A DNA stretch of 52,490 bases from a virus. The translations under genes were made by a program, and so were the position numbers. This document shows, piece after piece, positions 1-52,490 of the stretch. The DNA lies in the IMG/VR virus record IMGVR_UViG_3300025655_000050, positions 1 through 52,490 of that record. The stretch is one strand, 5' to 3'. Position 1 is the stretch's first letter; each line of letters starts with the position of its first letter. The notes under the pieces are model-generated. The model was not told where the DNA came from and ran no database searches. It saw only the letters and a list, made by a program, of their open reading frames with translations.

Positions 1-12
1 ATTGTTTTTAAT

Positions 13-753
13 TTATACTCTATTATTTGTTTGTATTCTAGTTTGTAGTGTGTTTTCTCTGTAATCTCTTACAGCTAATTCCACTGCTCTATTTACAATC
101 TCACGGTGAAGATACGAATTTAATTCGGATCCTGCAACACTTGTTGCACCATTTATTGTTAAACCTAATCCTCCAACTTGTGTATCAGTAGTTAAATTAC
201 TGAGGATGATTGGGTTAGGGTACTTTACGTACCTTATATTATATTGACTTAAATTTTCAGAAGACACTAATTCAACAGTATTTGAGCTATTTTCTTTAGA
301 AATATCAACTCTAAACACTTTATTTGTGTTAGGTTTTCTGAAAGGATTTTTATAACTTACCATAAACTCATCGTGAGTTATTGGCTTTACTATCACTACT
401 TTTCCGTTCAAGCATGATACTGAGCTAGATATTGTAGCTGTTTCAGCAACAATGAACATAATGTCATTTGGTAGAGAAAACATCTTAGAGTCTTCCACTA
501 AACCTCTATTTGAGGCAACAACATCAGTTGCTTTGTAATCTTTCACTAACTCATTAAGAGCTCTTCTCTGGTGTTCAGAATCCTCAAAACTTTGTCTTGA
601 AGGATTGCCTCCTGTATATAATGACTTTACCAACTCTTCTTGCGCTGTGGTTAGATACACGGATCTTTCATAATTATCAAGACCCGGTGCACCTTCTCCT
701 AATGTGTTATTATATAGTAAGTCAAATTCTGATCTGAATTCTGCTACTGTCAT
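13..753 (-). CDS. Head-tail connector / ring-like structural protein
   Basis: A 246-residue protein, last complete gene of the leftward late operon. Its N-terminus (MTVAEFRSEFDLLYNN, then PGLDNYERSVYLTTAQEELVK) is a pattern I remember from proteins encoded just after the capsid gene in crAss-like phages, where related products form rings between portal and tail. No signal peptide or membrane segment is seen. It starts 4 nt after the stop of the 298-residue gene (TAATTAAATG), so the two are almost certainly co-transcribed. The family match is from memory and the ring role is inferred from position. Confidence 0.6.
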   Translation of the reverse strand: MTVAEFRSEFDLLYNNTLGEGAPGLDNYERSVYLTTAQEELVKSLYTGGNPSRQSFEDSEHQRRALNELVKDYKATDVVASNRGLVEDSKMFSLPNDIMFIVAETATISSSVSCLNGKVVIVKPITHDEFMVSYKNPFRKPNTNKVFRVDISKENSSNTVELVSSENLSQYNIRYVKYPNPIILSNLTTDTQVGGLGLTINGATSVAGSELNSYLHREIVNRAVELAVRDYRENTLQTRIQTNNRV

Positions 754-757
754 TTAA

Positions 758-1654
758 TTACTCTCTAGTATTCTTTAATTTTGCTTCTAAAGTCAACCTC
801 ATCTCTTGTCCTAGTGGACTTGCAAGATATGCCGCCGCTACTTCTAACGTTGGAGTATCTCCCTCAGAAAGTGGCTCTCCTTCTTTAGTATAGAACTTCT
901 TGTCTTTCTTATCAATCACATTGTGCTCATGGCACTCTTCAATAAGAACCTTAGTTGTGATGAATTTGTCATTCGTAATTGCTACGAACAAGTTAGGATC
1001 TGCTTCAATCATCTTAGCAGTTTCAATCTGTAAGAAATCTAATTTCTGATTCTTAGCAGTGTATCTACCTAAGTTTCTCAAGATGTATCTCAATACAGCT
1101 TTGTTGTTCTTGTATTCAACATATTTTTCAAATGCTAATACTTTGTTTCCAACAGCAGCTTTGTCTTTTAAAGTTTGCTCTCCTTCTGCAACTAATACAA
1201 ACCTATAAGTAGCTTTGTCTCTAATTTCGTCAAGGCTACCAGCCACTAAAGGACTAACTTTTAAGACTTTATATCTGATATAATCATACGGATCAGAAAG
1301 ATCCAATACCATATCATCTTTTCCTAAGTAAATTGGGAAAATACCATTCTCCTTATTACTTTCTTTCCAGAAGTCTGAATAAATAGATAGATTAACTCCA
1401 CCTAATACGAATTCTAATCCTTCTTTCTCTTTGTTGGTAAGAACATTTTTCATCTTCTTATTGTCCAACGTCGGAGCAGGTATTGCTATCTCTGTTCCGT
1501 TAAATAATCCTCCATAGCCAACATGCTTTGGATCCTTGATGTTAGTACTAGTCTTTACTAAATACTTAACAGTCACTGTTTCATTCCTTAAAAAATCTGT
1601 TACAGGAGTTGTATCCTTAACAGCATCTTCTGATACTTTTGCTTTCGCGCTCAT
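758..1654 (-). CDS. Virion-associated protein of unknown function downstream of the capsid gene
   Basis: 298 residues, Lys/Glu rich and soluble. It lies between the capsid gene and the ring-like protein, which suggests a head-completion or capsid-accessory role. The C-terminal third carries a helix-turn-strand run (KVLIEECHEHNVI, then YTKEGEPLSEGD) and ends in a helix (SPLGQEMRLTLEAKL). This tail resembles the ends of hypothetical Bacteroidota phage proteins as I remember them. No enzymatic motif is visible. Transcripts reaching it must pass the hairpin at 1742-1772 or start at the gene itself. Function not recognised. Confidence 0.55.
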   Translation of the reverse strand: MSAKAKVSEDAVKDTTPVTDFLRNETVTVKYLVKTSTNIKDPKHVGYGGLFNGTEIAIPAPTLDNKKMKNVLTNKEKEGLEFVLGGVNLSIYSDFWKESNKENGIFPIYLGKDDMVLDLSDPYDYIRYKVLKVSPLVAGSLDEIRDKATYRFVLVAEGEQTLKDKAAVGNKVLAFEKYVEYKNNKAVLRYILRNLGRYTAKNQKLDFLQIETAKMIEADPNLFVAITNDKFITTKVLIEECHEHNVIDKKDKKFYTKEGEPLSEGDTPTLEVAAAYLASPLGQEMRLTLEAKLKNTRE

Positions 1655-1741
1655 TCTTCCTAAATTTAATATAAATAATTCTTCCTAATTCTCCTTATAA
1701 TAATGTGGATTTGATAAAGTTCAATATTCCACTAAAACTTA

Positions 1742-1772
1742 AATAATGCCCTCTCCGAAGAGAGGGATTATT
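1742..1772 (-). terminator. Stem-loop terminator after the major capsid gene
   Basis: A perfect 7-bp stem (CCCTCTC with GAGAGGG, 1749-1766) closes a UUCG tetraloop when read on the minus strand. It is extended by an AATAAT/ATTATT helix across one bulged base. It sits 10 nt beyond the capsid stop codon. The downstream tract (CATTATTT) is only moderately U-rich, so it may be a partial terminator or an mRNA 3'-end stabiliser that sets the high capsid expression apart. Confidence 0.7.
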
Positions 1773-1781
1773 ATAAAACTA

Positions 1782-3281
1782 TTACGCTAATACGTAAGGT
1801 ATCAATTGCGCTGTTCTAGTTGGATCGTAAACTACGACACCTAACTGACAGAACTTAGTGATTGTACCAGCATCCTCTAAAGTACCCATGTTACCATTGT
1901 TGATAGCTCCGGTGAAAGGATTTCTGAAGCCCCATTGGTAACCTCTGATTTCTTCTTTACCTTTAACTTTCACAGTTTGGATATTTGGCTCTTCTGGAGT
2001 TCCGATGTAGAATATATCGAATCTATAAGATTCAGCTACACCATTACTTCCTGGGATACGTATTGTGTTACGTACTTTGTCATCATAGAAGTCATCAACC
2101 TCTAATTTAACTGTTACACCGTTTGGCGCCATGTACTCAGTGAACTGGAATCCAGCCTTCATGGCATTACTATGTAATGGAGAAGTAGTTGAACTTACAG
2201 TTTGAGCGTTGGTTCCTGGAGTAGATACGTTAGTTGCCCATCCTGAAGTTGTCTGTAAGACAGCTTTGTGGAATTCAGCGGCACCTCTTTCACCTGTTCT
2301 CAAGATGAATACACGTTGGTCAAATCCTAATTTACCTTCAGATAATCCGAAAAGGATTTCTTCTAACATCTCGATAGAGAAGTCATTGTAGTAGTAAGTA
2401 TTTGATTGCTCCATTTGCTCACGGATACCAGATCCGATTTTGATAGATCTTCCAGATACATCTTTGTTGTGGTATTCACCATCAGCAGTTCTGTTAGATT
2501 TACCATAAAGCAAATATTTGTTTTTGTACATTGAGAATTCTTGCTCAACCAACCAGTCTTCGTAAAGAGCTAATGTTGGGAAAACTTTTTTCTCACCAGA
2601 CTTAGTAAGTACAGGAATACCCATAACTACTTTCTTGCCTGTTGCATCACCTGGTAATTTGTGGTCAATTCTAATAGTGGTTAACTCACCTCTCATAGAA
2701 ACAGGAGTAACTCTACGAACTCCACCTACTTCTCTGGAAAGACCTTTTCCAACTGGAGCGAACTCTTCGTTGAATCTTTTACCTGATACTAATTCTTCAC
2801 CTGGGATACCATCTCTGCTTGATCCAGCTGTTTCACAAGTGTAAACCCAAAGGTTACCTTCTGCTTGGCCATCATCAATTACTCGGATAGGATATACCTC
2901 ATTTTTCTCACCTACGATTATCTCACCTTTGAAGAACCATTGTTCTGGGAAAGCTAATTCGAAAGTTGTTCCACCTTCACCAACGTTGTTGGTTCCTGAT
3001 GTTACTGCTGCACCTTTATAGCGTGCTTCGAACAATGGAATATTTCTACGAGAGCTACCTATAAGTTCCCAATAGAATTCATTGTCATTTTCTACATACT
3101 TAGTCTCAAACATGTTTAGCATATTCTCAAGAGATTTACCTCTATGGATAGCTAAAAGTTTGATCATAGCGTCATTGATCTTTTGAGGAGCTGCTTTCCA
3201 AATTGCACCTAAAGTGTTCTCTGGATTTATCATTCCTGCAAAAGCTTTTGCGTCAGTTACCTGAAATCTACCTAATTGCAT
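1782..3281 (-). CDS. Major capsid protein
   Basis: 499 residues, the usual size for crAss-like capsid proteins, which take the HK97 fold. The N-terminus reads GRFQVTDAKAFAGMINPENT, followed by an E-loop-like stretch (SSRRNIPLFEARYKGAAVTS) and an aromatic-rich body. It follows a scaffold-like gene (26 nt gap) and has its own stem-loop behind it, as expected for a strongly expressed capsid gene. Fold and role are inferred from context, size and remembered sequence patterns; no catalytic motif is expected. Confidence 0.75.
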   Translation of the reverse strand: MQLGRFQVTDAKAFAGMINPENTLGAIWKAAPQKINDAMIKLLAIHRGKSLENMLNMFETKYVENDNEFYWELIGSSRRNIPLFEARYKGAAVTSGTNNVGEGGTTFELAFPEQWFFKGEIIVGEKNEVYPIRVIDDGQAEGNLWVYTCETAGSSRDGIPGEELVSGKRFNEEFAPVGKGLSREVGGVRRVTPVSMRGELTTIRIDHKLPGDATGKKVVMGIPVLTKSGEKKVFPTLALYEDWLVEQEFSMYKNKYLLYGKSNRTADGEYHNKDVSGRSIKIGSGIREQMEQSNTYYYNDFSIEMLEEILFGLSEGKLGFDQRVFILRTGERGAAEFHKAVLQTTSGWATNVSTPGTNAQTVSSTTSPLHSNAMKAGFQFTEYMAPNGVTVKLEVDDFYDDKVRNTIRIPGSNGVAESYRFDIFYIGTPEEPNIQTVKVKGKEEIRGYQWGFRNPFTGAINNGNMGTLEDAGTITKFCQLGVVVYDPTRTAQLIPYVLA

Positions 3282-3307
3282 TTATTAATTGTTTAAAAAA
3301 GTTGTTA

Positions 3308-4405
3308 CTATTCTATTTGTAAATCTTTAAGATCAGCTAATGTAAAAGTTCCATCATCATCCGGTACATCTGTGTTGATGCGTCCATTTTCAGTGAAATC
3401 AGCTCCTCTTAAGAGAGTTTCAATATTTTTAGAGATATCTGTTTCTTTAGCATTACCAAATACTGAGAAATCAGTTAATCCCTTTGTTACAAAGAAAATT
3501 GCTTCTAACTTAATACGAGATCCAATAGGATCTTGTTTTTGAGCTTTAATGAAAGCATTTTCCTTATTCCCTAAATCAGTAGTCATCTGTTTATATAACT
3601 CATCTCTTTGTTCTTTGTTGAGTTTAATACCAGGAACTATTTCTTCAGTTTTTTCAAGATGAGACTTAATGTCATTGATAGAATTTTTCTCGTCATCTTT
3701 AGCTGCTTGGATTGCATCAGCTATTTTCTTTTCTTCTATTCCGATAATAGATGATAATGCTAATTTAGCATCTTCTATATCAGATCCGGAATCAATACTT
3801 CTTTGAGCTAAAATATCAGCTCTTTCTTTATTGTATCCTCTACTCAAGAAATCTTGAGCAATAACTCCTTTACGGAATTCTAAGTTTGCATCAGATTCAA
3901 TATATTCATCTGAAACTCCTTTTAATTTCTCTACAACGTTAAGTTGTTTCGAAACTGCTGTGGCATCTAAGCCAGCTTCTGAAGCTTCTTTGATTGTTTT
4001 TTGTGTAACAGTCAATCTCGAATCCACTTCTTTTTGAATTGCAGCATTTAAATCTTCTAACGATTTAATACTTGCTGTATCTTCAAGTCCAGGTAAAACT
4101 CCGCTAGTTTTGAATTGGTTAGCTAGGTTTGAATAAAGCTGTTCAGTATCATTCGGTTTAGGAGAGGAAGAATTGCTTCCCGCATCATCACCTGAAGTTT
4201 TACCTCCCTGAACTTGTGTTTCTTTTCCCTTAGCTACGCTCTCTGAATCATCTTGATCCTCACCAGTGGGTTTATTTTTTTCTTTTGAGTCTTGGGCCTT
4301 GCCTAAGTCTTCTAATTCTTTGTCACTTGCAGTTGTAAACTCTTCAAACAGTCCGTCTGTACTGTTGTCATCAAAAGCAAGATCATTTAATGTTAATCCT
4401 TCCAT
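3308..4405 (-). CDS. Scaffolding-like coiled-coil protein upstream of the capsid gene
   Basis: 365 residues. Roughly the first 90 are acidic and disordered (many D, S, G, Q). The middle is charged helix with coiled-coil character (repeated K/E/A heptads near 120-290), and the end is acidic (DVPDDDGTFTLADLKDLQIE). The gene directly precedes the major capsid gene. This combination is typical of phage scaffolding proteins, but no protease or delta-domain signature is visible. It could instead be an internal head protein. It follows a late promoter candidate at 4437-4483. Confidence 0.55.
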   Translation of the reverse strand: MEGLTLNDLAFDDNSTDGLFEEFTTASDKELEDLGKAQDSKEKNKPTGEDQDDSESVAKGKETQVQGGKTSGDDAGSNSSSPKPNDTEQLYSNLANQFKTSGVLPGLEDTASIKSLEDLNAAIQKEVDSRLTVTQKTIKEASEAGLDATAVSKQLNVVEKLKGVSDEYIESDANLEFRKGVIAQDFLSRGYNKERADILAQRSIDSGSDIEDAKLALSSIIGIEEKKIADAIQAAKDDEKNSINDIKSHLEKTEEIVPGIKLNKEQRDELYKQMTTDLGNKENAFIKAQKQDPIGSRIKLEAIFFVTKGLTDFSVFGNAKETDISKNIETLLRGADFTENGRINTDVPDDDGTFTLADLKDLQIE

Positions 4406-4436
4406 TGTTTATTATATATAATAATTCTCCTTACAT

Positions 4437-4483
4437 GCGAAAATACGCAATCAATCACTGTTTTTATAGCACGCATTATAGCT
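4437..4483 (-). promoter_or_regulatory. Late promoter candidate ahead of the scaffold-capsid unit
   Basis: On the minus strand AGCTATAAT (4475-4483) is followed after exactly 29 nt by TATTTTCGC (4437-4445). The same upstream word with the same 29-nt gap occurs before the holin and portal genes. The second box resembles the Bacteroidota -7 element TAnnTTTG. An AAGGAG sequence lies further down, before the ATG at 4405. Confidence 0.6.
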
Positions 4484-4492
4484 AAAACGTTA

Positions 4493-5137
4493 CTATTTTA
4501 GTATTGTCCATGACTTTTTAAAGCCAATATACTTGTTTCCTTGAGTGTCTATACCGCCTCCCCAAGCGTTTCCATTCTGTGTTTGAAAGTATAAATCAAA
4601 CTTAATATCAGGCTGACTTGTTCCTGTTGGTGGTAAAACTAATTCTAATCCAGTTAGCACTGTCATCTTTGGTCTAACATGCATTACTTCTGGAGTGTAT
4701 GTAAATTTTTTCTCTTTAATATCATAATTAACACGGTAGGCTAATAATGACCCGCGCGTCTTAGCGTACAAGTCAACCTTTATAGTGTCGTTATCAATAG
4801 CAACCTCATTGTACTCTTTAATCTGAATAGATTCTAAGTATAGATTACGAGCCTCAATACTATCCTTCTCCTTTATAGCTTTTTCGTACTTATTCTTGTA
4901 TTCTTGATCAACTATAATCTCAGTGTCTCCTTTTATGTATACAGGCACCTCAATAACTTCCGGATCAGGAATAGAATCATTATCATTATCAATGTTAACA
5001 ACTCCTGAAGATCCTGATGATCCAGGAATAGTAATTGTAATAGGATCTGGAATTGGCTCCGGCCTAGTATTAATATAAATCATTACTGCTAAAGCAATGA
5101 CCAACCCTACTATTACATAATTTTTTATCTTCTCCAT
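4493..5137 (-). CDS. Membrane-anchored lysis-cassette protein, spanin-like
   Basis: 214 residues with one N-terminal membrane segment (about residues 7-22, VIVGLVIALAVMIY). A Pro/Gly/Asp-rich linker and a short charged helix (about 75-110) follow, and the end is beta-rich (FDLYFQTQNGNAWGGG). Its position directly after endolysin and holin, with an inner-membrane anchor and a long periplasmic part, suggests a spanin-type protein that disrupts the outer membrane. The spanin role is inference; similar proteins in Bacteroidota phages carry only DUF labels. Its start is 1 nt from the endolysin stop. Confidence 0.5.
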   Translation of the reverse strand: MEKIKNYVIVGLVIALAVMIYINTRPEPIPDPITITIPGSSGSSGVVNIDNDNDSIPDPEVIEVPVYIKGDTEIIVDQEYKNKYEKAIKEKDSIEARNLYLESIQIKEYNEVAIDNDTIKVDLYAKTRGSLLAYRVNYDIKEKKFTYTPEVMHVRPKMTVLTGLELVLPPTGTSQPDIKFDLYFQTQNGNAWGGGIDTQGNKYIGFKKSWTILK

Positions 5138-5138
5138 T

Positions 5139-5612
5139 TTATTTTATTTCAAAATGTGGCATATCATCCAAACTCTGATCAAATATAATTATACCATCTG
5201 AATCCCAATTTCCTCCCCATCTTATGTTATGTGTAATTTCTCCCTTATCTTTTAATTCTCTTGCGCAAGAATCTATAATTCCCGCAACATATGCTAAGTG
5301 CATTCCATCGTATGATATTTTCTTTCTAGTATCAGCATCATCGTGCCACACATAAATATCAACTGCTTGTGATGGATTGTAATTATGTTTACCTTTCTTT
5401 ACAATACCATCTACATTAGTTATTGTTCCTCTATGTAGCTGTATTGTTCTACCTATCGCGTAATATGATTGCTGAGTCTCAACAGTCCTATATCCTTCTG
5501 CTATTCCGAAGTCTACATTACTTCTAGATATTGCAAGGTTTAAAACCTTTTGTATATCTACATGACATGTAGCTAATTTAGAAGCGCTATTGTTGCTAAA
5601 TTTGAATCCCAT
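5139..5612 (-). CDS. Endolysin, M15-type peptidase (L-alanyl-D-glutamate or D-Ala-D-Ala family)
   Basis: 157 residues from the ATG at 5612. The open frame runs 34 codons further upstream but overlaps the holin gene, and homology-like sequence begins only at MGFKFSNNSASKL. Zinc-site residues typical of the M15 family are visible: a His in KHNYNPSQAVDIY with its Asp, and a C-terminal His in MPHFEIK. These enzymes cut peptide bridges in peptidoglycan to release progeny. No signal peptide is seen, so export would depend on the holin encoded just before it (13 nt gap). Confidence 0.8.
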   Translation of the reverse strand: MGFKFSNNSASKLATCHVDIQKVLNLAISRSNVDFGIAEGYRTVETQQSYYAIGRTIQLHRGTITNVDGIVKKGKHNYNPSQAVDIYVWHDDADTRKKISYDGMHLAYVAGIIDSCARELKDKGEITHNIRWGGNWDSDGIIIFDQSLDDMPHFEIK

Positions 5613-5625
5613 ATTCTTTTCTATT

Positions 5626-6216
5626 TTATCTTTCTTCAGGGGTTGACTTGTTGTTGTCTTCTTTGGATTCTTCCTCTTTAATGACTTGATGAATATTAAT
5701 AGCAGTCTCCACATTTATTTTTGGTTTGTTTTCTAACAGTTTCTTTAACCATTCTGGAAAAAGAAATTGTACTTTTTTTAACATATTTCTTCCACTTACA
5801 GCTTCCATATTTTCATATATACTATAAATTTCAACTATACAAGCTGCGGCTACTGCAATCTCTGATAATGTATATTCAGCTCCCATCATCATAATGCTCG
5901 ATGATTTTAAAACTAAACTATCTAAAACAATAAATACTATTATTCCAATTGCGTATTCGTAAGTTTTTCTCCATGTGGCTCTTAGGCCTGATGAATTAAT
6001 TGCATGCCAAAATTCTTTCTTTAATATACTTGATTTTACTTTTTTTAAAAATAAACTTTTTCTAATGCCAGTAAGCATGTCAACGATAATGATAATAGCA
6101 AGAGCTAATAGAATCTCTCTCATATTTAATAAAGTGGTTATAATAAGCGACACAGAAGACAGAGTAATAAACTTCTTCTTAGTCATTGTTTGCATTAGAA
6201 AAATTTGTGATTTCAT
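5626..6216 (-). CDS. Holin
   Basis: 196 residues with about four hydrophobic segments (near 17-32, 35-52, 88-104 and 117-133). It carries the motif VDMLTGIRKS, the DxxTGxxK signature of the phage_holin_4-type family. The C-terminal tail is charged. It opens the inner membrane for the endolysin encoded immediately downstream. The true start may be the ATG at 6186 (MTKKKFITLS) rather than 6216. A late promoter candidate lies just upstream at 6239-6285, so the lysis cassette has its own start. Confidence 0.72.
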   Translation of the reverse strand: MKSQIFLMQTMTKKKFITLSSVSLIITTLLNMREILLALAIIIIVDMLTGIRKSLFLKKVKSSILKKEFWHAINSSGLRATWRKTYEYAIGIIVFIVLDSLVLKSSSIMMMGAEYTLSEIAVAAACIVEIYSIYENMEAVSGRNMLKKVQFLFPEWLKKLLENKPKINVETAINIHQVIKEEESKEDNNKSTPEER

Positions 6217-6238
6217 AAAAAATATCGTGTTTGACTCT

Positions 6239-6285
6239 GTAAATATATATTAAATAGTGATTATTTAATTATTCATATTATAGCT
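6239..6285 (-). promoter_or_regulatory. Late promoter candidate ahead of the lysis cassette
   Basis: Minus strand: AGCTATAAT (6277-6285), a 29-nt gap, then TATATTTAC (6239-6247), about 22 nt before the holin ATG at 6216. Sequence and spacing match the elements at 4437-4483 and 15964-16010. Confidence 0.65.
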
Positions 6286-6298
6286 ATACTGTATAAGA

Positions 6299-9200
6299 TT
6301 AATCTTCAATATCTAGTGTTATTTCAATATCAATATTATATTCTGTTATTGAGTCAATATCAGCCGTTATAGAACCGTCTGTTTGAATTGATAACTGACC
6401 AGCAGAACCTCCATTGATTACAACCAATGTCCTAAATCTACTTGGTCTAAAACCTACTGGTAATGTACCTACATTTATTAAACCTGTTGATGTTACCGTG
6501 AATCCTCCACTAAGTATTAATCTTCCATTTATTTTCTTATACTCTATTAATCCTGAACTTATATCAGTCATATTTAGTGATAACGTAGCAAAACTAGTAG
6601 AAGGTAATGATATTACGTAAGTATTTGTATCTACACTTCCATCAGCTTTTAAAAATTGTGATGCTGTTCCTCCTCTCTTTATGAAAGAATTTGCCGCTAA
6701 ACTACTAGTAAATCTACCATCACCTGTTACATCTAGTCTATATGAGGGAGAAGTTGTACCAATACCTACATTATTTCCTACACCATCTACTGTCAAGACA
6801 TAGTTAGCTGCATTACCAAAATAGTGAAAACCACTATGGGGATCACGTTCCCAAAATACTTTAGTATCAACTCCTGGGGTTTTAAAAACATTATCAATAC
6901 CAATTGAGTTGTGATACCTAGATGTGGTCCATGAAGTTCCAGTAGCATCTCTTAAAGCGTATTCACTTATTTTTATATCATTACCACCTGACCCACCTCT
7001 ATACTGAAGTCTTCTAAACTCTTGTGAATCACCTGTAACACCTCCTAGTAAATTAACTTCATCAACAACATGAAATGCACAAGCAGGAGAAGGTTCTCCT
7101 GTCCCTACCAACAAACTACCTCTAAATGTACTATCTCCTACTCCTTGTGATGTTATTGTTCCTTTGTTTGTAAAGTTACCAGTAGTTCTTTCAAACGTAA
7201 ATCTAGTTGTAAGATTATCTTGGAATACTAAATCCCCAGTAATCCATTGAGCCCTAGCATCTGCTCCATCATGGAACATTTTAAAATCATTATCAGTACC
7301 AAGTTGTAATTTAATACTATCATTAAATGTTAAATCTCCACTAGTTTTTGTATCAGCTACATCACTTCTTAGAAATTGACCACTATTTAACGAATTAAAT
7401 AATGTTGAATTAGCAGCTGTAGCACTTATTCCTAACCATCTAGCATCACCTAAAGAGTTAAAATCTGTAATCCCATAACCTGCAATAGTTGTTGGCTTAG
7501 AAGCTAAACTAGCAAATGTAGGTTGTATAGAGGTAAAAACTCCCGTAGTAGCATTATAAGAGTTTAGAACTTGATTAGTTATTAGAGCCTTAGTTACTGC
7601 TAACTGTTTAGTAGAGGACATTATCCCTGCCTCTGCAAGCGTATTGTTTATCCAAGCTGAACCGTTCCATTTCAGAAGTTCACCACTAGTATTAGATGTA
7701 ATAGTCACGTTATTATGAGAATCTAAGCTATGAGATATTGGAGCATATAGTCCTGCGTGATCTCCCCATCCAAAAGCAGTGTTCCAGTTGGTAGAGTTGT
7801 TAGTAAGGTTCCCAGAATCCCAAACTTGTCTCCAAGCTTGTGTACTATTTATAGCGGTTGCACTGAAGCTTCTATAATACATACTTCCGTTAGAACTAAA
7901 CCCTAACTGGCTGTTATACTCTCCGGGATGTCTATTAATGTTTAGGATAGCGTTTGAATTGTCTATGGTTGGCATCCCCTGTGCTGCTGATCCTGCACTT
8001 ACTTGTCCTGTAAATATTACCCTACTTGTACCCGGGTGTGTAGTAGCACTACCGCCGTCTCCTAGAAAAGTATTTGTTTCAGATGTTAAGTATCCTGCTG
8101 AAGCGTGATTTCCCCATCCGTATGCTGTATTCCATTGTGTTGAGTTTCCACCTGTTGCTGTAACTGTTCCAGCAGAAATTATATTTCCTCTGCTGTAAAT
8201 TTCTCCAGAAAAACGAGATACACCATAAGAGGGAGAAGCCAGGCTAGGGATCACAGTATATGCCGTAGCGTCTGTTCCCGTTCCTGTCAGCTCTGTATAA
8301 GTACCTCCTACAAACTCATTTGAGTGAGTAATATTTGCAAATATAGTTCCTGTGCTGCCAGAGGTGCCAGATGGTGTTGTAACAACAACTCTAAACTCTA
8401 CTGTATTGCCTATGACTCTTAGTTGTAGTTGAACGTCATCCGAATTACTAACATAATGCCTTGGAGTGTCGAAGTCTGGCGTCCAAACAACCCAGGTATT
8501 TGACGGAATTGCAGTTATTCCATACCTAATTACATAATCCATTGCGTATGTAACTGGAACGCTATAACGATATGCTGCTCCTAAACCGCTACCACTGAAT
8601 AATAAATCAAAAGTAATAACGCCTTGCAGACTTCCAAATACAAACCTTCCTATTTCATAATATTGATAGGTATCAACAGGGTCAAAAGAAACCCCTGTTA
8701 TTGTTCTTGATCTATATTGTCTATATGGTTCTGCAGCATGGTTACCCCAGCCGTACGCTGTATCCCAATTTGAAGAATTATCTGTAAAGTCAGTTATGTC
8801 CGAGATTACGTGTGTATGACCAACAGCAGATATTCCTGCTTCTGCAAGTGTATTATTAATCCAAGCTGAGCCATTCCATTTCAACAGTTCCCCACTTGTA
8901 TTAGATGTTATAGTCACATTTGAATGTGAGTCTAAGGTATGAGGAGACGGTGTAAAAGTACTTGGTATTCCACTTAACCCCGAATAAGCAACTTGTTTCG
9001 AGGTAAATAAGCCCGTAGTGGCATTATAAGAAGTTAAAAATTGGTTTGTTACTGCTGCTTTAGTTACTGCTAGTTGCTGAGCAGAAGACATTATCCCAGC
9101 TTCAGCTAAAGTGTTGTTGATCCAACCCAAACCATCCCACTTTAAAAGCTCTCCTGCTGCTATCGTAGTTATAGTAACATCTGATAAACTTGATAATGAC

Positions 9201-9349
9201 TCTCCTGTAATATTTAAGAGGTAAGTTGACGGGTCTAATGTTCCATCTCCTTTTACAAATTGAGAGCTTGTTCCTCCAGATGTTATTAGACTATTTGCGG
9301 TTATGACACCGTCTATTGTTATATTTGACTTAGAAATTATTTCAGACAT
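6299..9349 (-). CDS. Large tail/head fibre protein with internal repeats
   Basis: 1016 residues. Two motifs recur: LLKWNGSAWINNTLAEAGI (three variants) and NWNTAFGWGDHA (about four variants). The latter is common in Bacteroidota phage fibres. A GGTxSQFxKxDG unit appears near both the N- and C-termini. The last 100 residues form a separate beta-rich tip without these repeats. The protein probably forms a trimeric adhesin recognising the host surface. It is last in a run of five fibre genes following the portal. The near-identical repeats could allow recombinational length change. Confidence 0.75.
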   Translation of the reverse strand: MSEIISKSNITIDGVITANSLITSGGTSSQFVKGDGTLDPSTYLLNITGESLSSLSDVTITTIAAGELLKWDGLGWINNTLAEAGIMSSAQQLAVTKAAVTNQFLTSYNATTGLFTSKQVAYSGLSGIPSTFTPSPHTLDSHSNVTITSNTSGELLKWNGSAWINNTLAEAGISAVGHTHVISDITDFTDNSSNWDTAYGWGNHAAEPYRQYRSRTITGVSFDPVDTYQYYEIGRFVFGSLQGVITFDLLFSGSGLGAAYRYSVPVTYAMDYVIRYGITAIPSNTWVVWTPDFDTPRHYVSNSDDVQLQLRVIGNTVEFRVVVTTPSGTSGSTGTIFANITHSNEFVGGTYTELTGTGTDATAYTVIPSLASPSYGVSRFSGEIYSRGNIISAGTVTATGGNSTQWNTAYGWGNHASAGYLTSETNTFLGDGGSATTHPGTSRVIFTGQVSAGSAAQGMPTIDNSNAILNINRHPGEYNSQLGFSSNGSMYYRSFSATAINSTQAWRQVWDSGNLTNNSTNWNTAFGWGDHAGLYAPISHSLDSHNNVTITSNTSGELLKWNGSAWINNTLAEAGIMSSTKQLAVTKALITNQVLNSYNATTGVFTSIQPTFASLASKPTTIAGYGITDFNSLGDARWLGISATAANSTLFNSLNSGQFLRSDVADTKTSGDLTFNDSIKLQLGTDNDFKMFHDGADARAQWITGDLVFQDNLTTRFTFERTTGNFTNKGTITSQGVGDSTFRGSLLVGTGEPSPACAFHVVDEVNLLGGVTGDSQEFRRLQYRGGSGGNDIKISEYALRDATGTSWTTSRYHNSIGIDNVFKTPGVDTKVFWERDPHSGFHYFGNAANYVLTVDGVGNNVGIGTTSPSYRLDVTGDGRFTSSLAANSFIKRGGTASQFLKADGSVDTNTYVISLPSTSFATLSLNMTDISSGLIEYKKINGRLILSGGFTVTSTGLINVGTLPVGFRPSRFRTLVVINGGSAGQLSIQTDGSITADIDSITEYNIDIEITLDIED

Positions 9350-9355
9350 ATCTTA

Positions 9356-10777
9356 TTATCCTATTATTACCACCCTTAATGAATTCAATGCCGGAGCAGT
9401 ATTAAACTTAAATGTTGTTGTGTTAACAGAAGTATTTTCAACTTCGCAAATAACTAAATCTCCAGTAGTAGCATCAAAAATTTGAGTTTGTACATGTTCT
9501 TCTCCAATATTATGAGTTACTGCTATTGTTGTGAGTGTGCCATCTCCTATCAAAGATGTGTATTTTAAAGTAGTGCTTAAACTACCTGTTACACCAAGAG
9601 TTCCTTTTAATGTTGCTGGCGTTACTACTCTTGTTGTATCAGTACCAGTATCAACTTCACCTTGAGTTGCAATCTCAACAATACCTTGTTCTGTTTCAGA
9701 AGCAGAAACTATATCTGGAATATTTTTGTTAACAATAGTCCAATCTGATAAACTAGCTGCATTCGCTACTTGAGACACAAGTAAATCACCAACTTGAACA
9801 TCTTCAGTAAAGAATGTACCTGCTGCTGTTACAGTATATGTATCACCTATTGCTGTTGTTATTGGAGTACTGTCTAATAATGGTGAATTGGTAGCTGCGT
9901 CATAACCACCTTTATAAATCATACCGCCTGCAACTACACTATCTACATAAGCCTTAATAGAGGCTGATGTAGCTAAAGTTGTTTGAGATGCAGTACCCAT
10001 TGTGTTATCATCTATAATTCTACCAGAAGGAGTAGCGGAAATATCAGATTCCATCACTGCTCCAGCAGCATTAACATTAGTAGCGTCAGTAACGTCTGCT
10101 CCTGTCTCTATGCTATTAAGCTTAGTTTTGTCAGTTCCAGTCATTACACCAGATGCAGATGTAGTTGCTGCTGCTAATATAACATCATTATTAGACCCAT
10201 CGGAATTAATACCGTAAGTCGTGTTGGTAACAGTACCTGTACTTAATGCTGTAGGCGAGTTAGGAACTACTGCTCCAACCTCAGCGTCTACATAAGCCTT
10301 AACACTTTGTTGTGTTGGAACTTTAGTTGCTGAGTTAGATGTCATCGCATCTTCATCAATAACAAAACTCATTGATGCAGTTGTGGTATCTGAATTCATT
10401 ACAGCTCCTGCTGCATCTACATTTGCTGCATCTGTGACATTAGCACCAGACTCTATGCCATCAAGTTTTGTTTTATCACCAGGTAGCATTAAACTTGCAT
10501 TTGTTCCACTACCAGCAGGAATTGTCGCGTCTGTTCCTGTATCAGATGATACTGTTCCGTCTGTTGGAGAAGCTGTATATCCTAAGTTTGTTATACCGTC
10601 AGAACCCAAGTCCAACCACGCTGAACCATCCCAAACTCTTGCAGTATCTAAAACTGTATCCCAGTATATTTGTCCTGTTGCGGGAGAGCCTGGGGCAGTA
10701 ACTAAATTTTGCAGAGCCGCTTGTGTTAATTGATTTTTATTTAAATCAATATCCACTAAATATTTAATAAAAGCCAT
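9356..10777 (-). CDS. Tail fibre protein with shared N-terminal peg and tip domain
   Basis: 473 residues. The N-terminus (YLVDIDLNKNQLTQ) parallels the DIDLNGNELKKL start of the 303-residue fibre gene, suggesting a common attachment peg. The body has internal repeats around GTDKTKLNSIETGADVTDA and AAGAVMxSD. The last 65 residues (VTHNIGEEHVQTQIFDATTG) look like the short beta tip domain ending the 114- and 230-residue fibre proteins. Role inferred: receptor-binding or fibre-assembly component. Confidence 0.7.
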   Translation of the reverse strand: MAFIKYLVDIDLNKNQLTQAALQNLVTAPGSPATGQIYWDTVLDTARVWDGSAWLDLGSDGITNLGYTASPTDGTVSSDTGTDATIPAGSGTNASLMLPGDKTKLDGIESGANVTDAANVDAAGAVMNSDTTTASMSFVIDEDAMTSNSATKVPTQQSVKAYVDAEVGAVVPNSPTALSTGTVTNTTYGINSDGSNNDVILAAATTSASGVMTGTDKTKLNSIETGADVTDATNVNAAGAVMESDISATPSGRIIDDNTMGTASQTTLATSASIKAYVDSVVAGGMIYKGGYDAATNSPLLDSTPITTAIGDTYTVTAAGTFFTEDVQVGDLLVSQVANAASLSDWTIVNKNIPDIVSASETEQGIVEIATQGEVDTGTDTTRVVTPATLKGTLGVTGSLSTTLKYTSLIGDGTLTTIAVTHNIGEEHVQTQIFDATTGDLVICEVENTSVNTTTFKFNTAPALNSLRVVIIG

Positions 10778-10782
10778 ATCTT

Positions 10783-10814
10783 TTTGTTTTAATTATTGTT
10801 TGTTTTAATTATTG
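10783..10814. repeat. Two tandem copies of a 16-bp unit
   Basis: TTTGTTTTAATTATTG occurs twice head to tail (10783-10798 and 10799-10814), with a partial third copy after it. It lies in the 43-bp gap between two fibre genes. It may be a slippage product in an AT-rich spacer or a translation-initiation enhancer for the gene starting at 10777. Confidence 0.6.
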
Positions 10815-10820
10815 TTTTTT

Positions 10821-11165
10821 TTAATTGAAATAAGCATATCCCGAGAATGCTCCATTAAAAGTTAATGTAATATTATTTTCATCAATATAATCTATTTGCC
10901 CAACAACTACCGTGCCTGCTGAATCAACTACAATTGGTGCTGCATTTTTTCCTAAATTATGCGTAATATTCCAAACAGCAGATGGAGACGCTTGGTCATG
11001 TACATAATTTTTATCATTTACCACAGACATGTCGTTGAAAAGTTCAGCAACAGTTCTGTATTTTATTACATTAGTCCCGTCTTTAACTAGAATATCTCCA
11101 GCACCATTAACAGGGTTGATTGTCAAATCACCTAATACCGTTACATCTTTATTAAATATTTCCAT
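10821..11165 (-). CDS. Short fibre protein, peg plus tip domain
   Basis: 114 residues, essentially two modules. The start (MEIFNKDVTVLGDLTI) resembles the fibre peg of its neighbour, which begins MEIFGTDIDLNG. The C-terminal tip domain (VWNITHNLGKNAAPIVVDSA, then GAFSGYAYFN) is closely parallel to the end of the 230-residue protein. It looks like a minimal fibre, possibly a leftover of domain shuffling or a real short appendage. It sits 15 nt after the stop of the 303-residue gene. Confidence 0.6.
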   Translation of the reverse strand: MEIFNKDVTVLGDLTINPVNGAGDILVKDGTNVIKYRTVAELFNDMSVVNDKNYVHDQASPSAVWNITHNLGKNAAPIVVDSAGTVVVGQIDYIDENNITLTFNGAFSGYAYFN

Positions 11166-11180
11166 TTATTTATATTCTAT

Positions 11181-12092
11181 TTATATTTTAGTAAGATTCA
11201 TGTATTTCAAAATTGTTGCTCCTTCTGTTCCAGAAGTAATCCTGTCTGTATATATTCTAAAACCTAATCCTACCGATAATGAGTTATTTACTCCAGGTTT
11301 ATTTAAACCAGTATTATTGCCACTAAATATTAGATCTTGATTTGTAAAATCTTTTTGTTGAATAATATCGTAATACACTACGTTGTTTACTTGATAAATA
11401 TAACCTCTAATATTTCCTCCATTTAACACGACAAGGCCAGTGTCTATTTTTGTCGCAGACCCAGAGTTGTTATTTAAAATTATATGAAAATTAGTATCAC
11501 CTTCGTCGTAACCCAAACCAATAATATTTGTTTTAGAGCTTGGGTCTCCTTGCGACCATGCAGCATTACTTGAGCTTAATCCTATAAAGTTTCTTTCGTG
11601 CTCTTTGATAAATTCTATATTGAAAGTAAACATAAAATCATTGTAAGAAGAAACATACATGACGTTATCTTCATAAAGAGAAGCAAAATGTGTGTTTCCG
11701 CCTGCGAGATCTAAAGAATATCCTGGTAAGCTTTTCCCTTTAACAGAAGAAGTTACATTGCCTATCGACGTGCTTCTTAATATAAATGTGTCAGATATAC
11801 TTACATTTTTAGATTCTAAACCACTTCCGTCAAATAAAGGTTTAAATGTATGCTGAGGGCTTATCCCAGTAAAAGATGTTCTGTTGTCTACTATTTGAGT
11901 AGAAGTTTGTACAGAACTTTCTATTGGAACCCAATTAAATCCATTATATCCATAAAACTTATTTAAACCAATATGCATTATAATTCTCCCAACGTCGTTA
12001 GATGTAGCTGTCGGTAATGCTAACATATTTTCTGCCCTAAGCTTCTTAAGCTCATTTCCATTTAAATCTATATCTGTACCAAATATTTCCAT
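11181..12092 (-). CDS. Fibre-like structural protein
   Basis: 303 residues. An N-terminal peg (MEIFGTDIDLNGNELKKL) is followed by a segment like fibre head domains (GRIIMHIGLNKFYGYNGFNW) and a beta-rich C-terminal domain of about 200 residues with no recognisable family, which may be a receptor-binding or carbohydrate-recognising module. Its start codon overlaps the upstream stop (TAATG), indicating translational coupling. It lacks the HNLGK tip domain found in its neighbours. Confidence 0.55.
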   Translation of the reverse strand: MEIFGTDIDLNGNELKKLRAENMLALPTATSNDVGRIIMHIGLNKFYGYNGFNWVPIESSVQTSTQIVDNRTSFTGISPQHTFKPLFDGSGLESKNVSISDTFILRSTSIGNVTSSVKGKSLPGYSLDLAGGNTHFASLYEDNVMYVSSYNDFMFTFNIEFIKEHERNFIGLSSSNAAWSQGDPSSKTNIIGLGYDEGDTNFHIILNNNSGSATKIDTGLVVLNGGNIRGYIYQVNNVVYYDIIQQKDFTNQDLIFSGNNTGLNKPGVNNSLSVGLGFRIYTDRITSGTEGATILKYMNLTKI

Positions 12093-12784
12093 TAATTTAA
12101 ATAGGCTGTTCCAGCAAATGCTGTGTTAAACTTTATTGTTAGATTGTTTAGGTCAACGTAATCCACATCTCCGTGAACTCTGTTTCCATATCCATCTATT
12201 ACTGTGACTGAAGGAATTTTTCCTAGATTATGTGGTATAGCCCAAGAAGTACTAGATGCTTGGACATGGGTATAATTTAGATCATTTCCTAATGTACCAG
12301 GATCTACATACTCATGTTTAGTTTCATCTAAAGAAACTCTCACTAGTTTTAGTGATTGCCCTACTTTATTATCTGGAGTATCTGTTAACTCATCATAAGT
12401 CAATGTTTCTGACGCGCACTTAGCTCCGTCATTAGCTCTTTCTACTGTAAAATTAAATGCGTCAATAGGTTCTACCGTAGTAGTATTAACTACATTAACG
12501 TCAGTACTATAAAATACACCTGGCTTACCAGAATTCTCTATTGAGAAAGAAAATGTTAATGAAGCACTAAAAGCAACAACTTGTGGCGAAACTAAAGGAT
12601 TAGTAACTCCATTAGATGTGTATGTAGCATTATCATAATTACCAGTTAATGTAATTGTTATTGATTCAGCCGCTAGAGCCTCTACTGTATAAGTGTATAT
12701 TGTAGCGCACTCAGTGCTTGTCTCACTAGTCTTAGTGACTTGATACGTACTATCTCTGCCAATTGTAATATTAAAATCTGCCAT
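12092..12784 (-). CDS. Fibre or head-decoration protein with HNLGK tip domain
   Basis: 230 residues. The first 110 are beta-rich and Thr/Ser-rich, like an Ig-type decoration domain. The C-terminal 75 (WAIPHNLGKIPSVTVIDGYG, then FAGTAYLN) are the tip domain shared with the 114- and 473-residue neighbours. Translation is coupled to the next gene by TAATG. Assignment as a fibre component rests on the shared domain and position. Confidence 0.55.
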   Translation of the reverse strand: MADFNITIGRDSTYQVTKTSETSTECATIYTYTVEALAAESITITLTGNYDNATYTSNGVTNPLVSPQVVAFSASLTFSFSIENSGKPGVFYSTDVNVVNTTTVEPIDAFNFTVERANDGAKCASETLTYDELTDTPDNKVGQSLKLVRVSLDETKHEYVDPGTLGNDLNYTHVQASSTSWAIPHNLGKIPSVTVIDGYGNRVHGDVDYVDLNNLTIKFNTAFAGTAYLN

Positions 12785-12795
12785 TTTGTTTTTTT

Positions 12796-13533
12796 TTATC
12801 CTACAAATATTCCAGAAACATCTGCTATTTGAAATGTAAATCCTTGTAAATCTCCATCAATATCTGCTAAGTCTGGAACATATGTTAACAAACCTGCATC
12901 TATATCATTAAAATCAATTACATCATTAATTGTTACCTCAATTCCATTTATAAAAATTTCTCCAAGAGTAGGTAAGCTAGTTATCTTTAAGTATAGTGCT
13001 GGATCACCTTCCGGATCAGAAAAAGCAGGAGTTGTAGCTGAAGTAAACATAGCTCTTGTAAATACTAATGTCTCACCATAAGCAATTTTTGCGGAACCAG
13101 TACCAACAACTGTTGGAGGTAGATTAGCAATTTGAGCAGCTACACCAATTACAGCTTTACCTGAAAGAACACTAAATGTGCTAGACCCAACATCTGATGT
13201 TGTGTATCCAAAATGAGAAAGATATCCATCAGTATCTAAAACATCAGCTTGATATTTTAGTAATCCAAGTCCAAGCTGAGTTGAAGTTACAATATCATTT
13301 GGAGCAACCGCAATAGCGTTTAGTGTTAAAACACCTTGCGCTGGTAACGTTAATATTTTTAAACTCTGAAACGCATCACCTTCAGGATCTGAATATGGTG
13401 GACTTGCAAGTGTTGTAAAATCATCAACTGTAAATGTATACAATTGATTATATGCAAGAGTAATATCAACAAAACCTGGTTTATTAGGTGGTTGATTGGA
13501 CTCAGCTGCTATACTTAGTGTTATTGTACCCAT
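12796..13533 (-). CDS. Cadherin-like repeat structural protein
   Basis: 245 residues made of two tandem repeats of about 110 residues. Each contains a DPEGD motif and an LTL/IFINGxxVxxNDVI strand, typical of cadherin-like (tandem-95 type) beta sandwiches seen in adhesins and head fibres. The DPEGD residues could bind calcium. Its start overlaps the portal stop (TAATG). It is probably a virion surface or connector decoration protein. Confidence 0.6.
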   Translation of the reverse strand: MGTITLSIAAESNQPPNKPGFVDITLAYNQLYTFTVDDFTTLASPPYSDPEGDAFQSLKILTLPAQGVLTLNAIAVAPNDIVTSTQLGLGLLKYQADVLDTDGYLSHFGYTTSDVGSSTFSVLSGKAVIGVAAQIANLPPTVVGTGSAKIAYGETLVFTRAMFTSATTPAFSDPEGDPALYLKITSLPTLGEIFINGIEVTINDVIDFNDIDAGLLTYVPDLADIDGDLQGFTFQIADVSGIFVG

Positions 13534-15950
13534 TATTTCTTCGCGCTTGAAGGAACTGGTTTATTAGCTACCTTGTTCTTAATTGCTACTTCTTTTTGTT
13601 TTATAGACATTACATCATTATGCTTCTTCATATCTTGAGAAAGGGTTTTCTCTTTGATGCCTAACTCAGCTCTAAATTTTTCGTAATCTAAGTCATCGTT
13701 ATCATCTGGCATCTCTACACCATTCTCTTCATTAGCCATCTTGATTCTTTCAGTCTCTTCTTTAAGCTCAGCTATATATCTCTTAGTTTCATCTTCTCTA
13801 TCAAACTCATAAGCAGATCTTTCTTCATCTCTAAGTTCTTTAGCAGCTTGTTGCTCCATTTGAGCTTGAAGTTGTTTTTGTTCCATTTCTCCTTGCTTAG
13901 CTTGTTGCTCTTTCATTGCTTGCTCATCCTTCTCAATCATTCGTTGTACTTCACGTAGAGATGGTGAGTTATACATTTTCATAGCAGCAGAGAATGTAAT
14001 CATTTGGTTTTGTAAACCTAATTGAATCATTCCATCTAATTTTTGTTGGATTTGATTTATTCCATCTTCATTAGATACAGCAAGACCATATTCTTCTTCA
14101 GCAAACTGATCACCGTCAATTTCCATGATCTGTCTAGTCATGTCATCAGCAATGTAAGAGAATTTTAATTCTTGCCCCTTCAGTGCAATCTTAGCTGTCT
14201 CAATTAATATTTCAAAACATCTTTTCTTACAGTAATCATGAAGAGTAAATAATTCCTCAGTAATGTGATTGGACTGAGATACGGCCCTTTCTATCCCACC
14301 CATAGTCTCTCTGTTTTCAGTCTGACCTAATCTTTGCCTAGATACGCCCGTTATCTCGTCCATCTTAGCTGAGGCAAATTCCATCATTTCCATATGGACT
14401 TGAATGAAATCTCCAACTCTTTGTTCTAAAACCTTACCAGTTGTATTTCCTACTGACCCGGCAAGTTTTCCTTTTGCCATACCTTTCTGTCCTTCTTTAA
14501 AACTGTCAACAACAGATATCCCAGACTTACGTGCAAAATATAACCATTTTGTTACATTCCACCCGGTTGGTATTTTAGCTAAATCTAATTCAACAATAGC
14601 ACCTAAGTATTTAGATAGCGCTTCATTCACTCTATACCATGATATGTCAAACAGGTATTGGAATGGCTTAGCTCTATCAACCATAGATACGGCTTCTTGC
14701 TCATTTGTATTATATATCTGGCCAACTATTCCACATGAATTGAATGAAGGCTCATTTATTTTATTGTATTGTATTTCTCTTGGTTTGATCTGAACATAAG
14801 TATCTTTACCAATCTTAGCACCTTTCCACCATTGAGTTACCCAGAACCTTTCTGATGTCTCACCTTTAGCTTCATCTAAGATATAATCTTCAGATCTAAA
14901 TTTAATTTGGTTTTTACCTAATGTGTCAAAGTAAGTTATCTTTTGTATTTGCTTCATTGACTTCCAGAACATTCTAAGAACTCTTATGTTTCCTGCTCCG
15001 TCTGTGTACGTGTTTCTTCCTTGAGATCCACTTCCTGCGAATATCCCAGATGACTCTATAAATGAATTTATTGTTTCTCTCTCGTATATTTCCCATCCTT
15101 CTTTATCATCAATTGCTAAATTCTCTCCATCTAAATCTGTTCCGTCTCCTTTAAATTCTCCGTTGTCTAATTTCTTAACATCAGCGTCTTTAAGATCCTC
15201 ATAGAATGTATCCTGTATTTTACCAGGGCTCCAGAAGTCATCAATTACAATAACATCTGCATCTTCTATTCTATTAGAGTAGCCTGATCTTAATGTATGT
15301 ACTTTAAGTGGGTTTAATTTTTCAAATGTAACTTTACCATTTACAATGTCGAACATGTAAATTTCTTCACCCATAATAAGAGCATCCTTAAAGCCTTGCT
15401 GAAACTTAATCTTCATGTTTAGCTTCTCAATGTAGCTGCGCATAAGTAAGTTAGCACGCTTCTCTCTTAAATCCTGGTAATCAAAGTTTATGTAGTCACC
15501 GTATGCTTGAAGTTCTTTGTCTAGTTCTTCATCTGATAAGTCAGACCCAATGAATTCCTTAATCTTTGCTTGGATCAAGGCCATCTTATCTTTCTTAATT
15601 TTAGATACAGTATCTGGATTAGTTATTTGTACAGTCCAATCAAACTTACGTCTTTTCTCCTCACCAACAAGTACGTTAACTCGTGGTGCTATAATTGGAT
15701 AATGCTGAATAGCATCAGGAATAAAGTGTTGTTCTAATCCACCTGGATTAAGAACTAATTTCATATCACGTAAGTCCACCTTACCATTGTAAAGGTCAAG
15801 GTTTATTTTCTTTCCTTTAAATTTTCTACGTATAACAGTATTATTTAAGTAACTGTTATGATCGGCCCAGTCCAAGTGGGATTGTCTCCATTTAGGTCCT
15901 TTTTGCTTAAAGGACAACTTTTGTCTTGGAAAACTTTTATCTGTTGACAT
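13533..15950 (-). CDS. Portal protein
   Basis: 805 residues, the large size seen in crAss-like portals. It lies directly after TerL, the standard order. The N-terminal half is a mixed alpha/beta body (FIPDAIQHYPIIAPRVNVLV, GEEIYMFDIVNGKVTFEKL). The segment with TGVSRQRLGQTENRETMGGI is typical of portal clip/stem regions. The C-terminal 130 residues are Glu/Gln/Lys-rich coiled coil. The dodecameric portal would form the DNA gate and the terminase docking ring. A late promoter candidate lies at 15964-16010. Confidence 0.78.
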   Translation of the reverse strand: MSTDKSFPRQKLSFKQKGPKWRQSHLDWADHNSYLNNTVIRRKFKGKKINLDLYNGKVDLRDMKLVLNPGGLEQHFIPDAIQHYPIIAPRVNVLVGEEKRRKFDWTVQITNPDTVSKIKKDKMALIQAKIKEFIGSDLSDEELDKELQAYGDYINFDYQDLREKRANLLMRSYIEKLNMKIKFQQGFKDALIMGEEIYMFDIVNGKVTFEKLNPLKVHTLRSGYSNRIEDADVIVIDDFWSPGKIQDTFYEDLKDADVKKLDNGEFKGDGTDLDGENLAIDDKEGWEIYERETINSFIESSGIFAGSGSQGRNTYTDGAGNIRVLRMFWKSMKQIQKITYFDTLGKNQIKFRSEDYILDEAKGETSERFWVTQWWKGAKIGKDTYVQIKPREIQYNKINEPSFNSCGIVGQIYNTNEQEAVSMVDRAKPFQYLFDISWYRVNEALSKYLGAIVELDLAKIPTGWNVTKWLYFARKSGISVVDSFKEGQKGMAKGKLAGSVGNTTGKVLEQRVGDFIQVHMEMMEFASAKMDEITGVSRQRLGQTENRETMGGIERAVSQSNHITEELFTLHDYCKKRCFEILIETAKIALKGQELKFSYIADDMTRQIMEIDGDQFAEEEYGLAVSNEDGINQIQQKLDGMIQLGLQNQMITFSAAMKMYNSPSLREVQRMIEKDEQAMKEQQAKQGEMEQKQLQAQMEQQAAKELRDEERSAYEFDREDETKRYIAELKEETERIKMANEENGVEMPDDNDDLDYEKFRAELGIKEKTLSQDMKKHNDVMSIKQKEVAIKNKVANKPVPSSAKK

Positions 15951-15963
15951 ATTTCATGTTTTT

Positions 15964-16010
15964 GTAAAAATAACTCATTTTACTCTTATTGTTGTTGTAT
16001 TATTATAGCT
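15964..16010 (-). promoter_or_regulatory. Late promoter candidate ahead of the portal gene
   Basis: Minus strand: AGCTATAAT (16002-16010), exactly 29 nt, then TATTTTTAC (15964-15972), 14 nt before the portal ATG. The upstream box overlaps the terminase stop codon. Same architecture as 4437-4483 and 6239-6285. Confidence 0.65.
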
Positions 16011-18348
16011 ATATCGTACCACTCTTTTCCCATCCTGCTTTTCTCATTGCTTTGTTCCAATTTTCATCTAAAAATGGATCATCATGGAAGTGACTAATAG
16101 GATCTTCTATCTTATTCTCTTCAAATTTATCTATGTACCTTTTTCTATCCTCTCTAAGAATCATCACCATATCCATTGCTGAAACTCTATCAGTATTTAT
16201 ATCAGGATTCCAAGCAATAGCTTCTTTTATATAGCCAATACTTCTTATTCTTCTGAGGTTAGGTACAGTAATAAGGTCACTATCACCAGTTTCTTCATTA
16301 AAAACCTCAAGTTCGTACTGGGATAACATCCACTGTCTTTGTAATGTTTTACCAAGCTTGATGACTTCAGCAGTTGTTCTAGTGCCTTTAGATCTATTAC
16401 CATATAATGTTGATTTAACAATTTCCATATCCCTAAGTATCTCCGGACTATCAGCCAATAAATGCAATGCATTCTTATTTGAAAAGTAAGTAAATAAACC
16501 CTTAAGGTTATTTTCATAATTAGCTTGAGCATTGTAGAACTGTGTAAGTCTTAAACACTGCTCGTAAAAACTATCTGCTAATACTGGTCTTCCAGTATAT
16601 TCTGCTACAATCTTATCTGTCCACAAATCAAATACAAATATACTTGCCAAGGATCCACCAATTGTGTAATCATTATCAATAGGGTCAATTCCTGCTATGT
16701 ATCTGTTTTGAAATACTCTGCCATCTCTATCTTTTTGTGGCATCTCAAATATCTCAACTGCTCCATCAGATGTAGCTCCTTTTACTTTATAAGGATATTC
16801 TCTAATTGGGATTATATCAGAATCAACTTCCCATTTTACAAATCCCTTTTCATCATATGTTAAATTACCAACCCAATGTTCATCAACGAAGCTTTGTAAT
16901 CTTGGTAATATATCTTCTAAGTAATCTCTTAAGTCTGCAACAGGAAATGCTGTACCCTGTGTACGCATAATTGCTTCCTGTGGTGTTATAGGTTCCTCAG
17001 CTTTCTTTTGTATAATTGCATTAGGATCACTAGATCCATACTTAACAATTGCTCTTGCTTTATTGATTTCAATTAAGGCGCCTATTACATCGCTATTTCC
17101 ATTCTTATCATACTTACCCGTATAGTTTAAATATGTTCCAAAGAAAAATGCGCATTCACCTTTTCCAAAAGCATTTCTATCAAACACGTTAGGCATTGAA
17201 TAGATGTTATGTCCTGCTGAGTTATAGAATATTTCTTCTAATCCCTCAAAGGCTCCACCTTCAACACCACCGGTACCACCTGCCATCATGAATCCAAACG
17301 CATATCCGGATTCTTCAACTGAAGGTCTAGCAATACCCCAAGCAGTAAGGAAGTCATCAAATTTACCTGCTTCTTCCCAGAGTACTAACGCACCCCTTTT
17401 ACCCCTGGCCTTTTGTGCATCATTCTTTAATGTAACACCGAGAACTTCATTTAGAACCCCTACCTCAGTACCAGTTCTTGTGTCTTTGCGCCCCATTCTC
17501 CAGTGCATGTCATTTAAGGAATCTTTTAATGAGCGTATACGAGGAAATGGAGTGTGTGAGGCGCAGAAATCTATTGTTGAGACAAACTTATTTAGTATCC
17601 CATCCTTAGTTAAGTATTCTTTTTCATTTGCTATTGCAAAAGACTTAACTTTACTTCTTGATTTAGTTCTGTCACCTAAGATAAAATTCTTAGCTAACAT
17701 GGTGCTTGCCTTTACAGAATATCCACAACCCCTTCTTTTTAGATTAGCCCCATGCATACCATGTGCTCTTGCTATTTCTACGTAATGATAGAACCAGTAA
17801 TCTGCATCATATACAAAAGGGAACGCTTCAACCCTATCTGATTGCTTTGTTCCGTCAATAACTTCTGCTCTTAATAATGGCGCGTAGTTTAACTGAAAAT
17901 AATAATTACCAGGTATCCATTCACCATCACTTTCTCTTATATACCCTTCTCTGCAACGTCTAGCTTCTTCAGCCCAGAACTTATAATACTCAGAGTTTGG
18001 ATTCTGATTTGGAAACAACTTTGTGTAACATCCGTGTTTCTCAAAATGAATAGCAGCATGTCTAAAATACTCCATGTCTTCTAAGACATGCGGATTAGTA
18101 AGATCAACAGCTATCCTTCCGTTAGGATCTAATTTTCTTACAGACATATTCGGATCATCAGACTTTAATGGTAAGAGAGGATTCTCCCATCTTTCTAGAT
18201 CCTTAAGCCTAGGCCTTGTAGGGCTGGCTAAGTTTTGAATAAACTGAATTGAGTCTATATCAGCTAAGAGGTCTTCTCTTTCTTCCCTCTTTAATCCAAT
18301 AAGCAACTCTTTAGTTAACTCTGTCTGTGTTTCATTAAATTCCCTCAT
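16009..18348 (-). CDS. terL: Terminase large subunit
   Basis: 779 residues from the ATG at 18348; a TTG three codons upstream only lengthens the overlap with the preceding gene. The ATPase domain has a deviant Walker A (LKRRGCGYS, about residue 203) and a Walker B (ALVLWEEAGKF, about 320), both in the style of crAss-like terminases. A C-terminal RNase H-like nuclease is indicated by AGIDPIDND, an Asp in LLADSPE, and a late acidic site in DRVSAMDMVMI. It would pump and cut DNA at the portal. The large length and internal aromatic-rich N-terminal domain fit the crAss-like group. Confidence 0.9.
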   Translation of the reverse strand: MREFNETQTELTKELLIGLKREEREDLLADIDSIQFIQNLASPTRPRLKDLERWENPLLPLKSDDPNMSVRKLDPNGRIAVDLTNPHVLEDMEYFRHAAIHFEKHGCYTKLFPNQNPNSEYYKFWAEEARRCREGYIRESDGEWIPGNYYFQLNYAPLLRAEVIDGTKQSDRVEAFPFVYDADYWFYHYVEIARAHGMHGANLKRRGCGYSVKASTMLAKNFILGDRTKSRSKVKSFAIANEKEYLTKDGILNKFVSTIDFCASHTPFPRIRSLKDSLNDMHWRMGRKDTRTGTEVGVLNEVLGVTLKNDAQKARGKRGALVLWEEAGKFDDFLTAWGIARPSVEESGYAFGFMMAGGTGGVEGGAFEGLEEIFYNSAGHNIYSMPNVFDRNAFGKGECAFFFGTYLNYTGKYDKNGNSDVIGALIEINKARAIVKYGSSDPNAIIQKKAEEPITPQEAIMRTQGTAFPVADLRDYLEDILPRLQSFVDEHWVGNLTYDEKGFVKWEVDSDIIPIREYPYKVKGATSDGAVEIFEMPQKDRDGRVFQNRYIAGIDPIDNDYTIGGSLASIFVFDLWTDKIVAEYTGRPVLADSFYEQCLRLTQFYNAQANYENNLKGLFTYFSNKNALHLLADSPEILRDMEIVKSTLYGNRSKGTRTTAEVIKLGKTLQRQWMLSQYELEVFNEETGDSDLITVPNLRRIRSIGYIKEAIAWNPDINTDRVSAMDMVMILREDRKRYIDKFEENKIEDPISHFHDDPFLDENWNKAMRKAGWEKSGTI

Positions 18349-18889
18349 TGGTATCAAATATTCCTACAATCTTGTTACCAGATTGGGCTTTTAATTCTTT
18401 TTCCTTTATAATCTCCTTTTCAATTTCATTAAGAGCTTTAATTAGCTTTGGTATTTTTTCAACAGAAGCTGTTATCTTGTTAATGTCATGAATAGGTTTA
18501 TTTGTTCTTAAATCTCTCTCATTGATATCAATAGTATCTAAGAAAGATGATATTTTTTCAATTACACCACGAGTACTCTCTAATAATTTAGTACTAGTTG
18601 TCTCAGATAGTCTCTTGTAATAGACTATTGCTTCATCTATATACTTAGGCTTTATCCAATTGTCTCCTAGATCTATATCTAAGCAGACTTGATCATGCCT
18701 TTCTTCTTCATCAAGTATATACATGTAGTCAGATCTTTCATCTGCCATATAATACACATAAGACAACTCTTGAGATGCCTGAAACTTATCTTTGGATTTA
18801 TCACAATCCCATATTTCTCTAAAAGGTTTAATCATTAACGCTTGTGGCGAAAATGTAACCTGATTGTTTACAATTTCAAATACATTCAT
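18335..18889 (-). CDS. Conserved protein preceding TerL, candidate small terminase subunit
   Basis: 184 residues. The N-terminus (MNVFEIVNNQVTFSPQALMI, then PFREIWDCDKSKDK) and YVYYMADERSDY recall a family that precedes TerL in many Bacteroidota phages. The second half is helical and charged. Position suggests the DNA-recognition (small) subunit, but no helix-turn-helix is obvious. The gene overlaps TerL by 14 nt and starts 16 nt after the tRNA-Thr 3' end, so its mRNA 5' end may be made by tRNA processing. Confidence 0.5.
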   Translation of the reverse strand: MNVFEIVNNQVTFSPQALMIKPFREIWDCDKSKDKFQASQELSYVYYMADERSDYMYILDEEERHDQVCLDIDLGDNWIKPKYIDEAIVYYKRLSETTSTKLLESTRGVIEKISSFLDTIDINERDLRTNKPIHDINKITASVEKIPKLIKALNEIEKEIIKEKELKAQSGNKIVGIFDTNEGI

Positions 18890-18905
18890 TTTCCTCTCTT
18901 TATTG

Positions 18906-18978
18906 AGCCCTTAGCAGGATTCAAACCTACGACATCCTTGGTACAAACAAGACGCTCTATCAGCTGAGCTATAAGGGC
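18906..18978 (-). tRNA. tRNA-Thr (UGU)
   Basis: A full cloverleaf can be drawn: acceptor GCCCTTA/TAAGGGC, D-stem GCTC/GAGC, anticodon stem TCTTG/CAAGG with loop TTTGTAC (anticodon TGT), T-stem GTAGG/CCTGC with loop TTTGAAT. CCA is not encoded. Thr-ACA codons are frequent in this AT-rich phage. Confidence 0.9.
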
Positions 18979-18982
18979 ATTT

Positions 18983-19095
18983 AACAGTGAGCAGCCCTGT
19001 TGTTTTTACAACTTAGTGGGGCTGCGGGTCACTGTTGATTGTTACGCAGGCGGCCACATTTTGTTATTTTACAACTGCTTGTGTGCCTTCTGCGT
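18983..19095 (-). ncRNA. Two tandem sister hairpins between the tRNAs
   Basis: Hairpin 1 (18983-19036): AACAGTGA/TCACTGTT, then GCAGCCC/GGGCTGC, then GTTGT/ACAAC at the tip. Hairpin 2 (19044-19095): ACGCAG/CTGCGT, an inner CCACA/TGTG helix, and a TTGT/ACAA tip. Both are 52-54 nt and share the tip sequence read on the minus strand (GTTGTAAAA-AACAA). They fill exactly the positions where tRNAs would sit in the array. They may be processing elements or relics of tRNAs. Confidence 0.55.
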
Positions 19096-19107
19096 TGATC
19101 TTCTTAG

Positions 19108-19178
19108 TAGCGTGTCAGGGATTCGAACCCTCCCGTAGTGGATATGAACCACCCATGCAACCTTTACACCTTCACGCG
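19108..19178 (-). tRNA. tRNA-Met-like (CAU), imperfect
   Basis: Anticodon stem GGTGG/CCACT with loop TTCATAT (anticodon CAT); D-stem GTGT/GCAT; T-arm GAGGG/CCCTG with loop TTCGAAT. The acceptor pairs over five central positions (GCGTG/CACGC), but pairs 1-72 (C/T), 7-66 (A/A) and 49-65 (G/G) mismatch. It may be an initiator-like, Ile-CAU or degenerate tRNA. A TATATTTAC box lies 8 nt upstream (19187-19195). Confidence 0.65.
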
Positions 19179-19186
19179 ATATAACT

Positions 19187-19195
19187 GTAAATATA
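19187..19195 (-). promoter_or_regulatory. -7-like box ahead of the tRNA array
   Basis: TATATTTAC on the minus strand, identical to the downstream box of the lysis promoter candidate. Here the upstream AGCTATAAT is absent. A TTGACA lies about 16 nt upstream inside the terminator stem, so a host-type promoter could overlap the terminator. Confidence 0.4.
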
Positions 19196-19196
19196 T

Positions 19197-19226
19197 GAAA
19201 AAAAAGGCCCACTGTCAAGTAGGCCT
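19197..19226 (-). terminator. Rho-independent terminator before the tRNA array
   Basis: Minus strand: AGGCCTACT, loop TGAC, AGTGGGCCT, then eight T. The stem has nine pairs (one G-U). It ends the leftward chaperonin operon and separates it from the tRNA-terminase unit. Confidence 0.88.
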
Positions 19227-19249
19227 ATCATCATCTTTTGTGATGTTTA

Positions 19250-19354
19250 TTAATCTTCGTCGCCTTTAACAGTTTCCGGATCAATAACTTCTATCTCTTT
19301 TTCTGTTTCTTCATCCAAGCCTTGTGGACGAATTGGCCCTAAATTATTTTTCAT
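19250..19354 (-). CDS. Small acidic protein, 34 residues
   Basis: An ATG at 19354 opens a 34-codon frame (MKNNLGPIRPQGLDEETEKE) ending just before the terminator. It overlaps the end of the GroES-like gene by 11 nt. It is acidic and probably disordered. Codon use and the tight fit between gene and terminator favour a real last gene of the operon. No function recognised. Confidence 0.5.
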   Translation of the reverse strand: MKNNLGPIRPQGLDEETEKEIEVIDPETVKGDED

Positions 19355-19916
19355 TTTTTAATCCTTTTGTGTCTACGATATAATCTACATCTCTTTCTGA
19401 GATCCTTATATACTCAACATCATTAATAACTACTACTGGCATTTCGTATGCAAACTTAGCATCAACCTGCCTATTCATTCCTCCTTCAATTCTCCTTTTA
19501 AAGTTTTCAACATTGATTTTAATTTCCATTCCTTTACACACTTGTTGACAGTGTGGACCAACTTCCATAACTTTCTGTATTGTAGAAAAGTCTTGTTCTA
19601 AGTCTGTACTACCATCAGCACCAAAAGATGCTGTTGGTAAATACAAACCTGATTCGTTGGTTAGTTTATTTCTTCGCGCTGTCAAAAACATGGTATTGAA
19701 CATTGGCTCAGTACCTTTTGGTAAAGGACATTCTTTAAGAGATGCTTCATATAACATCTCTTTAACTTGAGCTTCAGCTGATAGTATTTCAGAAGAGTCT
19801 TCTACAAGACCAGATGTTCCTCTTTTAGATTTATCACGCGTAGTGAAAAAATCTTTGTGAACCTCCTGACTATGAGCTTTTTGCTTTTGTAATTCTACAT
19901 CCTTTTTTACATCCAT
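19344..19916 (-). CDS. GroES-like co-chaperonin
   Basis: 190 residues. Residues about 69-183 follow the GroES beta-barrel plan: a first strand (MFNTMFLTARRN), a mobile-loop-like stretch with SGLYLP where GroES has GGIVL, then VMEVGP (GroES EVLAVG), a GMEIKIN strand (GDIVIF), and a closing strand pair ending RISERDVDYIV (GroES MSESDILAIV). An extra N-terminal extension of about 68 charged residues is unlike GroES. With the GroEL encoded 1.5 kb upstream in the same operon, it could serve as a dedicated lid, in the manner of T4 gp31. The assignment is by eye. Confidence 0.72.
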   Translation of the reverse strand: MDVKKDVELQKQKAHSQEVHKDFFTTRDKSKRGTSGLVEDSSEILSAEAQVKEMLYEASLKECPLPKGTEPMFNTMFLTARRNKLTNESGLYLPTASFGADGSTDLEQDFSTIQKVMEVGPHCQQVCKGMEIKINVENFKRRIEGGMNRQVDAKFAYEMPVVVINDVEYIRISERDVDYIVDTKGLKNEK

Positions 19917-20131
19917 TATTTTCCTGCTTTTGGTGTTACAACTTTCTTCTCAGGTTTATTTGCCTCCTTGTCTTGAGCTGCAATCTTATCTTGAACTTCT
20001 TTTTGCTGCTTCTCGTGCATTTCAACAATCCTACCTAATTGATCTAATTCCCTTAATATAACAGAAATTTCTTCTAATGTGTAGACTCCTTCTCTTTGGG
20101 CTTTGTCTATTGCCGTAATAAGTGTTTTCAT
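19916..20131 (-). CDS. Small coiled-coil protein
   Basis: 71 residues: an N-terminal helix (MKTLITAIDKAQREGVYTLE), a Gln/Glu/Lys-rich coiled coil, and a basic tail (PEKKVVTPKAGK). Its stop overlaps the GroES-like start (TAATG), so the two are translationally coupled. A TATATTTAC box lies at 20153-20161, about 22 nt before the ATG, and may be a promoter for the co-chaperonin segment. Function unknown. Confidence 0.5.
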   Translation of the reverse strand: MKTLITAIDKAQREGVYTLEEISVILRELDQLGRIVEMHEKQQKEVQDKIAAQDKEANKPEKKVVTPKAGK

Positions 20132-20188
20132 AATTTGTTTTAAATTTATTTTGTAAATATACTAATTAATTACTTTAATTCCTAATTT

Positions 20189-20449
20189 TTACTTCTTTTT
20201 TTTATTCTCTTGAATCTTGTTGTACAGAAAGTAACTTGCGTATAACTTTCCTAGTGCTGGAAATGTAAAGTTAGTCTTAAGCTTAGAGAACTCTTCTCTA
20301 GTTAAGTTGTCTTCTATTGTAAGAGCATTGTTAACAACTCTAACATACTCAAACTGACTACGAACTATATCCCTAACTTCTGACACTGTCAACCCATACT
20401 TATCTGCAAGCTCCTTAAGCTTTAAAAGATCTGCTTTACTTTCCCTCAT
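20189..20449 (-). CDS. Hypothetical small protein
   Basis: 86 residues, helical. Its start (SKADLLKLKELADKYGLTVSEV) suggests a small helix-turn-helix-like head. The middle (FPALGKLYASYFLYNK) resembles small Bacteroidota phage proteins I remember only as hypothetical. The tail is Lys-rich. It overlaps the upstream gene by 14 nt. Confidence 0.5.
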   Translation of the reverse strand: MRESKADLLKLKELADKYGLTVSEVRDIVRSQFEYVRVVNNALTIEDNLTREEFSKLKTNFTFPALGKLYASYFLYNKIQENKKKK

Positions 20450-20819
20450 CTATCTCAAAATTGAATATCAATTTAAATCCATCCTCTGTCATATTTGGTA
20501 TAAGCACTGGATTGATTATATTTCCTTTCATTATTACTCCCTTCTTCCTGAGTGATGTCAATAAGTTATTAAACACCTTTTGACTCATTCCATCTAAATC
20601 TCCTCTTATCTGATTCCTGGTGTCTGTTGCAAATAGCAACTTATTTACCAGGTCTTTGTTCTTAACCTCTCTTGATAGTTCATACTTGTAATACAATAGA
20701 AGTGCAAGTGCGTCAATTTCCTTTTGTCTTAGCTTATGATAAGGCTTAAGGAACTCTAGCCAGTATTTAAATATCTCTCTCTTTGAGGTCTTTATTCTTT
20801 TTACATTTATGTTGTTCAT
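20436..20819 (-). CDS. Winged-helix-like hypothetical protein
   Basis: 127 residues. The middle (QKVFNNLLTSLRKKGVIMKG) looks like the recognition helix and wing of a winged helix, preceded by helices (KEIDALALLLYYKYE). A regulatory or DNA-binding role is possible. The gene overlaps its upstream neighbour by 53 nt in another frame, which is long; an internal start is not obvious. Confidence 0.5.
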   Translation of the reverse strand: MNNINVKRIKTSKREIFKYWLEFLKPYHKLRQKEIDALALLLYYKYELSREVKNKDLVNKLLFATDTRNQIRGDLDGMSQKVFNNLLTSLRKKGVIMKGNIINPVLIPNMTEDGFKLIFNFEIDEGK

Positions 20820-21036
20820 TCATTTCTATTTGTATATGCAATGTAACTTCTGGTTCATCATCATTCCCAACATAGTTCATTGATACCTTGTACCTATCTT
20901 CTACTTTGTTAATTGCATTTATTACTTTATAAATCCTATCAGCTTTATCTTCAAGATATTCCATATCTGTTGAAGTGTAAGCGTATCTTAATACTCCGTT
21001 ACTATCCCATTGGTTTAGTTCTAAAAGTTTTTTCAT
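20767..21036 (-). CDS. Hypothetical small protein
   Basis: 89 residues, predicted alpha/beta (SMNYVGNDDEPEVTLHIQIE strand pair) with a basic tail. It follows the zinc-ribbon gene by 2 nt and overlaps the winged-helix-like gene. No family recognised. Confidence 0.45.
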   Translation of the reverse strand: MKKLLELNQWDSNGVLRYAYTSTDMEYLEDKADRIYKVINAINKVEDRYKVSMNYVGNDDEPEVTLHIQIEMNEQHKCKKNKDLKERDI

Positions 21037-21038
21037 GG

Positions 21039-21383
21039 TTAATCTTTTTTATCTAAAAACCTTTCTCCGTACTTATCTTCATACATATCTTCCCACTCAG
21101 TAATATGAGCTTCTGCTAGATCTGTGTTTCCACAATCTACACAATATGGAACAACTGCCTTGTCCTTAGTACTAATTGCTCCATCCTTTGGAAATGAAAC
21201 TTCTTTAATGTGCAATCTTAGACAAGTCTTGCAATATGTCACTGGCACGTTGTTGTAATCCTGCTTTTTTGTTATCATGTTTAATAATTTTAAATCGTTA
21301 ATAATGTCAGTGTCATACACTGGAAATGGTGCCATCATGTTGGCATGCTCTCTGCGTTCAATTTCTTTAGTTAGGTTTTTCAT
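21039..21383 (-). CDS. Zinc-ribbon protein downstream of GroEL
   Basis: 114 residues from the ATG at 21383 (MKNLTKEIERREHANMM), 4 nt after the GroEL stop; the longer open frame would run into GroEL. Two Cys pairs (CKTCLRLHI and YCVDCGNTD), about 35 residues apart, form a zinc ribbon. The rest is acidic helix. It may be a nucleic-acid or protein-binding accessory factor. Function unknown. Confidence 0.6.
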   Translation of the reverse strand: MKNLTKEIERREHANMMAPFPVYDTDIINDLKLLNMITKKQDYNNVPVTYCKTCLRLHIKEVSFPKDGAISTKDKAVVPYCVDCGNTDLAEAHITEWEDMYEDKYGERFLDKKD

Positions 21384-21387
21384 TGGT

Positions 21388-22950
21388 TTATAATTTAATA
21401 GCACATCCTGTTGTAAGGATTGTTCCAGCAACTGAAGCAGCATTTTCTAATGCAACTCTTGTTACCTTCTTTGGATCAATAATACCAACAACTATCATGT
21501 CTTCGTATTTAGCATTTTTAGCATCATACCCAAGTCTTCCACTAGTCTTGTGTCTATTGATACTTGAAATAACAACATCTCCATTGATTCCAGCATTTTC
21601 ACATATTGTTAATATTGGTGATTTTAACGCCTCTTTAAGGAGGTTAATTCCTTTTTGCTCTGTCTCATGCTTAACATCCTGAATAAAGTCAATAGCATTA
21701 AGCAATGCAATTCCTCCGCCTGGTACAACACCTTCTTCTAGTGCTGATATTACGGCTTCCTTAGCATCAATAACTCTATCCATTTTTTCTTTCATCTCAA
21801 CCTCTGAGTTTCCTCCAACATAAATTACAGCAATACCACCAGATAGTTTTGCAATTCTGTTTGTTAGTTGAGTTTTATTAAACTCTGATTTTTCTAATTT
21901 TATTTTACCTTGTAGTTCGGAGACTCTATCTTTGATTTCTTTCTCATCTCCTTTAGCACCAACTATAACTGTTGATCCTTGAGTTACTGTAACTGAATCT
22001 GCTTGACCTAAGTAGGTACCATCCAGTTGGTTTATAAATTCTGATTTACATACTATGCCTCCGGTTTGGTATGCCATATCTTGTAGTATTTCAGCTCTTT
22101 GGCTTCCGAATCCTGGAGTCTTAACGGCTACAACTTGCGCTCCTCCTCGTGTTTTGTTTATCACTAACGTTGCAAGTGCTTGTCCTTCAATGTCTTCCGC
22201 CACTATTAGTAACGGTCTTCCTACCTTCGTTGTTTGTTCTAATGTAGGCATTACATCCTCAACAGTAGTTAACTTACCATCCACCAACATAATATATGGG
22301 TCCTTATAAGTCACTTCCATTGTGTCCGGATTAGTAGAGAAATAAGGACTGACCATACCTCTGTCGAATTGCATCCCATCAACTACATCAATATAAGTAG
22401 TTTGTCCTTGACTAGCTTCTACGGATACTCCTCCTTCTCTGCCTACTTTCCCGAAAGCTTTTGCCACTAACTCTCCAATCTCAATATTGTTATTTGCAGA
22501 TACTGTGGCAACTTGTTTAATCATTTCTGAATCAGTATCAACAGGAATAGCAATCGAATTTATATATTCAACTGCCTGCTTTACACCGAAATCTACCCCC
22601 TGCTTTAATTCATTTGCATCATATCCACCTGCAACAAGTTTTAATCCATAATTAAGTATACACTGAGCTATCACAGTAGCGGTAGTAGTACCATCACCTG
22701 ATCCTTGTTCAGCCTGTTCAGCTACATCTTTCATTAACTGTACACCCATTGCCTCATACCTATCTTCAACTGTCACGTTTTTTGCGACAGTTACTCCATC
22801 CTTTGTTATGATAGGTAGCATATCTGGCCCCCTATCTATAATAACATTCTGACCCTTAGGCCCTAATGTAATCTTTACTGCATTAGAGAGAGTATCCACA
22901 CCTCTCTGTATACTCTCTCTTGCTTCTCTCCCGTATTTAATACTCTCCAT
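21388..22950 (-). CDS. groEL: GroEL chaperonin
   Basis: 520 residues, close to the bacterial length but without the GGM-rich tail. The three ATPase aspartates are present: D51 in TKDGVTVA, D86 in GSGDGTTTATV, and the Asp of DRVIDAKEA matching E. coli D398. The apical hydrophobic groove (SPYFSTNPDT) and the hinge (VVPGGGIALL) are intact. This is a full, probably active group I chaperonin. It would fold phage proteins, most likely capsid or fibre subunits, together with the GroES-like product of the same operon. The apical domain is bacteroidetal in style, suggesting capture from a host. It overlaps the upstream gene by 14 nt. Confidence 0.97.
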   Translation of the reverse strand: MESIKYGREARESIQRGVDTLSNAVKITLGPKGQNVIIDRGPDMLPIITKDGVTVAKNVTVEDRYEAMGVQLMKDVAEQAEQGSGDGTTTATVIAQCILNYGLKLVAGGYDANELKQGVDFGVKQAVEYINSIAIPVDTDSEMIKQVATVSANNNIEIGELVAKAFGKVGREGGVSVEASQGQTTYIDVVDGMQFDRGMVSPYFSTNPDTMEVTYKDPYIMLVDGKLTTVEDVMPTLEQTTKVGRPLLIVAEDIEGQALATLVINKTRGGAQVVAVKTPGFGSQRAEILQDMAYQTGGIVCKSEFINQLDGTYLGQADSVTVTQGSTVIVGAKGDEKEIKDRVSELQGKIKLEKSEFNKTQLTNRIAKLSGGIAVIYVGGNSEVEMKEKMDRVIDAKEAVISALEEGVVPGGGIALLNAIDFIQDVKHETEQKGINLLKEALKSPILTICENAGINGDVVISSINRHKTSGRLGYDAKNAKYEDMIVVGIIDPKKVTRVALENAASVAGTILTTGCAIKL

Positions 22951-23191
22951 CTTGTATTCTTTCTTCTAGTTCGTTAATTGATGAGACTTCACCTTCGTAT
23001 ATTAATTTTCTTTCTGTTGCTTCAGTATATATAATCTGGACACTTCCGGTATAGTAGTTCATTACTATTCTTAATTCACAGATGTTCCCTTCTCTATCTT
23101 CTCCTGTCACCGAGTAACCACTTTGTTTTACTTTTTGATTTCTTCTGTCAGGCATAAAACCTAACATTATAATTTGTTCTGCTGTTACCAT
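22937..23191 (-). CDS. Hypothetical small protein
   Basis: 84 residues, beta-rich middle (ELRIVMNYYTGSVQIIYTEA) and acidic tail. This matches a type of short phage protein starting with a line like IIMLGF that I know only as hypothetical. It overlaps GroEL by 14 nt and the zinc-finger gene by 7 nt, so it is part of the operon. Confidence 0.5.
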   Translation of the reverse strand: MVTAEQIIMLGFMPDRRNQKVKQSGYSVTGEDREGNICELRIVMNYYTGSVQIIYTEATERKLIYEGEVSSINELEERIQDGEY

Positions 23192-23403
23192 TTATCTATT
23201 GGACATTTACATTCATCACATTTTGTTTTGGCTGTTAATACACAGCCACATTTTCCACATCTACCTAAGGCTGTCTTGAATTCACATTCATTACATATAT
23301 CCATTCTAGCTTGATTTCTCTCCATCGTCTCCTTTGATAATAACCCTAGTTTGCTCTTGGCTAGGTTTGAGAACCCATTGGCTACTTCGTCTATCTTGCT
23401 CAT
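23185..23403 (-). CDS. Double zinc-knuckle protein (DUF6171-like)
   Basis: 72 residues. Four Cys pairs in the second half (CNECEF, CGKCGCVL, CDECKCP) and the ending CPIDKW match a widespread small phage family. The helical N-terminus (GFSNLAKSKLGLLSKE) belongs to the family as I remember it, so the full-length start at 23403 is preferred although it overlaps the upstream gene by 98 nt in another frame. A strong AAGGAGA lies before an internal ATG at 23325, which could give a shorter product. Confidence 0.6.
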   Translation of the reverse strand: MSKIDEVANGFSNLAKSKLGLLSKETMERNQARMDICNECEFKTALGRCGKCGCVLTAKTKCDECKCPIDKW

Positions 23404-23638
23404 ACTCTATTCTTCTAACGTTTATTTTACTATTTTCATCTACTTTGATTACACTCTTTATTGAGTCTAATACTATTCTATATTCTTCTGCTCTTGTTAA
23501 GAACAACTGAAGAAACAACACATGTCCTATCTCTTCATTGTCTTCGAATAAAACATACTTAACTGACGGTCCTAATTCTTCGATATCAGTGTATCTGTAA
23601 ACAGGAACTCCATTTAAATATATTTTTTCTTTAGACAT
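23306..23638 (-). CDS. Hypothetical protein
   Basis: 110 residues, alpha/beta (KYVLFEDNEEIGHVLFLQLF), possibly structural or regulatory. The last 32 residues are Arg/Ser/Gln-rich and lie in the region that also encodes the start of the zinc-knuckle protein. It overlaps the upstream gene by 8 nt. No family recognised. Confidence 0.45.
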   Translation of the reverse strand: MSKEKIYLNGVPVYRYTDIEELGPSVKYVLFEDNEEIGHVLFLQLFLTRAEEYRIVLDSIKSVIKVDENSKINVRRIEYEQDRRSSQWVLKPSQEQTRVIIKGDDGEKSS

Positions 23639-23870
23639 AATAATCTACTATTTCAAATGTTATTCTCATGTGCTTAACCATAAAGACTGACTTGTCTTGT
23701 ATATCAAGAACACTTATTTCTTCTCTGTCCTTTAAGAATGATACCACTCTTGGTAAAGCATGTGCTTGTATAATGAATGTGACAGATGATTCTCCACGAT
23801 CGTGAGCATTGTGTAACGCTTCATTGATCTTACCCTCAATATTACTTGTCTGTACTATCCCTACTTTCAT
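23631..23870 (-). CDS. Hypothetical small protein
   Basis: 79 residues with an alternating strand-helix pattern (MKVGIVQTSNIEGKINEALH, VTFIIQAHALPRVVSFLKD). It overlaps the upstream gene by 29 nt. The fold looks compact and globular; no family recognised. Confidence 0.45.
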   Translation of the reverse strand: MKVGIVQTSNIEGKINEALHNAHDRGESSVTFIIQAHALPRVVSFLKDREEISVLDIQDKSVFMVKHMRITFEIVDYYV

Positions 23871-24180
23871 CTTCGTATAATCCTAATTCTTCATCATTTT
23901 TAACTATCTCTTGTAATAATTCTTCTTGAAGTTGCTTTTGTATAGCATTAGATAAGTCAGCTACTGCTTTCGCTACCTCATCATCCTTTACGCTTCCGTG
24001 ATCAAGCTTACTTTGTAACACTTGCTGTAAAAATCTTCTTTGTGTAGAACTTAAGCTACTTGCTTTATGAACTATCAAAGCATAATGAGCAAGTATTGTA
24101 TCATTATCCATATCAAGTACCCGTCTAAGTGACGGCTTGATACTTAATGTCATTCTTTTTCTTTTATTATTTTGATTCAT
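23842..24180 (-). CDS. Hypothetical helical protein
   Basis: 112 residues, almost wholly helical. A Lys/Arg-rich start (NQNNKRKRMTLSIKPSLRRV) is followed by Gln/Leu-rich amphipathic helices and an acidic tail. Its start lies inside the end of the frameshifted gene upstream. Function unknown. Confidence 0.45.
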   Translation of the reverse strand: MNQNNKRKRMTLSIKPSLRRVLDMDNDTILAHYALIVHKASSLSSTQRRFLQQVLQSKLDHGSVKDDEVAKAVADLSNAIQKQLQEELLQEIVKNDEELGLYEDESRDSTDK

Positions 24181-24374
24181 TGTTTATATCTTTTACTTCA
24201 AACTTCAACTTTCTTCTTGAATGCATCATGAAAGGAACAACTCCCTTCTTAGAGTCTATAAGACAAACTCCAGTTTGCATTGCTATCTCTAACCACTTCT
24301 GTACGTCCATTCCATCAGGAATAGCATTGATATCACACAATGGTTTCAGTTAGTACGTTGTTTTCTTCTTTCAT
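24167..24374 (-). pseudogene. Small gene split by a one-base shift
   Basis: An ATG at 24374 (MKEENNVL) is followed, one base out of frame, by a long coding-like stretch (KPLCDINAIPDGMDVQKWLE, then TGVCLIDSKKG) that ends at 24167. Removing one base near 24349 would join them into a 68-residue protein of a type common in Bacteroidota phages (PEGMxxxxWLexAxxTG, from memory). Either the gene is broken, the sequence has an indel, or translation begins at an internal start. Confidence 0.55.
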
Positions 24375-24415
24375 TTAGTAAAAATAAGAAATAAAATTGA
24401 CAAATCCTAATTAAA

Positions 24416-24446
24416 ACAAAAAAATCCTCACATTTCTGTGAGGATT
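24416..24446 (-). terminator. Rho-independent terminator
   Basis: Minus strand: AATCCTCACA, loop GAAA, TGTGAGGATT, then seven T. A perfect 10-bp stem 24 nt after the stop of the small membrane protein. Confidence 0.92.
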
Positions 24447-24469
24447 CTAACATAATAGATTTAAACAAT

Positions 24470-24682
24470 TTATAGCTTGATGCCTTTAACGTAGTCAACA
24501 ATAGCCTTAAAGTTTTTAAATATGAATGCACCAAGTAACCCTGCGGCTATATGGCTCCACCCCAATAGTATCCACGCACCTAATGCACCTAAAACTAAGC
24601 CTAAGCCATAGAATCCAAGTCCAGTGGTAAATTTAACTATAACACTAACAACACTTTTAATATAATCAATAATTTTATTCAT
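24470..24682 (-). CDS. Small double-membrane-span protein
   Basis: 70 residues with two hydrophobic glycine-rich segments (about 21-41, GLGFYGLGLVLGALGAWILL, and 43-57) separated by a short turn, plus short charged ends. It stands alone before a strong terminator. Possible roles are superinfection exclusion or membrane modification; neither is supported beyond topology. Confidence 0.55.
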   Translation of the reverse strand: MNKIIDYIKSVVSVIVKFTTGLGFYGLGLVLGALGAWILLGWSHIAAGLLGAFIFKNFKAIVDYVKGIKL

Positions 24683-24708
24683 AATGTATTTTTTTTAAAA
24701 TTTAAATA

Positions 24709-24939
24709 TTAGATAGAAAAATCCCTTGGCCCTGTTGGTATTTCAGAACCTGGAACAGTTTTCTTTACAATTTCAATAGAGCAGTGCTACTCTTGCCCAG
24801 GACTGATAACATTTGTTAATTCAAAAGGATCCTACTTGTTCCGTATCCAGTCCAACTCTATTATTATATGTAAATGGTTTCCATCGAGTTACTATCTTTT
24901 TAACCTCCTTACACGCCTACGCCCTATAATATTCTTAAC
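24709..24939 (-). pseudogene. Decayed small gene (two frameshifts, one stop)
   Basis: This 350-base gap holds coding-like pieces on the minus strand in successive frames. GRRRVRRLK is followed at an A5 run by IVTRWKPFTYNNRVGLDTEQ. A shift at a T4 run then leads to ELTNVISPGQE, an in-frame TAG, and CSIEIVKKTVPGSEIPTGPR to a TAA at 24709-24711. With six A and three T the pieces would read through except for the TAG. No ATG is found. Either a dead gene or a locus with homopolymer sequence errors. Confidence 0.5.
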
Positions 24940-25031
24940 TTATTAGCTTTAGGCTGATGTAATTCTAACACCAGATAGTTTATTTATGCAAACATACGAT
25001 ATAAAAGTTCTATTTCCAAATAATAGTATCA

Positions 25032-25199
25032 CTATTTTTTGTTACACACATCCTTTTCTAATTTGCGTAATCTTTCCATCTCATTTCTATAAGCTATACT
25101 TGCTCTTCTAGCTACATCAGACATCTTTCTCATGTCTCCAGACGCCTTAGCTTCTTCTAATTGTTCAGAAAAACTTCTCTCAGATTTTTTTTTAAGCAT
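25032..25199 (-). CDS. Small basic helical protein
   Basis: 55 residues from the ATG at 25199 (MLKKKSERSFSEQLEEAKAS); the open frame extends ten codons further into the promoter region. It is charged, helical and single-domain. It is divergent from the plus-strand gene at 25257, with an AT-rich 57-bp gap between them. Function unknown. Confidence 0.45.
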   Translation of the reverse strand: MLKKKSERSFSEQLEEAKASGDMRKMSDVARRASIAYRNEMERLRKLEKDVCNKK

Positions 25200-25256
25200 T
25201 TTATTTCGTATATTTACATAAAGATACAAAAAATAATTTGTAAAAACAAGATAAAA

Positions 25257-25496
25257 ATGGATTTAGATCAAGAAATTAAAAAATTAAATTACGCACTAAA
25301 GAGTTACAAATGTGACTATCATGCTGATTATGAGGAAGATGCGAATACAGGGAGGGTTACTTTCTTTTTATTAGACTCAGGAGAGTTACCAATTATAACA
25401 CATGAGATACCTTTCGGGCCTGATTTCGAACAGAGTGTAACTAACTTTAAGAAACAAGCTATAAACACATGCAGTCATGCAAAAGCTAAAGTTTAA
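25257..25496 (+). CDS. Hypothetical small protein, isolated plus-strand gene
   Basis: 79 residues from the ATG at 25257 (MDLDQEIKKLNYALKSYKCD). The in-frame upstream codons are discarded because they cross the divergent promoter. It is acidic with a beta hairpin (GRVTFFLLDSGELPII). Together with the next gene it forms a two-gene plus-strand island inside the leftward region. A TATATTTAC box lies at about 25209-25217. Confidence 0.5.
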   Translation: MDLDQEIKKLNYALKSYKCDYHADYEEDANTGRVTFFLLDSGELPIITHEIPFGPDFEQSVTNFKKQAINTCSHAKAKV

Positions 25497-25620
25497 GAAA
25501 AAAAGAGAGATGCGTTATGATCCTGAGAAGTTTCTTAGGATGGAATATAATGGAGTGGAAGTTTTAATAGAACATGATCCTCTATACGATGGACCAAGAA
25601 AAAAGCCTACTGAGAAGTAG
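25477..25620 (+). CDS. Small basic protein, 47 residues
   Basis: ATG at 25477 overlaps the previous gene by 20 nt (MQKLKFKKKREMRYDPEKFL, then MEYNGVEVLIEHDPLYDG). The stop falls inside the converging terminator hairpin at 25597-25624, a typical end of a unit. Function unknown. Confidence 0.5.
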   Translation: MQKLKFKKKREMRYDPEKFLRMEYNGVEVLIEHDPLYDGPRKKPTEK

Positions 25621-25624
25621 GCTT
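25597..25624. terminator. Bidirectional terminator between converging genes
   Basis: AAGCCTACT, loop GAGA, AGTAGGCTT: a perfect 9-bp stem. An A-run on the left gives a U-tract for the minus-strand unit, and TTTACTTTT on the right is a weaker tract for the plus-strand pair. Confidence 0.85.
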
Positions 25625-25849
25625 TACTTTTATACTTAATTTTCTTCTTGCATAAACCTTATCCGGTTGAGTTATTAAAGAGTTATAATATTGTACTGGA
25701 TTAATATTATACCTGATAGTAAAGTTCTTCATGTCATGAATATGAATCATAGGACATGGCATTTTTTTATAAGCTGCATCTCTTAATGCTTTTAATAATT
25801 CTTCAGGACTCATCAAACTTAAATTTTCTTCTTTCTCCTTTAAAAACAT
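25607..25849 (-). CDS. Hypothetical small protein
   Basis: 80 residues, helical start (FLKEKEENLSLMSPEELLKA) and a basic end. It carries a CPMIHIHDMKNF segment with Cys and two His that could bind a metal. Overlaps the preceding gene by 10 nt and ends within the terminator. No family recognised. Confidence 0.5.
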   Translation of the reverse strand: MFLKEKEENLSLMSPEELLKALRDAAYKKMPCPMIHIHDMKNFTIRYNINPVQYYNSLITQPDKVYARRKLSIKVKPTSQ

Positions 25850-26184
25850 TTTAATTTCTTTTTAGTTCCCTTCGTAATCTCCTCTTCTTTTCCGTGTAAC
25901 TGTTCCCATAATCCTGGGTCAGCTACATTAACAACTTGTATCCAACCTTCTTTAGTATATACAAATCTGTATCCATTATCATCAGTATGTATCTCACCTA
26001 ATGCTCCAATACCTTCCGGCTCAGAAGGACATAAGAATGCGTCTATTCTCCGTCCAGTACTACTACCAACTTGGTGGAGTTGAGGAAACTGTCCAGCTTC
26101 ATCATATATAATATTAGTTGTAGTATTTCCTCCAGTAGTTGTTATTGTAGTCTGAGGGAAATTAGCTGTTGTTATTTCGTCCAT
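25840..26184 (-). CDS. Hypothetical protein behind a hairpin leader
   Basis: 114 residues. The Thr-rich start (TTITTTGGNTTTNIIYDEAG) looks disordered. The later part (GEIHTDDNGYRFVYTKEGWI) is beta-rich and like a WW/SH3-size module. Its ATG sits 2 nt after a perfect hairpin (26186-26206), suggesting regulated expression. Function unknown. Confidence 0.5.
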   Translation of the reverse strand: MDEITTANFPQTTITTTGGNTTTNIIYDEAGQFPQLHQVGSSTGRRIDAFLCPSEPEGIGALGEIHTDDNGYRFVYTKEGWIQVVNVADPGLWEQLHGKEEEITKGTKKKLKCF

Positions 26185-26185
26185 C

Positions 26186-26206
26186 TCTTTAGATTTTATC
26201 TAAAGA
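26186..26206 (-). promoter_or_regulatory. Hairpin/operator overlapping the ribosome-binding region
   Basis: TCTTTAGAT, loop AAA, ATCTAAAGA on the minus strand: a perfect 9-bp inverted repeat ending 2 nt before the ATG at 26184. It would hide the AAAGAG that could act as ribosome-binding site, or serve as a dimeric repressor site. Confidence 0.55.
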
Positions 26207-26424
26207 TACTTAAAAAATTTGTAAATCACAAGAATTAAATAAGAAATTTTGGAATTTGGTAGAAATTTTATGAAAAAAAGGATAGTCCATGGAAGAAATA
26301 TACGGATTATCCACATAATCCACCCAAGTGTCCTCGGAATAAACATAATGTTGGTTGGGGTTGTCATTCCGAAGACTACAAAGGCAGTTGTGCCTAGAAC
26401 TTTAGAGAAATTTATTCTTTGCAT
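26200..26424 (-). CDS. Small membrane protein
   Basis: 74 residues, strongly hydrophobic, with two or three membrane segments (TTAFVVFGMTTPTNIMF, LGWIMWIIRIFLPWTILFFI, ISYLILVIYKF). The overlapping plus-strand frame looks less natural. A TATCTTTAC box lies immediately before the ATG. Function unknown; short membrane proteins here may act in host takeover or exclusion. Confidence 0.4.
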   Translation of the reverse strand: MQRINFSKVLGTTAFVVFGMTTPTNIMFIPRTLGWIMWIIRIFLPWTILFFIKFLPNSKISYLILVIYKFFKYL

Positions 26425-26486
26425 GTGTAAAGATAACTCATTTTTCTCAGAAATTCCGGTAACTTTATAGCTAAAGTATGTTTTCA

Positions 26487-26507
26487 GTTACGGTAAACCC
26501 GTAACTT
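26487..26507 (-). terminator. Hairpin after the 71-residue gene
   Basis: AGTTACGG and CCGTAACT form an 8-bp stem with a 5-nt loop directly at the stop of the 26506-26721 gene. There is no clean U-tract, so it may stabilise the 3' end rather than terminate strongly. Confidence 0.45.
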
Positions 26508-26721
26508 ATCCGAAATTATTCCTAATTATTTCCGAAAACTCTCCGAAAGAATCTATATAATGATCATAGACTAACTTGCCATTCTTGTGAATGATAAAAA
26601 GGTTCTTAAACATTACATCAACAGTAGACTTCCTGCCAAATCCTCCCTTCTTAACCCAGATCTCTTCCTTGTCATCCCACTTGAAGTCATGCGCTTCTAA
26701 TACTTCTCTCATAGTTTTCAT
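26506..26721 (-). CDS. Hypothetical small protein, probably leaderless
   Basis: 71 residues, alpha/beta (MREVLEAHDFKWDDKEEIWV, VDVMFKNLFIIHKNGKLVYD). A single-gene unit with promoter boxes TTGACTT and TATATTAG, the latter ending just before the start (6 nt from TATATT to ATG). This leaves no room for a ribosome-binding site. Function unknown. Confidence 0.6.
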   Translation of the reverse strand: MKTMREVLEAHDFKWDDKEEIWVKKGGFGRKSTVDVMFKNLFIIHKNGKLVYDHYIDSFGEFSEIIRNNFG

Positions 26722-26756
26722 AGCTCTAATATACGAAATATTTTTATATATAAGTC
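26722..26756 (-). promoter_or_regulatory. Promoter of the 71-residue gene
   Basis: Minus strand TTGACTT, 19-nt spacer counted from TTGACT, then TATATT, with the ATG 6 nt later. It shares ATAAAAAT and GTATATTAG with the promoter at 27313-27348. Confidence 0.6.
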
Positions 26757-27312
26757 AAGTGGATATCTTTTTACATAATTCAATAAATCTTTCTTGACAA
26801 AGATTTAGTTTCATTCTATTTACGTCTTTATGAAGCCATTGAATATTATCAATTGTATATCCTTTATTAGAATCTATTCTATCAAGTGATGCAGTTTTAA
26901 TGCCATATGATGTAAACTCTATCTCTTCTCCAGATAATGCGCATTTATTTTCTTGCGCTTCTAATAAATCTCCAATTTCTTCTATCGTTACTTTAAATTC
27001 AATATTCCTGGCTTTAGCTCCATGCTTTAAAGATGTAAAATAAGACTTATGTACTCCTTTATACCCTCCATAGTGCTCCAGTGGCTTAGTACCAATGCAT
27101 CCACATGACCTTGTTGGCGGTTTATCACCTCTATCTGTTCTTGTTAATTGCTTAACTGATATTTCTTTCTTATTTCCGCAATCACATTTACACAACCATT
27201 TATGATTCCTACCTACCTTAATTGTAGGTTTTATTGCTGTCAATATTCCAAACCTTTGTCCAGTTATATCTCTTATTTTCTTTCCTGTTACAGGACTAAT
27301 TATTCTCTTCAT
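26755..27312 (-). CDS. HNH endonuclease with zinc-binding N-terminus
   Basis: 185 residues from the ATG at 27312 (MKRIISPVTGKKI). The frame is open upstream to 27498 but crosses the promoter and a poly-T tract. The N-terminal module has paired Cys (CKCDCG, then RSCGC), a DNA-binding zinc element common in phage homing endonucleases. The C-terminal HNH fold shows CALSG, ASLDRIDSNKGYTIDNIQWL and HKDVN. It nicks or cuts DNA and is a free-standing homing endonuclease candidate. It sits exactly at the divergence between the two arms, a common insertion place. Confidence 0.85.
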   Translation of the reverse strand: MKRIISPVTGKKIRDITGQRFGILTAIKPTIKVGRNHKWLCKCDCGNKKEISVKQLTRTDRGDKPPTRSCGCIGTKPLEHYGGYKGVHKSYFTSLKHGAKARNIEFKVTIEEIGDLLEAQENKCALSGEEIEFTSYGIKTASLDRIDSNKGYTIDNIQWLHKDVNRMKLNLCQERFIELCKKIST

Positions 27313-27348
27313 ACTGCTAATATACAACATTTTTATGTAAAAGTCAAC
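27313..27348 (-). promoter_or_regulatory. Promoter of the HNH gene
   Basis: Minus strand TTGACT, 17 nt, TATATT, then 6 nt to the ATG at 27312. The match to the promoter at 26722-26756, including the 6-nt distance to the start, predicts a leaderless mRNA. Confidence 0.65.
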
Positions 27349-27431
27349 CCCCCTATTAAAATACACCCCCTTTGTTTTTATTATTTTTAATTTTTTTTTT
27401 TTTTTTGAAAAAAGATTGTCGTACGCTAGAT

Positions 27432-27469
27432 AAACCCAAACTTTAGCCCCACTCTTTTTATATTTTGGG
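27432..27469 (+). promoter_or_regulatory. Early promoter-like repeat, copy 1
   Basis: AACCCAAACTTTA, about 7-10 nt, CTCTTTTTATATTTTGG. First of four related copies in 1.5 kb, each followed by a short plus-strand unit. The TAnnTTGG end resembles the Bacteroidota -7 box TAnnTTTG. The 27662 gene follows after a leader of about 190 nt. Confidence 0.65.
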
Positions 27470-27661
27470 TATAGGGGTATCACTTTGTGACAGCTCACCT
27501 AATTTCAAGAACATGTGGTAGAGCCTGTGCGAAATTAACCCAAATTACAGTCATCAGCCCTTTGTGGTTCTACGTAAATGATGTCTAACTCCTATGGTAG
27601 TGCAGGTGTTTTTATTTCAACTAAATCAATTGGGTATATTAATAATTAAAACAACTATATT
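27470..27661 (+). ncRNA. Structured leader between early promoter copy 1 and the 27662 gene
   Basis: No open frame of note. GTAGAGCC (27528-27535) can pair with GGTTCTAC (27566-27573) with one G-U. A TTTGTGACA word lies at 27484-27492; its complement TGTCACAAA occurs in the structured regions near 31450 and 36464. It may be a regulatory 5' leader or an early small RNA. Confidence 0.35.
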
Positions 27662-27907
27662 ATGAAAACATTCTTTCAAGTAACAGCAATGCTATCACTC
27701 ACGTTCATAACTATGATGATGAGTATTATTACATTCACAACCATGTTCAATGATACACCAATACGCCCTTGGAGTAATGAGTCATTGTTATGGAACATTA
27801 AAGCACAAACATTCTTATTAGCTGTATACTTTGTATGCAAGATTGGAATATATATGTGTAACACTTATGAGTTTAAGGTAAACAAAAAGAGGAGTTATGT
27901 AAACTAA
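27662..27907 (+). CDS. Small membrane protein, early region
   Basis: 81 residues with two membrane spans (AMLSLTFITMMMSIITFTTM and FLLAVYFVCKIGIYMC) and a Lys-rich cytoplasmic end. First gene of the rightward early block, ended by a terminator. Small early membrane proteins often act against host functions or superinfection, but nothing specific can be shown. Confidence 0.55.
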   Translation: MKTFFQVTAMLSLTFITMMMSIITFTTMFNDTPIRPWSNESLLWNIKAQTFLLAVYFVCKIGIYMCNTYEFKVNKKRSYVN

Positions 27908-27918
27908 GTAGACATATT

Positions 27919-27955
27919 GGGAGTGTGACAACAGCACTCCCTTTAGCTATTTTTA
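27919..27955 (+). terminator. Terminator after the first early gene
   Basis: GGGAGTG (27919-27925) pairs with CACTCCC (27935-27941), 9-nt loop, followed by TTTAGCTATTTTT. The next early promoter copy starts a few bases later. Confidence 0.75.
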
Positions 27956-27959
27956 ATAA

Positions 27960-27995
27960 AACCTAAACTTCACATATACTCTTATTATACATTGG
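27960..27995 (+). promoter_or_regulatory. Early promoter-like repeat, copy 2
   Basis: AACCTAAACTTCACA, then ACTCTTATTATACATTGG. Followed by GTAGTTAATAATAACTATC, which pairs with itself and is also seen after copy 3. Confidence 0.65.
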
Positions 27996-28034
27996 TAGTT
28001 AATAATAACTATCACAACTAAATCTCGTAAACTC

Positions 28035-28139
28035 GTGAAAAATCTTTATTACATCAATGGAAATGCCATATTGGCTAGTTCATTACAGGAAGCTTTAAGT
28101 ATCAGTCAATTGAAAACAGGAGTTGCAATTGCGTCTTAA
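28035..28139 (+). CDS. Small protein of 34 residues, GTG start
   Basis: GTG at 28035 opens a frame ending at 28139 (KNLYYINGNAILASSLQEAL, then SQLKTGVAIAS). It begins about 40 nt after promoter copy 2 and ends 6 nt before a hairpin (28145-28168, AAGCATGA/TCATGCTT), so the unit is monocistronic. Hydrophobic and possibly membrane-active. Function unknown. Confidence 0.4.
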   Translation: MKNLYYINGNAILASSLQEALSISQLKTGVAIAS

Positions 28140-28171
28140 TAAATAAGCATGATGAAATACTCATGCTTAAA

Positions 28172-28209
28172 AAACCCAAACTTTACAGATAACTCTTTTT
28201 ATATATTGG
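28172..28209 (+). promoter_or_regulatory. Early promoter-like repeat, copy 3
   Basis: AACCCAAACTTTACA, then AACTCTTTTTATATATTGG, the best-formed copy. Followed by GTAGTTAGTATTAACTATT, parallel to the sequence after copy 2. It starts the 28278 gene. Confidence 0.7.
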
Positions 28210-28277
28210 TAGTTAGTATTAACTATTAGGCTTCATGGAGTGCCTTTATTAAAACTCTTATAAAATCATTTGAAATC

Positions 28278-28745
28278 ATGAGCAAGAATGTTCTTTCAAA
28301 TCAGCCAATTGTAAAGGCTCACCCTGTAACAGGTGCAATTGTTACTTATTTTGATAACAGTAAAGGCGAAACTTTCGGTAAAATCCGAGTTGACCAACGT
28401 GCACCTGTTATCAATAATGGATTTATGTCATTTGCCAATCGTAGTGCTTTCATCACGTTAGATGAGAAAACTGCAAAGGAAATGGAAACAATCCTTGCAG
28501 AGGACAAACCTTATCCAATTGAGGGTAAAGTTGTTGTTACTGAAAGTTTAACACCATTCTATGAGGGTCAAGAGCCTAAAAGAAAAGGTGCAGACGGAGA
28601 GGTAATCACTCATTTAGGTGCACCTGTTTATCGTGACACTAACTATGTCTTTGACCTTGAGGCTAAAGATACTTTGTTAGCAGGCGATAGAGATGGCGTG
28701 GCAACACCTGTTGCCCAAGAGGCATCCTCTGCAACCCCTGAATAA
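28278..28745 (+). CDS. Early protein of unknown function
   Basis: 155 residues. Beta-rich with an OB-like look (IVTYFDNSKGETFGKIRVDQ, PYPIEGKVVVTESLTPFYEG) and a disordered Ala/Thr/Glu-rich tail ending EASSATPE. It sits alone between promoter copy 3 and a strong terminator, so it should be abundant early. It could be an ssDNA- or protein-binding factor; this is a guess from shape only. Confidence 0.5.
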   Translation: MSKNVLSNQPIVKAHPVTGAIVTYFDNSKGETFGKIRVDQRAPVINNGFMSFANRSAFITLDEKTAKEMETILAEDKPYPIEGKVVVTESLTPFYEGQEPKRKGADGEVITHLGAPVYRDTNYVFDLEAKDTLLAGDRDGVATPVAQEASSATPE

Positions 28746-28766
28746 TAGTAAGGGTTAAAAGCATTG

Positions 28767-28800
28767 ACCACTCTCATTAATTTGAGAGTGGTTTTATTAT
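28767..28800 (+). terminator. Rho-independent terminator
   Basis: ACCACTCTCA and TGAGAGTGGT form a perfect 10-bp stem, 6-nt loop, followed by TTTATTATT. It ends the copy 3 unit. Confidence 0.9.
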
Positions 28801-28867
28801 TGCGTGAAAAAAGGTTTGCAACAAGTTGCAGTATTTAATTTAATCAATGTAAAAACATTGATTAATA

Positions 28868-28903
28868 TAACCTAAACTTTACATCCTCTCTTTTTATGCA
28901 CGG
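28868..28903 (+). promoter_or_regulatory. Early promoter-like repeat, copy 4
   Basis: TAACCTAAACTTTACAT, then CTCTCTTTTTATGCACGG. The 3' part diverges from TATTGG. Two AATACGAAC words follow (about 28911 and 28936), and the same word recurs near 29250. Confidence 0.55.
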
Positions 28904-28949
28904 CGGAGTTGCAATACGAACTTTCCCGCAAAATTTAAATACGAACTAA

Positions 28950-29219
28950 ATGAAAGATATATCATATAGAGGAGAAGATTACAAGATTGTTGACAATCCC
29001 TTAGGTAGAGTTAGCTGTGATTCTTGTGTATTTTATAAGACACATTCTAACTTCGGAGGATATAATCCATCTTGCCAAGTAAGACTAGACATGGACTATT
29101 ACAAAAGCCTTGGTTATAAGACTCACGAGCAGAGTAAAATGTTTTCAGAGTGTGTTGGTGTTAGAGTGTTTAGAAGCAATAAAAAGTTTAAGAGAAGAGT
29201 GTTGAGTTGCGTGGGATAA
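28950..29219 (+). CDS. Small cysteine-containing protein
   Basis: 89 residues. CDSCVF and a later Cys (NPSCQV), plus SECVGVR near the end, suggest a metal-binding fold. The family (starting KDISYRGEDYKIVDNPLGRVSCDSCV-like in other phages) is only hypothetical to me. It is started by promoter copy 4. The C-terminus is basic. Confidence 0.5.
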   Translation: MKDISYRGEDYKIVDNPLGRVSCDSCVFYKTHSNFGGYNPSCQVRLDMDYYKSLGYKTHEQSKMFSECVGVRVFRSNKKFKRRVLSCVG

Positions 29220-29290
29220 CTCATAAACCCCTCTTTTCACCACCTAATTCAAATACGAACATTAACTAACCTTATTAAATTATAGCTAAA

Positions 29291-29467
29291 ATGAACAAAG
29301 CACCTTGGACAAAAGAACAAGTTGATGAATTAAATAAACTTCAAGCTGATGATAGGTTTCATGGATATACTTGCCCAAATAATCACAAAGAAAGAAGATT
29401 ATTAGTAGCAACTAAAGATGGTTGGATATGTAATCATTGTAATTATAAACAAGATTGGTCACATTAA
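29291..29467 (+). CDS. Small zinc-binding protein, 58 residues
   Basis: ATG at 29291 (MNKAPWTKEQVDELNKLQAD). CPNNH and CNHC, separated by about 22 residues (GYTCPNNHKE, GWICNHCNYKQDW), form a small zinc site. This kind of protein is common in phage accessory regions, often labelled as hypothetical. Good codon pattern and a clear start after ATAGCTAAA. Confidence 0.6.
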   Translation: MNKAPWTKEQVDELNKLQADDRFHGYTCPNNHKERRLLVATKDGWICNHCNYKQDWSH

Positions 29468-29494
29468 ATAATAGATAAATGAAAAAACACCAGC

Positions 29495-29656
29495 ATGAGT
29501 AGAACATATAAAAAGCCATACACTAAATCTAAAGCATTTGATAAGACTTGTAGGTGTAATGGTGGATGTCCTTATTGTAGAGACAATAGAAAATACTCTA
29601 CAAATAAAAGAAAAGAAAAAACTAATGATGAACTAAATGACAACAACAGAATTTAA
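29495..29656 (+). CDS. Small basic Cys-cluster protein, 53 residues
   Basis: ATG at 29495. Four Cys in CRCNGGCPYC sit within a basic sequence (SRTYKKPYTKSKAF, RKYSTNKRKEK). A tiny nucleic-acid-binding zinc element is possible. Between neighbouring tiny genes on the same strand. Confidence 0.5.
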   Translation: MSRTYKKPYTKSKAFDKTCRCNGGCPYCRDNRKYSTNKRKEKTNDELNDNNRI

Positions 29657-29671
29657 ATAAAATGTAATATT

Positions 29672-29842
29672 ATGAATAAATATAAATTCAAAGCAATAAT
29701 TGATGGAAAAGAATTTTTTCCTAAAGGATTTTATTACCAAGGTAAATTTATAATACTTGTTGGTTGTGAAAAAGCAAACCATACAATTAGAAGAAAGGAA
29801 AAAATCAATGATGTTGAAATCATAGTAACTGAAATTATATAA
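29672..29842 (+). CDS. Hypothetical small protein, 56 residues
   Basis: ATG at 29672; beta-rich (KYKFKAIIDGKEFFPKGFYY, KINDVEIIVTEII). The layout looks like a small barrel. No family recognised; supported by intact frame, start position and neighbours. Confidence 0.5.
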   Translation: MNKYKFKAIIDGKEFFPKGFYYQGKFIILVGCEKANHTIRRKEKINDVEIIVTEII

Positions 29843-29845
29843 AAT

Positions 29846-29929
29846 ATGGAATACTTTTATGCTTTCATGATAATAATAATAATAATGATTATCATTGGAA
29901 TATTTCTTAGTAAAATATATAAAGAATAA
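29846..29929 (+). CDS. Single-span mini membrane protein, 27 residues
   Basis: ATG at 29846, 4 nt after the previous stop. One membrane helix built almost entirely of Ile and Met, then a charged end (LSKIYKE). Possibly a real mini-protein; the length makes this uncertain. Confidence 0.35.
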   Translation: MEYFYAFMIIIIIMIIIGIFLSKIYKE

Positions 29930-30040
29930 GTTGGAAAGAAATAAAATGTAAACATTATAATTAAACTCTTTGATTAAAGATAAACGATAAGTAAATGAAT
30001 TGCGACAGCACGCCCTGTTATAACTGAAATAACTTATAAT

Positions 30041-30172
30041 GTGACGACTTATAAACCATTATCAGGTGGTTGTGTTTATTGTAAATATGTTGTAAACATT
30101 AAAACTCCACAATACTTGGGTGAAGGAGTACCGAGACAACATCCCACTGAAATTTGGGCAAAGAGTTTTTAA
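30041..30172 (+). CDS. Small CxxC protein, start uncertain
   Basis: GTG at 30041 gives 43 residues (TTYKPLSGGCVYCKYVVNIK, then QHPTEIWAKSF). The frame is open and coding-like from 29999 (TARPVITEITYN), and an ATG at 29995 lies one base out of frame. The gene may be frameshifted or use a non-ATG start. CVYC may bind metal. Confidence 0.4.
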   Translation: MTTYKPLSGGCVYCKYVVNIKTPQYLGEGVPRQHPTEIWAKSF

Positions 30173-30189
30173 TTTAATAATAAACAATT

Positions 30190-30330
30190 ATGGTAGAATT
30201 AGTATATAATGGTAATGTCATTGGAGTATATACTTCAGAAACACAAGCAACAAAAATTGCACATTCAAGAGGATATGGAACATTTAGTATATTTCCTTTA
30301 GGAACTTTAATAGAATCAGATTATGAATAA
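30190..30330 (+). CDS. Hypothetical small protein, 46 residues
   Basis: ATG at 30190 (MVELVYNGNVIGVYTSETQA, then FSIFPLGTLIESDYE). A beta-hairpin-helix pattern typical of short phage proteins. Followed 1 nt later by a 20-codon frame (30332-30394) too short to judge. Confidence 0.45.
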   Translation: MVELVYNGNVIGVYTSETQATKIAHSRGYGTFSIFPLGTLIESDYE

Positions 30331-30581
30331 TATGAAAGAGGGTGCTAAACTAATTAATAAAAACAACCAACAGTATTTAACTGTTGCTTACTAATAGCTA
30401 AATCATAATGAAACTTAAAATTGTAACTCTTAATGTAGTGGTGTCGAGCACCGTAACTCGTGAATATGTTGTCTACGTGCAGTAATGTACGTGTGTGTAT
30501 AAGTGTGAAAGCATTTACAATGACAATCTTTTAGGGCCATCACTCAACCCTAAGTTTTTTAATTAAAAACAAATACGAATT
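30331..30581 (+). other. Low-content spacer with weak hairpins
   Basis: Holds only a 20-codon frame (30332-30394) and a 25-codon frame (30408-30485). The short hairpins are GGTG/CACC with loop TCGAG (about 30439-30451) and CAACAGT/ACTGTTG near 30368. I see no convincing gene. An AAATACGAAT word lies just before the next start, as in other early leaders. Confidence 0.3.
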
Positions 30582-30863
30582 ATGAAAGGAATTTTTATTA
30601 CCTTAGTATTATTTGTGTTGATTCTTATGGTAGCAGAATGGAGAATATCAAGAAAAGAAAACAAAATAATATCAAAGAAAAGAAAAAAACGTGAGTTAGC
30701 AACTTACGAACAAAGAGTCATGTGGTTCTTGAAGAACTATTATGAAACAGGAATGGAGTATGATTTATTACTCATATCTATGGAGGGTGCTGACCTAGAT
30801 AATTTTGAATGGTATGATGATATTATACACATACCAAAGTATAAAGACGAATTAGATGAATGA
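30582..30863 (+). CDS. Membrane-anchored small protein
   Basis: 93 residues. An N-terminal membrane helix (GIFITLVLFVLILMVAEW) is followed by a strongly basic stretch (KKRKKRELATYEQRV) and an acidic soluble domain. The cytoplasmic part is too short for an enzyme. It overlaps the next gene by 8 nt. Function unknown. Confidence 0.5.
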   Translation: MKGIFITLVLFVLILMVAEWRISRKENKIISKKRKKRELATYEQRVMWFLKNYYETGMEYDLLLISMEGADLDNFEWYDDIIHIPKYKDELDE

Positions 30864-31191
30864 TGAGTACTTTGAAGAACAATCTCAAGAAGGTCATAAG
30901 ATTGCTCATTTACATATGCAAGCTTCCATGGAGTCCATCGCGGATATGGTTCAGAGTAGCGCTAAATTCAGGCCGGGTGACAAGGTCTGCATCAAAAAAT
31001 CAGAATTCAAAGACCTCTCATTAAGCACACAAGAGGAAATGAATTTTATATACACTATCAAAGGAGCTACTTGGAAAGGCTTTGGAATAATGTATACGGT
31101 AGAATATAATGGTGAAGAATTGAGAACTCTAATACATGAGGAATCATTACATTTAGCACCAATACATGAAAGAAGAAAATTAGATTTATAA
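30856..31191 (+). CDS. Hypothetical protein with KOW/Tudor-like core
   Basis: 111 residues. After a helical start, the part FRPGDKVCIKKSEF to VEYNGEELRTLIHEESL resembles a small SH3/KOW-type barrel. It ends in ERRKLDL, similar to the end of the interrupted gene at 33612 (ERRKLKI), hinting at related paralogs. Function unknown. Confidence 0.5.
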   Translation: MNDEYFEEQSQEGHKIAHLHMQASMESIADMVQSSAKFRPGDKVCIKKSEFKDLSLSTQEEMNFIYTIKGATWKGFGIMYTVEYNGEELRTLIHEESLHLAPIHERRKLDL

Positions 31192-31207
31192 CAAAAACCT
31201 TAAACCA

Positions 31208-31384
31208 ATGGCAAGATTAGAACAATATTTAGTAGAAACACCGGCAGGTGAACAATTTAAAGTATTTGCAGCAAACACATATGATGCAGGTAAACAAGTG
31301 CTAGCTAAGATAGCATTTAGAAATTCACTTGTAGTTAGCAACACTTTAGTGTCACGTCCTGAAATGATGCAGGTCGAGATATAA
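31208..31384 (+). CDS. Small protein of 58 residues
   Basis: ATG at 31208 (MARLEQYLVETPAGEQFKVF, then ANTYDAGKQVLAKIAFRNS), 16 nt after the previous stop. It has the look of a small strand-helix protein seen in many phages. Function unknown. Confidence 0.55.
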   Translation: MARLEQYLVETPAGEQFKVFAANTYDAGKQVLAKIAFRNSLVVSNTLVSRPEMMQVEI

Positions 31385-31392
31385 ACTTCTAG

Positions 31393-31499
31393 CAAGGAGT
31401 TCGAGTAGCATGAAGATGTGAGGATATATGACCGATCCATTCACCTCTGTTGTCACAAATCATCGTGAACCATATAGAACCGGGCGTTACGGCTCCTTG
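31393..31499 (+). ncRNA. Structured RNA candidate
   Basis: CAAGGAG (31393-31399) pairs with CTCCTTG (31493-31499), enclosing shorter helices (GGAT/ATCC, GTCAC/GTGAAC). No open frame. It is less AT-rich than the surroundings. TGTCACAAA inside is shared with the element at 36428-36522 and, in reverse, with the leader at 27484. Confidence 0.45.
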
Positions 31500-31511
31500 A
31501 AGTTAAACCAA

Positions 31512-31577
31512 AAGCTCAAAATAATATACAATATGGATAAAGTAATTGATTAACGTACATATTTTTGTTTTGAGCTT
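31512..31577 (+). repeat. 10-bp perfect inverted repeat
   Basis: AAGCTCAAAA and TTTTGAGCTT enclose 46 AT-rich bases just before the 31596 gene. It lacks a U-tract, so it is not an obvious terminator. It could be a regulator site or the closing stem of a leader RNA. Confidence 0.5.
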
Positions 31578-31595
31578 ATTTAAAAACTAGAACAA

Positions 31596-32108
31596 ATGAA
31601 AACAAAATTTATAAAAGGAACTAATAAAAAGTATTCTATTAGAGAAGATGGTGTGGTATTTTCTAATTATTATTTTAATAACAATGGAGACAAAGTAAAA
31701 AGAAAATACCCTCTTAAAAGCAGAAAAGATAAAGATAGAATTGTTGTTCAAATTAATTATGGTAAAGAAAAAGGATCTAAATGTACAAAAGCTCTAGTTA
31801 AAAAATACTTTGGTTTTTTCCATTGTAAAAAATGCAATAAAAAAACTAAAGATAATGATAATAATATTCAATACTTTTTTTGTAGCAAATGCACTAAAGA
31901 AAAAAGAAGATTAAATTCAGCTAAATTTAAACGTAACAATCCTGAAAAAATTAAATTAAGTAGAAATAAATACAGGAAGGATCTTAAAGATGGTTATATT
32001 TCAACAGTATTAAGATGTACTACTCAAGATTTAACTCCTGAGATAATAGATGCTAAAAAAAACCATTTAAAATTACATAGAGAACTTAAAAAACAAAAAA
32101 TAAAATGA
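31596..32108 (+). CDS. Zinc-finger protein, mobile-endonuclease-like C-terminus
   Basis: 170 residues, very basic. A NUMOD-like opening (KYSIREDGVVFSNYYFNNNG) is followed by a zinc site (CKKCNKKTK ... FCSKCTKEKRR). The C-terminal helix pair (TTQDLTPEIIDAKKNHLKLH) is seen at the end of many phage proteins next to HNH endonucleases (from memory). No HNH or GIY-YIG catalytic core is visible, so it may be a DNA-binding remnant or a regulator. Confidence 0.55.
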   Translation: MKTKFIKGTNKKYSIREDGVVFSNYYFNNNGDKVKRKYPLKSRKDKDRIVVQINYGKEKGSKCTKALVKKYFGFFHCKKCNKKTKDNDNNIQYFFCSKCTKEKRRLNSAKFKRNNPEKIKLSRNKYRKDLKDGYISTVLRCTTQDLTPEIIDAKKNHLKLHRELKKQKIK

Positions 32109-32395
32109 TACCAATTAAAAAACAAATGACCGTTATGAATAGACTTGCTACCGGCTTAGGTCAGGATGTATTAGACTTAAGAGCCGGCAAATTAGATGAG
32201 AAAAAAGCAACTGTAATATCAAGGTTATCTGGTAAAGCAATTAAAGCTGTTGTTGAAGGAGTAGTGCTTGCTAATCATCAAGAAATTCAAAAACAAAAAA
32301 TAGAGGTAAGCAGAAAGAATGCTGAATCTAAAATAGAGCACATTAAAATTCAAAAAGCTAAGCTTAAAAGAGTAGGAATAAGAATAGATGTGTAA
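32105..32395 (+). CDS. Hypothetical helical protein
   Basis: 96 residues, helical throughout with a basic coiled C-terminal half (QEIQKQKIEVSRKNAESKIE). It overlaps the previous gene by 4 nt (ATGA-type) and shares one base with the next, indicating an operon. Resembles DUF-like helical proteins of other Bacteroidota phages. Confidence 0.5.
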   Translation: MIPIKKQMTVMNRLATGLGQDVLDLRAGKLDEKKATVISRLSGKAIKAVVEGVVLANHQEIQKQKIEVSRKNAESKIEHIKIQKAKLKRVGIRIDV

Positions 32396-32679
32396 TGAAT
32401 GCCCTAGAGAAAGCACAGTTAAGGATACAGCCTGAAGACAGGATACCTACGTATCCAGAAAGAGGAGAATGGTATCACCTATCGTGGGCATCTCCTAAGT
32501 TTAAAAGAATGAGAGTAGAACTATTATCTATCCGTGGTGACAAGGTAGTAGTTAGAACAACAAAAGGTAAGATCTTAGTAACAAATACAAAGGATCTTAG
32601 AAACCAAGAACACATAGCAGTTGAAAATGCTAAAAAAAGAATTAGAAACAATAACAAAAGAAGACAATTAAATATTTAA
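32395..32679 (+). CDS. Hypothetical protein with small barrel
   Basis: 94 residues. KMRVELLSIRGDKVVVR-type strands (RMRVELLSIRGDKVVVRTTK) resemble an SH3/KOW barrel. The end is Asn/Arg/Lys-rich. The start codon overlaps the previous stop (TAATG). Possibly nucleic-acid binding. Confidence 0.5.
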   Translation: MNALEKAQLRIQPEDRIPTYPERGEWYHLSWASPKFKRMRVELLSIRGDKVVVRTTKGKILVTNTKDLRNQEHIAVENAKKRIRNNNKRRQLNI

Positions 32680-32712
32680 TCATGGAGAACACCTATTTCT
32701 ACTGTTCCGATA

Positions 32713-32808
32713 ATGAATGACATAAGAGCAGGCATTCTATTTAGAAGAGCAGCAGAGATATTATCAACAACAAATAAAAATGCGTTAGTGAAATTAATCA
32801 CAAGATAA
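32713..32808 (+). CDS. Mini-protein, 31 residues
   Basis: ATG at 32713 (MNDIRAGILFRRAAEILSTT, then KLITR) ends immediately before the next ATG (TAAATG). A 12-codon frame (32682-32720) precedes it and may be part of a coupling arrangement. Amphipathic helix with a basic end. Confidence 0.35.
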   Translation: MNDIRAGILFRRAAEILSTTNKNALVKLITR

Positions 32809-33039
32809 ATGAAATATGCCGTAGGAGACTATATAGAAACAAAGTATTTCTGGCCTGGCTCCCACGGCAAAAGTGAATATAAACGTGGGCAAGTCACAAA
32901 AATAACAAAAGACCATTATCATATTGATTTCTCTGATGGATACAATCCAAAGAGATTAGGTATAAAAATGGTTGAGAGATTATCAAGGAAATTTGATCCA
33001 GGATCAGGATCACCAAGAAAATTTAAATTTCTAACCTAG
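32809..33039 (+). CDS. Small barrel protein, KOW/Tudor-like
   Basis: 76 residues. GDYIETKYFW, KRGQVTKITKDHYHIDFSDG and GIKMVERLSRKF outline a compact five-strand barrel, as in small RNA/DNA-binding KOW modules. It ends just before the large structured RNA region. The interrupted gene on the other side of that region (33612) starts in the same style. Confidence 0.5.
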   Translation: MKYAVGDYIETKYFWPGSHGKSEYKRGQVTKITKDHYHIDFSDGYNPKRLGIKMVERLSRKFDPGSGSPRKFKFLT

Positions 33040-33593
33040 CTTCACTATGCGTCTTATGAGAACAGCTTGTTGTGCTTGCACTTAAAAGCTAGGAAGTTCT
33101 AAGCTTGTAAATGAAGATCCATGACACACGTCAATAAAGATTTGAATCTAATGAGATGGGTACATTAGAACAAGCAAGTATAATTATTTACGTCACTATC
33201 ACACAGCTTTTCAGTTCTTGAACAAAGAAAGCCCTGGTTGGAAGGAAACCTAGGGCCCTTGAGATAGCCACTTATAGAGCATTAATGTTACAGTGGGTTC
33301 GCGCTAACCTTACCGCAGATAGGTACTTAGTTTGGTTCATAGTGACGTAAATATTATAAACTACTGCGTCTCCTGCCCTTGGCAGTTACACTATTGTTAA
33401 GTGGGATAATGTTGGCGTAGGAATTAACTTCACCGCAACGTGGTGAAAAAGGAAAGGCCGCTATGTTAGCAATATTATAGTTTGTATAGAAGTAATTGAT
33501 CAGATGAAAATACAAAGGAAGTTTATTGTGAGAAGCCGATCACGCTGAGCTGATAACTCAGAGATTGCAGGTTCGACTCCTGTCGTTGCTACT
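33035..33593 (+). ncRNA. Candidate large ornate non-coding RNA with tRNA-like 3' end
   Basis: About 560 bases without a usable frame but full of helices. CCTAGCTT/AAGCTAGG (33035-33042 with 33086-33093); CTAATG/CATTAG (33148 with 33163); a 14-bp perfect helix ATTTACGTCACTAT/ATAGTGACGTAAAT (33186-33199 with 33339-33352) enclosing GCCCTGGTT/AACCTAGGGC (33231-33256) and CCACT/AGTGG (33268 with 33292). Beyond it lie CTGCC/GGCAG (33373-33385) and TTCACC/GGTGAA (33429-33447). The element ends in a tRNA-Ile-like fold. Size, phage setting and tRNA linkage recall GOLLD and ROOL RNAs. I cannot confirm family membership from memory. Its first bases overlap the 32809 gene. Confidence 0.6.
33519..33591 (+). 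tRNA. tRNA-Ile(GAU)-like, acceptor stem broken
   Basis: Spacing is canonical: D-stem GTGA/TCAC, anticodon stem CTGAG/CTCAG with loop CTGATAA (GAT at 33552-33554), 5-nt variable region, T-stem GCAGG/CCTGT with loop TTCGACT. The 3' acceptor strand CGTTGCT finds no partner directly upstream (AAGTTTA). A partial partner, TAGCAAT, lies 50 nt further up at about 33467. This is either a tRNA relic or the 3' domain of the large RNA. Confidence 0.5.
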
Positions 33594-33611
33594 AATTTTA
33601 TATACATAAAC

Positions 33612-33869
33612 ATGAATAATAAATTTAAAATAGGAGATCATGTTAAATTAGACTATTAATTAGATTCAGTTATTAACTATATATCTAGAGATCATTTACT
33701 TCTTATAACTAAGATTAACTATGAAGAAGAAACATGTGAAATGATATTAGTTAATGGAACAATTACAGTTAATTCAAAGAAACTAAAAATCAAACATAAA
33801 TTCGGAACAACAGATATAAAGTTATTAAAGAAAGTAGATATTTACGAGAGAAGAAAACTAAAAATTTAA
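33612..33869 (+). pseudogene. Small barrel-protein gene interrupted by an in-frame TAA
   Basis: ATG at 33612 reads MNNKFKIGDHVKLDY, then TAA at 33657-33659. The same frame continues without shift for 69 codons (LDSVINYISRDHLLLITKIN ... DIYERRKLKI) to 33869. A single base change would restore an 85-residue KOW-like protein. The end matches the ERRKLDL end of the 30856 gene. No restart codon is obvious after the stop. Confidence 0.65.
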
Positions 33870-33882
33870 AACCAATAAAACT

Positions 33883-34026
33883 ATGGTAAAACATGAATAC
33901 AATGTAATCACTGGATCAAGTTATACTTGTGATGTGATTGGGAGAAAACAATTGATAATCAAAGGCTTTAAGACAGAAAAGAAGCCTAAAAAAACAAAAA
34001 TATGGGAAAAAGCAAAAGTGATGTAG
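33883..34026 (+). CDS. Hypothetical small protein, 47 residues
   Basis: ATG at 33883 (MVKHEYNVITGSSYTCDVIG, then a Lys-rich end). It overlaps the DnaA-like gene by 25 nt, suggesting coupled translation. Beta hairpin plus basic tail. Function unknown. Confidence 0.45.
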   Translation: MVKHEYNVITGSSYTCDVIGRKQLIIKGFKTEKKPKKTKIWEKAKVM

Positions 34027-34532
34027 TGATACAGAGACACTTTCAACAGAAATATAATGTTGATAGAGATCATTCTGTATTGTTATTTAAAAAGAAGAAG
34101 AAGTTACAATATCTTATTAATTCTGTTTCTGATGAAGCAGGAGTAGATATTACTTTGACAAATAGACAAAGAGAATTAGTTTATTTAAGAGCAGTTTATT
34201 TTAGACTTGCAATTGAACTAACTAAATACTCATACTCATCAATTGCTTATCTTGTTAATAGAGATCATGCAACAGTTACACACGCAATGACAAATGTTTG
34301 GGAAGAAATAGAAGCTTATAGACCTGACATATATGATATATATGAAAAGTTAGTGACAGATATGGATGACCAACAATTCGCTGAGTTGAAGGTACTTAGA
34401 GTATCAAGGAAGATGAGAGAAATAGAAAAAACTCTTGATAATGTAAAGAGAGAATTAAATAAAGATTATTTCTCACTTCAACAAAAGTTAGTTAATGTCA
34501 AAAAAGTTGCATACAATGAGGAATTAGATTAA
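34002..34532 (+). CDS. DnaA domain IV-like DNA-binding protein
   Basis: 176 residues. Residues about 52-100 contain TNRQRELVYLRAVYFRLA and VNRDHATVTHAMTNVW, close to the DnaA signature (Arg-Asp-His-Thr-Thr-Val-xx-Ala) that contacts the DnaA box. The AAA+ ATPase and the other DnaA domains are absent. A helical coiled C-terminus follows. It could bind origin boxes on phage or host DNA, acting as an initiator helper, a blocker of host replication, or a transcription regulator. Domain call is strong by eye; role is inference. Confidence 0.8.
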   Translation: MGKSKSDVVIQRHFQQKYNVDRDHSVLLFKKKKKLQYLINSVSDEAGVDITLTNRQRELVYLRAVYFRLAIELTKYSYSSIAYLVNRDHATVTHAMTNVWEEIEAYRPDIYDIYEKLVTDMDDQQFAELKVLRVSRKMREIEKTLDNVKRELNKDYFSLQQKLVNVKKVAYNEELD

Positions 34533-34536
34533 GTTA

Positions 34537-34564
34537 CAATGTATCATCAAAGAATGATACATTG
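34537..34564 (+). other. 11-bp perfect hairpin after the DnaA-like gene
   Basis: CAATGTATCAT and ATGATACATTG with a 6-nt loop, 4 nt after the stop codon. No U-tract follows; instead the mini-tRNA-like element begins 2 nt later. Likely an mRNA 3' end or RNA-processing structure. Confidence 0.6.
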
Positions 34565-34565
34565 A

Positions 34566-34616
34566 GTCACCATGATTCTAGATGTGGTTAGGTTGGTTCG
34601 ATTCCAACATGGTGAC
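34566..34616 (+). ncRNA. 51-nt mini-tRNA-like element
   Basis: An 8-bp acceptor-like stem (GTCACCAT/ATGGTGAC) joined directly to a perfect T-arm (GTTGG, loop TTCGATT, CCAAC). In place of D- and anticodon arms there are only 18 nt, able to form a 3-bp CTA/TAG hairpin. It has the acceptor/T-arm half of a tRNA but no decoding half. A terminator follows at 34654. Confidence 0.55.
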
Positions 34617-34653
34617 CTAAGCAGATGTTTTCTGTTGATTTAGTTGGTTGGTT

Positions 34654-34697
34654 GATGAGGCGGAGTTTTATTTAGACTTGCTCCGTCTCATTTTTTT
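34654..34697 (+). terminator. Rho-independent terminator
   Basis: TGAGGCGGAG and CTCCGTCTCA form a 10-bp stem (one G-U), then seven T. It ends the transcript carrying the DnaA-like gene and the mini-tRNA-like element. Confidence 0.92.
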
Positions 34698-34699
34698 AA

Positions 34700-34771
34700 A
34701 GAAATTAAGTCAGCCGGGAAGACTATAAAAATCACCTCCTGATGAGGCCCGGACGAAATTTGCACGTTAAT
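34700..34771 (+). ncRNA. Small structured RNA with hammerhead-like core words
   Basis: Between two strong terminators. GTC..CCGGG (about 34710-34719) can pair with CCCGGAC (34748-34754). The words CTGATGAG (34739-34746) and CGAAAT (34754-34759) are spaced as in a hammerhead ribozyme core with a very short stem II. Stems I and III cannot be completed convincingly, so self-cleavage is only a possibility. It is followed by its own terminator. Confidence 0.35.
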
Positions 34772-34804
34772 AAAGCCAGTGAAGTACAGTAGCTGGCTTT
34801 TTTT
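34772..34804 (+). terminator. Rho-independent terminator
   Basis: AAAGCCAG and CTGGCTTT form an 8-bp stem followed by TTTTTTT (part of the stem and tail). Second terminator within 150 bp, implying a separate short transcript between the two. Confidence 0.9.
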
Positions 34805-34817
34805 AAAAAACAAAATT

Positions 34818-34952
34818 ATGAATATAAAAGGAATGCTTATTTACTTTGGACTTGTAGTTATAGGTGGTATAATAGTATATTTATATGAAAAGTATGGTCC
34901 AGATGATGATAATAATGAGCCAACTCCTCCTGGATTTAGATGGGGAGATTAA
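34818..34952 (+). CDS. Small membrane protein, 44 residues
   Basis: ATG at 34818. One membrane helix (YFGLVVIGGIIVYLY), then an acidic and Pro-rich tail (DDDNNEPTPPGFRWGD). Function unknown. Confidence 0.5.
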   Translation: MNIKGMLIYFGLVVIGGIIVYLYEKYGPDDDNNEPTPPGFRWGD

Positions 34953-34956
34953 TCTT

Positions 34957-35040
34957 GACTATAACCCTTAGTAGAGAGGCCATAACGCTAGGTGTCATTA
35001 CTTGGAGACGCGAGTTCGAATCCTCGCAGGATAGGTAGTC
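34957..35040 (+). tRNA. tRNA-like element, degenerate
   Basis: 84 nt. Acceptor-like ends GACTA/TAGTC (six pairs if the outer T-A is added). The T-arm is GCGAG/CTCGC, but its loop has eight bases (TTCGAATC) and six extra bases follow before the acceptor. A possible anticodon arm (CTAGG/CTTGG) is mostly G-U. It may be a decayed tRNA or a special fold. No amino acid can be assigned. Confidence 0.4.
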
Positions 35041-35055
35041 AGTAAAAAAAATAAC

Positions 35056-35199
35056 ATGAAAACAATTTATATGAACCATACTCTTAATTGGCTCCATCAA
35101 AAAGGAATCAATATAGAGGTAGATGATAATGTAGAAGTCACTCAGAATGACACATACATAGTAATAGAAGAAGTTAAATCAATAAAAGAAGAAAACTAA
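35056..35199 (+). CDS. Hypothetical small protein, 47 residues
   Basis: ATG at 35056 (MKTIYMNHTLNWLHQKGINI, then an acidic tail). Its stop overlaps the next start (TAATG). Beta/alpha mini-fold, unknown function. Confidence 0.5.
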   Translation: MKTIYMNHTLNWLHQKGINIEVDDNVEVTQNDTYIVIEEVKSIKEEN

Positions 35200-35435
35200 T
35201 GACAGCAATGGAATACGCGTACAAGTTATTACCATTATTAATAATTCTTTTGGCTTATAAATGGCCTAGGATAACATTAATATTGGTATGTATGTTACTC
35301 AAGTGGTGGGTAGCAGCTATTGGAGTCTTGATTGTGTCTATCTTAGCTTTAGTTAAGATAAACGTGAAAAAGATGACAAGAGAGGAATATGAAGAGTATA
35401 TAGCAGAAAAAGAACAAGAAGATGACGATTCTTAA
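35199..35435 (+). CDS. Small membrane protein
   Basis: 78 residues with two membrane segments (LLPLLIILLAYKW and LILVCMLLKWWVAAIGVLIV) and an acidic cytoplasmic tail (EEYEEYIAEKEQEDDD). First of four overlapping genes (14-, 8- and 11-nt overlaps downstream). Possibly a membrane-located accessory factor. Confidence 0.55.
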   Translation: MTAMEYAYKLLPLLIILLAYKWPRITLILVCMLLKWWVAAIGVLIVSILALVKINVKKMTREEYEEYIAEKEQEDDDS

Positions 35436-35670
35436 GAAGAAGGCATTTCATGTTACCATAGACTCGAGGCTTATGAAAGCCCATGAACAGATAAGAAATA
35501 CTATTAGTTGGACATCATCTAATGGTACTCAAAAGCTTTATAAAGAATTAGATGTTAATCATCTAAAGAATATAATAGCTAAGATTGAGCGTGGTGAGCT
35601 AGAAGATAGATTACACCAATTATTCGACTTAAAAAATGAAATAGATTACAGAAACTTAGAAAATGAGTAA
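35422..35670 (+). CDS. Hypothetical helical protein
   Basis: 82 residues, helical (AHEQIRNTISWTSSNGTQKL, VNHLKNIIAKIERGELEDRL). Overlaps both neighbours, so co-translated. Function unknown. Confidence 0.5.
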   Translation: MTILKKKAFHVTIDSRLMKAHEQIRNTISWTSSNGTQKLYKELDVNHLKNIIAKIERGELEDRLHQLFDLKNEIDYRNLENE

Positions 35671-36076
35671 AACAGAAGAAACAGAAGACACACAAGCATT
35701 TAAGGATTTTCAAAAATCTTTAAGTGTAAAAGAATTTGAAACAGTTTTTCGTATATGTAAAGAAAGATACGATAAATTAAGTGAGATTTTAGAAGTCAGG
35801 GAAAAATTTATGAACAAAATACTTGAACAAGTTGAAATGACTAAAGAACAAGTAGAAAATATCCCTGATGAAAAGAAAAAAGACGCATTAAAAGGCGTTA
35901 GCAAACTAATGCATGCATTAGGTAGAAAAGGAGATAGAAAAATGTTTAAAGACTTGCATTCAGATGTAATGGAAGCAAGACATTTAACTGAATTCTTAAA
36001 CAGGTTTAGTCCAGATAGTGATTCATTCGATGAATTAGATTTTTCATTCCTAAAAGACATAGCAAATGAAGTATAA
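35663..36076 (+). CDS. Hypothetical coiled-coil protein
   Basis: 137 residues, charged and helical (FRICKERYDKLSEILEVREK, LEQVEMTKEQVENIPDEKKK), rich in E/K, with a short loop around residue 90. Overlaps the next gene by 11 nt. No family recognised. Confidence 0.5.
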   Translation: MSKTEETEDTQAFKDFQKSLSVKEFETVFRICKERYDKLSEILEVREKFMNKILEQVEMTKEQVENIPDEKKKDALKGVSKLMHALGRKGDRKMFKDLHSDVMEARHLTEFLNRFSPDSDSFDELDFSFLKDIANEV

Positions 36077-36419
36077 ATTATTAGTAACATCAGCATTATT
36101 TTTTACCGTAAGTGGATATTTTTTAGGAACATTATTTAATAATGAGCCTAACACTTCAATAGCAGTTGTTATACTTTCTTTTTTAAATATAGTTTTTATA
36201 ACTTTTATGTTGGTAGCATTCAAAATGCTTAAAAATCAACGTAGTGAAGGATTAAAAGATGGATATAAAGAAGGTATTGATGACATTATGGCTGGAGTAC
36301 ATGAAGAATACGGTGAAGAAGGTACTGATAAAGTTGCAAAAGCATCCAGAAAAATCCTTCAAATAGACGGAAAAGTTACAAATAGAGGAAATAAGGTGCA
36401 TGTTCACATGCATCAGTAA
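36066..36419 (+). CDS. Two-span membrane protein
   Basis: 117 residues with two membrane helices (LLVTSALFFTVSGYFLGTLF and SIAVVILSFLNIVFITFMLV), a Gly/Asp-rich soluble domain (GYKEGIDDIMAGVHEEYGEE) and a His-rich end (NKVHVHMHQ). The last His run could bind metal. Function unknown. Confidence 0.5.
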   Translation: MKYKLLVTSALFFTVSGYFLGTLFNNEPNTSIAVVILSFLNIVFITFMLVAFKMLKNQRSEGLKDGYKEGIDDIMAGVHEEYGEEGTDKVAKASRKILQIDGKVTNRGNKVHVHMHQ

Positions 36420-36427
36420 AGTAGTTA

Positions 36428-36522
36428 TTCCCTTGGATGGCCGGTTATTAGTAGCACTCGATGTGTCACAAACTATGGTGCTAGCGTTAGCTGTTAACAA
36501 GGACAATTGTGACCCAAGGGAA
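36428..36522 (+). ncRNA. Compact RNA with a possible pseudoknot
   Basis: An outer 9-bp stem TTCCCTTGG/CCAAGGGAA (36428-36436 with 36514-36522) encloses stem A TAGCAC/GTGCTA (36452 with 36478). In the loop of stem A, GTCACAA (36465-36471) is complementary to TTGTGAC (36507-36513) beyond stem A. This gives a 7-bp pseudoknot helix stacked under the outer stem. GTTA/TAAC adds a small hairpin. No frame crosses it. Confidence 0.6.
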
Positions 36523-36617
36523 ACTTAACAAAAACTAAATCAAAAGATGATGTATTTTAACTTATTGCCATAAGGCAAGTTAATTACACCTGATAAAGGA
36601 GTAGAATTATTAAATTC

Positions 36618-36641
36618 GGGAGAGGCATTAGAGTCTCTCCC
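36618..36641 (+). other. Hairpin before the 36670 gene
   Basis: GGGAGAG and CTCTCCC, 10-nt loop, 28 nt before the ATG at 36670. No U-tract follows, so a leader or processing hairpin is more likely than a terminator. Confidence 0.4.
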
Positions 36642-36669
36642 ATTAATCTAAAACAAAAACAATAAGAAT

Positions 36670-37287
36670 ATGTTTGGACTATTTAAAAAAGGAAACAACA
36701 ACGGTAAAGGTTCGCAAAAACCCGTATCACCAGAGGGTGAACAAATAAGCAAACCAATTTCAGGAACTGTACAAGGTAAGTTGAGACATGCTCTTGAACT
36801 TATGGCATACGTGCTTGAGAACAACTTGAATAAGAATCAGCATATTCTCACATTTGTGGCAACAGCTGATCCAAATGCTCAAGAAGGAGAATCAGGTATA
36901 GAAAGCATGGATTGTGCTTTCGTAAGAGCTAGTGATGAATCAATTGGTGAGATACTTATGCAAGTAGGTATGCGCGATGACACATTTGCTAAAGCTATGA
37001 TTGCTGTTGCGCAAGCAATACAATTCCATAAACCTCATCTAAAAGATTACGCTGACGATTTAATGGATAAAGTTAGAGAAGGACAGCGTAATGGAGAAAT
37101 ACCTAAAACTTCTAACTTCAAAGGTAGCAATGTAAAAGGTAAAAGAATAGGCCTTAACATTGAAGAGTTTGGAAAGAATATGAAAGGTATTAACATTGAT
37201 GATCTATCTAAAGCATCTGATGAAGAAATTGATGACCTGATAGATGGTCTGATAAATAGCGCAAGAGATGAAGAAGACGAGGATTAG
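36670..37287 (+). CDS. Hypothetical protein of the replication region
   Basis: 205 residues. A Gly/Asn-rich start (GLFKKGNNNGKGSQKP) is followed by a helical domain (GKLRHALELMAYVLENNLNK) and an acidic tail (SDEEIDDLIDGLINSARDEE). It overlaps the SF2 helicase gene by 20 nt, so it may be a helicase partner. No family recognised. Confidence 0.5.
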   Translation: MFGLFKKGNNNGKGSQKPVSPEGEQISKPISGTVQGKLRHALELMAYVLENNLNKNQHILTFVATADPNAQEGESGIESMDCAFVRASDESIGEILMQVGMRDDTFAKAMIAVAQAIQFHKPHLKDYADDLMDKVREGQRNGEIPKTSNFKGSNVKGKRIGLNIEEFGKNMKGINIDDLSKASDEEIDDLIDGLINSARDEEDED

Positions 37288-38524
37288 TACTGAAGAGAGT
37301 AATAGGATAAAATCCGAAATACAATCTCTTGCAGTTCAAATTTCTCAGTCTAATCAACACTTGTGTTTGGAATGGAGTACAGGCGTAGGCAAGTCTCTTG
37401 CATCCATAAGGATAATAGAGGACATTTTAAGTACGCGTAGAAATTCACATGGTCTATTAATATGCAAAGAGTCAACCCATTTGAAAAATTGGGAAGATGA
37501 GTTTGTGAAGCATAAGAAAAAAACAGTTATGAAAAAGGTTTCTATGTTCCTTTACGCTTCTTTACATAAGCACCAGCATCACTCGACGCATCCAGATTTC
37601 ATTATACTGGACGAATGCCACGCATTAACGGATAAAAGAGTATCACTTTTGAAAAGCCTAATTGGCCCTGCAACAAAGGTGATACTTTTATCTGCTACTA
37701 TTCCGATGGACAAGAAGGACCTAATAAAGGGTCTCTTAGGAAATGTGTATAACTATAAAATACCATTATTGAAAGCAATTGACTTAGGTTTGTTGCCAAC
37801 ACCCGAACTTGTAGTTCACAAAATGGGTTTAACACCTACGGGTAATCATGAGTTTCAATTCAAAAAAGCTGGTAAAGGAAAGAAAACTGTCACTTGTAAG
37901 TATAGTGATATGTGGACTGTTCAGAAATCATTACCAAAAGGTACTGGTTTACTTGTTAAATGTAATGAAATTCAGTATTATGAGTTAATCACTAAGCAAA
38001 TGAGTTATTATCAAGATCAATCTCAGACTAATAATTCTTATCAAATACGTCAAGCATGTCGAAATAAATTCTTAAATTTGGGATCCCAAAGAAAAAAGTT
38101 TATTTCTAAAGTAAAAACAGATAAAGCAGCCAGCATTGTTAAGCAATTTAGAGGCTCTCAGAAGAGGTTTATTTGTTTTACTGGTACAATAGAACAATCA
38201 GTAAAGTTAGGCTCCAAAAGTGCTGTTAATTCCAAGAATACAAGGGAAGATAACCAGAACTTAATAGACTGTTTTAATGATGGTTCTTGTAGTGAGTTGT
38301 TTGCTGTTAAAATGCTTCGCGAAGGAATAAACTTATCTAATATAGAGAAAGGAATAATTGTTCAATTGGACAGTACCGTTGGGTCATTCTTTCAAATGTT
38401 TGGTAGGTGTTTAAGACATGAATTTCCAGAGATGCATCTAATTGTGGTGAAAGACACGCAAGACGAGGTGTACTTTGATAATGCAATGCAAGATTTTGAT
38501 AATAAATACGTAACATATGCTTAG
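37268..38524 (+). CDS. SF2 DEAD/DEAH-type helicase
   Basis: 418 residues, compact. Walker A at about 37-43 (STGVGKS), motif II DECH at 115-118 (FIILDECHALTD), motif III SAT at 142-144, and motif VI (QMFGRCLRH) near 380. Both RecA-like lobes are present. These proteins unwind or remodel DNA using ATP, and phage versions act in replication, recombination or transcription. It lacks extra domains. Overlap with the previous gene suggests coupled production. Confidence 0.88.
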   Translation: MKKTRISTEESNRIKSEIQSLAVQISQSNQHLCLEWSTGVGKSLASIRIIEDILSTRRNSHGLLICKESTHLKNWEDEFVKHKKKTVMKKVSMFLYASLHKHQHHSTHPDFIILDECHALTDKRVSLLKSLIGPATKVILLSATIPMDKKDLIKGLLGNVYNYKIPLLKAIDLGLLPTPELVVHKMGLTPTGNHEFQFKKAGKGKKTVTCKYSDMWTVQKSLPKGTGLLVKCNEIQYYELITKQMSYYQDQSQTNNSYQIRQACRNKFLNLGSQRKKFISKVKTDKAASIVKQFRGSQKRFICFTGTIEQSVKLGSKSAVNSKNTREDNQNLIDCFNDGSCSELFAVKMLREGINLSNIEKGIIVQLDSTVGSFFQMFGRCLRHEFPEMHLIVVKDTQDEVYFDNAMQDFDNKYVTYA

Positions 38525-38764
38525 ATGGTGTCAAAACAAGAGAAAACAAGTAATAGGTTCGATAATATTGAACTCGAGTGGGCAATAAGCTTAATGGAAA
38601 AGGAATTTGAGAGAGAATATAGGAATACACCAGACAAAATGGCGAAGTTAATAGCTGAAAACTTTGATGTAATCTGTACTCATTCTCAAATATCTGCTTT
38701 CTTTGGCTTGATTGAGAATTATGAATTAGAAACAAATAAAATAGAGATTTATGGCAATAGCTAA
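38525..38764 (+). CDS. Hypothetical small protein
   Basis: 79 residues, helical (EWAISLMEKEFEREYRNTPD, then MAKLIAENFDVICTHSQISA), directly abutting the helicase stop. Part of the replication operon; the next gene overlaps its stop by 1 nt. Possibly a small regulator. Confidence 0.45.
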   Translation: MVSKQEKTSNRFDNIELEWAISLMEKEFEREYRNTPDKMAKLIAENFDVICTHSQISAFFGLIENYELETNKIEIYGNS

Positions 38765-39318
38765 TGGATGAAATTAAAATACCAATGACATTACTGAAAG
38801 ATGTAGGTTTAACAATCAATGAGTATCTTATACTATACAACCTAGCAAATAATTACTGTATCTCCGAGGAGTTCAGCTATACGCTAGAACAATTGTTAGA
38901 ATTAGAGAAAAAGGGTTTTATTAAACTTACATCTGAAGGTGTGTTTATTAGAGACAAGGCTGAAATATTCTTCTCTGTTAAAAAAGAGAAATTTGAAGAT
39001 TGGCTCGACGCTTATCCAACTAACGTTAAAAAGAAGTTTGGAGGCTCAAGAGCATTAAGTCCAGCAGATCCTGATACCATATTAGGTAAAAGATTGAGGG
39101 CTAAATGGAATAAGATCTTCAAAAAGAATATTGAAGAAGAAGAGAAAGCTATTAAAGTACTTCAGCTACAAGTTAAACAGATGGAAAAAGCTGGTGACTT
39201 AGAATATATGGTTGAAGCAACAAGATGGCTTAATGAAGGTTATCACGAGAAGTACGCGTACTTACTTGATGAAGAATATACAAGAGGTAGTCGTTATGAG
39301 GATGAAGACTATTTATAA
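38764..39318 (+). CDS. Winged-helix-like protein, candidate helicase loader
   Basis: 184 residues. The first 70 (TLLKDVGLTINEYLILYNLA, LLELEKKGFIKLTSEGVFIR) look like a winged helix. A basic patch (KKFGGSRALSPADPD) and helical segments follow (FKKNIEEEEKAIKVLQLQVK). It lies immediately before the DnaB-like helicase, where loaders or initiators are often encoded. The role is inferred from position. Confidence 0.5.
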   Translation: MDEIKIPMTLLKDVGLTINEYLILYNLANNYCISEEFSYTLEQLLELEKKGFIKLTSEGVFIRDKAEIFFSVKKEKFEDWLDAYPTNVKKKFGGSRALSPADPDTILGKRLRAKWNKIFKKNIEEEEKAIKVLQLQVKQMEKAGDLEYMVEATRWLNEGYHEKYAYLLDEEYTRGSRYEDEDYL

Positions 39319-39331
39319 ATGAAGGAGATAT

Positions 39332-40531
39332 ATGTTAGAGAAAAAAGGTGAAAATAAAGTAAAAGGCAGAGTTGCTGAACTTAGGAAAATTAAACAAGAG
39401 AAGGAGCAAGGCAAAATATTTTGTATTCCTTTTGAAAATTATCCTAAACTTGCAAGTTCTGTGCCTGGTATTGTTCCAGGAATGATTACAATGATTACAG
39501 CTGGTTCTGGCGTGGGTAAAACCCAAGTAGCCAAAGCATTAGCTGTGAGAGAGCCATTAGAATACGCTATAAAGCATGGCATTAAGTTAAAGATATTCTA
39601 TTTTGCTTTAGAGGAATCTAAGCAAGAATTTATTGATTCAATGATATGTAATTTCATATCATCCAAGTGTAAGATTAGAGTTGATTTATTAACTCTTCAA
39701 GGATTCAGACAGCAATCATTAGATGATGCTACTATGGATTTGATAGAATTACACATGGATGAGGTAGAGAAACTACTTGACTCAGTTGAGATAATAGACT
39801 CAGTTTATAATCCAACAGGAATCTACAAGTATTGTAGAGATTACGCAGACAAAAATGGACAACATGTATATGAGGATAGGGAATTTATTAAGAAGCATAA
39901 AGATGGTAGCACTAGCACTGAAACAGTGAAAGTATATTCTCATTATGTTCCTAATGATCCTAACCAAGTAAATATAATTGTAGTTGATCATATGAGTTTA
40001 TTAACTCCGGAAAAGAATAAAGAAACCGGTAGTACAATGACTCAACACCAGACCATGGCAAAATGGAGTACTGATTATGCTCTAAAGCAGATCACCAAGC
40101 ACTGGAACTGGGCTGTTGTAAATGTTATACAACAAGAACAATCAGGAGAGAGAGAACAATTCACTAATAAAGGTGAAAGTATTCAGAAGAAAACTGAACC
40201 CTCACTGGCAGGATTTGCAAATAACAAAGAGATACAGCGAGATGCTAAAGTAATAATAGGTGTTTATTCACCTGATAGATATGGATTTGATGATTATCAT
40301 GGATATGATATACGGAGATTTAGAGATACCTTCAGAGCAGTAGTTATTCTGAAGAATAGATTTGGGCCCCCTAACAAATATCATCACTTTCTATTTGATG
40401 GTGCAACAAACAGATTTGTTGAATTACCTGCTCCTAATGAGACTCAAGCTTTAATTAAGTTTGAATCAACGGCAGATAATTTACTTGGAAGAACTGGAGC
40501 ACCTAAACCTAAAAAGAATTTTGGAATATGA
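39332..40531 (+). CDS. DnaB-like replicative helicase (RecA-fold ATPase)
   Basis: 399 residues. Walker A GSGVGKT at 58-64, Walker B near 218 (VNIIVVDHMSLL), and later motifs (VNVIQQEQSGEREQ, EIQRDAKVIIGVYSPDRYGF) match the DnaB helicase C-terminal domain. It lacks the DnaB N-terminal domain, so it is shortened. It would unwind the fork and pair with the primase encoded downstream. A strong AAGGAG Shine-Dalgarno site precedes the ATG, unusual in this genome. It overlaps the next start (ATGA). Confidence 0.8.
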   Translation: MLEKKGENKVKGRVAELRKIKQEKEQGKIFCIPFENYPKLASSVPGIVPGMITMITAGSGVGKTQVAKALAVREPLEYAIKHGIKLKIFYFALEESKQEFIDSMICNFISSKCKIRVDLLTLQGFRQQSLDDATMDLIELHMDEVEKLLDSVEIIDSVYNPTGIYKYCRDYADKNGQHVYEDREFIKKHKDGSTSTETVKVYSHYVPNDPNQVNIIVVDHMSLLTPEKNKETGSTMTQHQTMAKWSTDYALKQITKHWNWAVVNVIQQEQSGEREQFTNKGESIQKKTEPSLAGFANNKEIQRDAKVIIGVYSPDRYGFDDYHGYDIRRFRDTFRAVVILKNRFGPPNKYHHFLFDGATNRFVELPAPNETQALIKFESTADNLLGRTGAPKPKKNFGI

Positions 40532-40791
40532 GTTTATTAGATGATAAAAGAAAACCAGAAGGTTATGGTAATCCTGAAATGTTCACTATATCTGATGATC
40601 TAGATGAAATGAGAGTAAGAAGAGATTCTGTCATATGTTATAGATGTCGTTATGATGACAAGAAAAATGAATATGTAATCACTCTTTGCCTCGATAGTGG
40701 AAAAGAGTGGGGATGTACTACTGATAAAGAGGCTACTGCTAAAAGGTTTATGGAAAAATTAGATAAATTGTTTAATGTAAAAATAATATGA
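40528..40791 (+). CDS. Hypothetical protein
   Basis: 87 residues. A pair of Cys (VICYRCRYDDKKNE) and a strand-rich end. ATGA overlap with the helicase and with the next gene (4 nt). Function unknown. Confidence 0.45.
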   Translation: MSLLDDKRKPEGYGNPEMFTISDDLDEMRVRRDSVICYRCRYDDKKNEYVITLCLDSGKEWGCTTDKEATAKRFMEKLDKLFNVKII

Positions 40792-41225
40792 GTGAAAAAA
40801 GTTATGTAGGCATGGCTTACAGAGTATGCCCAATCACAGGAGAAGAGTGGGAAACTGGTGAAATCCTTATGGATAGAACCATGAAAGATACTTTTGAAAA
40901 GAAAACTATAATTGGTTATGGTTTTGCTCCATCAGTTCAGGAACAAATAGATAAAGGCTACATTGCTCTTGTTGAAATTGATTCTGAAAAATCTAATACG
41001 CCTGGTTTCTCTTTAAAAAGAGGTGGTGCCAAAATGGGTGTAAGTGACGCTTACAAAACTGGAAGAGTAGCTTATATGAAAGATGTGGTAGCAAAAGATA
41101 TGTTGAATATTCCAATTGGAACTGAAATGGGATATATTGACATAGAAACTTTTAATTATTTAGAGAAATTAAAACAAGAGGTTGAAGATGATAGAACTGA
41201 AGAAAAAAGAGAAGAAGGAAGTTGA
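40788..41225 (+). CDS. Hypothetical protein
   Basis: 145 residues. The CPITGEEW segment, a repeat-like domain (GFSLKRGGAKMGVSDAYKTG) and an acidic C-terminus are visible. It overlaps the next gene's ATG by 38 nt. No family recognised. Confidence 0.45.
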   Translation: MSEKSYVGMAYRVCPITGEEWETGEILMDRTMKDTFEKKTIIGYGFAPSVQEQIDKGYIALVEIDSEKSNTPGFSLKRGGAKMGVSDAYKTGRVAYMKDVVAKDMLNIPIGTEMGYIDIETFNYLEKLKQEVEDDRTEEKREEGS

Positions 41226-41415
41226 AGAACCATTAATAGTATGGGTTTGTGAAGACTGCGGATCTGACGATGTTGAAGAAAAAATGTGGGTTAATTCAAA
41301 CACACAAGATATAACAGGTAGTTGTGGTGATGATGAAGATAGTTATTGCAATGATTGCCAAGCACACACCGGATTGATCCCAGAAGATGAATTTATAGAA
41401 AACGAAGAAGATTAA
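41188..41415 (+). CDS. Small zinc-binding protein
   Basis: 75 residues from the ATG at 41188 (MIELKKKEKKEVEEPLIVWV). The frame extends two codons further to a TTG, which is not needed. Two Cys pairs (CEDCGSDD and CNDCQAHTG) form a zinc ribbon, and the end is acidic. It lies just before DNA ligase. Function unknown. Confidence 0.55.
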   Translation: MIELKKKEKKEVEEPLIVWVCEDCGSDDVEEKMWVNSNTQDITGSCGDDEDSYCNDCQAHTGLIPEDEFIENEED

Positions 41416-41416
41416 T

Positions 41417-42538
41417 ATGTTGGTAAAAAAAGAAGCCAAACACTATGAGCTTTATAAGAAAGATAGTAAAGGCAAGATAAGATACCTAATAATAGACACT
41501 GAGGACAATAAAGTTACTCAAAAAAGTGGAATTGTAGGAGGAGCAGAAGTACAGAATGACAGTTATTGTGAAGGCAAGAATATTGGTAGAGCAAATGAAA
41601 CATCACCTGTACAGCAAGCTAGGCTTGTTGCTAAAGCTAAGTACGATAAGAAGCTTAAAGAAGGCTACTTTAAAACTAAAGCTGAAGCAGAAAATAATGA
41701 AGTGATACTCCCTATGCTTGCAAAAGTGTACGGAAAAGAAAGTAATAAAATAGAATGGGTAGAAGGTAATGTTTACGTTCAGCCTAAATATGACGGAATG
41801 AGATGTCTTGCAATCATGAAAAATGGTGAGATAACTTTTATGTCTAGATCTGGAAATGAAATAATAACTATGGATCACATTAAGGCAGAATTAATGCCAT
41901 TGTATACAGAAGGAGTTATTTTAGATGGTGAGCTATATGCTCATGGTTTAAGTTTTCAAGAGAACATGCGTTTATGCAAAAAATATAGAAAAGGTCAAAC
42001 AGAACAAGTTAAATACGTAACGTACGATACTGTTCAAGATTTACCATTTGCATTAAGGTTTGATACTCTTACAGAGCTTGGATTAGACTCATTAACTCAT
42101 ACTCAAATATCTCCAACGTTTTTGGTTGACGATGAGGAAGAAGTAATGAGACATCATTCAGAATTCTTAGACTTAGGATTCGAGGGAACAATGGTTAGAG
42201 TTAATACGGAAGAAGGATATAAATGTAATGGCAGAAGCAGTAACTTGCTTAAGCTTAAAGAATTCTTTGACTTAGCATTACCTTTAATGGGAGTTGAACC
42301 TTCAGAGAAAGTACCAGGGCATGGTAAACCATATTTCTATTGGCCGGGAGCAACAGGACACATACTTGGTAATGATATCATGGGTTGTGGACTAGCTTTA
42401 GACCATAGAATGAGAGAAGATATTTTAAAGAATCAAGATAAATACATAGGTAAAACTTGTGAGCTTAGATTCTTTGAATACTCTGACACAGGTGTCCCTA
42501 GGTTCCCTGTAATGCATGGATTTAGATTAGATAAATAA
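41417..42538 (+). CDS. ATP-dependent DNA ligase with WGR-like N-terminal domain
   Basis: 373 residues. Nucleotidyltransferase motif I has the catalytic Lys at 124 (KYDGMR). Motif III is LDGELYAHG, motif IV GFEGTMVR, motif V LLKLKEF, and the end is an OB-fold (CELRFFEYSDTGVPRFPVMH). Residues about 1-85 resemble a WGR domain (GIVGG, ARLVAKAKYDKKLKEGYF), a DNA-end-sensing module found in PARPs and some phage ligases. It seals nicks in replication and repair. The next gene follows after 14 nt. Confidence 0.93.
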   Translation: MLVKKEAKHYELYKKDSKGKIRYLIIDTEDNKVTQKSGIVGGAEVQNDSYCEGKNIGRANETSPVQQARLVAKAKYDKKLKEGYFKTKAEAENNEVILPMLAKVYGKESNKIEWVEGNVYVQPKYDGMRCLAIMKNGEITFMSRSGNEIITMDHIKAELMPLYTEGVILDGELYAHGLSFQENMRLCKKYRKGQTEQVKYVTYDTVQDLPFALRFDTLTELGLDSLTHTQISPTFLVDDEEEVMRHHSEFLDLGFEGTMVRVNTEEGYKCNGRSSNLLKLKEFFDLALPLMGVEPSEKVPGHGKPYFYWPGATGHILGNDIMGCGLALDHRMREDILKNQDKYIGKTCELRFFEYSDTGVPRFPVMHGFRLDK

Positions 42539-42552
42539 GTAAACAAATAAAA

Positions 42553-42858
42553 ATGAATTATAAAATAATAACAGAAAGAGAAGTAATCACAAAAGAGGTT
42601 ACAGAGATAGAAGTAAGTTTATTGGGCTACATTGGTCACAAATTACTTGAAGAAAGAAAGAAAGCTGATATTAACATAGAGCAACTGATAAGAAGATTAG
42701 CTAACAATGGTGTTAACATTTCTTCCACAACAGTTTCTAGAATTGAAAAAGGCATTTGTTCTTTAAAGGTAGAAGATTTAGCTCAATTATGTAAGTTCTA
42801 CGGAATTAGCATAGTTGATACTTTGCCTACTGAGAATGTAGTTACTGTTGCTGAGTAA
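42553..42858 (+). CDS. XRE-family regulator
   Basis: 101 residues. A helix-turn-helix of the Cro/C1 type runs from about 29 to 85 (LEERKKADINIEQLIRRLAN, ISSTTVSRIEKGICSLKVED, LAQLCKFYGIS). The N-terminal 25 residues are extra. A phage regulator probably controlling early-to-middle expression. Stop overlaps the next start (TAATG). Confidence 0.8.
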   Translation: MNYKIITEREVITKEVTEIEVSLLGYIGHKLLEERKKADINIEQLIRRLANNGVNISSTTVSRIEKGICSLKVEDLAQLCKFYGISIVDTLPTENVVTVAE

Positions 42859-43037
42859 TGAAAGAAGAATATAAATATATAACTTTTCCTAACGGAGATT
42901 ATGTTCAAATAAAATTTGACATAGAAGGCGTTGTCTATGATAGATTTAATAAAGATGATGAATGGCAAGAATCTTATGGATACGATCTGTATGATGAAAT
43001 TCCAAACATTGTTAACTTTAATAATAAAGCAAAGTAA
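42858..43037 (+). CDS. Hypothetical acidic protein, 59 residues
   Basis: ATG at 42858, coupled to the XRE gene by TAATG and directly abutting the next ATG (MKEEYKYITFPNGDYVQIKF, DDEWQESYGYDLYDEIPN). Beta-rich and acidic. It could be a partner or antagonist of the regulator; only position suggests this. Confidence 0.5.
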   Translation: MKEEYKYITFPNGDYVQIKFDIEGVVYDRFNKDDEWQESYGYDLYDEIPNIVNFNNKAK

Positions 43038-43373
43038 ATGGCAGGAGACAGATATAATACAGGTAAGCTTAAATGGAGCTTAGTTTCATGGAGGGCTTTA
43101 GAGCCAATGGTGCGTGTGTTAATGTTTGGTGCCGAAAAATATGACGATCATAATTGGAAAGGAGGGCTCAAGTATACAGAGGTATGTGAGAGCCTTCAAA
43201 GGCATATGAATTCATTCATAGACGGCGAAGATAATGACCAAGAAAGTAAGCTTTCACATGTTGGTCATATATTATGTAATGCAATGTTTCTATCTTATAT
43301 GTTCCTTTTCCGGAAGGATATGGATGATAGGTACATTGATAAAAATTTAACAAATGACAAAAAAGAAAAATGA
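43038..43373 (+). CDS. dATP/dGTP pyrophosphohydrolase-like protein (DUF5664 / MazG-like)
   Basis: 111 residues. GDRYNTGKLKWSLVSW, RVLMFGAEKYDDHNW, then ESLQRHMNSFIDGEDNDQES and SHVGHILCNAMFLSYM match the metal-binding, all-helical pattern of this family. They hydrolyse dNTPs, adjusting the pool or sanitising it for phage DNA. No PurZ-type base-modification gene is seen here, so a role in Z-DNA synthesis is not supported. Confidence 0.7.
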   Translation: MAGDRYNTGKLKWSLVSWRALEPMVRVLMFGAEKYDDHNWKGGLKYTEVCESLQRHMNSFIDGEDNDQESKLSHVGHILCNAMFLSYMFLFRKDMDDRYIDKNLTNDKKEK

Positions 43374-43485
43374 TTCTAGTTTTGCAAAAGGTCTTATGGT
43401 CTTTGCAGTAGTAAGCTCTTTATTAGTAGCAATACTTATATTTGGAAGTTTATTTGGTTTCATGTTATATAAAATATTTAGTTAA
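43354..43485 (+). CDS. Small membrane protein, 43 residues
   Basis: ATG at 43354 overlaps the previous gene by 20 nt. One hydrophobic helix of about 28 residues (GLMVFAVVSSLLVAILIFGS), basic N-terminus. Its stop overlaps the HAD start (TAATG). Function unknown. Confidence 0.5.
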   Translation: MTKKKNDSSFAKGLMVFAVVSSLLVAILIFGSLFGFMLYKIFS

Positions 43486-43958
43486 TGGAGAAATGGACAA
43501 GTAATGATTTTAGAGATTGGATTGATGGGTTAAAAACACCTCAAACATTAACTGATAGCTTAAGACAAGAAATAGCAGATGAATTTGAAGCTATTCAAGA
43601 TCACCCAGAACATATATTAGCAATTGATTTTGATCTAACTATATGTATGAGTGAATATCCTGCTTTAGGACCAATGCGTAAAGATGCTGCTAAAATTATT
43701 AGAGCTTTACACGCAGAAGGATTTGGAATTGTAATTAACACTTGTAGAGAAGGTCATGCTTTATCTGATGCTATGCATTGGCTAAGAGATAATGGAATTC
43801 CTTATCATTATGTTAATTGTAATTTTCCTCATTTAATTAAGAAGTATAAAGCTGATTGTCGTAAGATTTCAGCAGACATGTATATTGATGACAAAGGTGT
43901 AGATCCACTTCCGGAATGGCAAGAAATCTATGACAAAATACATGAAAAATTCAGGTAA
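43485..43958 (+). CDS. HAD-superfamily hydrolase
   Basis: 157 residues. Motif I DFDLTI (nucleophile and acid Asp), motif II-like VINTCREG, and motif IV MYIDDKG are in order. A small cap-less phosphatase, perhaps a deoxynucleotidase or a polynucleotide 3'-phosphatase-like enzyme. Its position among nucleotide and repair genes fits either. Substrate cannot be told from sequence. Confidence 0.8.
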   Translation: MEKWTSNDFRDWIDGLKTPQTLTDSLRQEIADEFEAIQDHPEHILAIDFDLTICMSEYPALGPMRKDAAKIIRALHAEGFGIVINTCREGHALSDAMHWLRDNGIPYHYVNCNFPHLIKKYKADCRKISADMYIDDKGVDPLPEWQEIYDKIHEKFR

Positions 43959-44004
43959 AAGTCATCACAAAAAAAGGACTATAAATTAGGATAATACATT
44001 TAAA

Positions 44005-44322
44005 ATGAGTATATTGCAGAAGAAAAAGATAGATATTCCAGAGCCAAAAGATTATGATTTTTCCAACACAGATAACGATATAGAATCGTGTGGATTAGAA
44101 CATATAACTTTTGGACAAAGGAATAAAAGTCTGTTTAATGACTTTATTGTAGACGCAAGTAAGCAGAATGTAGTTGCATTATTATGTGATAGAATGGAAA
44201 GAAGCTTCTCTAAGAGAGAGTTGGCATTTCTATTAGCAAAAAATACACTGATGGAACACATGAAGCAAGAACAAGCTAAAGCAAAAGGGTCTAAGGAGCC
44301 AGACACAAAGGCTGCTCCTTGA
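44005..44322 (+). CDS. Hypothetical protein
   Basis: 105 residues. Acidic, helical in the middle (VVALLCDRMERSFSKRELAF, LLAKNTLMEHMKQEQ) and disordered at the end. It precedes the Sak4-like ATPase. No family recognised. Confidence 0.45.
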   Translation: MSILQKKKIDIPEPKDYDFSNTDNDIESCGLEHITFGQRNKSLFNDFIVDASKQNVVALLCDRMERSFSKRELAFLLAKNTLMEHMKQEQAKAKGSKEPDTKAAP

Positions 44323-44360
44323 GTGAAAATAATTAGTAACAAACAAAAAGAAGAAAGTAA

Positions 44361-45101
44361 ATGATTTTACCAATGAAGAGGAGGTTCAGTACGAAGAAGG
44401 ATCCAAACCGTATGTTAATATTTGGAGCACCTAAGACGGGCAAGACAACAGTCTTAGCTCATTTAGAGAATTGCTTAATAGTAGATATGGAAGAGGGGTC
44501 TGACTATGTTGATGCCATGGTAGTTAAGATTAACAACTTAACTCAATTCAAAGACTTAATGAAGTCTTTAGATGACGCATTAAAAGCTAATGATGGAAAA
44601 GTTCCATACAAGTTTATTGCGTTAGACACATTAACTGCATTAGAAGAGATGTCTTTGCCTTTAGCAAAGCAACTTTATATGCAAACACCTATGGGAGCTA
44701 ATTTCCAGGGTAACGATGTAAGAACACTAGCAAATGGTGCTGGTTACTTATATACAAGAGCAGCATTCTTTAAAATGGTTAAGCCATTTGAAAAGTATTG
44801 TGACACTCTGATAATGGTTGGACACGTTAAAGAAAAAGATGTAACTAAAGAAGGAGACACCTTCACGGAGAAATCTATAAACTTAACAGGAAAGACAAAG
44901 GATATATTATGTGCTTGGGCAGATTCAATTGGATTAATTTATAGAGAAGAGAACAAAACTATTATAGATTTTGCTCCATCTGATAAGTTAATTGTTGGAT
45001 CACGTCAAAAACACTTAATAGGTCAAAAAGTAGTATTAGCAGAAAGTGATGAGAATCACAATTTAACAATAGATTGGGATAAAGTCTTTATAGATAAATA
45101 A
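44361..45101 (+). CDS. Sak4-like RecA-fold ATPase
   Basis: 246 residues. Walker A at about 24-31 (GAPKTGKTT), a hhhhD motif (KFIALDTLTALEEM) and a HVK-like sensor segment (LIMVGHVKEKDV). This single-RecA-domain type acts with an SSB in phage single-strand annealing recombination. The putative SSB lies two genes downstream, in agreement. Preceded by AT-rich spacing; an internal ATG (MKRRFST) may be the true start. Confidence 0.75.
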   Translation: MILPMKRRFSTKKDPNRMLIFGAPKTGKTTVLAHLENCLIVDMEEGSDYVDAMVVKINNLTQFKDLMKSLDDALKANDGKVPYKFIALDTLTALEEMSLPLAKQLYMQTPMGANFQGNDVRTLANGAGYLYTRAAFFKMVKPFEKYCDTLIMVGHVKEKDVTKEGDTFTEKSINLTGKTKDILCAWADSIGLIYREENKTIIDFAPSDKLIVGSRQKHLIGQKVVLAESDENHNLTIDWDKVFIDK

Positions 45102-45117
45102 AAAATAGAATAAACAA

Positions 45118-45717
45118 ATGAATATAGTATTCGGAACTAAGAAATTAGGAAAAGTAGATGGAGCTTATGAAAGCTTCCAAAAGTACACAGATAGAGCAGT
45201 AGTGACTCTTGAAGGTGACAGAGGTAAAGGTAGAACCAGAAGAATCCTTTTCAATAGAACTGCAATGGAGCAGATGAATCTTGAGAAAGGTAGCGTACAA
45301 GAAATTGTATTCGGAACTATTGATGCTGATGAAAATGGCAATAGAGCTATTTTAATTGCTAACGCTAACAACTTAGCAAACATTGAAGATTTGACAACTT
45401 ACAAGACGTCAAAGAATCCAGTATCTTTTGATAACACAAAAGAGAAAGGTAAAGCTATATCTTCAGCCGCCTTGACTAAAGAAATGATTTCATTTCTTGA
45501 TTTAGATGAGGACACAGAAGTTGAATATGCTTTACAACCATTTGATGTTGATGGAGGTTTACCTTCTGATACATTTAAATTTGTTCCAGTTGATGTTCCA
45601 GTTAAAGAAACTGTTACTGATACTGTTGCAGACGTAGCAGAAGTAGTAGAAGAAACTGAAAATGAAGTTGATATGTCATTTTTGAGAAGAACTGAATCTG
45701 AACCAGTTGTAGAGTAA
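45118..45717 (+). CDS. Recombination-associated hypothetical protein
   Basis: 199 residues. A beta-rich N-terminal domain (RAVVTLEGDRGKGRTRRILF, then QEIVFGTIDADENGNRAILI) is followed by a Val/Glu/Thr-rich acidic tail (ETVTDTVADVAEVVEETENE). It sits between the Sak4-like ATPase and the SSB-like gene. It could be a partner or bridging protein. Function not recognised. Confidence 0.45.
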   Translation: MNIVFGTKKLGKVDGAYESFQKYTDRAVVTLEGDRGKGRTRRILFNRTAMEQMNLEKGSVQEIVFGTIDADENGNRAILIANANNLANIEDLTTYKTSKNPVSFDNTKEKGKAISSAALTKEMISFLDLDEDTEVEYALQPFDVDGGLPSDTFKFVPVDVPVKETVTDTVADVAEVVEETENEVDMSFLRRTESEPVVE

Positions 45718-45757
45718 TTGTTCAGAAGTAAATAATAAATAATAATAAAAGAATTTT

Positions 45758-46672
45758 ATGAGTAATTTCGGAAAAGGACAAGAAATTAGTGAAGGTGGAG
45801 CTAGAAAGCTTTTTACTGGAGTTGAGAATTTCAAAGTAGTAGCTGTTAACCCTTCGAAAGCAGAGTTAGAAGTTATTTATGGGCGTGAGTTAAATTATGA
45901 CCCTGAGTACACAGGCACTACAACAGTGTCTGATGGAGATGGAGAGAGAGAAGTTAATCAAATAAGATTAGATTTTTATCTAACAAATGAAGATGTTAAT
46001 AATCCTATTAACACTAAAGCTTCATTTTATGTTGCTGATACGCATCACAAGTCACAAACTGGTAAAGTTAAAGTAATCAATGATTACGGACGCACCACTT
46101 GGTTGACCAAAGAGGATGTTGCCTCTGGCGATGCTCCAGCTAATATGCAATGGTATTCAATGCAAGGAGTTAAAGTTGCGAAAAGAGGAGAGGAAGAAGT
46201 AATTGACTTTTTAGTTAATTTACTAAACTTACCTTTCGATTTGAGTAAAGTTGATGACAAGTCTGATGCTTATGCTAAAATTAGCAAAGAGGAATGGAAA
46301 GCTATTTTCTCAGGAGATGTTAAAATCTTCCGTGATGTTATAGCTTCTACCAATAATAAAATTGGTGTTGTGCTTGGTGTTAAAACCAAAGCAGATGGTG
46401 GACAAATGCAAACCATCTTTAGCAGAAAAACTTTACGTCAGTATAGCTTACACAGTAAGAAAGCTGACAAGTTTAAATGGGTATTGAAAGATATCAATGA
46501 TGCTAAAGCTAATGGTGCATTTGGTAACGTTGAGTTTGGTCCAGATGACTTAACTCTTCGTGAGTACACTATTACTCCAACACAATTATCATTAGATAAC
46601 GCTCCAGGAGCAGACGATGCTTTTTCAGCAGAGCCTGTAAGTAGCGCTGATGATGATTGGTTAAATGGATAG
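45758..46672 (+). CDS. Putative single-stranded DNA-binding protein
   Basis: 304 residues. Contains OB-like segments (NFKVVAVNPSKAELEVIYGR, INTKASFYVADTHHKS) and an acidic tail ending SSADDDWLNG, typical of SSBs whose tails recruit partners. It lies in the replication block and is followed by its own terminator, fitting high expression. Divergent phage SSB is the best guess; no signature proves it. Confidence 0.55.
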   Translation: MSNFGKGQEISEGGARKLFTGVENFKVVAVNPSKAELEVIYGRELNYDPEYTGTTTVSDGDGEREVNQIRLDFYLTNEDVNNPINTKASFYVADTHHKSQTGKVKVINDYGRTTWLTKEDVASGDAPANMQWYSMQGVKVAKRGEEEVIDFLVNLLNLPFDLSKVDDKSDAYAKISKEEWKAIFSGDVKIFRDVIASTNNKIGVVLGVKTKADGGQMQTIFSRKTLRQYSLHSKKADKFKWVLKDINDAKANGAFGNVEFGPDDLTLREYTITPTQLSLDNAPGADDAFSAEPVSSADDDWLNG

Positions 46673-46697
46673 TATTTAATTAATTAATCATGTTATT

Positions 46698-46724
46698 AGA
46701 GGGGATGTTCGCATCCCCTTTTCT
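46698..46724 (+). terminator. Rho-independent terminator after the SSB-like gene
   Basis: GGGGATG, loop TTCG, CATCCCC followed by TTTTCT: 7 bp plus one A-T pair, UUCG tetraloop. This rules out the ATG at 46690, whose frame would run through the terminator, and puts the primase start at 46744. Confidence 0.9.
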
Positions 46725-46743
46725 AACTAAAAAAGTCAAATTT

Positions 46744-47790
46744 ATGGGTTTTAAAAATCACGAACACAAGAAACTCCCAAATCAAAAAGACATTCTTGAG
46801 TGCATTACAGATTCCCAGATATTTGAATTCTACCTTGGCGGCTTACCAAATAGGCCAATAAGTAGTCCTTTAAGACAAGACAAGGTTCCATCTTTTAGCT
46901 TATTCTATTCCGATAAACATCAGAGAATATTCTTTAAAGATTTTGCCACAGGTGATACAGGAGATTGTTTTGTATTTGTCATGAGACTATTAGGTTATAG
47001 TAAAATTACAGATGTATTTTCAAGAATAGCGGATGATTTCGGATTAACACAGTTTGAAACAAAAGAAGTACATTCAAGAAGGATATTACAATCATTTGTC
47101 TCTGATAATAATAAAACCAAAGATGTCAAAAAAGATAGAGTAGACATTCAAGTAAAAGCGAGACCTTGGAAGATGAAAGATAAGAGGTACTGGTTTGATA
47201 AATATGGATTTACAATTGCTCAACTAGAGCATCTAGGTATTTATCCTATATCACACTACTTCCTTAATAGCTATTGCAGGTCAGCAGATGATCTAGCTTA
47301 TGCTTTCATTGAAGAAAAAGATGGCTTACAAACATTTAAAATTTATCAACCTCTCAATAGAGAGTGGAAATGGATTAATAATAATGACTTTTCAACATGG
47401 GAATTATGGACGCAACTACCTGATAAAGGAAAGCGCCTAATTATAACAAGTAGTAGAAAAGACGCAGGAGTTATTAAGACATTATATCCAGGAGAGTTAT
47501 TAACCTCATGTGCACTACAAAGTGAAAAAACAAACGCAAAAGAAAGTGTGGTGGATGAGCTTAAACTTAGGTTTGAGAAAATATATGTGTTGTATGACAA
47601 CGATTACGACAAGGAACAAAACTGGGGAAGAATAGCAGGAAAGAAACTATGTGATGAACATGGTCTAATTCAGTTGGAAATACCCGAAACAAAGGGTACT
47701 AAGGATATCTCTGATTTTAGAGAAAAGTTTGGTGCAGAAATAACAAAGAATCTAATCAAGACTATGATTCTAAAAGCAGATAAAAATTAA
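46744..47790 (+). CDS. DnaG-type primase without zinc cysteines
   Basis: 348 residues from the ATG at 46744. The N-terminal part follows the zinc-ribbon layout (SPLRQDKVPSFSLFY, FKDFATGDTGDCFVFVMRLL), but the Cys/His ligands are missing. The TOPRIM fold is indicated by ITSSRKDA and the DxD of YVLYDNDYDKEQNWG, with an acidic residue later in KGTKDISDF. It makes RNA primers for the DnaB-like helicase. The cysteine-less form is known in Bacteroidota phages as I remember. Confidence 0.72.
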   Translation: MGFKNHEHKKLPNQKDILECITDSQIFEFYLGGLPNRPISSPLRQDKVPSFSLFYSDKHQRIFFKDFATGDTGDCFVFVMRLLGYSKITDVFSRIADDFGLTQFETKEVHSRRILQSFVSDNNKTKDVKKDRVDIQVKARPWKMKDKRYWFDKYGFTIAQLEHLGIYPISHYFLNSYCRSADDLAYAFIEEKDGLQTFKIYQPLNREWKWINNNDFSTWELWTQLPDKGKRLIITSSRKDAGVIKTLYPGELLTSCALQSEKTNAKESVVDELKLRFEKIYVLYDNDYDKEQNWGRIAGKKLCDEHGLIQLEIPETKGTKDISDFREKFGAEITKNLIKTMILKADKN

Positions 47791-47809
47791 AATTAAAATT
47801 AAGAAAACG

Positions 47810-48859
47810 ATGAGTATTAAGAGAACAATCAACACTAACTTATTGAAAAAGTTAGAAACATTTAGAATAATGGCTTTAGGAGAGGCCGTTGGAACGCCAA
47901 TCCTATTAATTGGCCCTCCGGGAGTTGCTAAAACAGCAGCTGTAATTGATTACGCTAAAGCTGCTGGTAATGGCCAGCTAGATGATGCGGATTTATTCTT
48001 ATTGGAAACTGATGAAGGTACCAGGAGTAATGCCATCAAAGGAAACATTGATTTAGAGGAATTAACTTTAAATCAGAAATATCGAGTAGATTCTCCTATT
48101 ACAGGAGCAAAATTTGTTGTTATTAATGAGATTGACAAAGCGTCAGCTTCATTGAGAAACAGTTTATTAGGTGTAATGAATGAGAAGATCCTTTTTAATG
48201 GATCTGAAAAAGTTCCATGTCAATGGAAAGCATTTGTTGCAACTTGTAACAAAATACCTGATGATGAAATTGGGTCACCGTTTTGGGATAGATTCTTAGT
48301 AACGTTTCACGTTAATAGATTACGTCAAGCTGATATTCTTGACTACTATGCTAAAGGTGGTAAAACATTTGATCAAAATCATAATATCACGCTTCCTGAG
48401 CAGGCTGATCTTGATGCAATAACAATTGATCCTATCAAACTTAAGAAAGTTATAGATTTAATCTATTCTAACTTGTCTGATAGAAGTTTATCATTCTTAC
48501 CTACAATCATTAAAAATGTAATGGTTGTGTGGAATTACAATGAAGACAGAGCAATTGTTAAAACTGTTGAATTATTAGTAGATAAAGCAGCTGCAAAAAC
48601 TATTTCTAAATCATTAGTATCTAAAGAGCTTCGTGCTATTTATGATGCAATTGATGGAATTGGTCAATGTATCTCAATGGATGCTTATTCACAACAGTTC
48701 GATAAGGTTGAAGCTCTTTGTGAGCAACAATTTAAAGCTGGTAAATTAACTCAAGACGATGTTGAAGACATCAAGAACAGAGTTGATGAGCAAGAGGATA
48801 AACTTGAATTCCTTAAGAAAGAGGAAGATGTGTTAACTGCAATGGCTGAAGACATATAA
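47810..48859 (+). CDS. MoxR/CobS-type AAA+ ATPase
   Basis: 349 residues. Walker A GPPGVAKT (35-42), Walker B VVINEIDKAS, sensor 1 FVATCNKIPDDE and an Arg-finger region (SPFWDRFLV) are in order. MoxR/CobS proteins act with VWA partners to remodel protein or metal-containing targets. The VWA partner is encoded immediately downstream (1 nt gap). In phages this pair is recurrent, but its target is unknown. Intact motifs suggest an active ATPase. Confidence 0.9.
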   Translation: MSIKRTINTNLLKKLETFRIMALGEAVGTPILLIGPPGVAKTAAVIDYAKAAGNGQLDDADLFLLETDEGTRSNAIKGNIDLEELTLNQKYRVDSPITGAKFVVINEIDKASASLRNSLLGVMNEKILFNGSEKVPCQWKAFVATCNKIPDDEIGSPFWDRFLVTFHVNRLRQADILDYYAKGGKTFDQNHNITLPEQADLDAITIDPIKLKKVIDLIYSNLSDRSLSFLPTIIKNVMVVWNYNEDRAIVKTVELLVDKAAAKTISKSLVSKELRAIYDAIDGIGQCISMDAYSQQFDKVEALCEQQFKAGKLTQDDVEDIKNRVDEQEDKLEFLKKEEDVLTAMAEDI

Positions 48860-48860
48860 T

Positions 48861-50321
48861 ATGAGTTTATTCAGCAAAAGAAAAGACAGTGGTGAGAAAT
48901 TTCACGCTCCAGAGTGGGATCCATATGGACAATGGAACTCAGCTGGTAGTGGTTTCTTAGGCGTGAAAAAAGATAAGCATGTAATTCTTCCTGGCGTAAC
49001 AAGCTGGGAAGAGCGCAGGCTTACTAAGATCAAGGATTATGTAACTGAAAAGACAGGAGAAGAGTGTACTCTTCCTCAACACATGATTAATGATGTATAT
49101 TCAATGTACGTTAATAAGGATGTTAAGAGAAAGCCTGTTGACAGAACCAATGCTATTAAGCAAAAGGTAATTGATAAAGTTTATAATTCTTTAACCAAAG
49201 TTGTAACAGAAGATTCACCGTTATTCTCACAAGTTTTAACTCGAGAGCTTGCTATGTATATGCAAAGGATTGAGAGAGAACTTCAAGAAGAAATGGAAAA
49301 GAACGGCCAAGGTGGCGGAGGTTCTCCATTTGATGGTGATGATGATGAAGACGGCGAAGGTGGACAAGGTATAGGCGAACCTGGTGATGGTGAAGGAGAT
49401 GAGGATGGTCAGGGTAAACAACCTGGTGGCAAAGGCGCTTCGAAAGATCACGGTAAAGGTAAGCATGGAGACCTAGATGATATTGCAGATAAAGTATTAG
49501 ACAAAGCACAAAATGAGCAACAATTAGAGCAAGCTATGAATAACGCTGATAAGATTATGAAAGATCTTACAGAGAAGTTAGGAGAAGCTGCTTTAGCTGA
49601 TTTAGCAGAGAATGATGCTGATTTCTTAAATAGCATTGAGAAGATTAAAGGAGCCTTAGATAGAGTTGCAATTAACAAAGAAAGCATAAAGCAGGTACTT
49701 GTTAAGATTCTAGATGAGTCTCAAAATTACTTTTCACAAAAGTTCCACACCGTTGAGGAAACCTTGTTTGAAGCAGAGCAGTTTGATGATATATTTGGAT
49801 TAGAATTTCTACATCCAATATTCAGAAACGCTGAGCTTCTTTCACCTGGTAATGCAACTAGGATTTACAAGGGCAAACTAGATTTATATTTAGATTGCTC
49901 AGGTTCAATGGGCTCTCACGAGAACTTTGAAGGAACTAATATTAGAATGATTGACCTAGTTAAAGGAATTGCTATGGTTCTATATCGTATGAATATGATA
50001 GACAAGTTGTATTTCTTTGATACTAAAATTTATGAGATCAAGAACATCAATGAGTTTACCATTTTAGGCTTTGATAGATCTGGTGGTACTAACTTTAACA
50101 ATGTCACTAAACAATGCGCATCTAACGGAAGGAATTCTGTTGTAATTACTGATGGAGAAGACTCTGTTGAGAATTACCTCAAGAATATATTCTGGGTTGG
50201 CGTTGGTGGAACAAATTTCTCAGGCTGGGGTGGCGAAGGAGCCTTCAAGACCTATAAAGGCATGAGACAATGTGTTACATATAATAGTGGCGCAAATAGG
50301 TTCGATTATGTAACTAAATAG
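48861..50321 (+). CDS. VWA-domain protein (CobT-like), partner of the AAA+ ATPase
   Basis: 486 residues. A central acidic and Gly-rich linker (about 148-205) is followed by a helical domain and the VWA domain. Its MIDAS is complete: DCSGS at 345-349, GGTNF near 407 and ITDGED near 432. This is the CobT/BchD layout, in which a metal-binding domain works with an AAA+ ring. It may assemble or disassemble a phage complex. The last 20 residues are short and basic. Confidence 0.88.
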   Translation: MSLFSKRKDSGEKFHAPEWDPYGQWNSAGSGFLGVKKDKHVILPGVTSWEERRLTKIKDYVTEKTGEECTLPQHMINDVYSMYVNKDVKRKPVDRTNAIKQKVIDKVYNSLTKVVTEDSPLFSQVLTRELAMYMQRIERELQEEMEKNGQGGGGSPFDGDDDEDGEGGQGIGEPGDGEGDEDGQGKQPGGKGASKDHGKGKHGDLDDIADKVLDKAQNEQQLEQAMNNADKIMKDLTEKLGEAALADLAENDADFLNSIEKIKGALDRVAINKESIKQVLVKILDESQNYFSQKFHTVEETLFEAEQFDDIFGLEFLHPIFRNAELLSPGNATRIYKGKLDLYLDCSGSMGSHENFEGTNIRMIDLVKGIAMVLYRMNMIDKLYFFDTKIYEIKNINEFTILGFDRSGGTNFNNVTKQCASNGRNSVVITDGEDSVENYLKNIFWVGVGGTNFSGWGGEGAFKTYKGMRQCVTYNSGANRFDYVTK

Positions 50322-50403
50322 TATATTAAGTTTTAATGACACTTATATTTGGATTATTCCTGGTTTTTAGTATATTTAAAATCAGGAATAAAACCAAAAT
50401 ATA

Positions 50404-50539
50404 ATGAAAAGACAGAATTAATAATAACAAAGGGTATACTGATGACAATATTCAAATTGTTGCTCAAATGTATAATTTTTGTAAAAATAATTTTACAGAT
50501 AAAGAAACAATTAATTTTCTCAAAAAAATTGACATATGA
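50404..50539 (+). pseudogene. Small gene with a one-base shift at its start
   Basis: The coding-like stretch GYTDDNIQIVAQMYNFCKNN to FLKKIDI ends at 50539, but its frame has no start. The ATG at 50404 is one base out (ATGAAAAGAC; with three A it would read MKDRINNNKGYTD). Similar short sequences are known from other phages. Either a real frameshift, a homopolymer error, or an unusual start. An extra 22-codon membrane frame (50336-50404) precedes it. Confidence 0.5.
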
Positions 50540-50567
50540 CAAAAAAAAAGCAAAAGAATTTCAAGAT

Positions 50568-51032
50568 ATGATATTTATAAAAGGAAATGTTCCAAGCTTA
50601 AAAAATAGTAAGGTAAAGACTTCAAGAGGAATATTTTCCTCCAAGACAGTTAATAAGTATATTAGAGCTTTAGGTATTCAATCATTTTCTTCTAGTAAGA
50701 AGATTGTGAAAGGATACGTAGATCCTAATAAACCTAATCTGTTTGAAGCATTAAGACCTCAGTTTGAGGCAATGAAAAAAGGTAAAGCTAACCCATTGGT
50801 GATTGGATATCACCAAGTAAGGAATAGTAAAAGATTATTTGATTTTAGCAATAGCGTAGAGATTATACAGGATTTAATGACTGCTCACGGATTTATAGAA
50901 GATGATAATGTTAAATATGTTATTCCTGTTCCGATGAACAGAAAGGGTGAACTACCAAATATCCATAATTTAACTGACGAATGGTATTCTGTTGATAAAG
51001 AGAATCCCGGAGTCTATATAAAAATATTCTAA
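50568..51032 (+). CDS. RusA-like Holliday junction resolvase
   Basis: 154 residues from the ATG at 50568 (MIFIKGNVPSLKNSK). The middle and end (VIGYHQVRNSKRLFDFSNSV, LMTAHGFIEDDNVKYVIPVP) carry the RusA-like Arg/Asp pattern around D-x-N and a DDN motif. It would resolve branched DNA before packaging. The ATG at 50536 (MTKKKQK) would give a longer N-terminus if an A9 run had one more A, so the upstream extension is uncertain. Confidence 0.65.
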   Translation: MIFIKGNVPSLKNSKVKTSRGIFSSKTVNKYIRALGIQSFSSSKKIVKGYVDPNKPNLFEALRPQFEAMKKGKANPLVIGYHQVRNSKRLFDFSNSVEIIQDLMTAHGFIEDDNVKYVIPVPMNRKGELPNIHNLTDEWYSVDKENPGVYIKIF

Positions 51033-51304
51033 TGGATAAATTACAAGTAAAAAGATTGGCAGTGAAAGTTTTTAAGAAAGACTTATTGCCAGACGTTATT
51101 AATTTAATAGATGAGGATTCTTATCTTGAATGGAAGAAGGTTTTAAGACTTTCAGAAAAAGAGTTAGAATTATCTCAAGAAGAAGTTCTTGATAGCGTTT
51201 TTAAAGGAGACTGTGATTTTGTGTTATTTGATCACTACAAACATTGTAGAAATTTTGATAATGCAGTCACGCAATATATAGAGGAAAATGATACAAGATC
51301 ATGA
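51032..51304 (+). CDS. Hypothetical protein
   Basis: 90 residues, helical and acidic (VKVFKKDLLPDVINLIDEDS, KELELSQEEVLDSVFKGDCD). Start overlaps the RusA-like stop by one base (TAATG) and its end overlaps the nuclease gene by 17 nt. No family recognised. Confidence 0.5.
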   Translation: MDKLQVKRLAVKVFKKDLLPDVINLIDEDSYLEWKKVLRLSEKELELSQEEVLDSVFKGDCDFVLFDHYKHCRNFDNAVTQYIEENDTRS

Positions 51305-52406
51305 TTTAAATATTCCTATTGAGGAATATAGAGATTTAGAATTGCCATCTTATAGTATGATTGCTTCCATATCTAAACATGGTGTGGATGTAGTTAATGG
51401 CATTAAGACGGGAGGATTTGTACTCAAATTCGGTAGCTTAGTAGATGACATGTGTTTCGAACCACTAACGTTGTCTTCTAAATATTACGCTGGAGATAGC
51501 CCTAAAAATCCTACTACTAATGTAAAGAATATAATTGATGCATTATTAGAGACTATTGACGCGCCAATTGGCTCAGTTAATAATACGCAAGGATTGCTAG
51601 GTGGAAAAAGAGCACAAACTGTTACTGATAATCTAGATGATTATCATCAACAGATATGTGACATAGCTGACAGTTTAGGTGTGTATAAAAGTTACACAAC
51701 ATCTAAGAAGATACAAACTGTTAAAGAGGCCGGACAAGAATATTTTAAAGATAGATTAAATGCAAGAGGTAAGATATTAATTAAACCTGAGATGTGGGCT
51801 TTAGCCTATGAAACAGCTCAGACTCTTATCACTCATGATTTTTCTTCGAAATATTTTGATCAAACTCAACAAGGTATTGAACTTATATATCAATATAAAT
51901 TCATTGCTGAAGTTAGAGGGTTGAAGTGCAAAGGAATGTTAGATTGTGTTAGGATAGATCACAATGAAAAGAAAATTTATCCAGTAGATTTAAAGACAGG
52001 AGAATCTCCTGCTGAAAAATTCAATGAAGTTATACTTATTCATAAATATTACATTCAAGGAGCGCTCTACAAAGAGGCCTTAATGAATATTGTGGCTAAT
52101 GACCCTGACTTAAAAGGATATACAGTAGAAGACTTTGAGTTTCTTTATATCTCAAAAATGAATCCATATAAACCTGTCGTTTGGGTTATGCCTGAGGAAC
52201 TACACTTCCATGCAATGAATGGATTTACAGATGTTTTCGGGTATGTACACAGAGGAGTTGGAGACTTGTTAGATGATTACTATAACTGCAAAGAAGGCAG
52301 ATATTGTGAGTACCTGCAAGAGGTTTATGAAAATGAAGGAAGAATAATGTTAGACGGAATAGTAAACAATGAAAGTACGAAAGAACAAAATCGAAATCAT
52401 TCTTAA
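51288..52406 (+). CDS. PD-(D/E)XK nuclease (Cas4/RecB/YqaJ-like)
   Basis: 372 residues. Metal-site elements in order: FGSLVDDM near 45, CKGMLDCVRI near 218 and YPVDLKTGE near 238 (the D...DxK core), plus a QGALYKEAL helix that matches the QxxxY motif. These exonucleases process DNA ends in phage recombination, commonly beside an SSB or annealing protein, both of which occur in this block. The downstream gene overlaps its end by 38 nt. Confidence 0.78.
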   Translation: MIQDHDLNIPIEEYRDLELPSYSMIASISKHGVDVVNGIKTGGFVLKFGSLVDDMCFEPLTLSSKYYAGDSPKNPTTNVKNIIDALLETIDAPIGSVNNTQGLLGGKRAQTVTDNLDDYHQQICDIADSLGVYKSYTTSKKIQTVKEAGQEYFKDRLNARGKILIKPEMWALAYETAQTLITHDFSSKYFDQTQQGIELIYQYKFIAEVRGLKCKGMLDCVRIDHNEKKIYPVDLKTGESPAEKFNEVILIHKYYIQGALYKEALMNIVANDPDLKGYTVEDFEFLYISKMNPYKPVVWVMPEELHFHAMNGFTDVFGYVHRGVGDLLDDYYNCKEGRYCEYLQEVYENEGRIMLDGIVNNESTKEQNRNHS

Positions 52407-52490
52407 CAAGAGTCTTACATATTTTCTACCCTTAGTTGACTCACAAGTTCACTTTAAATACATTCACTTATTAAGAAATTCTTATTTAAG
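52369..52490 (+). CDS. Partial gene at the right edge
   Basis: ATG at 52369 opens a frame still open at the window end (MKVRKNKIEIILNKSLTYFL, then PLVDSQVHFKYIHLLRNSYL). It overlaps the nuclease gene by 38 nt. Basic and hydrophobic; 40 codons visible. Function unknown. Confidence 0.5.
   Translation, partial: MKVRKNKIEIILNKSLTYFLPLVDSQVHFKYIHLLRNSYL

Follow-up and report, generated by a model that had tools for sequence, protein, structure and literature searches.

A tRNA-Ile-like domain at the 3' end of a non-coding locus in a Crassvirales-type phage, a possible transcript-processing signal

RNase P and RNase Z recognise the acceptor/T-arm half of tRNA. Known tRNA-like processing elements, such as mitochondrial tRNA punctuation and mRNA elements cut by RNase P, place a tRNA-like fold between co-oriented genes of a polycistronic unit. 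tRNAs are also associated with GOLLD and ROOL RNAs, which are found in phages and measure several hundred nt, and some GOLLD RNAs carry tRNAs in their linker (PMC12286853). In tmRNA, a tRNA-like domain that has no anticodon arm closes the whole RNA, and a tag frame is present. The locus described here resembles the processing elements in its tRNA-like fold between co-oriented genes of a putatively polycistronic unit, and differs from them in that its cleavage is something we infer. It shares with GOLLD and ROOL RNAs the phage setting, the length and the tRNA association, but matches no covariance model of these classes at E values up to 10 and folds weakly outside one optional domain.

The window, which is the whole stretch of DNA that was analysed (52,490 bp), is an IMG/VR virus record whose major capsid, portal and terminase proteins match the crAss-like PHROGs 11589, 6547 and 6681. 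Its capsid protein is ∼52% identical to that of crAss-like phages from Bacteroides and human faeces, and by these sequence matches the phage is of the Crassvirales type. Intergenic stretches are unusually long in this phage and in related phages. The RNA locus is flanked on one side by a gene for a 76-aa protein with no match in Pfam or PHROG and, 1 kb on, by a gene for a DnaA C-terminal domain, all on the + strand (Table 1). The stop codon of the upstream gene and the first helix of the RNA overlap, so that the RNA starts as a 3' UTR. A scan for promoter-like sites at the locus returned none above chance, and we found no terminator at the 3' end of the RNA; together with the co-oriented flanking genes, this fits an element within a longer transcript. 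Just downstream (33614–33870), a small gene resembling a KOW-like protein of the related phage L005 is interrupted by an in-frame TAA at ∼33657, and it is missing from the close relative L006 introduced below.

Table 1. Features of the non-coding locus and its surroundings, in window positions
Feature	Position	Strand	Basis
Upstream gene, 76-aa protein without family	32809–33039	+	ORF list
5' domain, helix CCUAGCUU/AAGCUAGG (33035–33042 with 33086–33093)	33035–33179	+	Alignment, fold
Optional 181-nt multibranched domain, 15-bp perfect closing stem	33180–33360	+	Alignment gap, fold z
Closing stem, 5' arm, 15 bp	33185–33199	+	Inverted-repeat scan against shuffles
Closing stem, 3' arm, 15 bp	33339–33353	+	Inverted-repeat scan against shuffles
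Middle domain with hairpin CACC-GCAACGU-GGUG	33361–33466	+	Fold, acceptor-partner scan
tRNA-Ile-like domain: acceptor, extra arm, D-like arm, GAU anticodon arm, T arm, then CTA	33467–33594	+	
Extra arm between acceptor and D arm, UUUGUAY/RUACAAA (33481–33487 with 33510–33516)	33481–33516	+	
Anticodon arm CUGAG-CUGAUAA-CUCAG, anticodon GAU	33545–33561	+	Rfam tRNA match, local fold
T arm GCAGG-UUCGACU-CCUGU (loop in the relative: UUCGAGU)	33567–33583	+	Fold, pair counts
Second compact tRNA-like element: 8-bp acceptor, T arm, one small arm, no anticodon arm	34563–34617	+	

An earlier note on this DNA had described a structured non-coding RNA that ends in a tRNA-Ile-like domain. The non-coding character and the tRNA-Ile-like end hold, and structure is supported at least in part. 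As the note had stated, the region has no usable frame: there is no + strand ORF of at least 50 aa in 33040–33882, the frames inside the region on this strand code for 21–27 aa only, and the longest ORF on the opposite strand is 53 aa. We conclude that this Crassvirales-type phage indeed has a non-coding locus here. The note's observations on the long stem and the tRNA match likewise stand, but its helix count and its missing acceptor partner do not. It had read structure from a count of at least eight strong helices; we count six local perfect stems of at least 6 bp, compared with 6.8 ± 2.6 in shuffled sequences, and the number of helices is therefore no evidence by itself. The fold of the whole 571 nt has a z-score of −1.3 (10 of 100 shuffles are as good), and the sub-domains other than 33180–33360 reach −1.1 (5' domain, not significant), −0.6 (33361–33469) and +0.3 (tRNA-like domain). 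Since shuffles do equally well, we rejected both the hairpin count and the whole-region fold as proof of structure, and most of the predicted helices do not exceed chance.

The 3' end folds like tRNA-Ile: the Rfam tRNA model matches the D, anticodon and T arms at 33528–33583 with 31.4 bits (cut-off 29 bits). An acceptor partner, reported missing in the earlier note, is present, as UAGCAAU (33467–33473) pairs with GUUGCUA (33585–33591). In canonical numbering A1-G2-C3-A4-A5-U6 faces U72-C71-G70-U69-U68-G67, followed by an A7-C66 mismatch, and the discriminator A73 precedes CUA. Local folding of 33467–33595 gives exactly five helices (acceptor, extra, D-like, anticodon and T), that is, a cloverleaf with an additional arm, at a stability not above that of shuffles. 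In tRNA, two Gs of the D loop dock onto the T loop. The D loop of the domain, GAAGCCGA, is devoid of the canonical GG and cannot make the usual D-loop/T-loop contacts, and the domain is thus tRNA-like rather than an ordinary tRNA. A decodable tRNA would have a canonical D loop and a 7-bp acceptor; here the D loop and the A7-C66 pair depart from this, and ARAGORN does not call the domain. When we searched with a covariance model of the domain, the next-best matches were ordinary phage tRNAs, the first being tRNA-Ile(GAT) of the Cellulophaga phage phi4:1. The domain has the anticodon arm and loop, the 5-nt variable region, the T arm and the C after the discriminator base in common with the latter; in contrast to phage tRNA-Ile(GAU), it has, between acceptor and D arm, ∼52 additional nt that include a hairpin, as well as the deviant D loop, the acceptor mismatch and the negative ARAGORN result. 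We conclude that 33467–33594 is a domain derived from tRNA-Ile(GAU). We also considered whether tRNA-like elements carry a special 'CTA' tail, but dropped the idea because ordinary tRNAs of phi4:1 and crAss001 keep the C after the discriminator, often followed by TA.

Upstream of the acceptor, the 5' domain includes, besides its first helix, a half that also bears helices and in which long-range pairings compete. The hairpin of the middle domain exposes a loop, GCAACG (33435–33440), that is complementary to CGUUGC of the acceptor 3' strand and hence offers a rival 6-bp partner. The acceptor strand may pair with this loop instead, possibly as a switch, as judged by complementarity.

A search of related phages, which the earlier note had proposed, yielded one close relative that carries the RNA, at the same position (contig IMGVR_UViG_3300040801_001819, L002/L006), but no homolog beyond it. 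Outside the 181-nt block, 9 of 379 sites in the RNA are substituted (2.4%, ∼98% identity), and the 145 nt of the 5' domain contain no substitution. Synonymous sites in 14 neighbouring genes have changed at 155 of 1363 positions (11.4%; Fisher p = 4e-9 compared with the RNA), and those of the nearest six genes have diverged by 10% (p = 1e-5). The two genes directly upstream, with 4 synonymous changes in 104, are as conserved as the RNA (p = 0.49), and the latter may owe its low divergence to local recombination.

Comparison of the tRNA-like domains revealed that 28 of 29 pairs hold in both phages. One pair of the extra arm is U-A in the window and C-G in the relative, a double compensatory change, and one-sided changes in the acceptor and in the D-like arm (one each) keep pairing, as does C33433U in the middle hairpin. 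In the relative, one pair of the D stem is lost. The T-loop change falls where tRNAs vary, and the anticodon arm, its loop CUGAUAA and the A that precedes the 3' C are unchanged. Random placement of the changes yields a compensatory pair in ∼8% of cases, so that the one observed is a hint only, and the paired percentage, from two sequences only, equals that of the shuffled control. The covariation analysis is based on one homolog of ∼98% identity, and fold z-scores are not significant outside 33180–33360.

The main structural evidence of the earlier note, a 14-bp perfect long-range stem, proved slightly longer, with 15 perfect pairs extendable to ∼20 bp with one bulge. No perfect inverted repeat above 12 bp occurred in 100 dinucleotide shuffles of the region, and the enclosed domain folds better than 200 of 200 shuffles (z = −3.6). 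The stem is thus real and beyond chance, but it sits in an optional block rather than in the core: the relative, ∼98% identical over the RNA, is missing exactly 33180–33360, and the ends of this alignment gap are unique. We considered whether the block is an intron, which would match Rfam or show a U before and a G at the end (group I) or GUGYG...AY ends (group II). It has no Rfam match, starts with AUAAUU and ends with AUAAA. A transposon-like element was rejected as well, there being no target-site duplication and no copies elsewhere; specifically, none was found in relatives, and no IMG/VR record contains both stem arms at the same spacing.

The earlier note had seen hallmarks of GOLLD and ROOL RNAs in the region. 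Rfam cmscan of 32700–33900 at E values up to 10 returned the tRNA match and two chance snoRNA matches only, and thus no GOLLD, ROOL, HEARO, OLE or tmRNA, although a very diverged member of the first four classes could escape a covariance model. Within the sensitivity of the Rfam models, the locus is not a GOLLD or ROOL RNA, nor does it belong to another of the named large RNA families. Searches for distant homologs returned only tRNA-sized fragments with blastn against 50,697 phage records and, with nhmmer set to maximum sensitivity, only tRNA pieces from relatives and isolates. Patterns for the D/anticodon part, and likewise for the 5' domain, retrieved only the known relative from IMG/VR, neighbouring proteins led to the same two contigs, and the covariance model of the tRNA-like domain picked up nothing but tRNAs of the ordinary type and further tRNA-like elements. 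Five matches, each in an unrelated bacterium or archaeon, came from a scan of 84,980 genomes; we read them as chance.

Several other tRNA-like elements are present in these phages. The element at 34563–34617 is of the same kind as the tRNA-Ile-like domain but belongs to a different RNA. Degenerate intergenic elements are found in the window at this position, at 34957–35045 and at about 19105–19180 (− strand), and elsewhere in L009 (651–721), L012 (63–138) and phi4:1 (L024, about 1630–1794, with a long insert); odd ones occur in L005 and the Cellulophaga phage phi14:2 also. Their architectures vary, as the anticodon arm may be missing, the anticodon loop truncated or a long insert present, and they retain the acceptor and T-arm half.

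This shared half, the position between co-oriented genes and the lack of promoter and terminator signals make a tRNA-type signal for processing by RNase P and RNase Z, located within a polycistronic transcript downstream of a structured RNA, the best-supported reading of the locus, to which we assign a tentative probability of about 0.4. The anatomy, the slower change compared with nearby synonymous sites and the optional nature of the 181-nt domain are observations, around which we propose the following mechanism. The region would be a non-coding segment of a polycistronic Crassvirales-type phage transcript in which host tRNA-maturation enzymes cut the acceptor/T-arm helix, RNase P at A33468 and RNase Z after A33591. 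Cleavage would detach the downstream mRNA from the structured RNA (33035–33466) and from the gene that precedes it; alternatively, the tRNA-like element may cap the structured RNA with a stable 3' end. The segment 33035–33466 would then be a non-coding RNA, either separate from or joined to the tRNA-like domain, whose hairpin-closed domain is presumably gained or lost as a unit. The ∼8% chance expectation for the compensatory pair, the paired percentage no different from the shuffled control, the equally conserved upstream genes, the z-score of +0.3, the A7-C66 mismatch, the broken D-stem pair and the rival acceptor partner speak against processing. If a processing signal is indeed present, phages from a group that ranks among the commonest in gut and aquatic settings would use host tRNA enzymes to cut polycistronic transcripts.

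Several of these points are in line with a relic, in which a phage tRNA-Ile gene that has acquired an insertion decays beside a functionless untranslated spacer. A D loop devoid of GG, the acceptor mismatch, the D-stem pair lost in the relative and the silence of ARAGORN agree with decay, as do the differing ways in which the other elements are degenerate, the chance-level folding of most of the region and the broken small gene just downstream. Against decay, the RNA diverges less than nearby synonymous sites and is unchanged over its first 145 nt, most changes that affect pairs keep them, and the optional domain is strongly folded; we regard the relic as an unlikely explanation, if one with some weight. 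The exactly tRNA-Ile-like anticodon arm and loop, constant in the relative together with the A before the 3' C, would suit a tRNA mimic, either a substrate for charging by IleRS or a decoy that engages tRNA-cutting or tRNA-modifying enzymes of the host. As other elements of the same phages have no anticodon arm or an odd anticodon loop, a shared decoy role is unlikely, and on these sequence features we consider mimicry rather improbable.

By analogy with GOLLD and ROOL, the region could form one large ornate RNA, for example a cage that assembles by itself, of which the tRNA-like domain would be a covalent part. The tRNA-like end of such an RNA would, however, be a site of processing in its own right. 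The phage setting, a size of ∼380–560 nt, the attached tRNA domain, the tRNAs in GOLLD linkers and the strongly folded 181-nt domain are in line with this idea. It is nevertheless improbable to a marked degree: no large class of Rfam matches, most of the region folds at chance level, its best-folded domain is dispensable and the distant homologs we sought were not found. It is also unlikely, in our estimate, that Bacteroidota phages (Crassvirales and the unrelated Lightbulbvirus) share a class of large non-coding RNAs with exchangeable domains and insert-bearing tRNA-like caps, of which the locus would be one. A diverged tmRNA is scarcely credible. A precedent exists in phi14:2 (Crassvirales), whose non-coding region encodes a tmRNA of several hundred nt that, like the RNA here, ends in a T arm and acceptor strand (L027 4031–4500), but that RNA has a tag frame and no anticodon arm, and its acceptor closes the whole molecule. 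In our region ARAGORN and Rfam detect no tmRNA, an anticodon arm is present and the acceptor closes 129 nt rather than the entire RNA. The phi14:2 tmRNA (tag GSSVQKLAMVA; RF00023, 46 bits at a cut-off of 47) is missing from the feature table of its record.

The surroundings of the locus outweigh the single RNA, as intergenic regions in these phages contain several unnamed RNA families spread across distant phages, a hammerhead ribozyme candidate and a tmRNA. Unnamed RNA-like modules recur between phages whose helicases are ∼50% identical. The first, with the motif CUCUUUG...AAAGAUAAAC...ACUGUAUCAGCAGUUGUGUUUAUU...CAAAGAGUUUUU, is found at 29960–30175 in the window, in L005 (2545–2790), L012 (1735–1955), phi4:1 (L024 1424–1625) and phi14:2 (L027 1279–1605); besides crAss-like phages, the unrelated phi4:1 thus carries it, under the annotation of a hypothetical protein (gp168). 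The second (GAGUUCUCAGCAAGUAGUUA...GUGACCCUACUCUUAUUA...GAAAGAGGGUGCUAA) occurs in L014 (2640–2940), phi14:2 (L027 3021–3365), L006 (269–491) and phi4:1 (L025 31497–31574). The third has the conserved core CAUAUAGAACCGG and is located at 31383–31590 in the window, in L006 (3424–3600) and in L005 (2420–2545), where it adjoins the first module at the place occupied in the window by the RNA studied here. A further non-coding module is 93% identical between L012 (4928–5064) and L017 (2096–2232), phages whose helicases are each ∼50% identical to that of the window, which points to either strong conservation or recent transfer. Finally, a RAGATH-1 hammerhead ribozyme candidate lies at 34707–34782 on the + strand of the window (35.1 bits, cut-off 56.3, E 0.007). 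L006 is missing a 236-nt stretch that contains this candidate, whose CUGAUGA...GAAA core is intact in the window.
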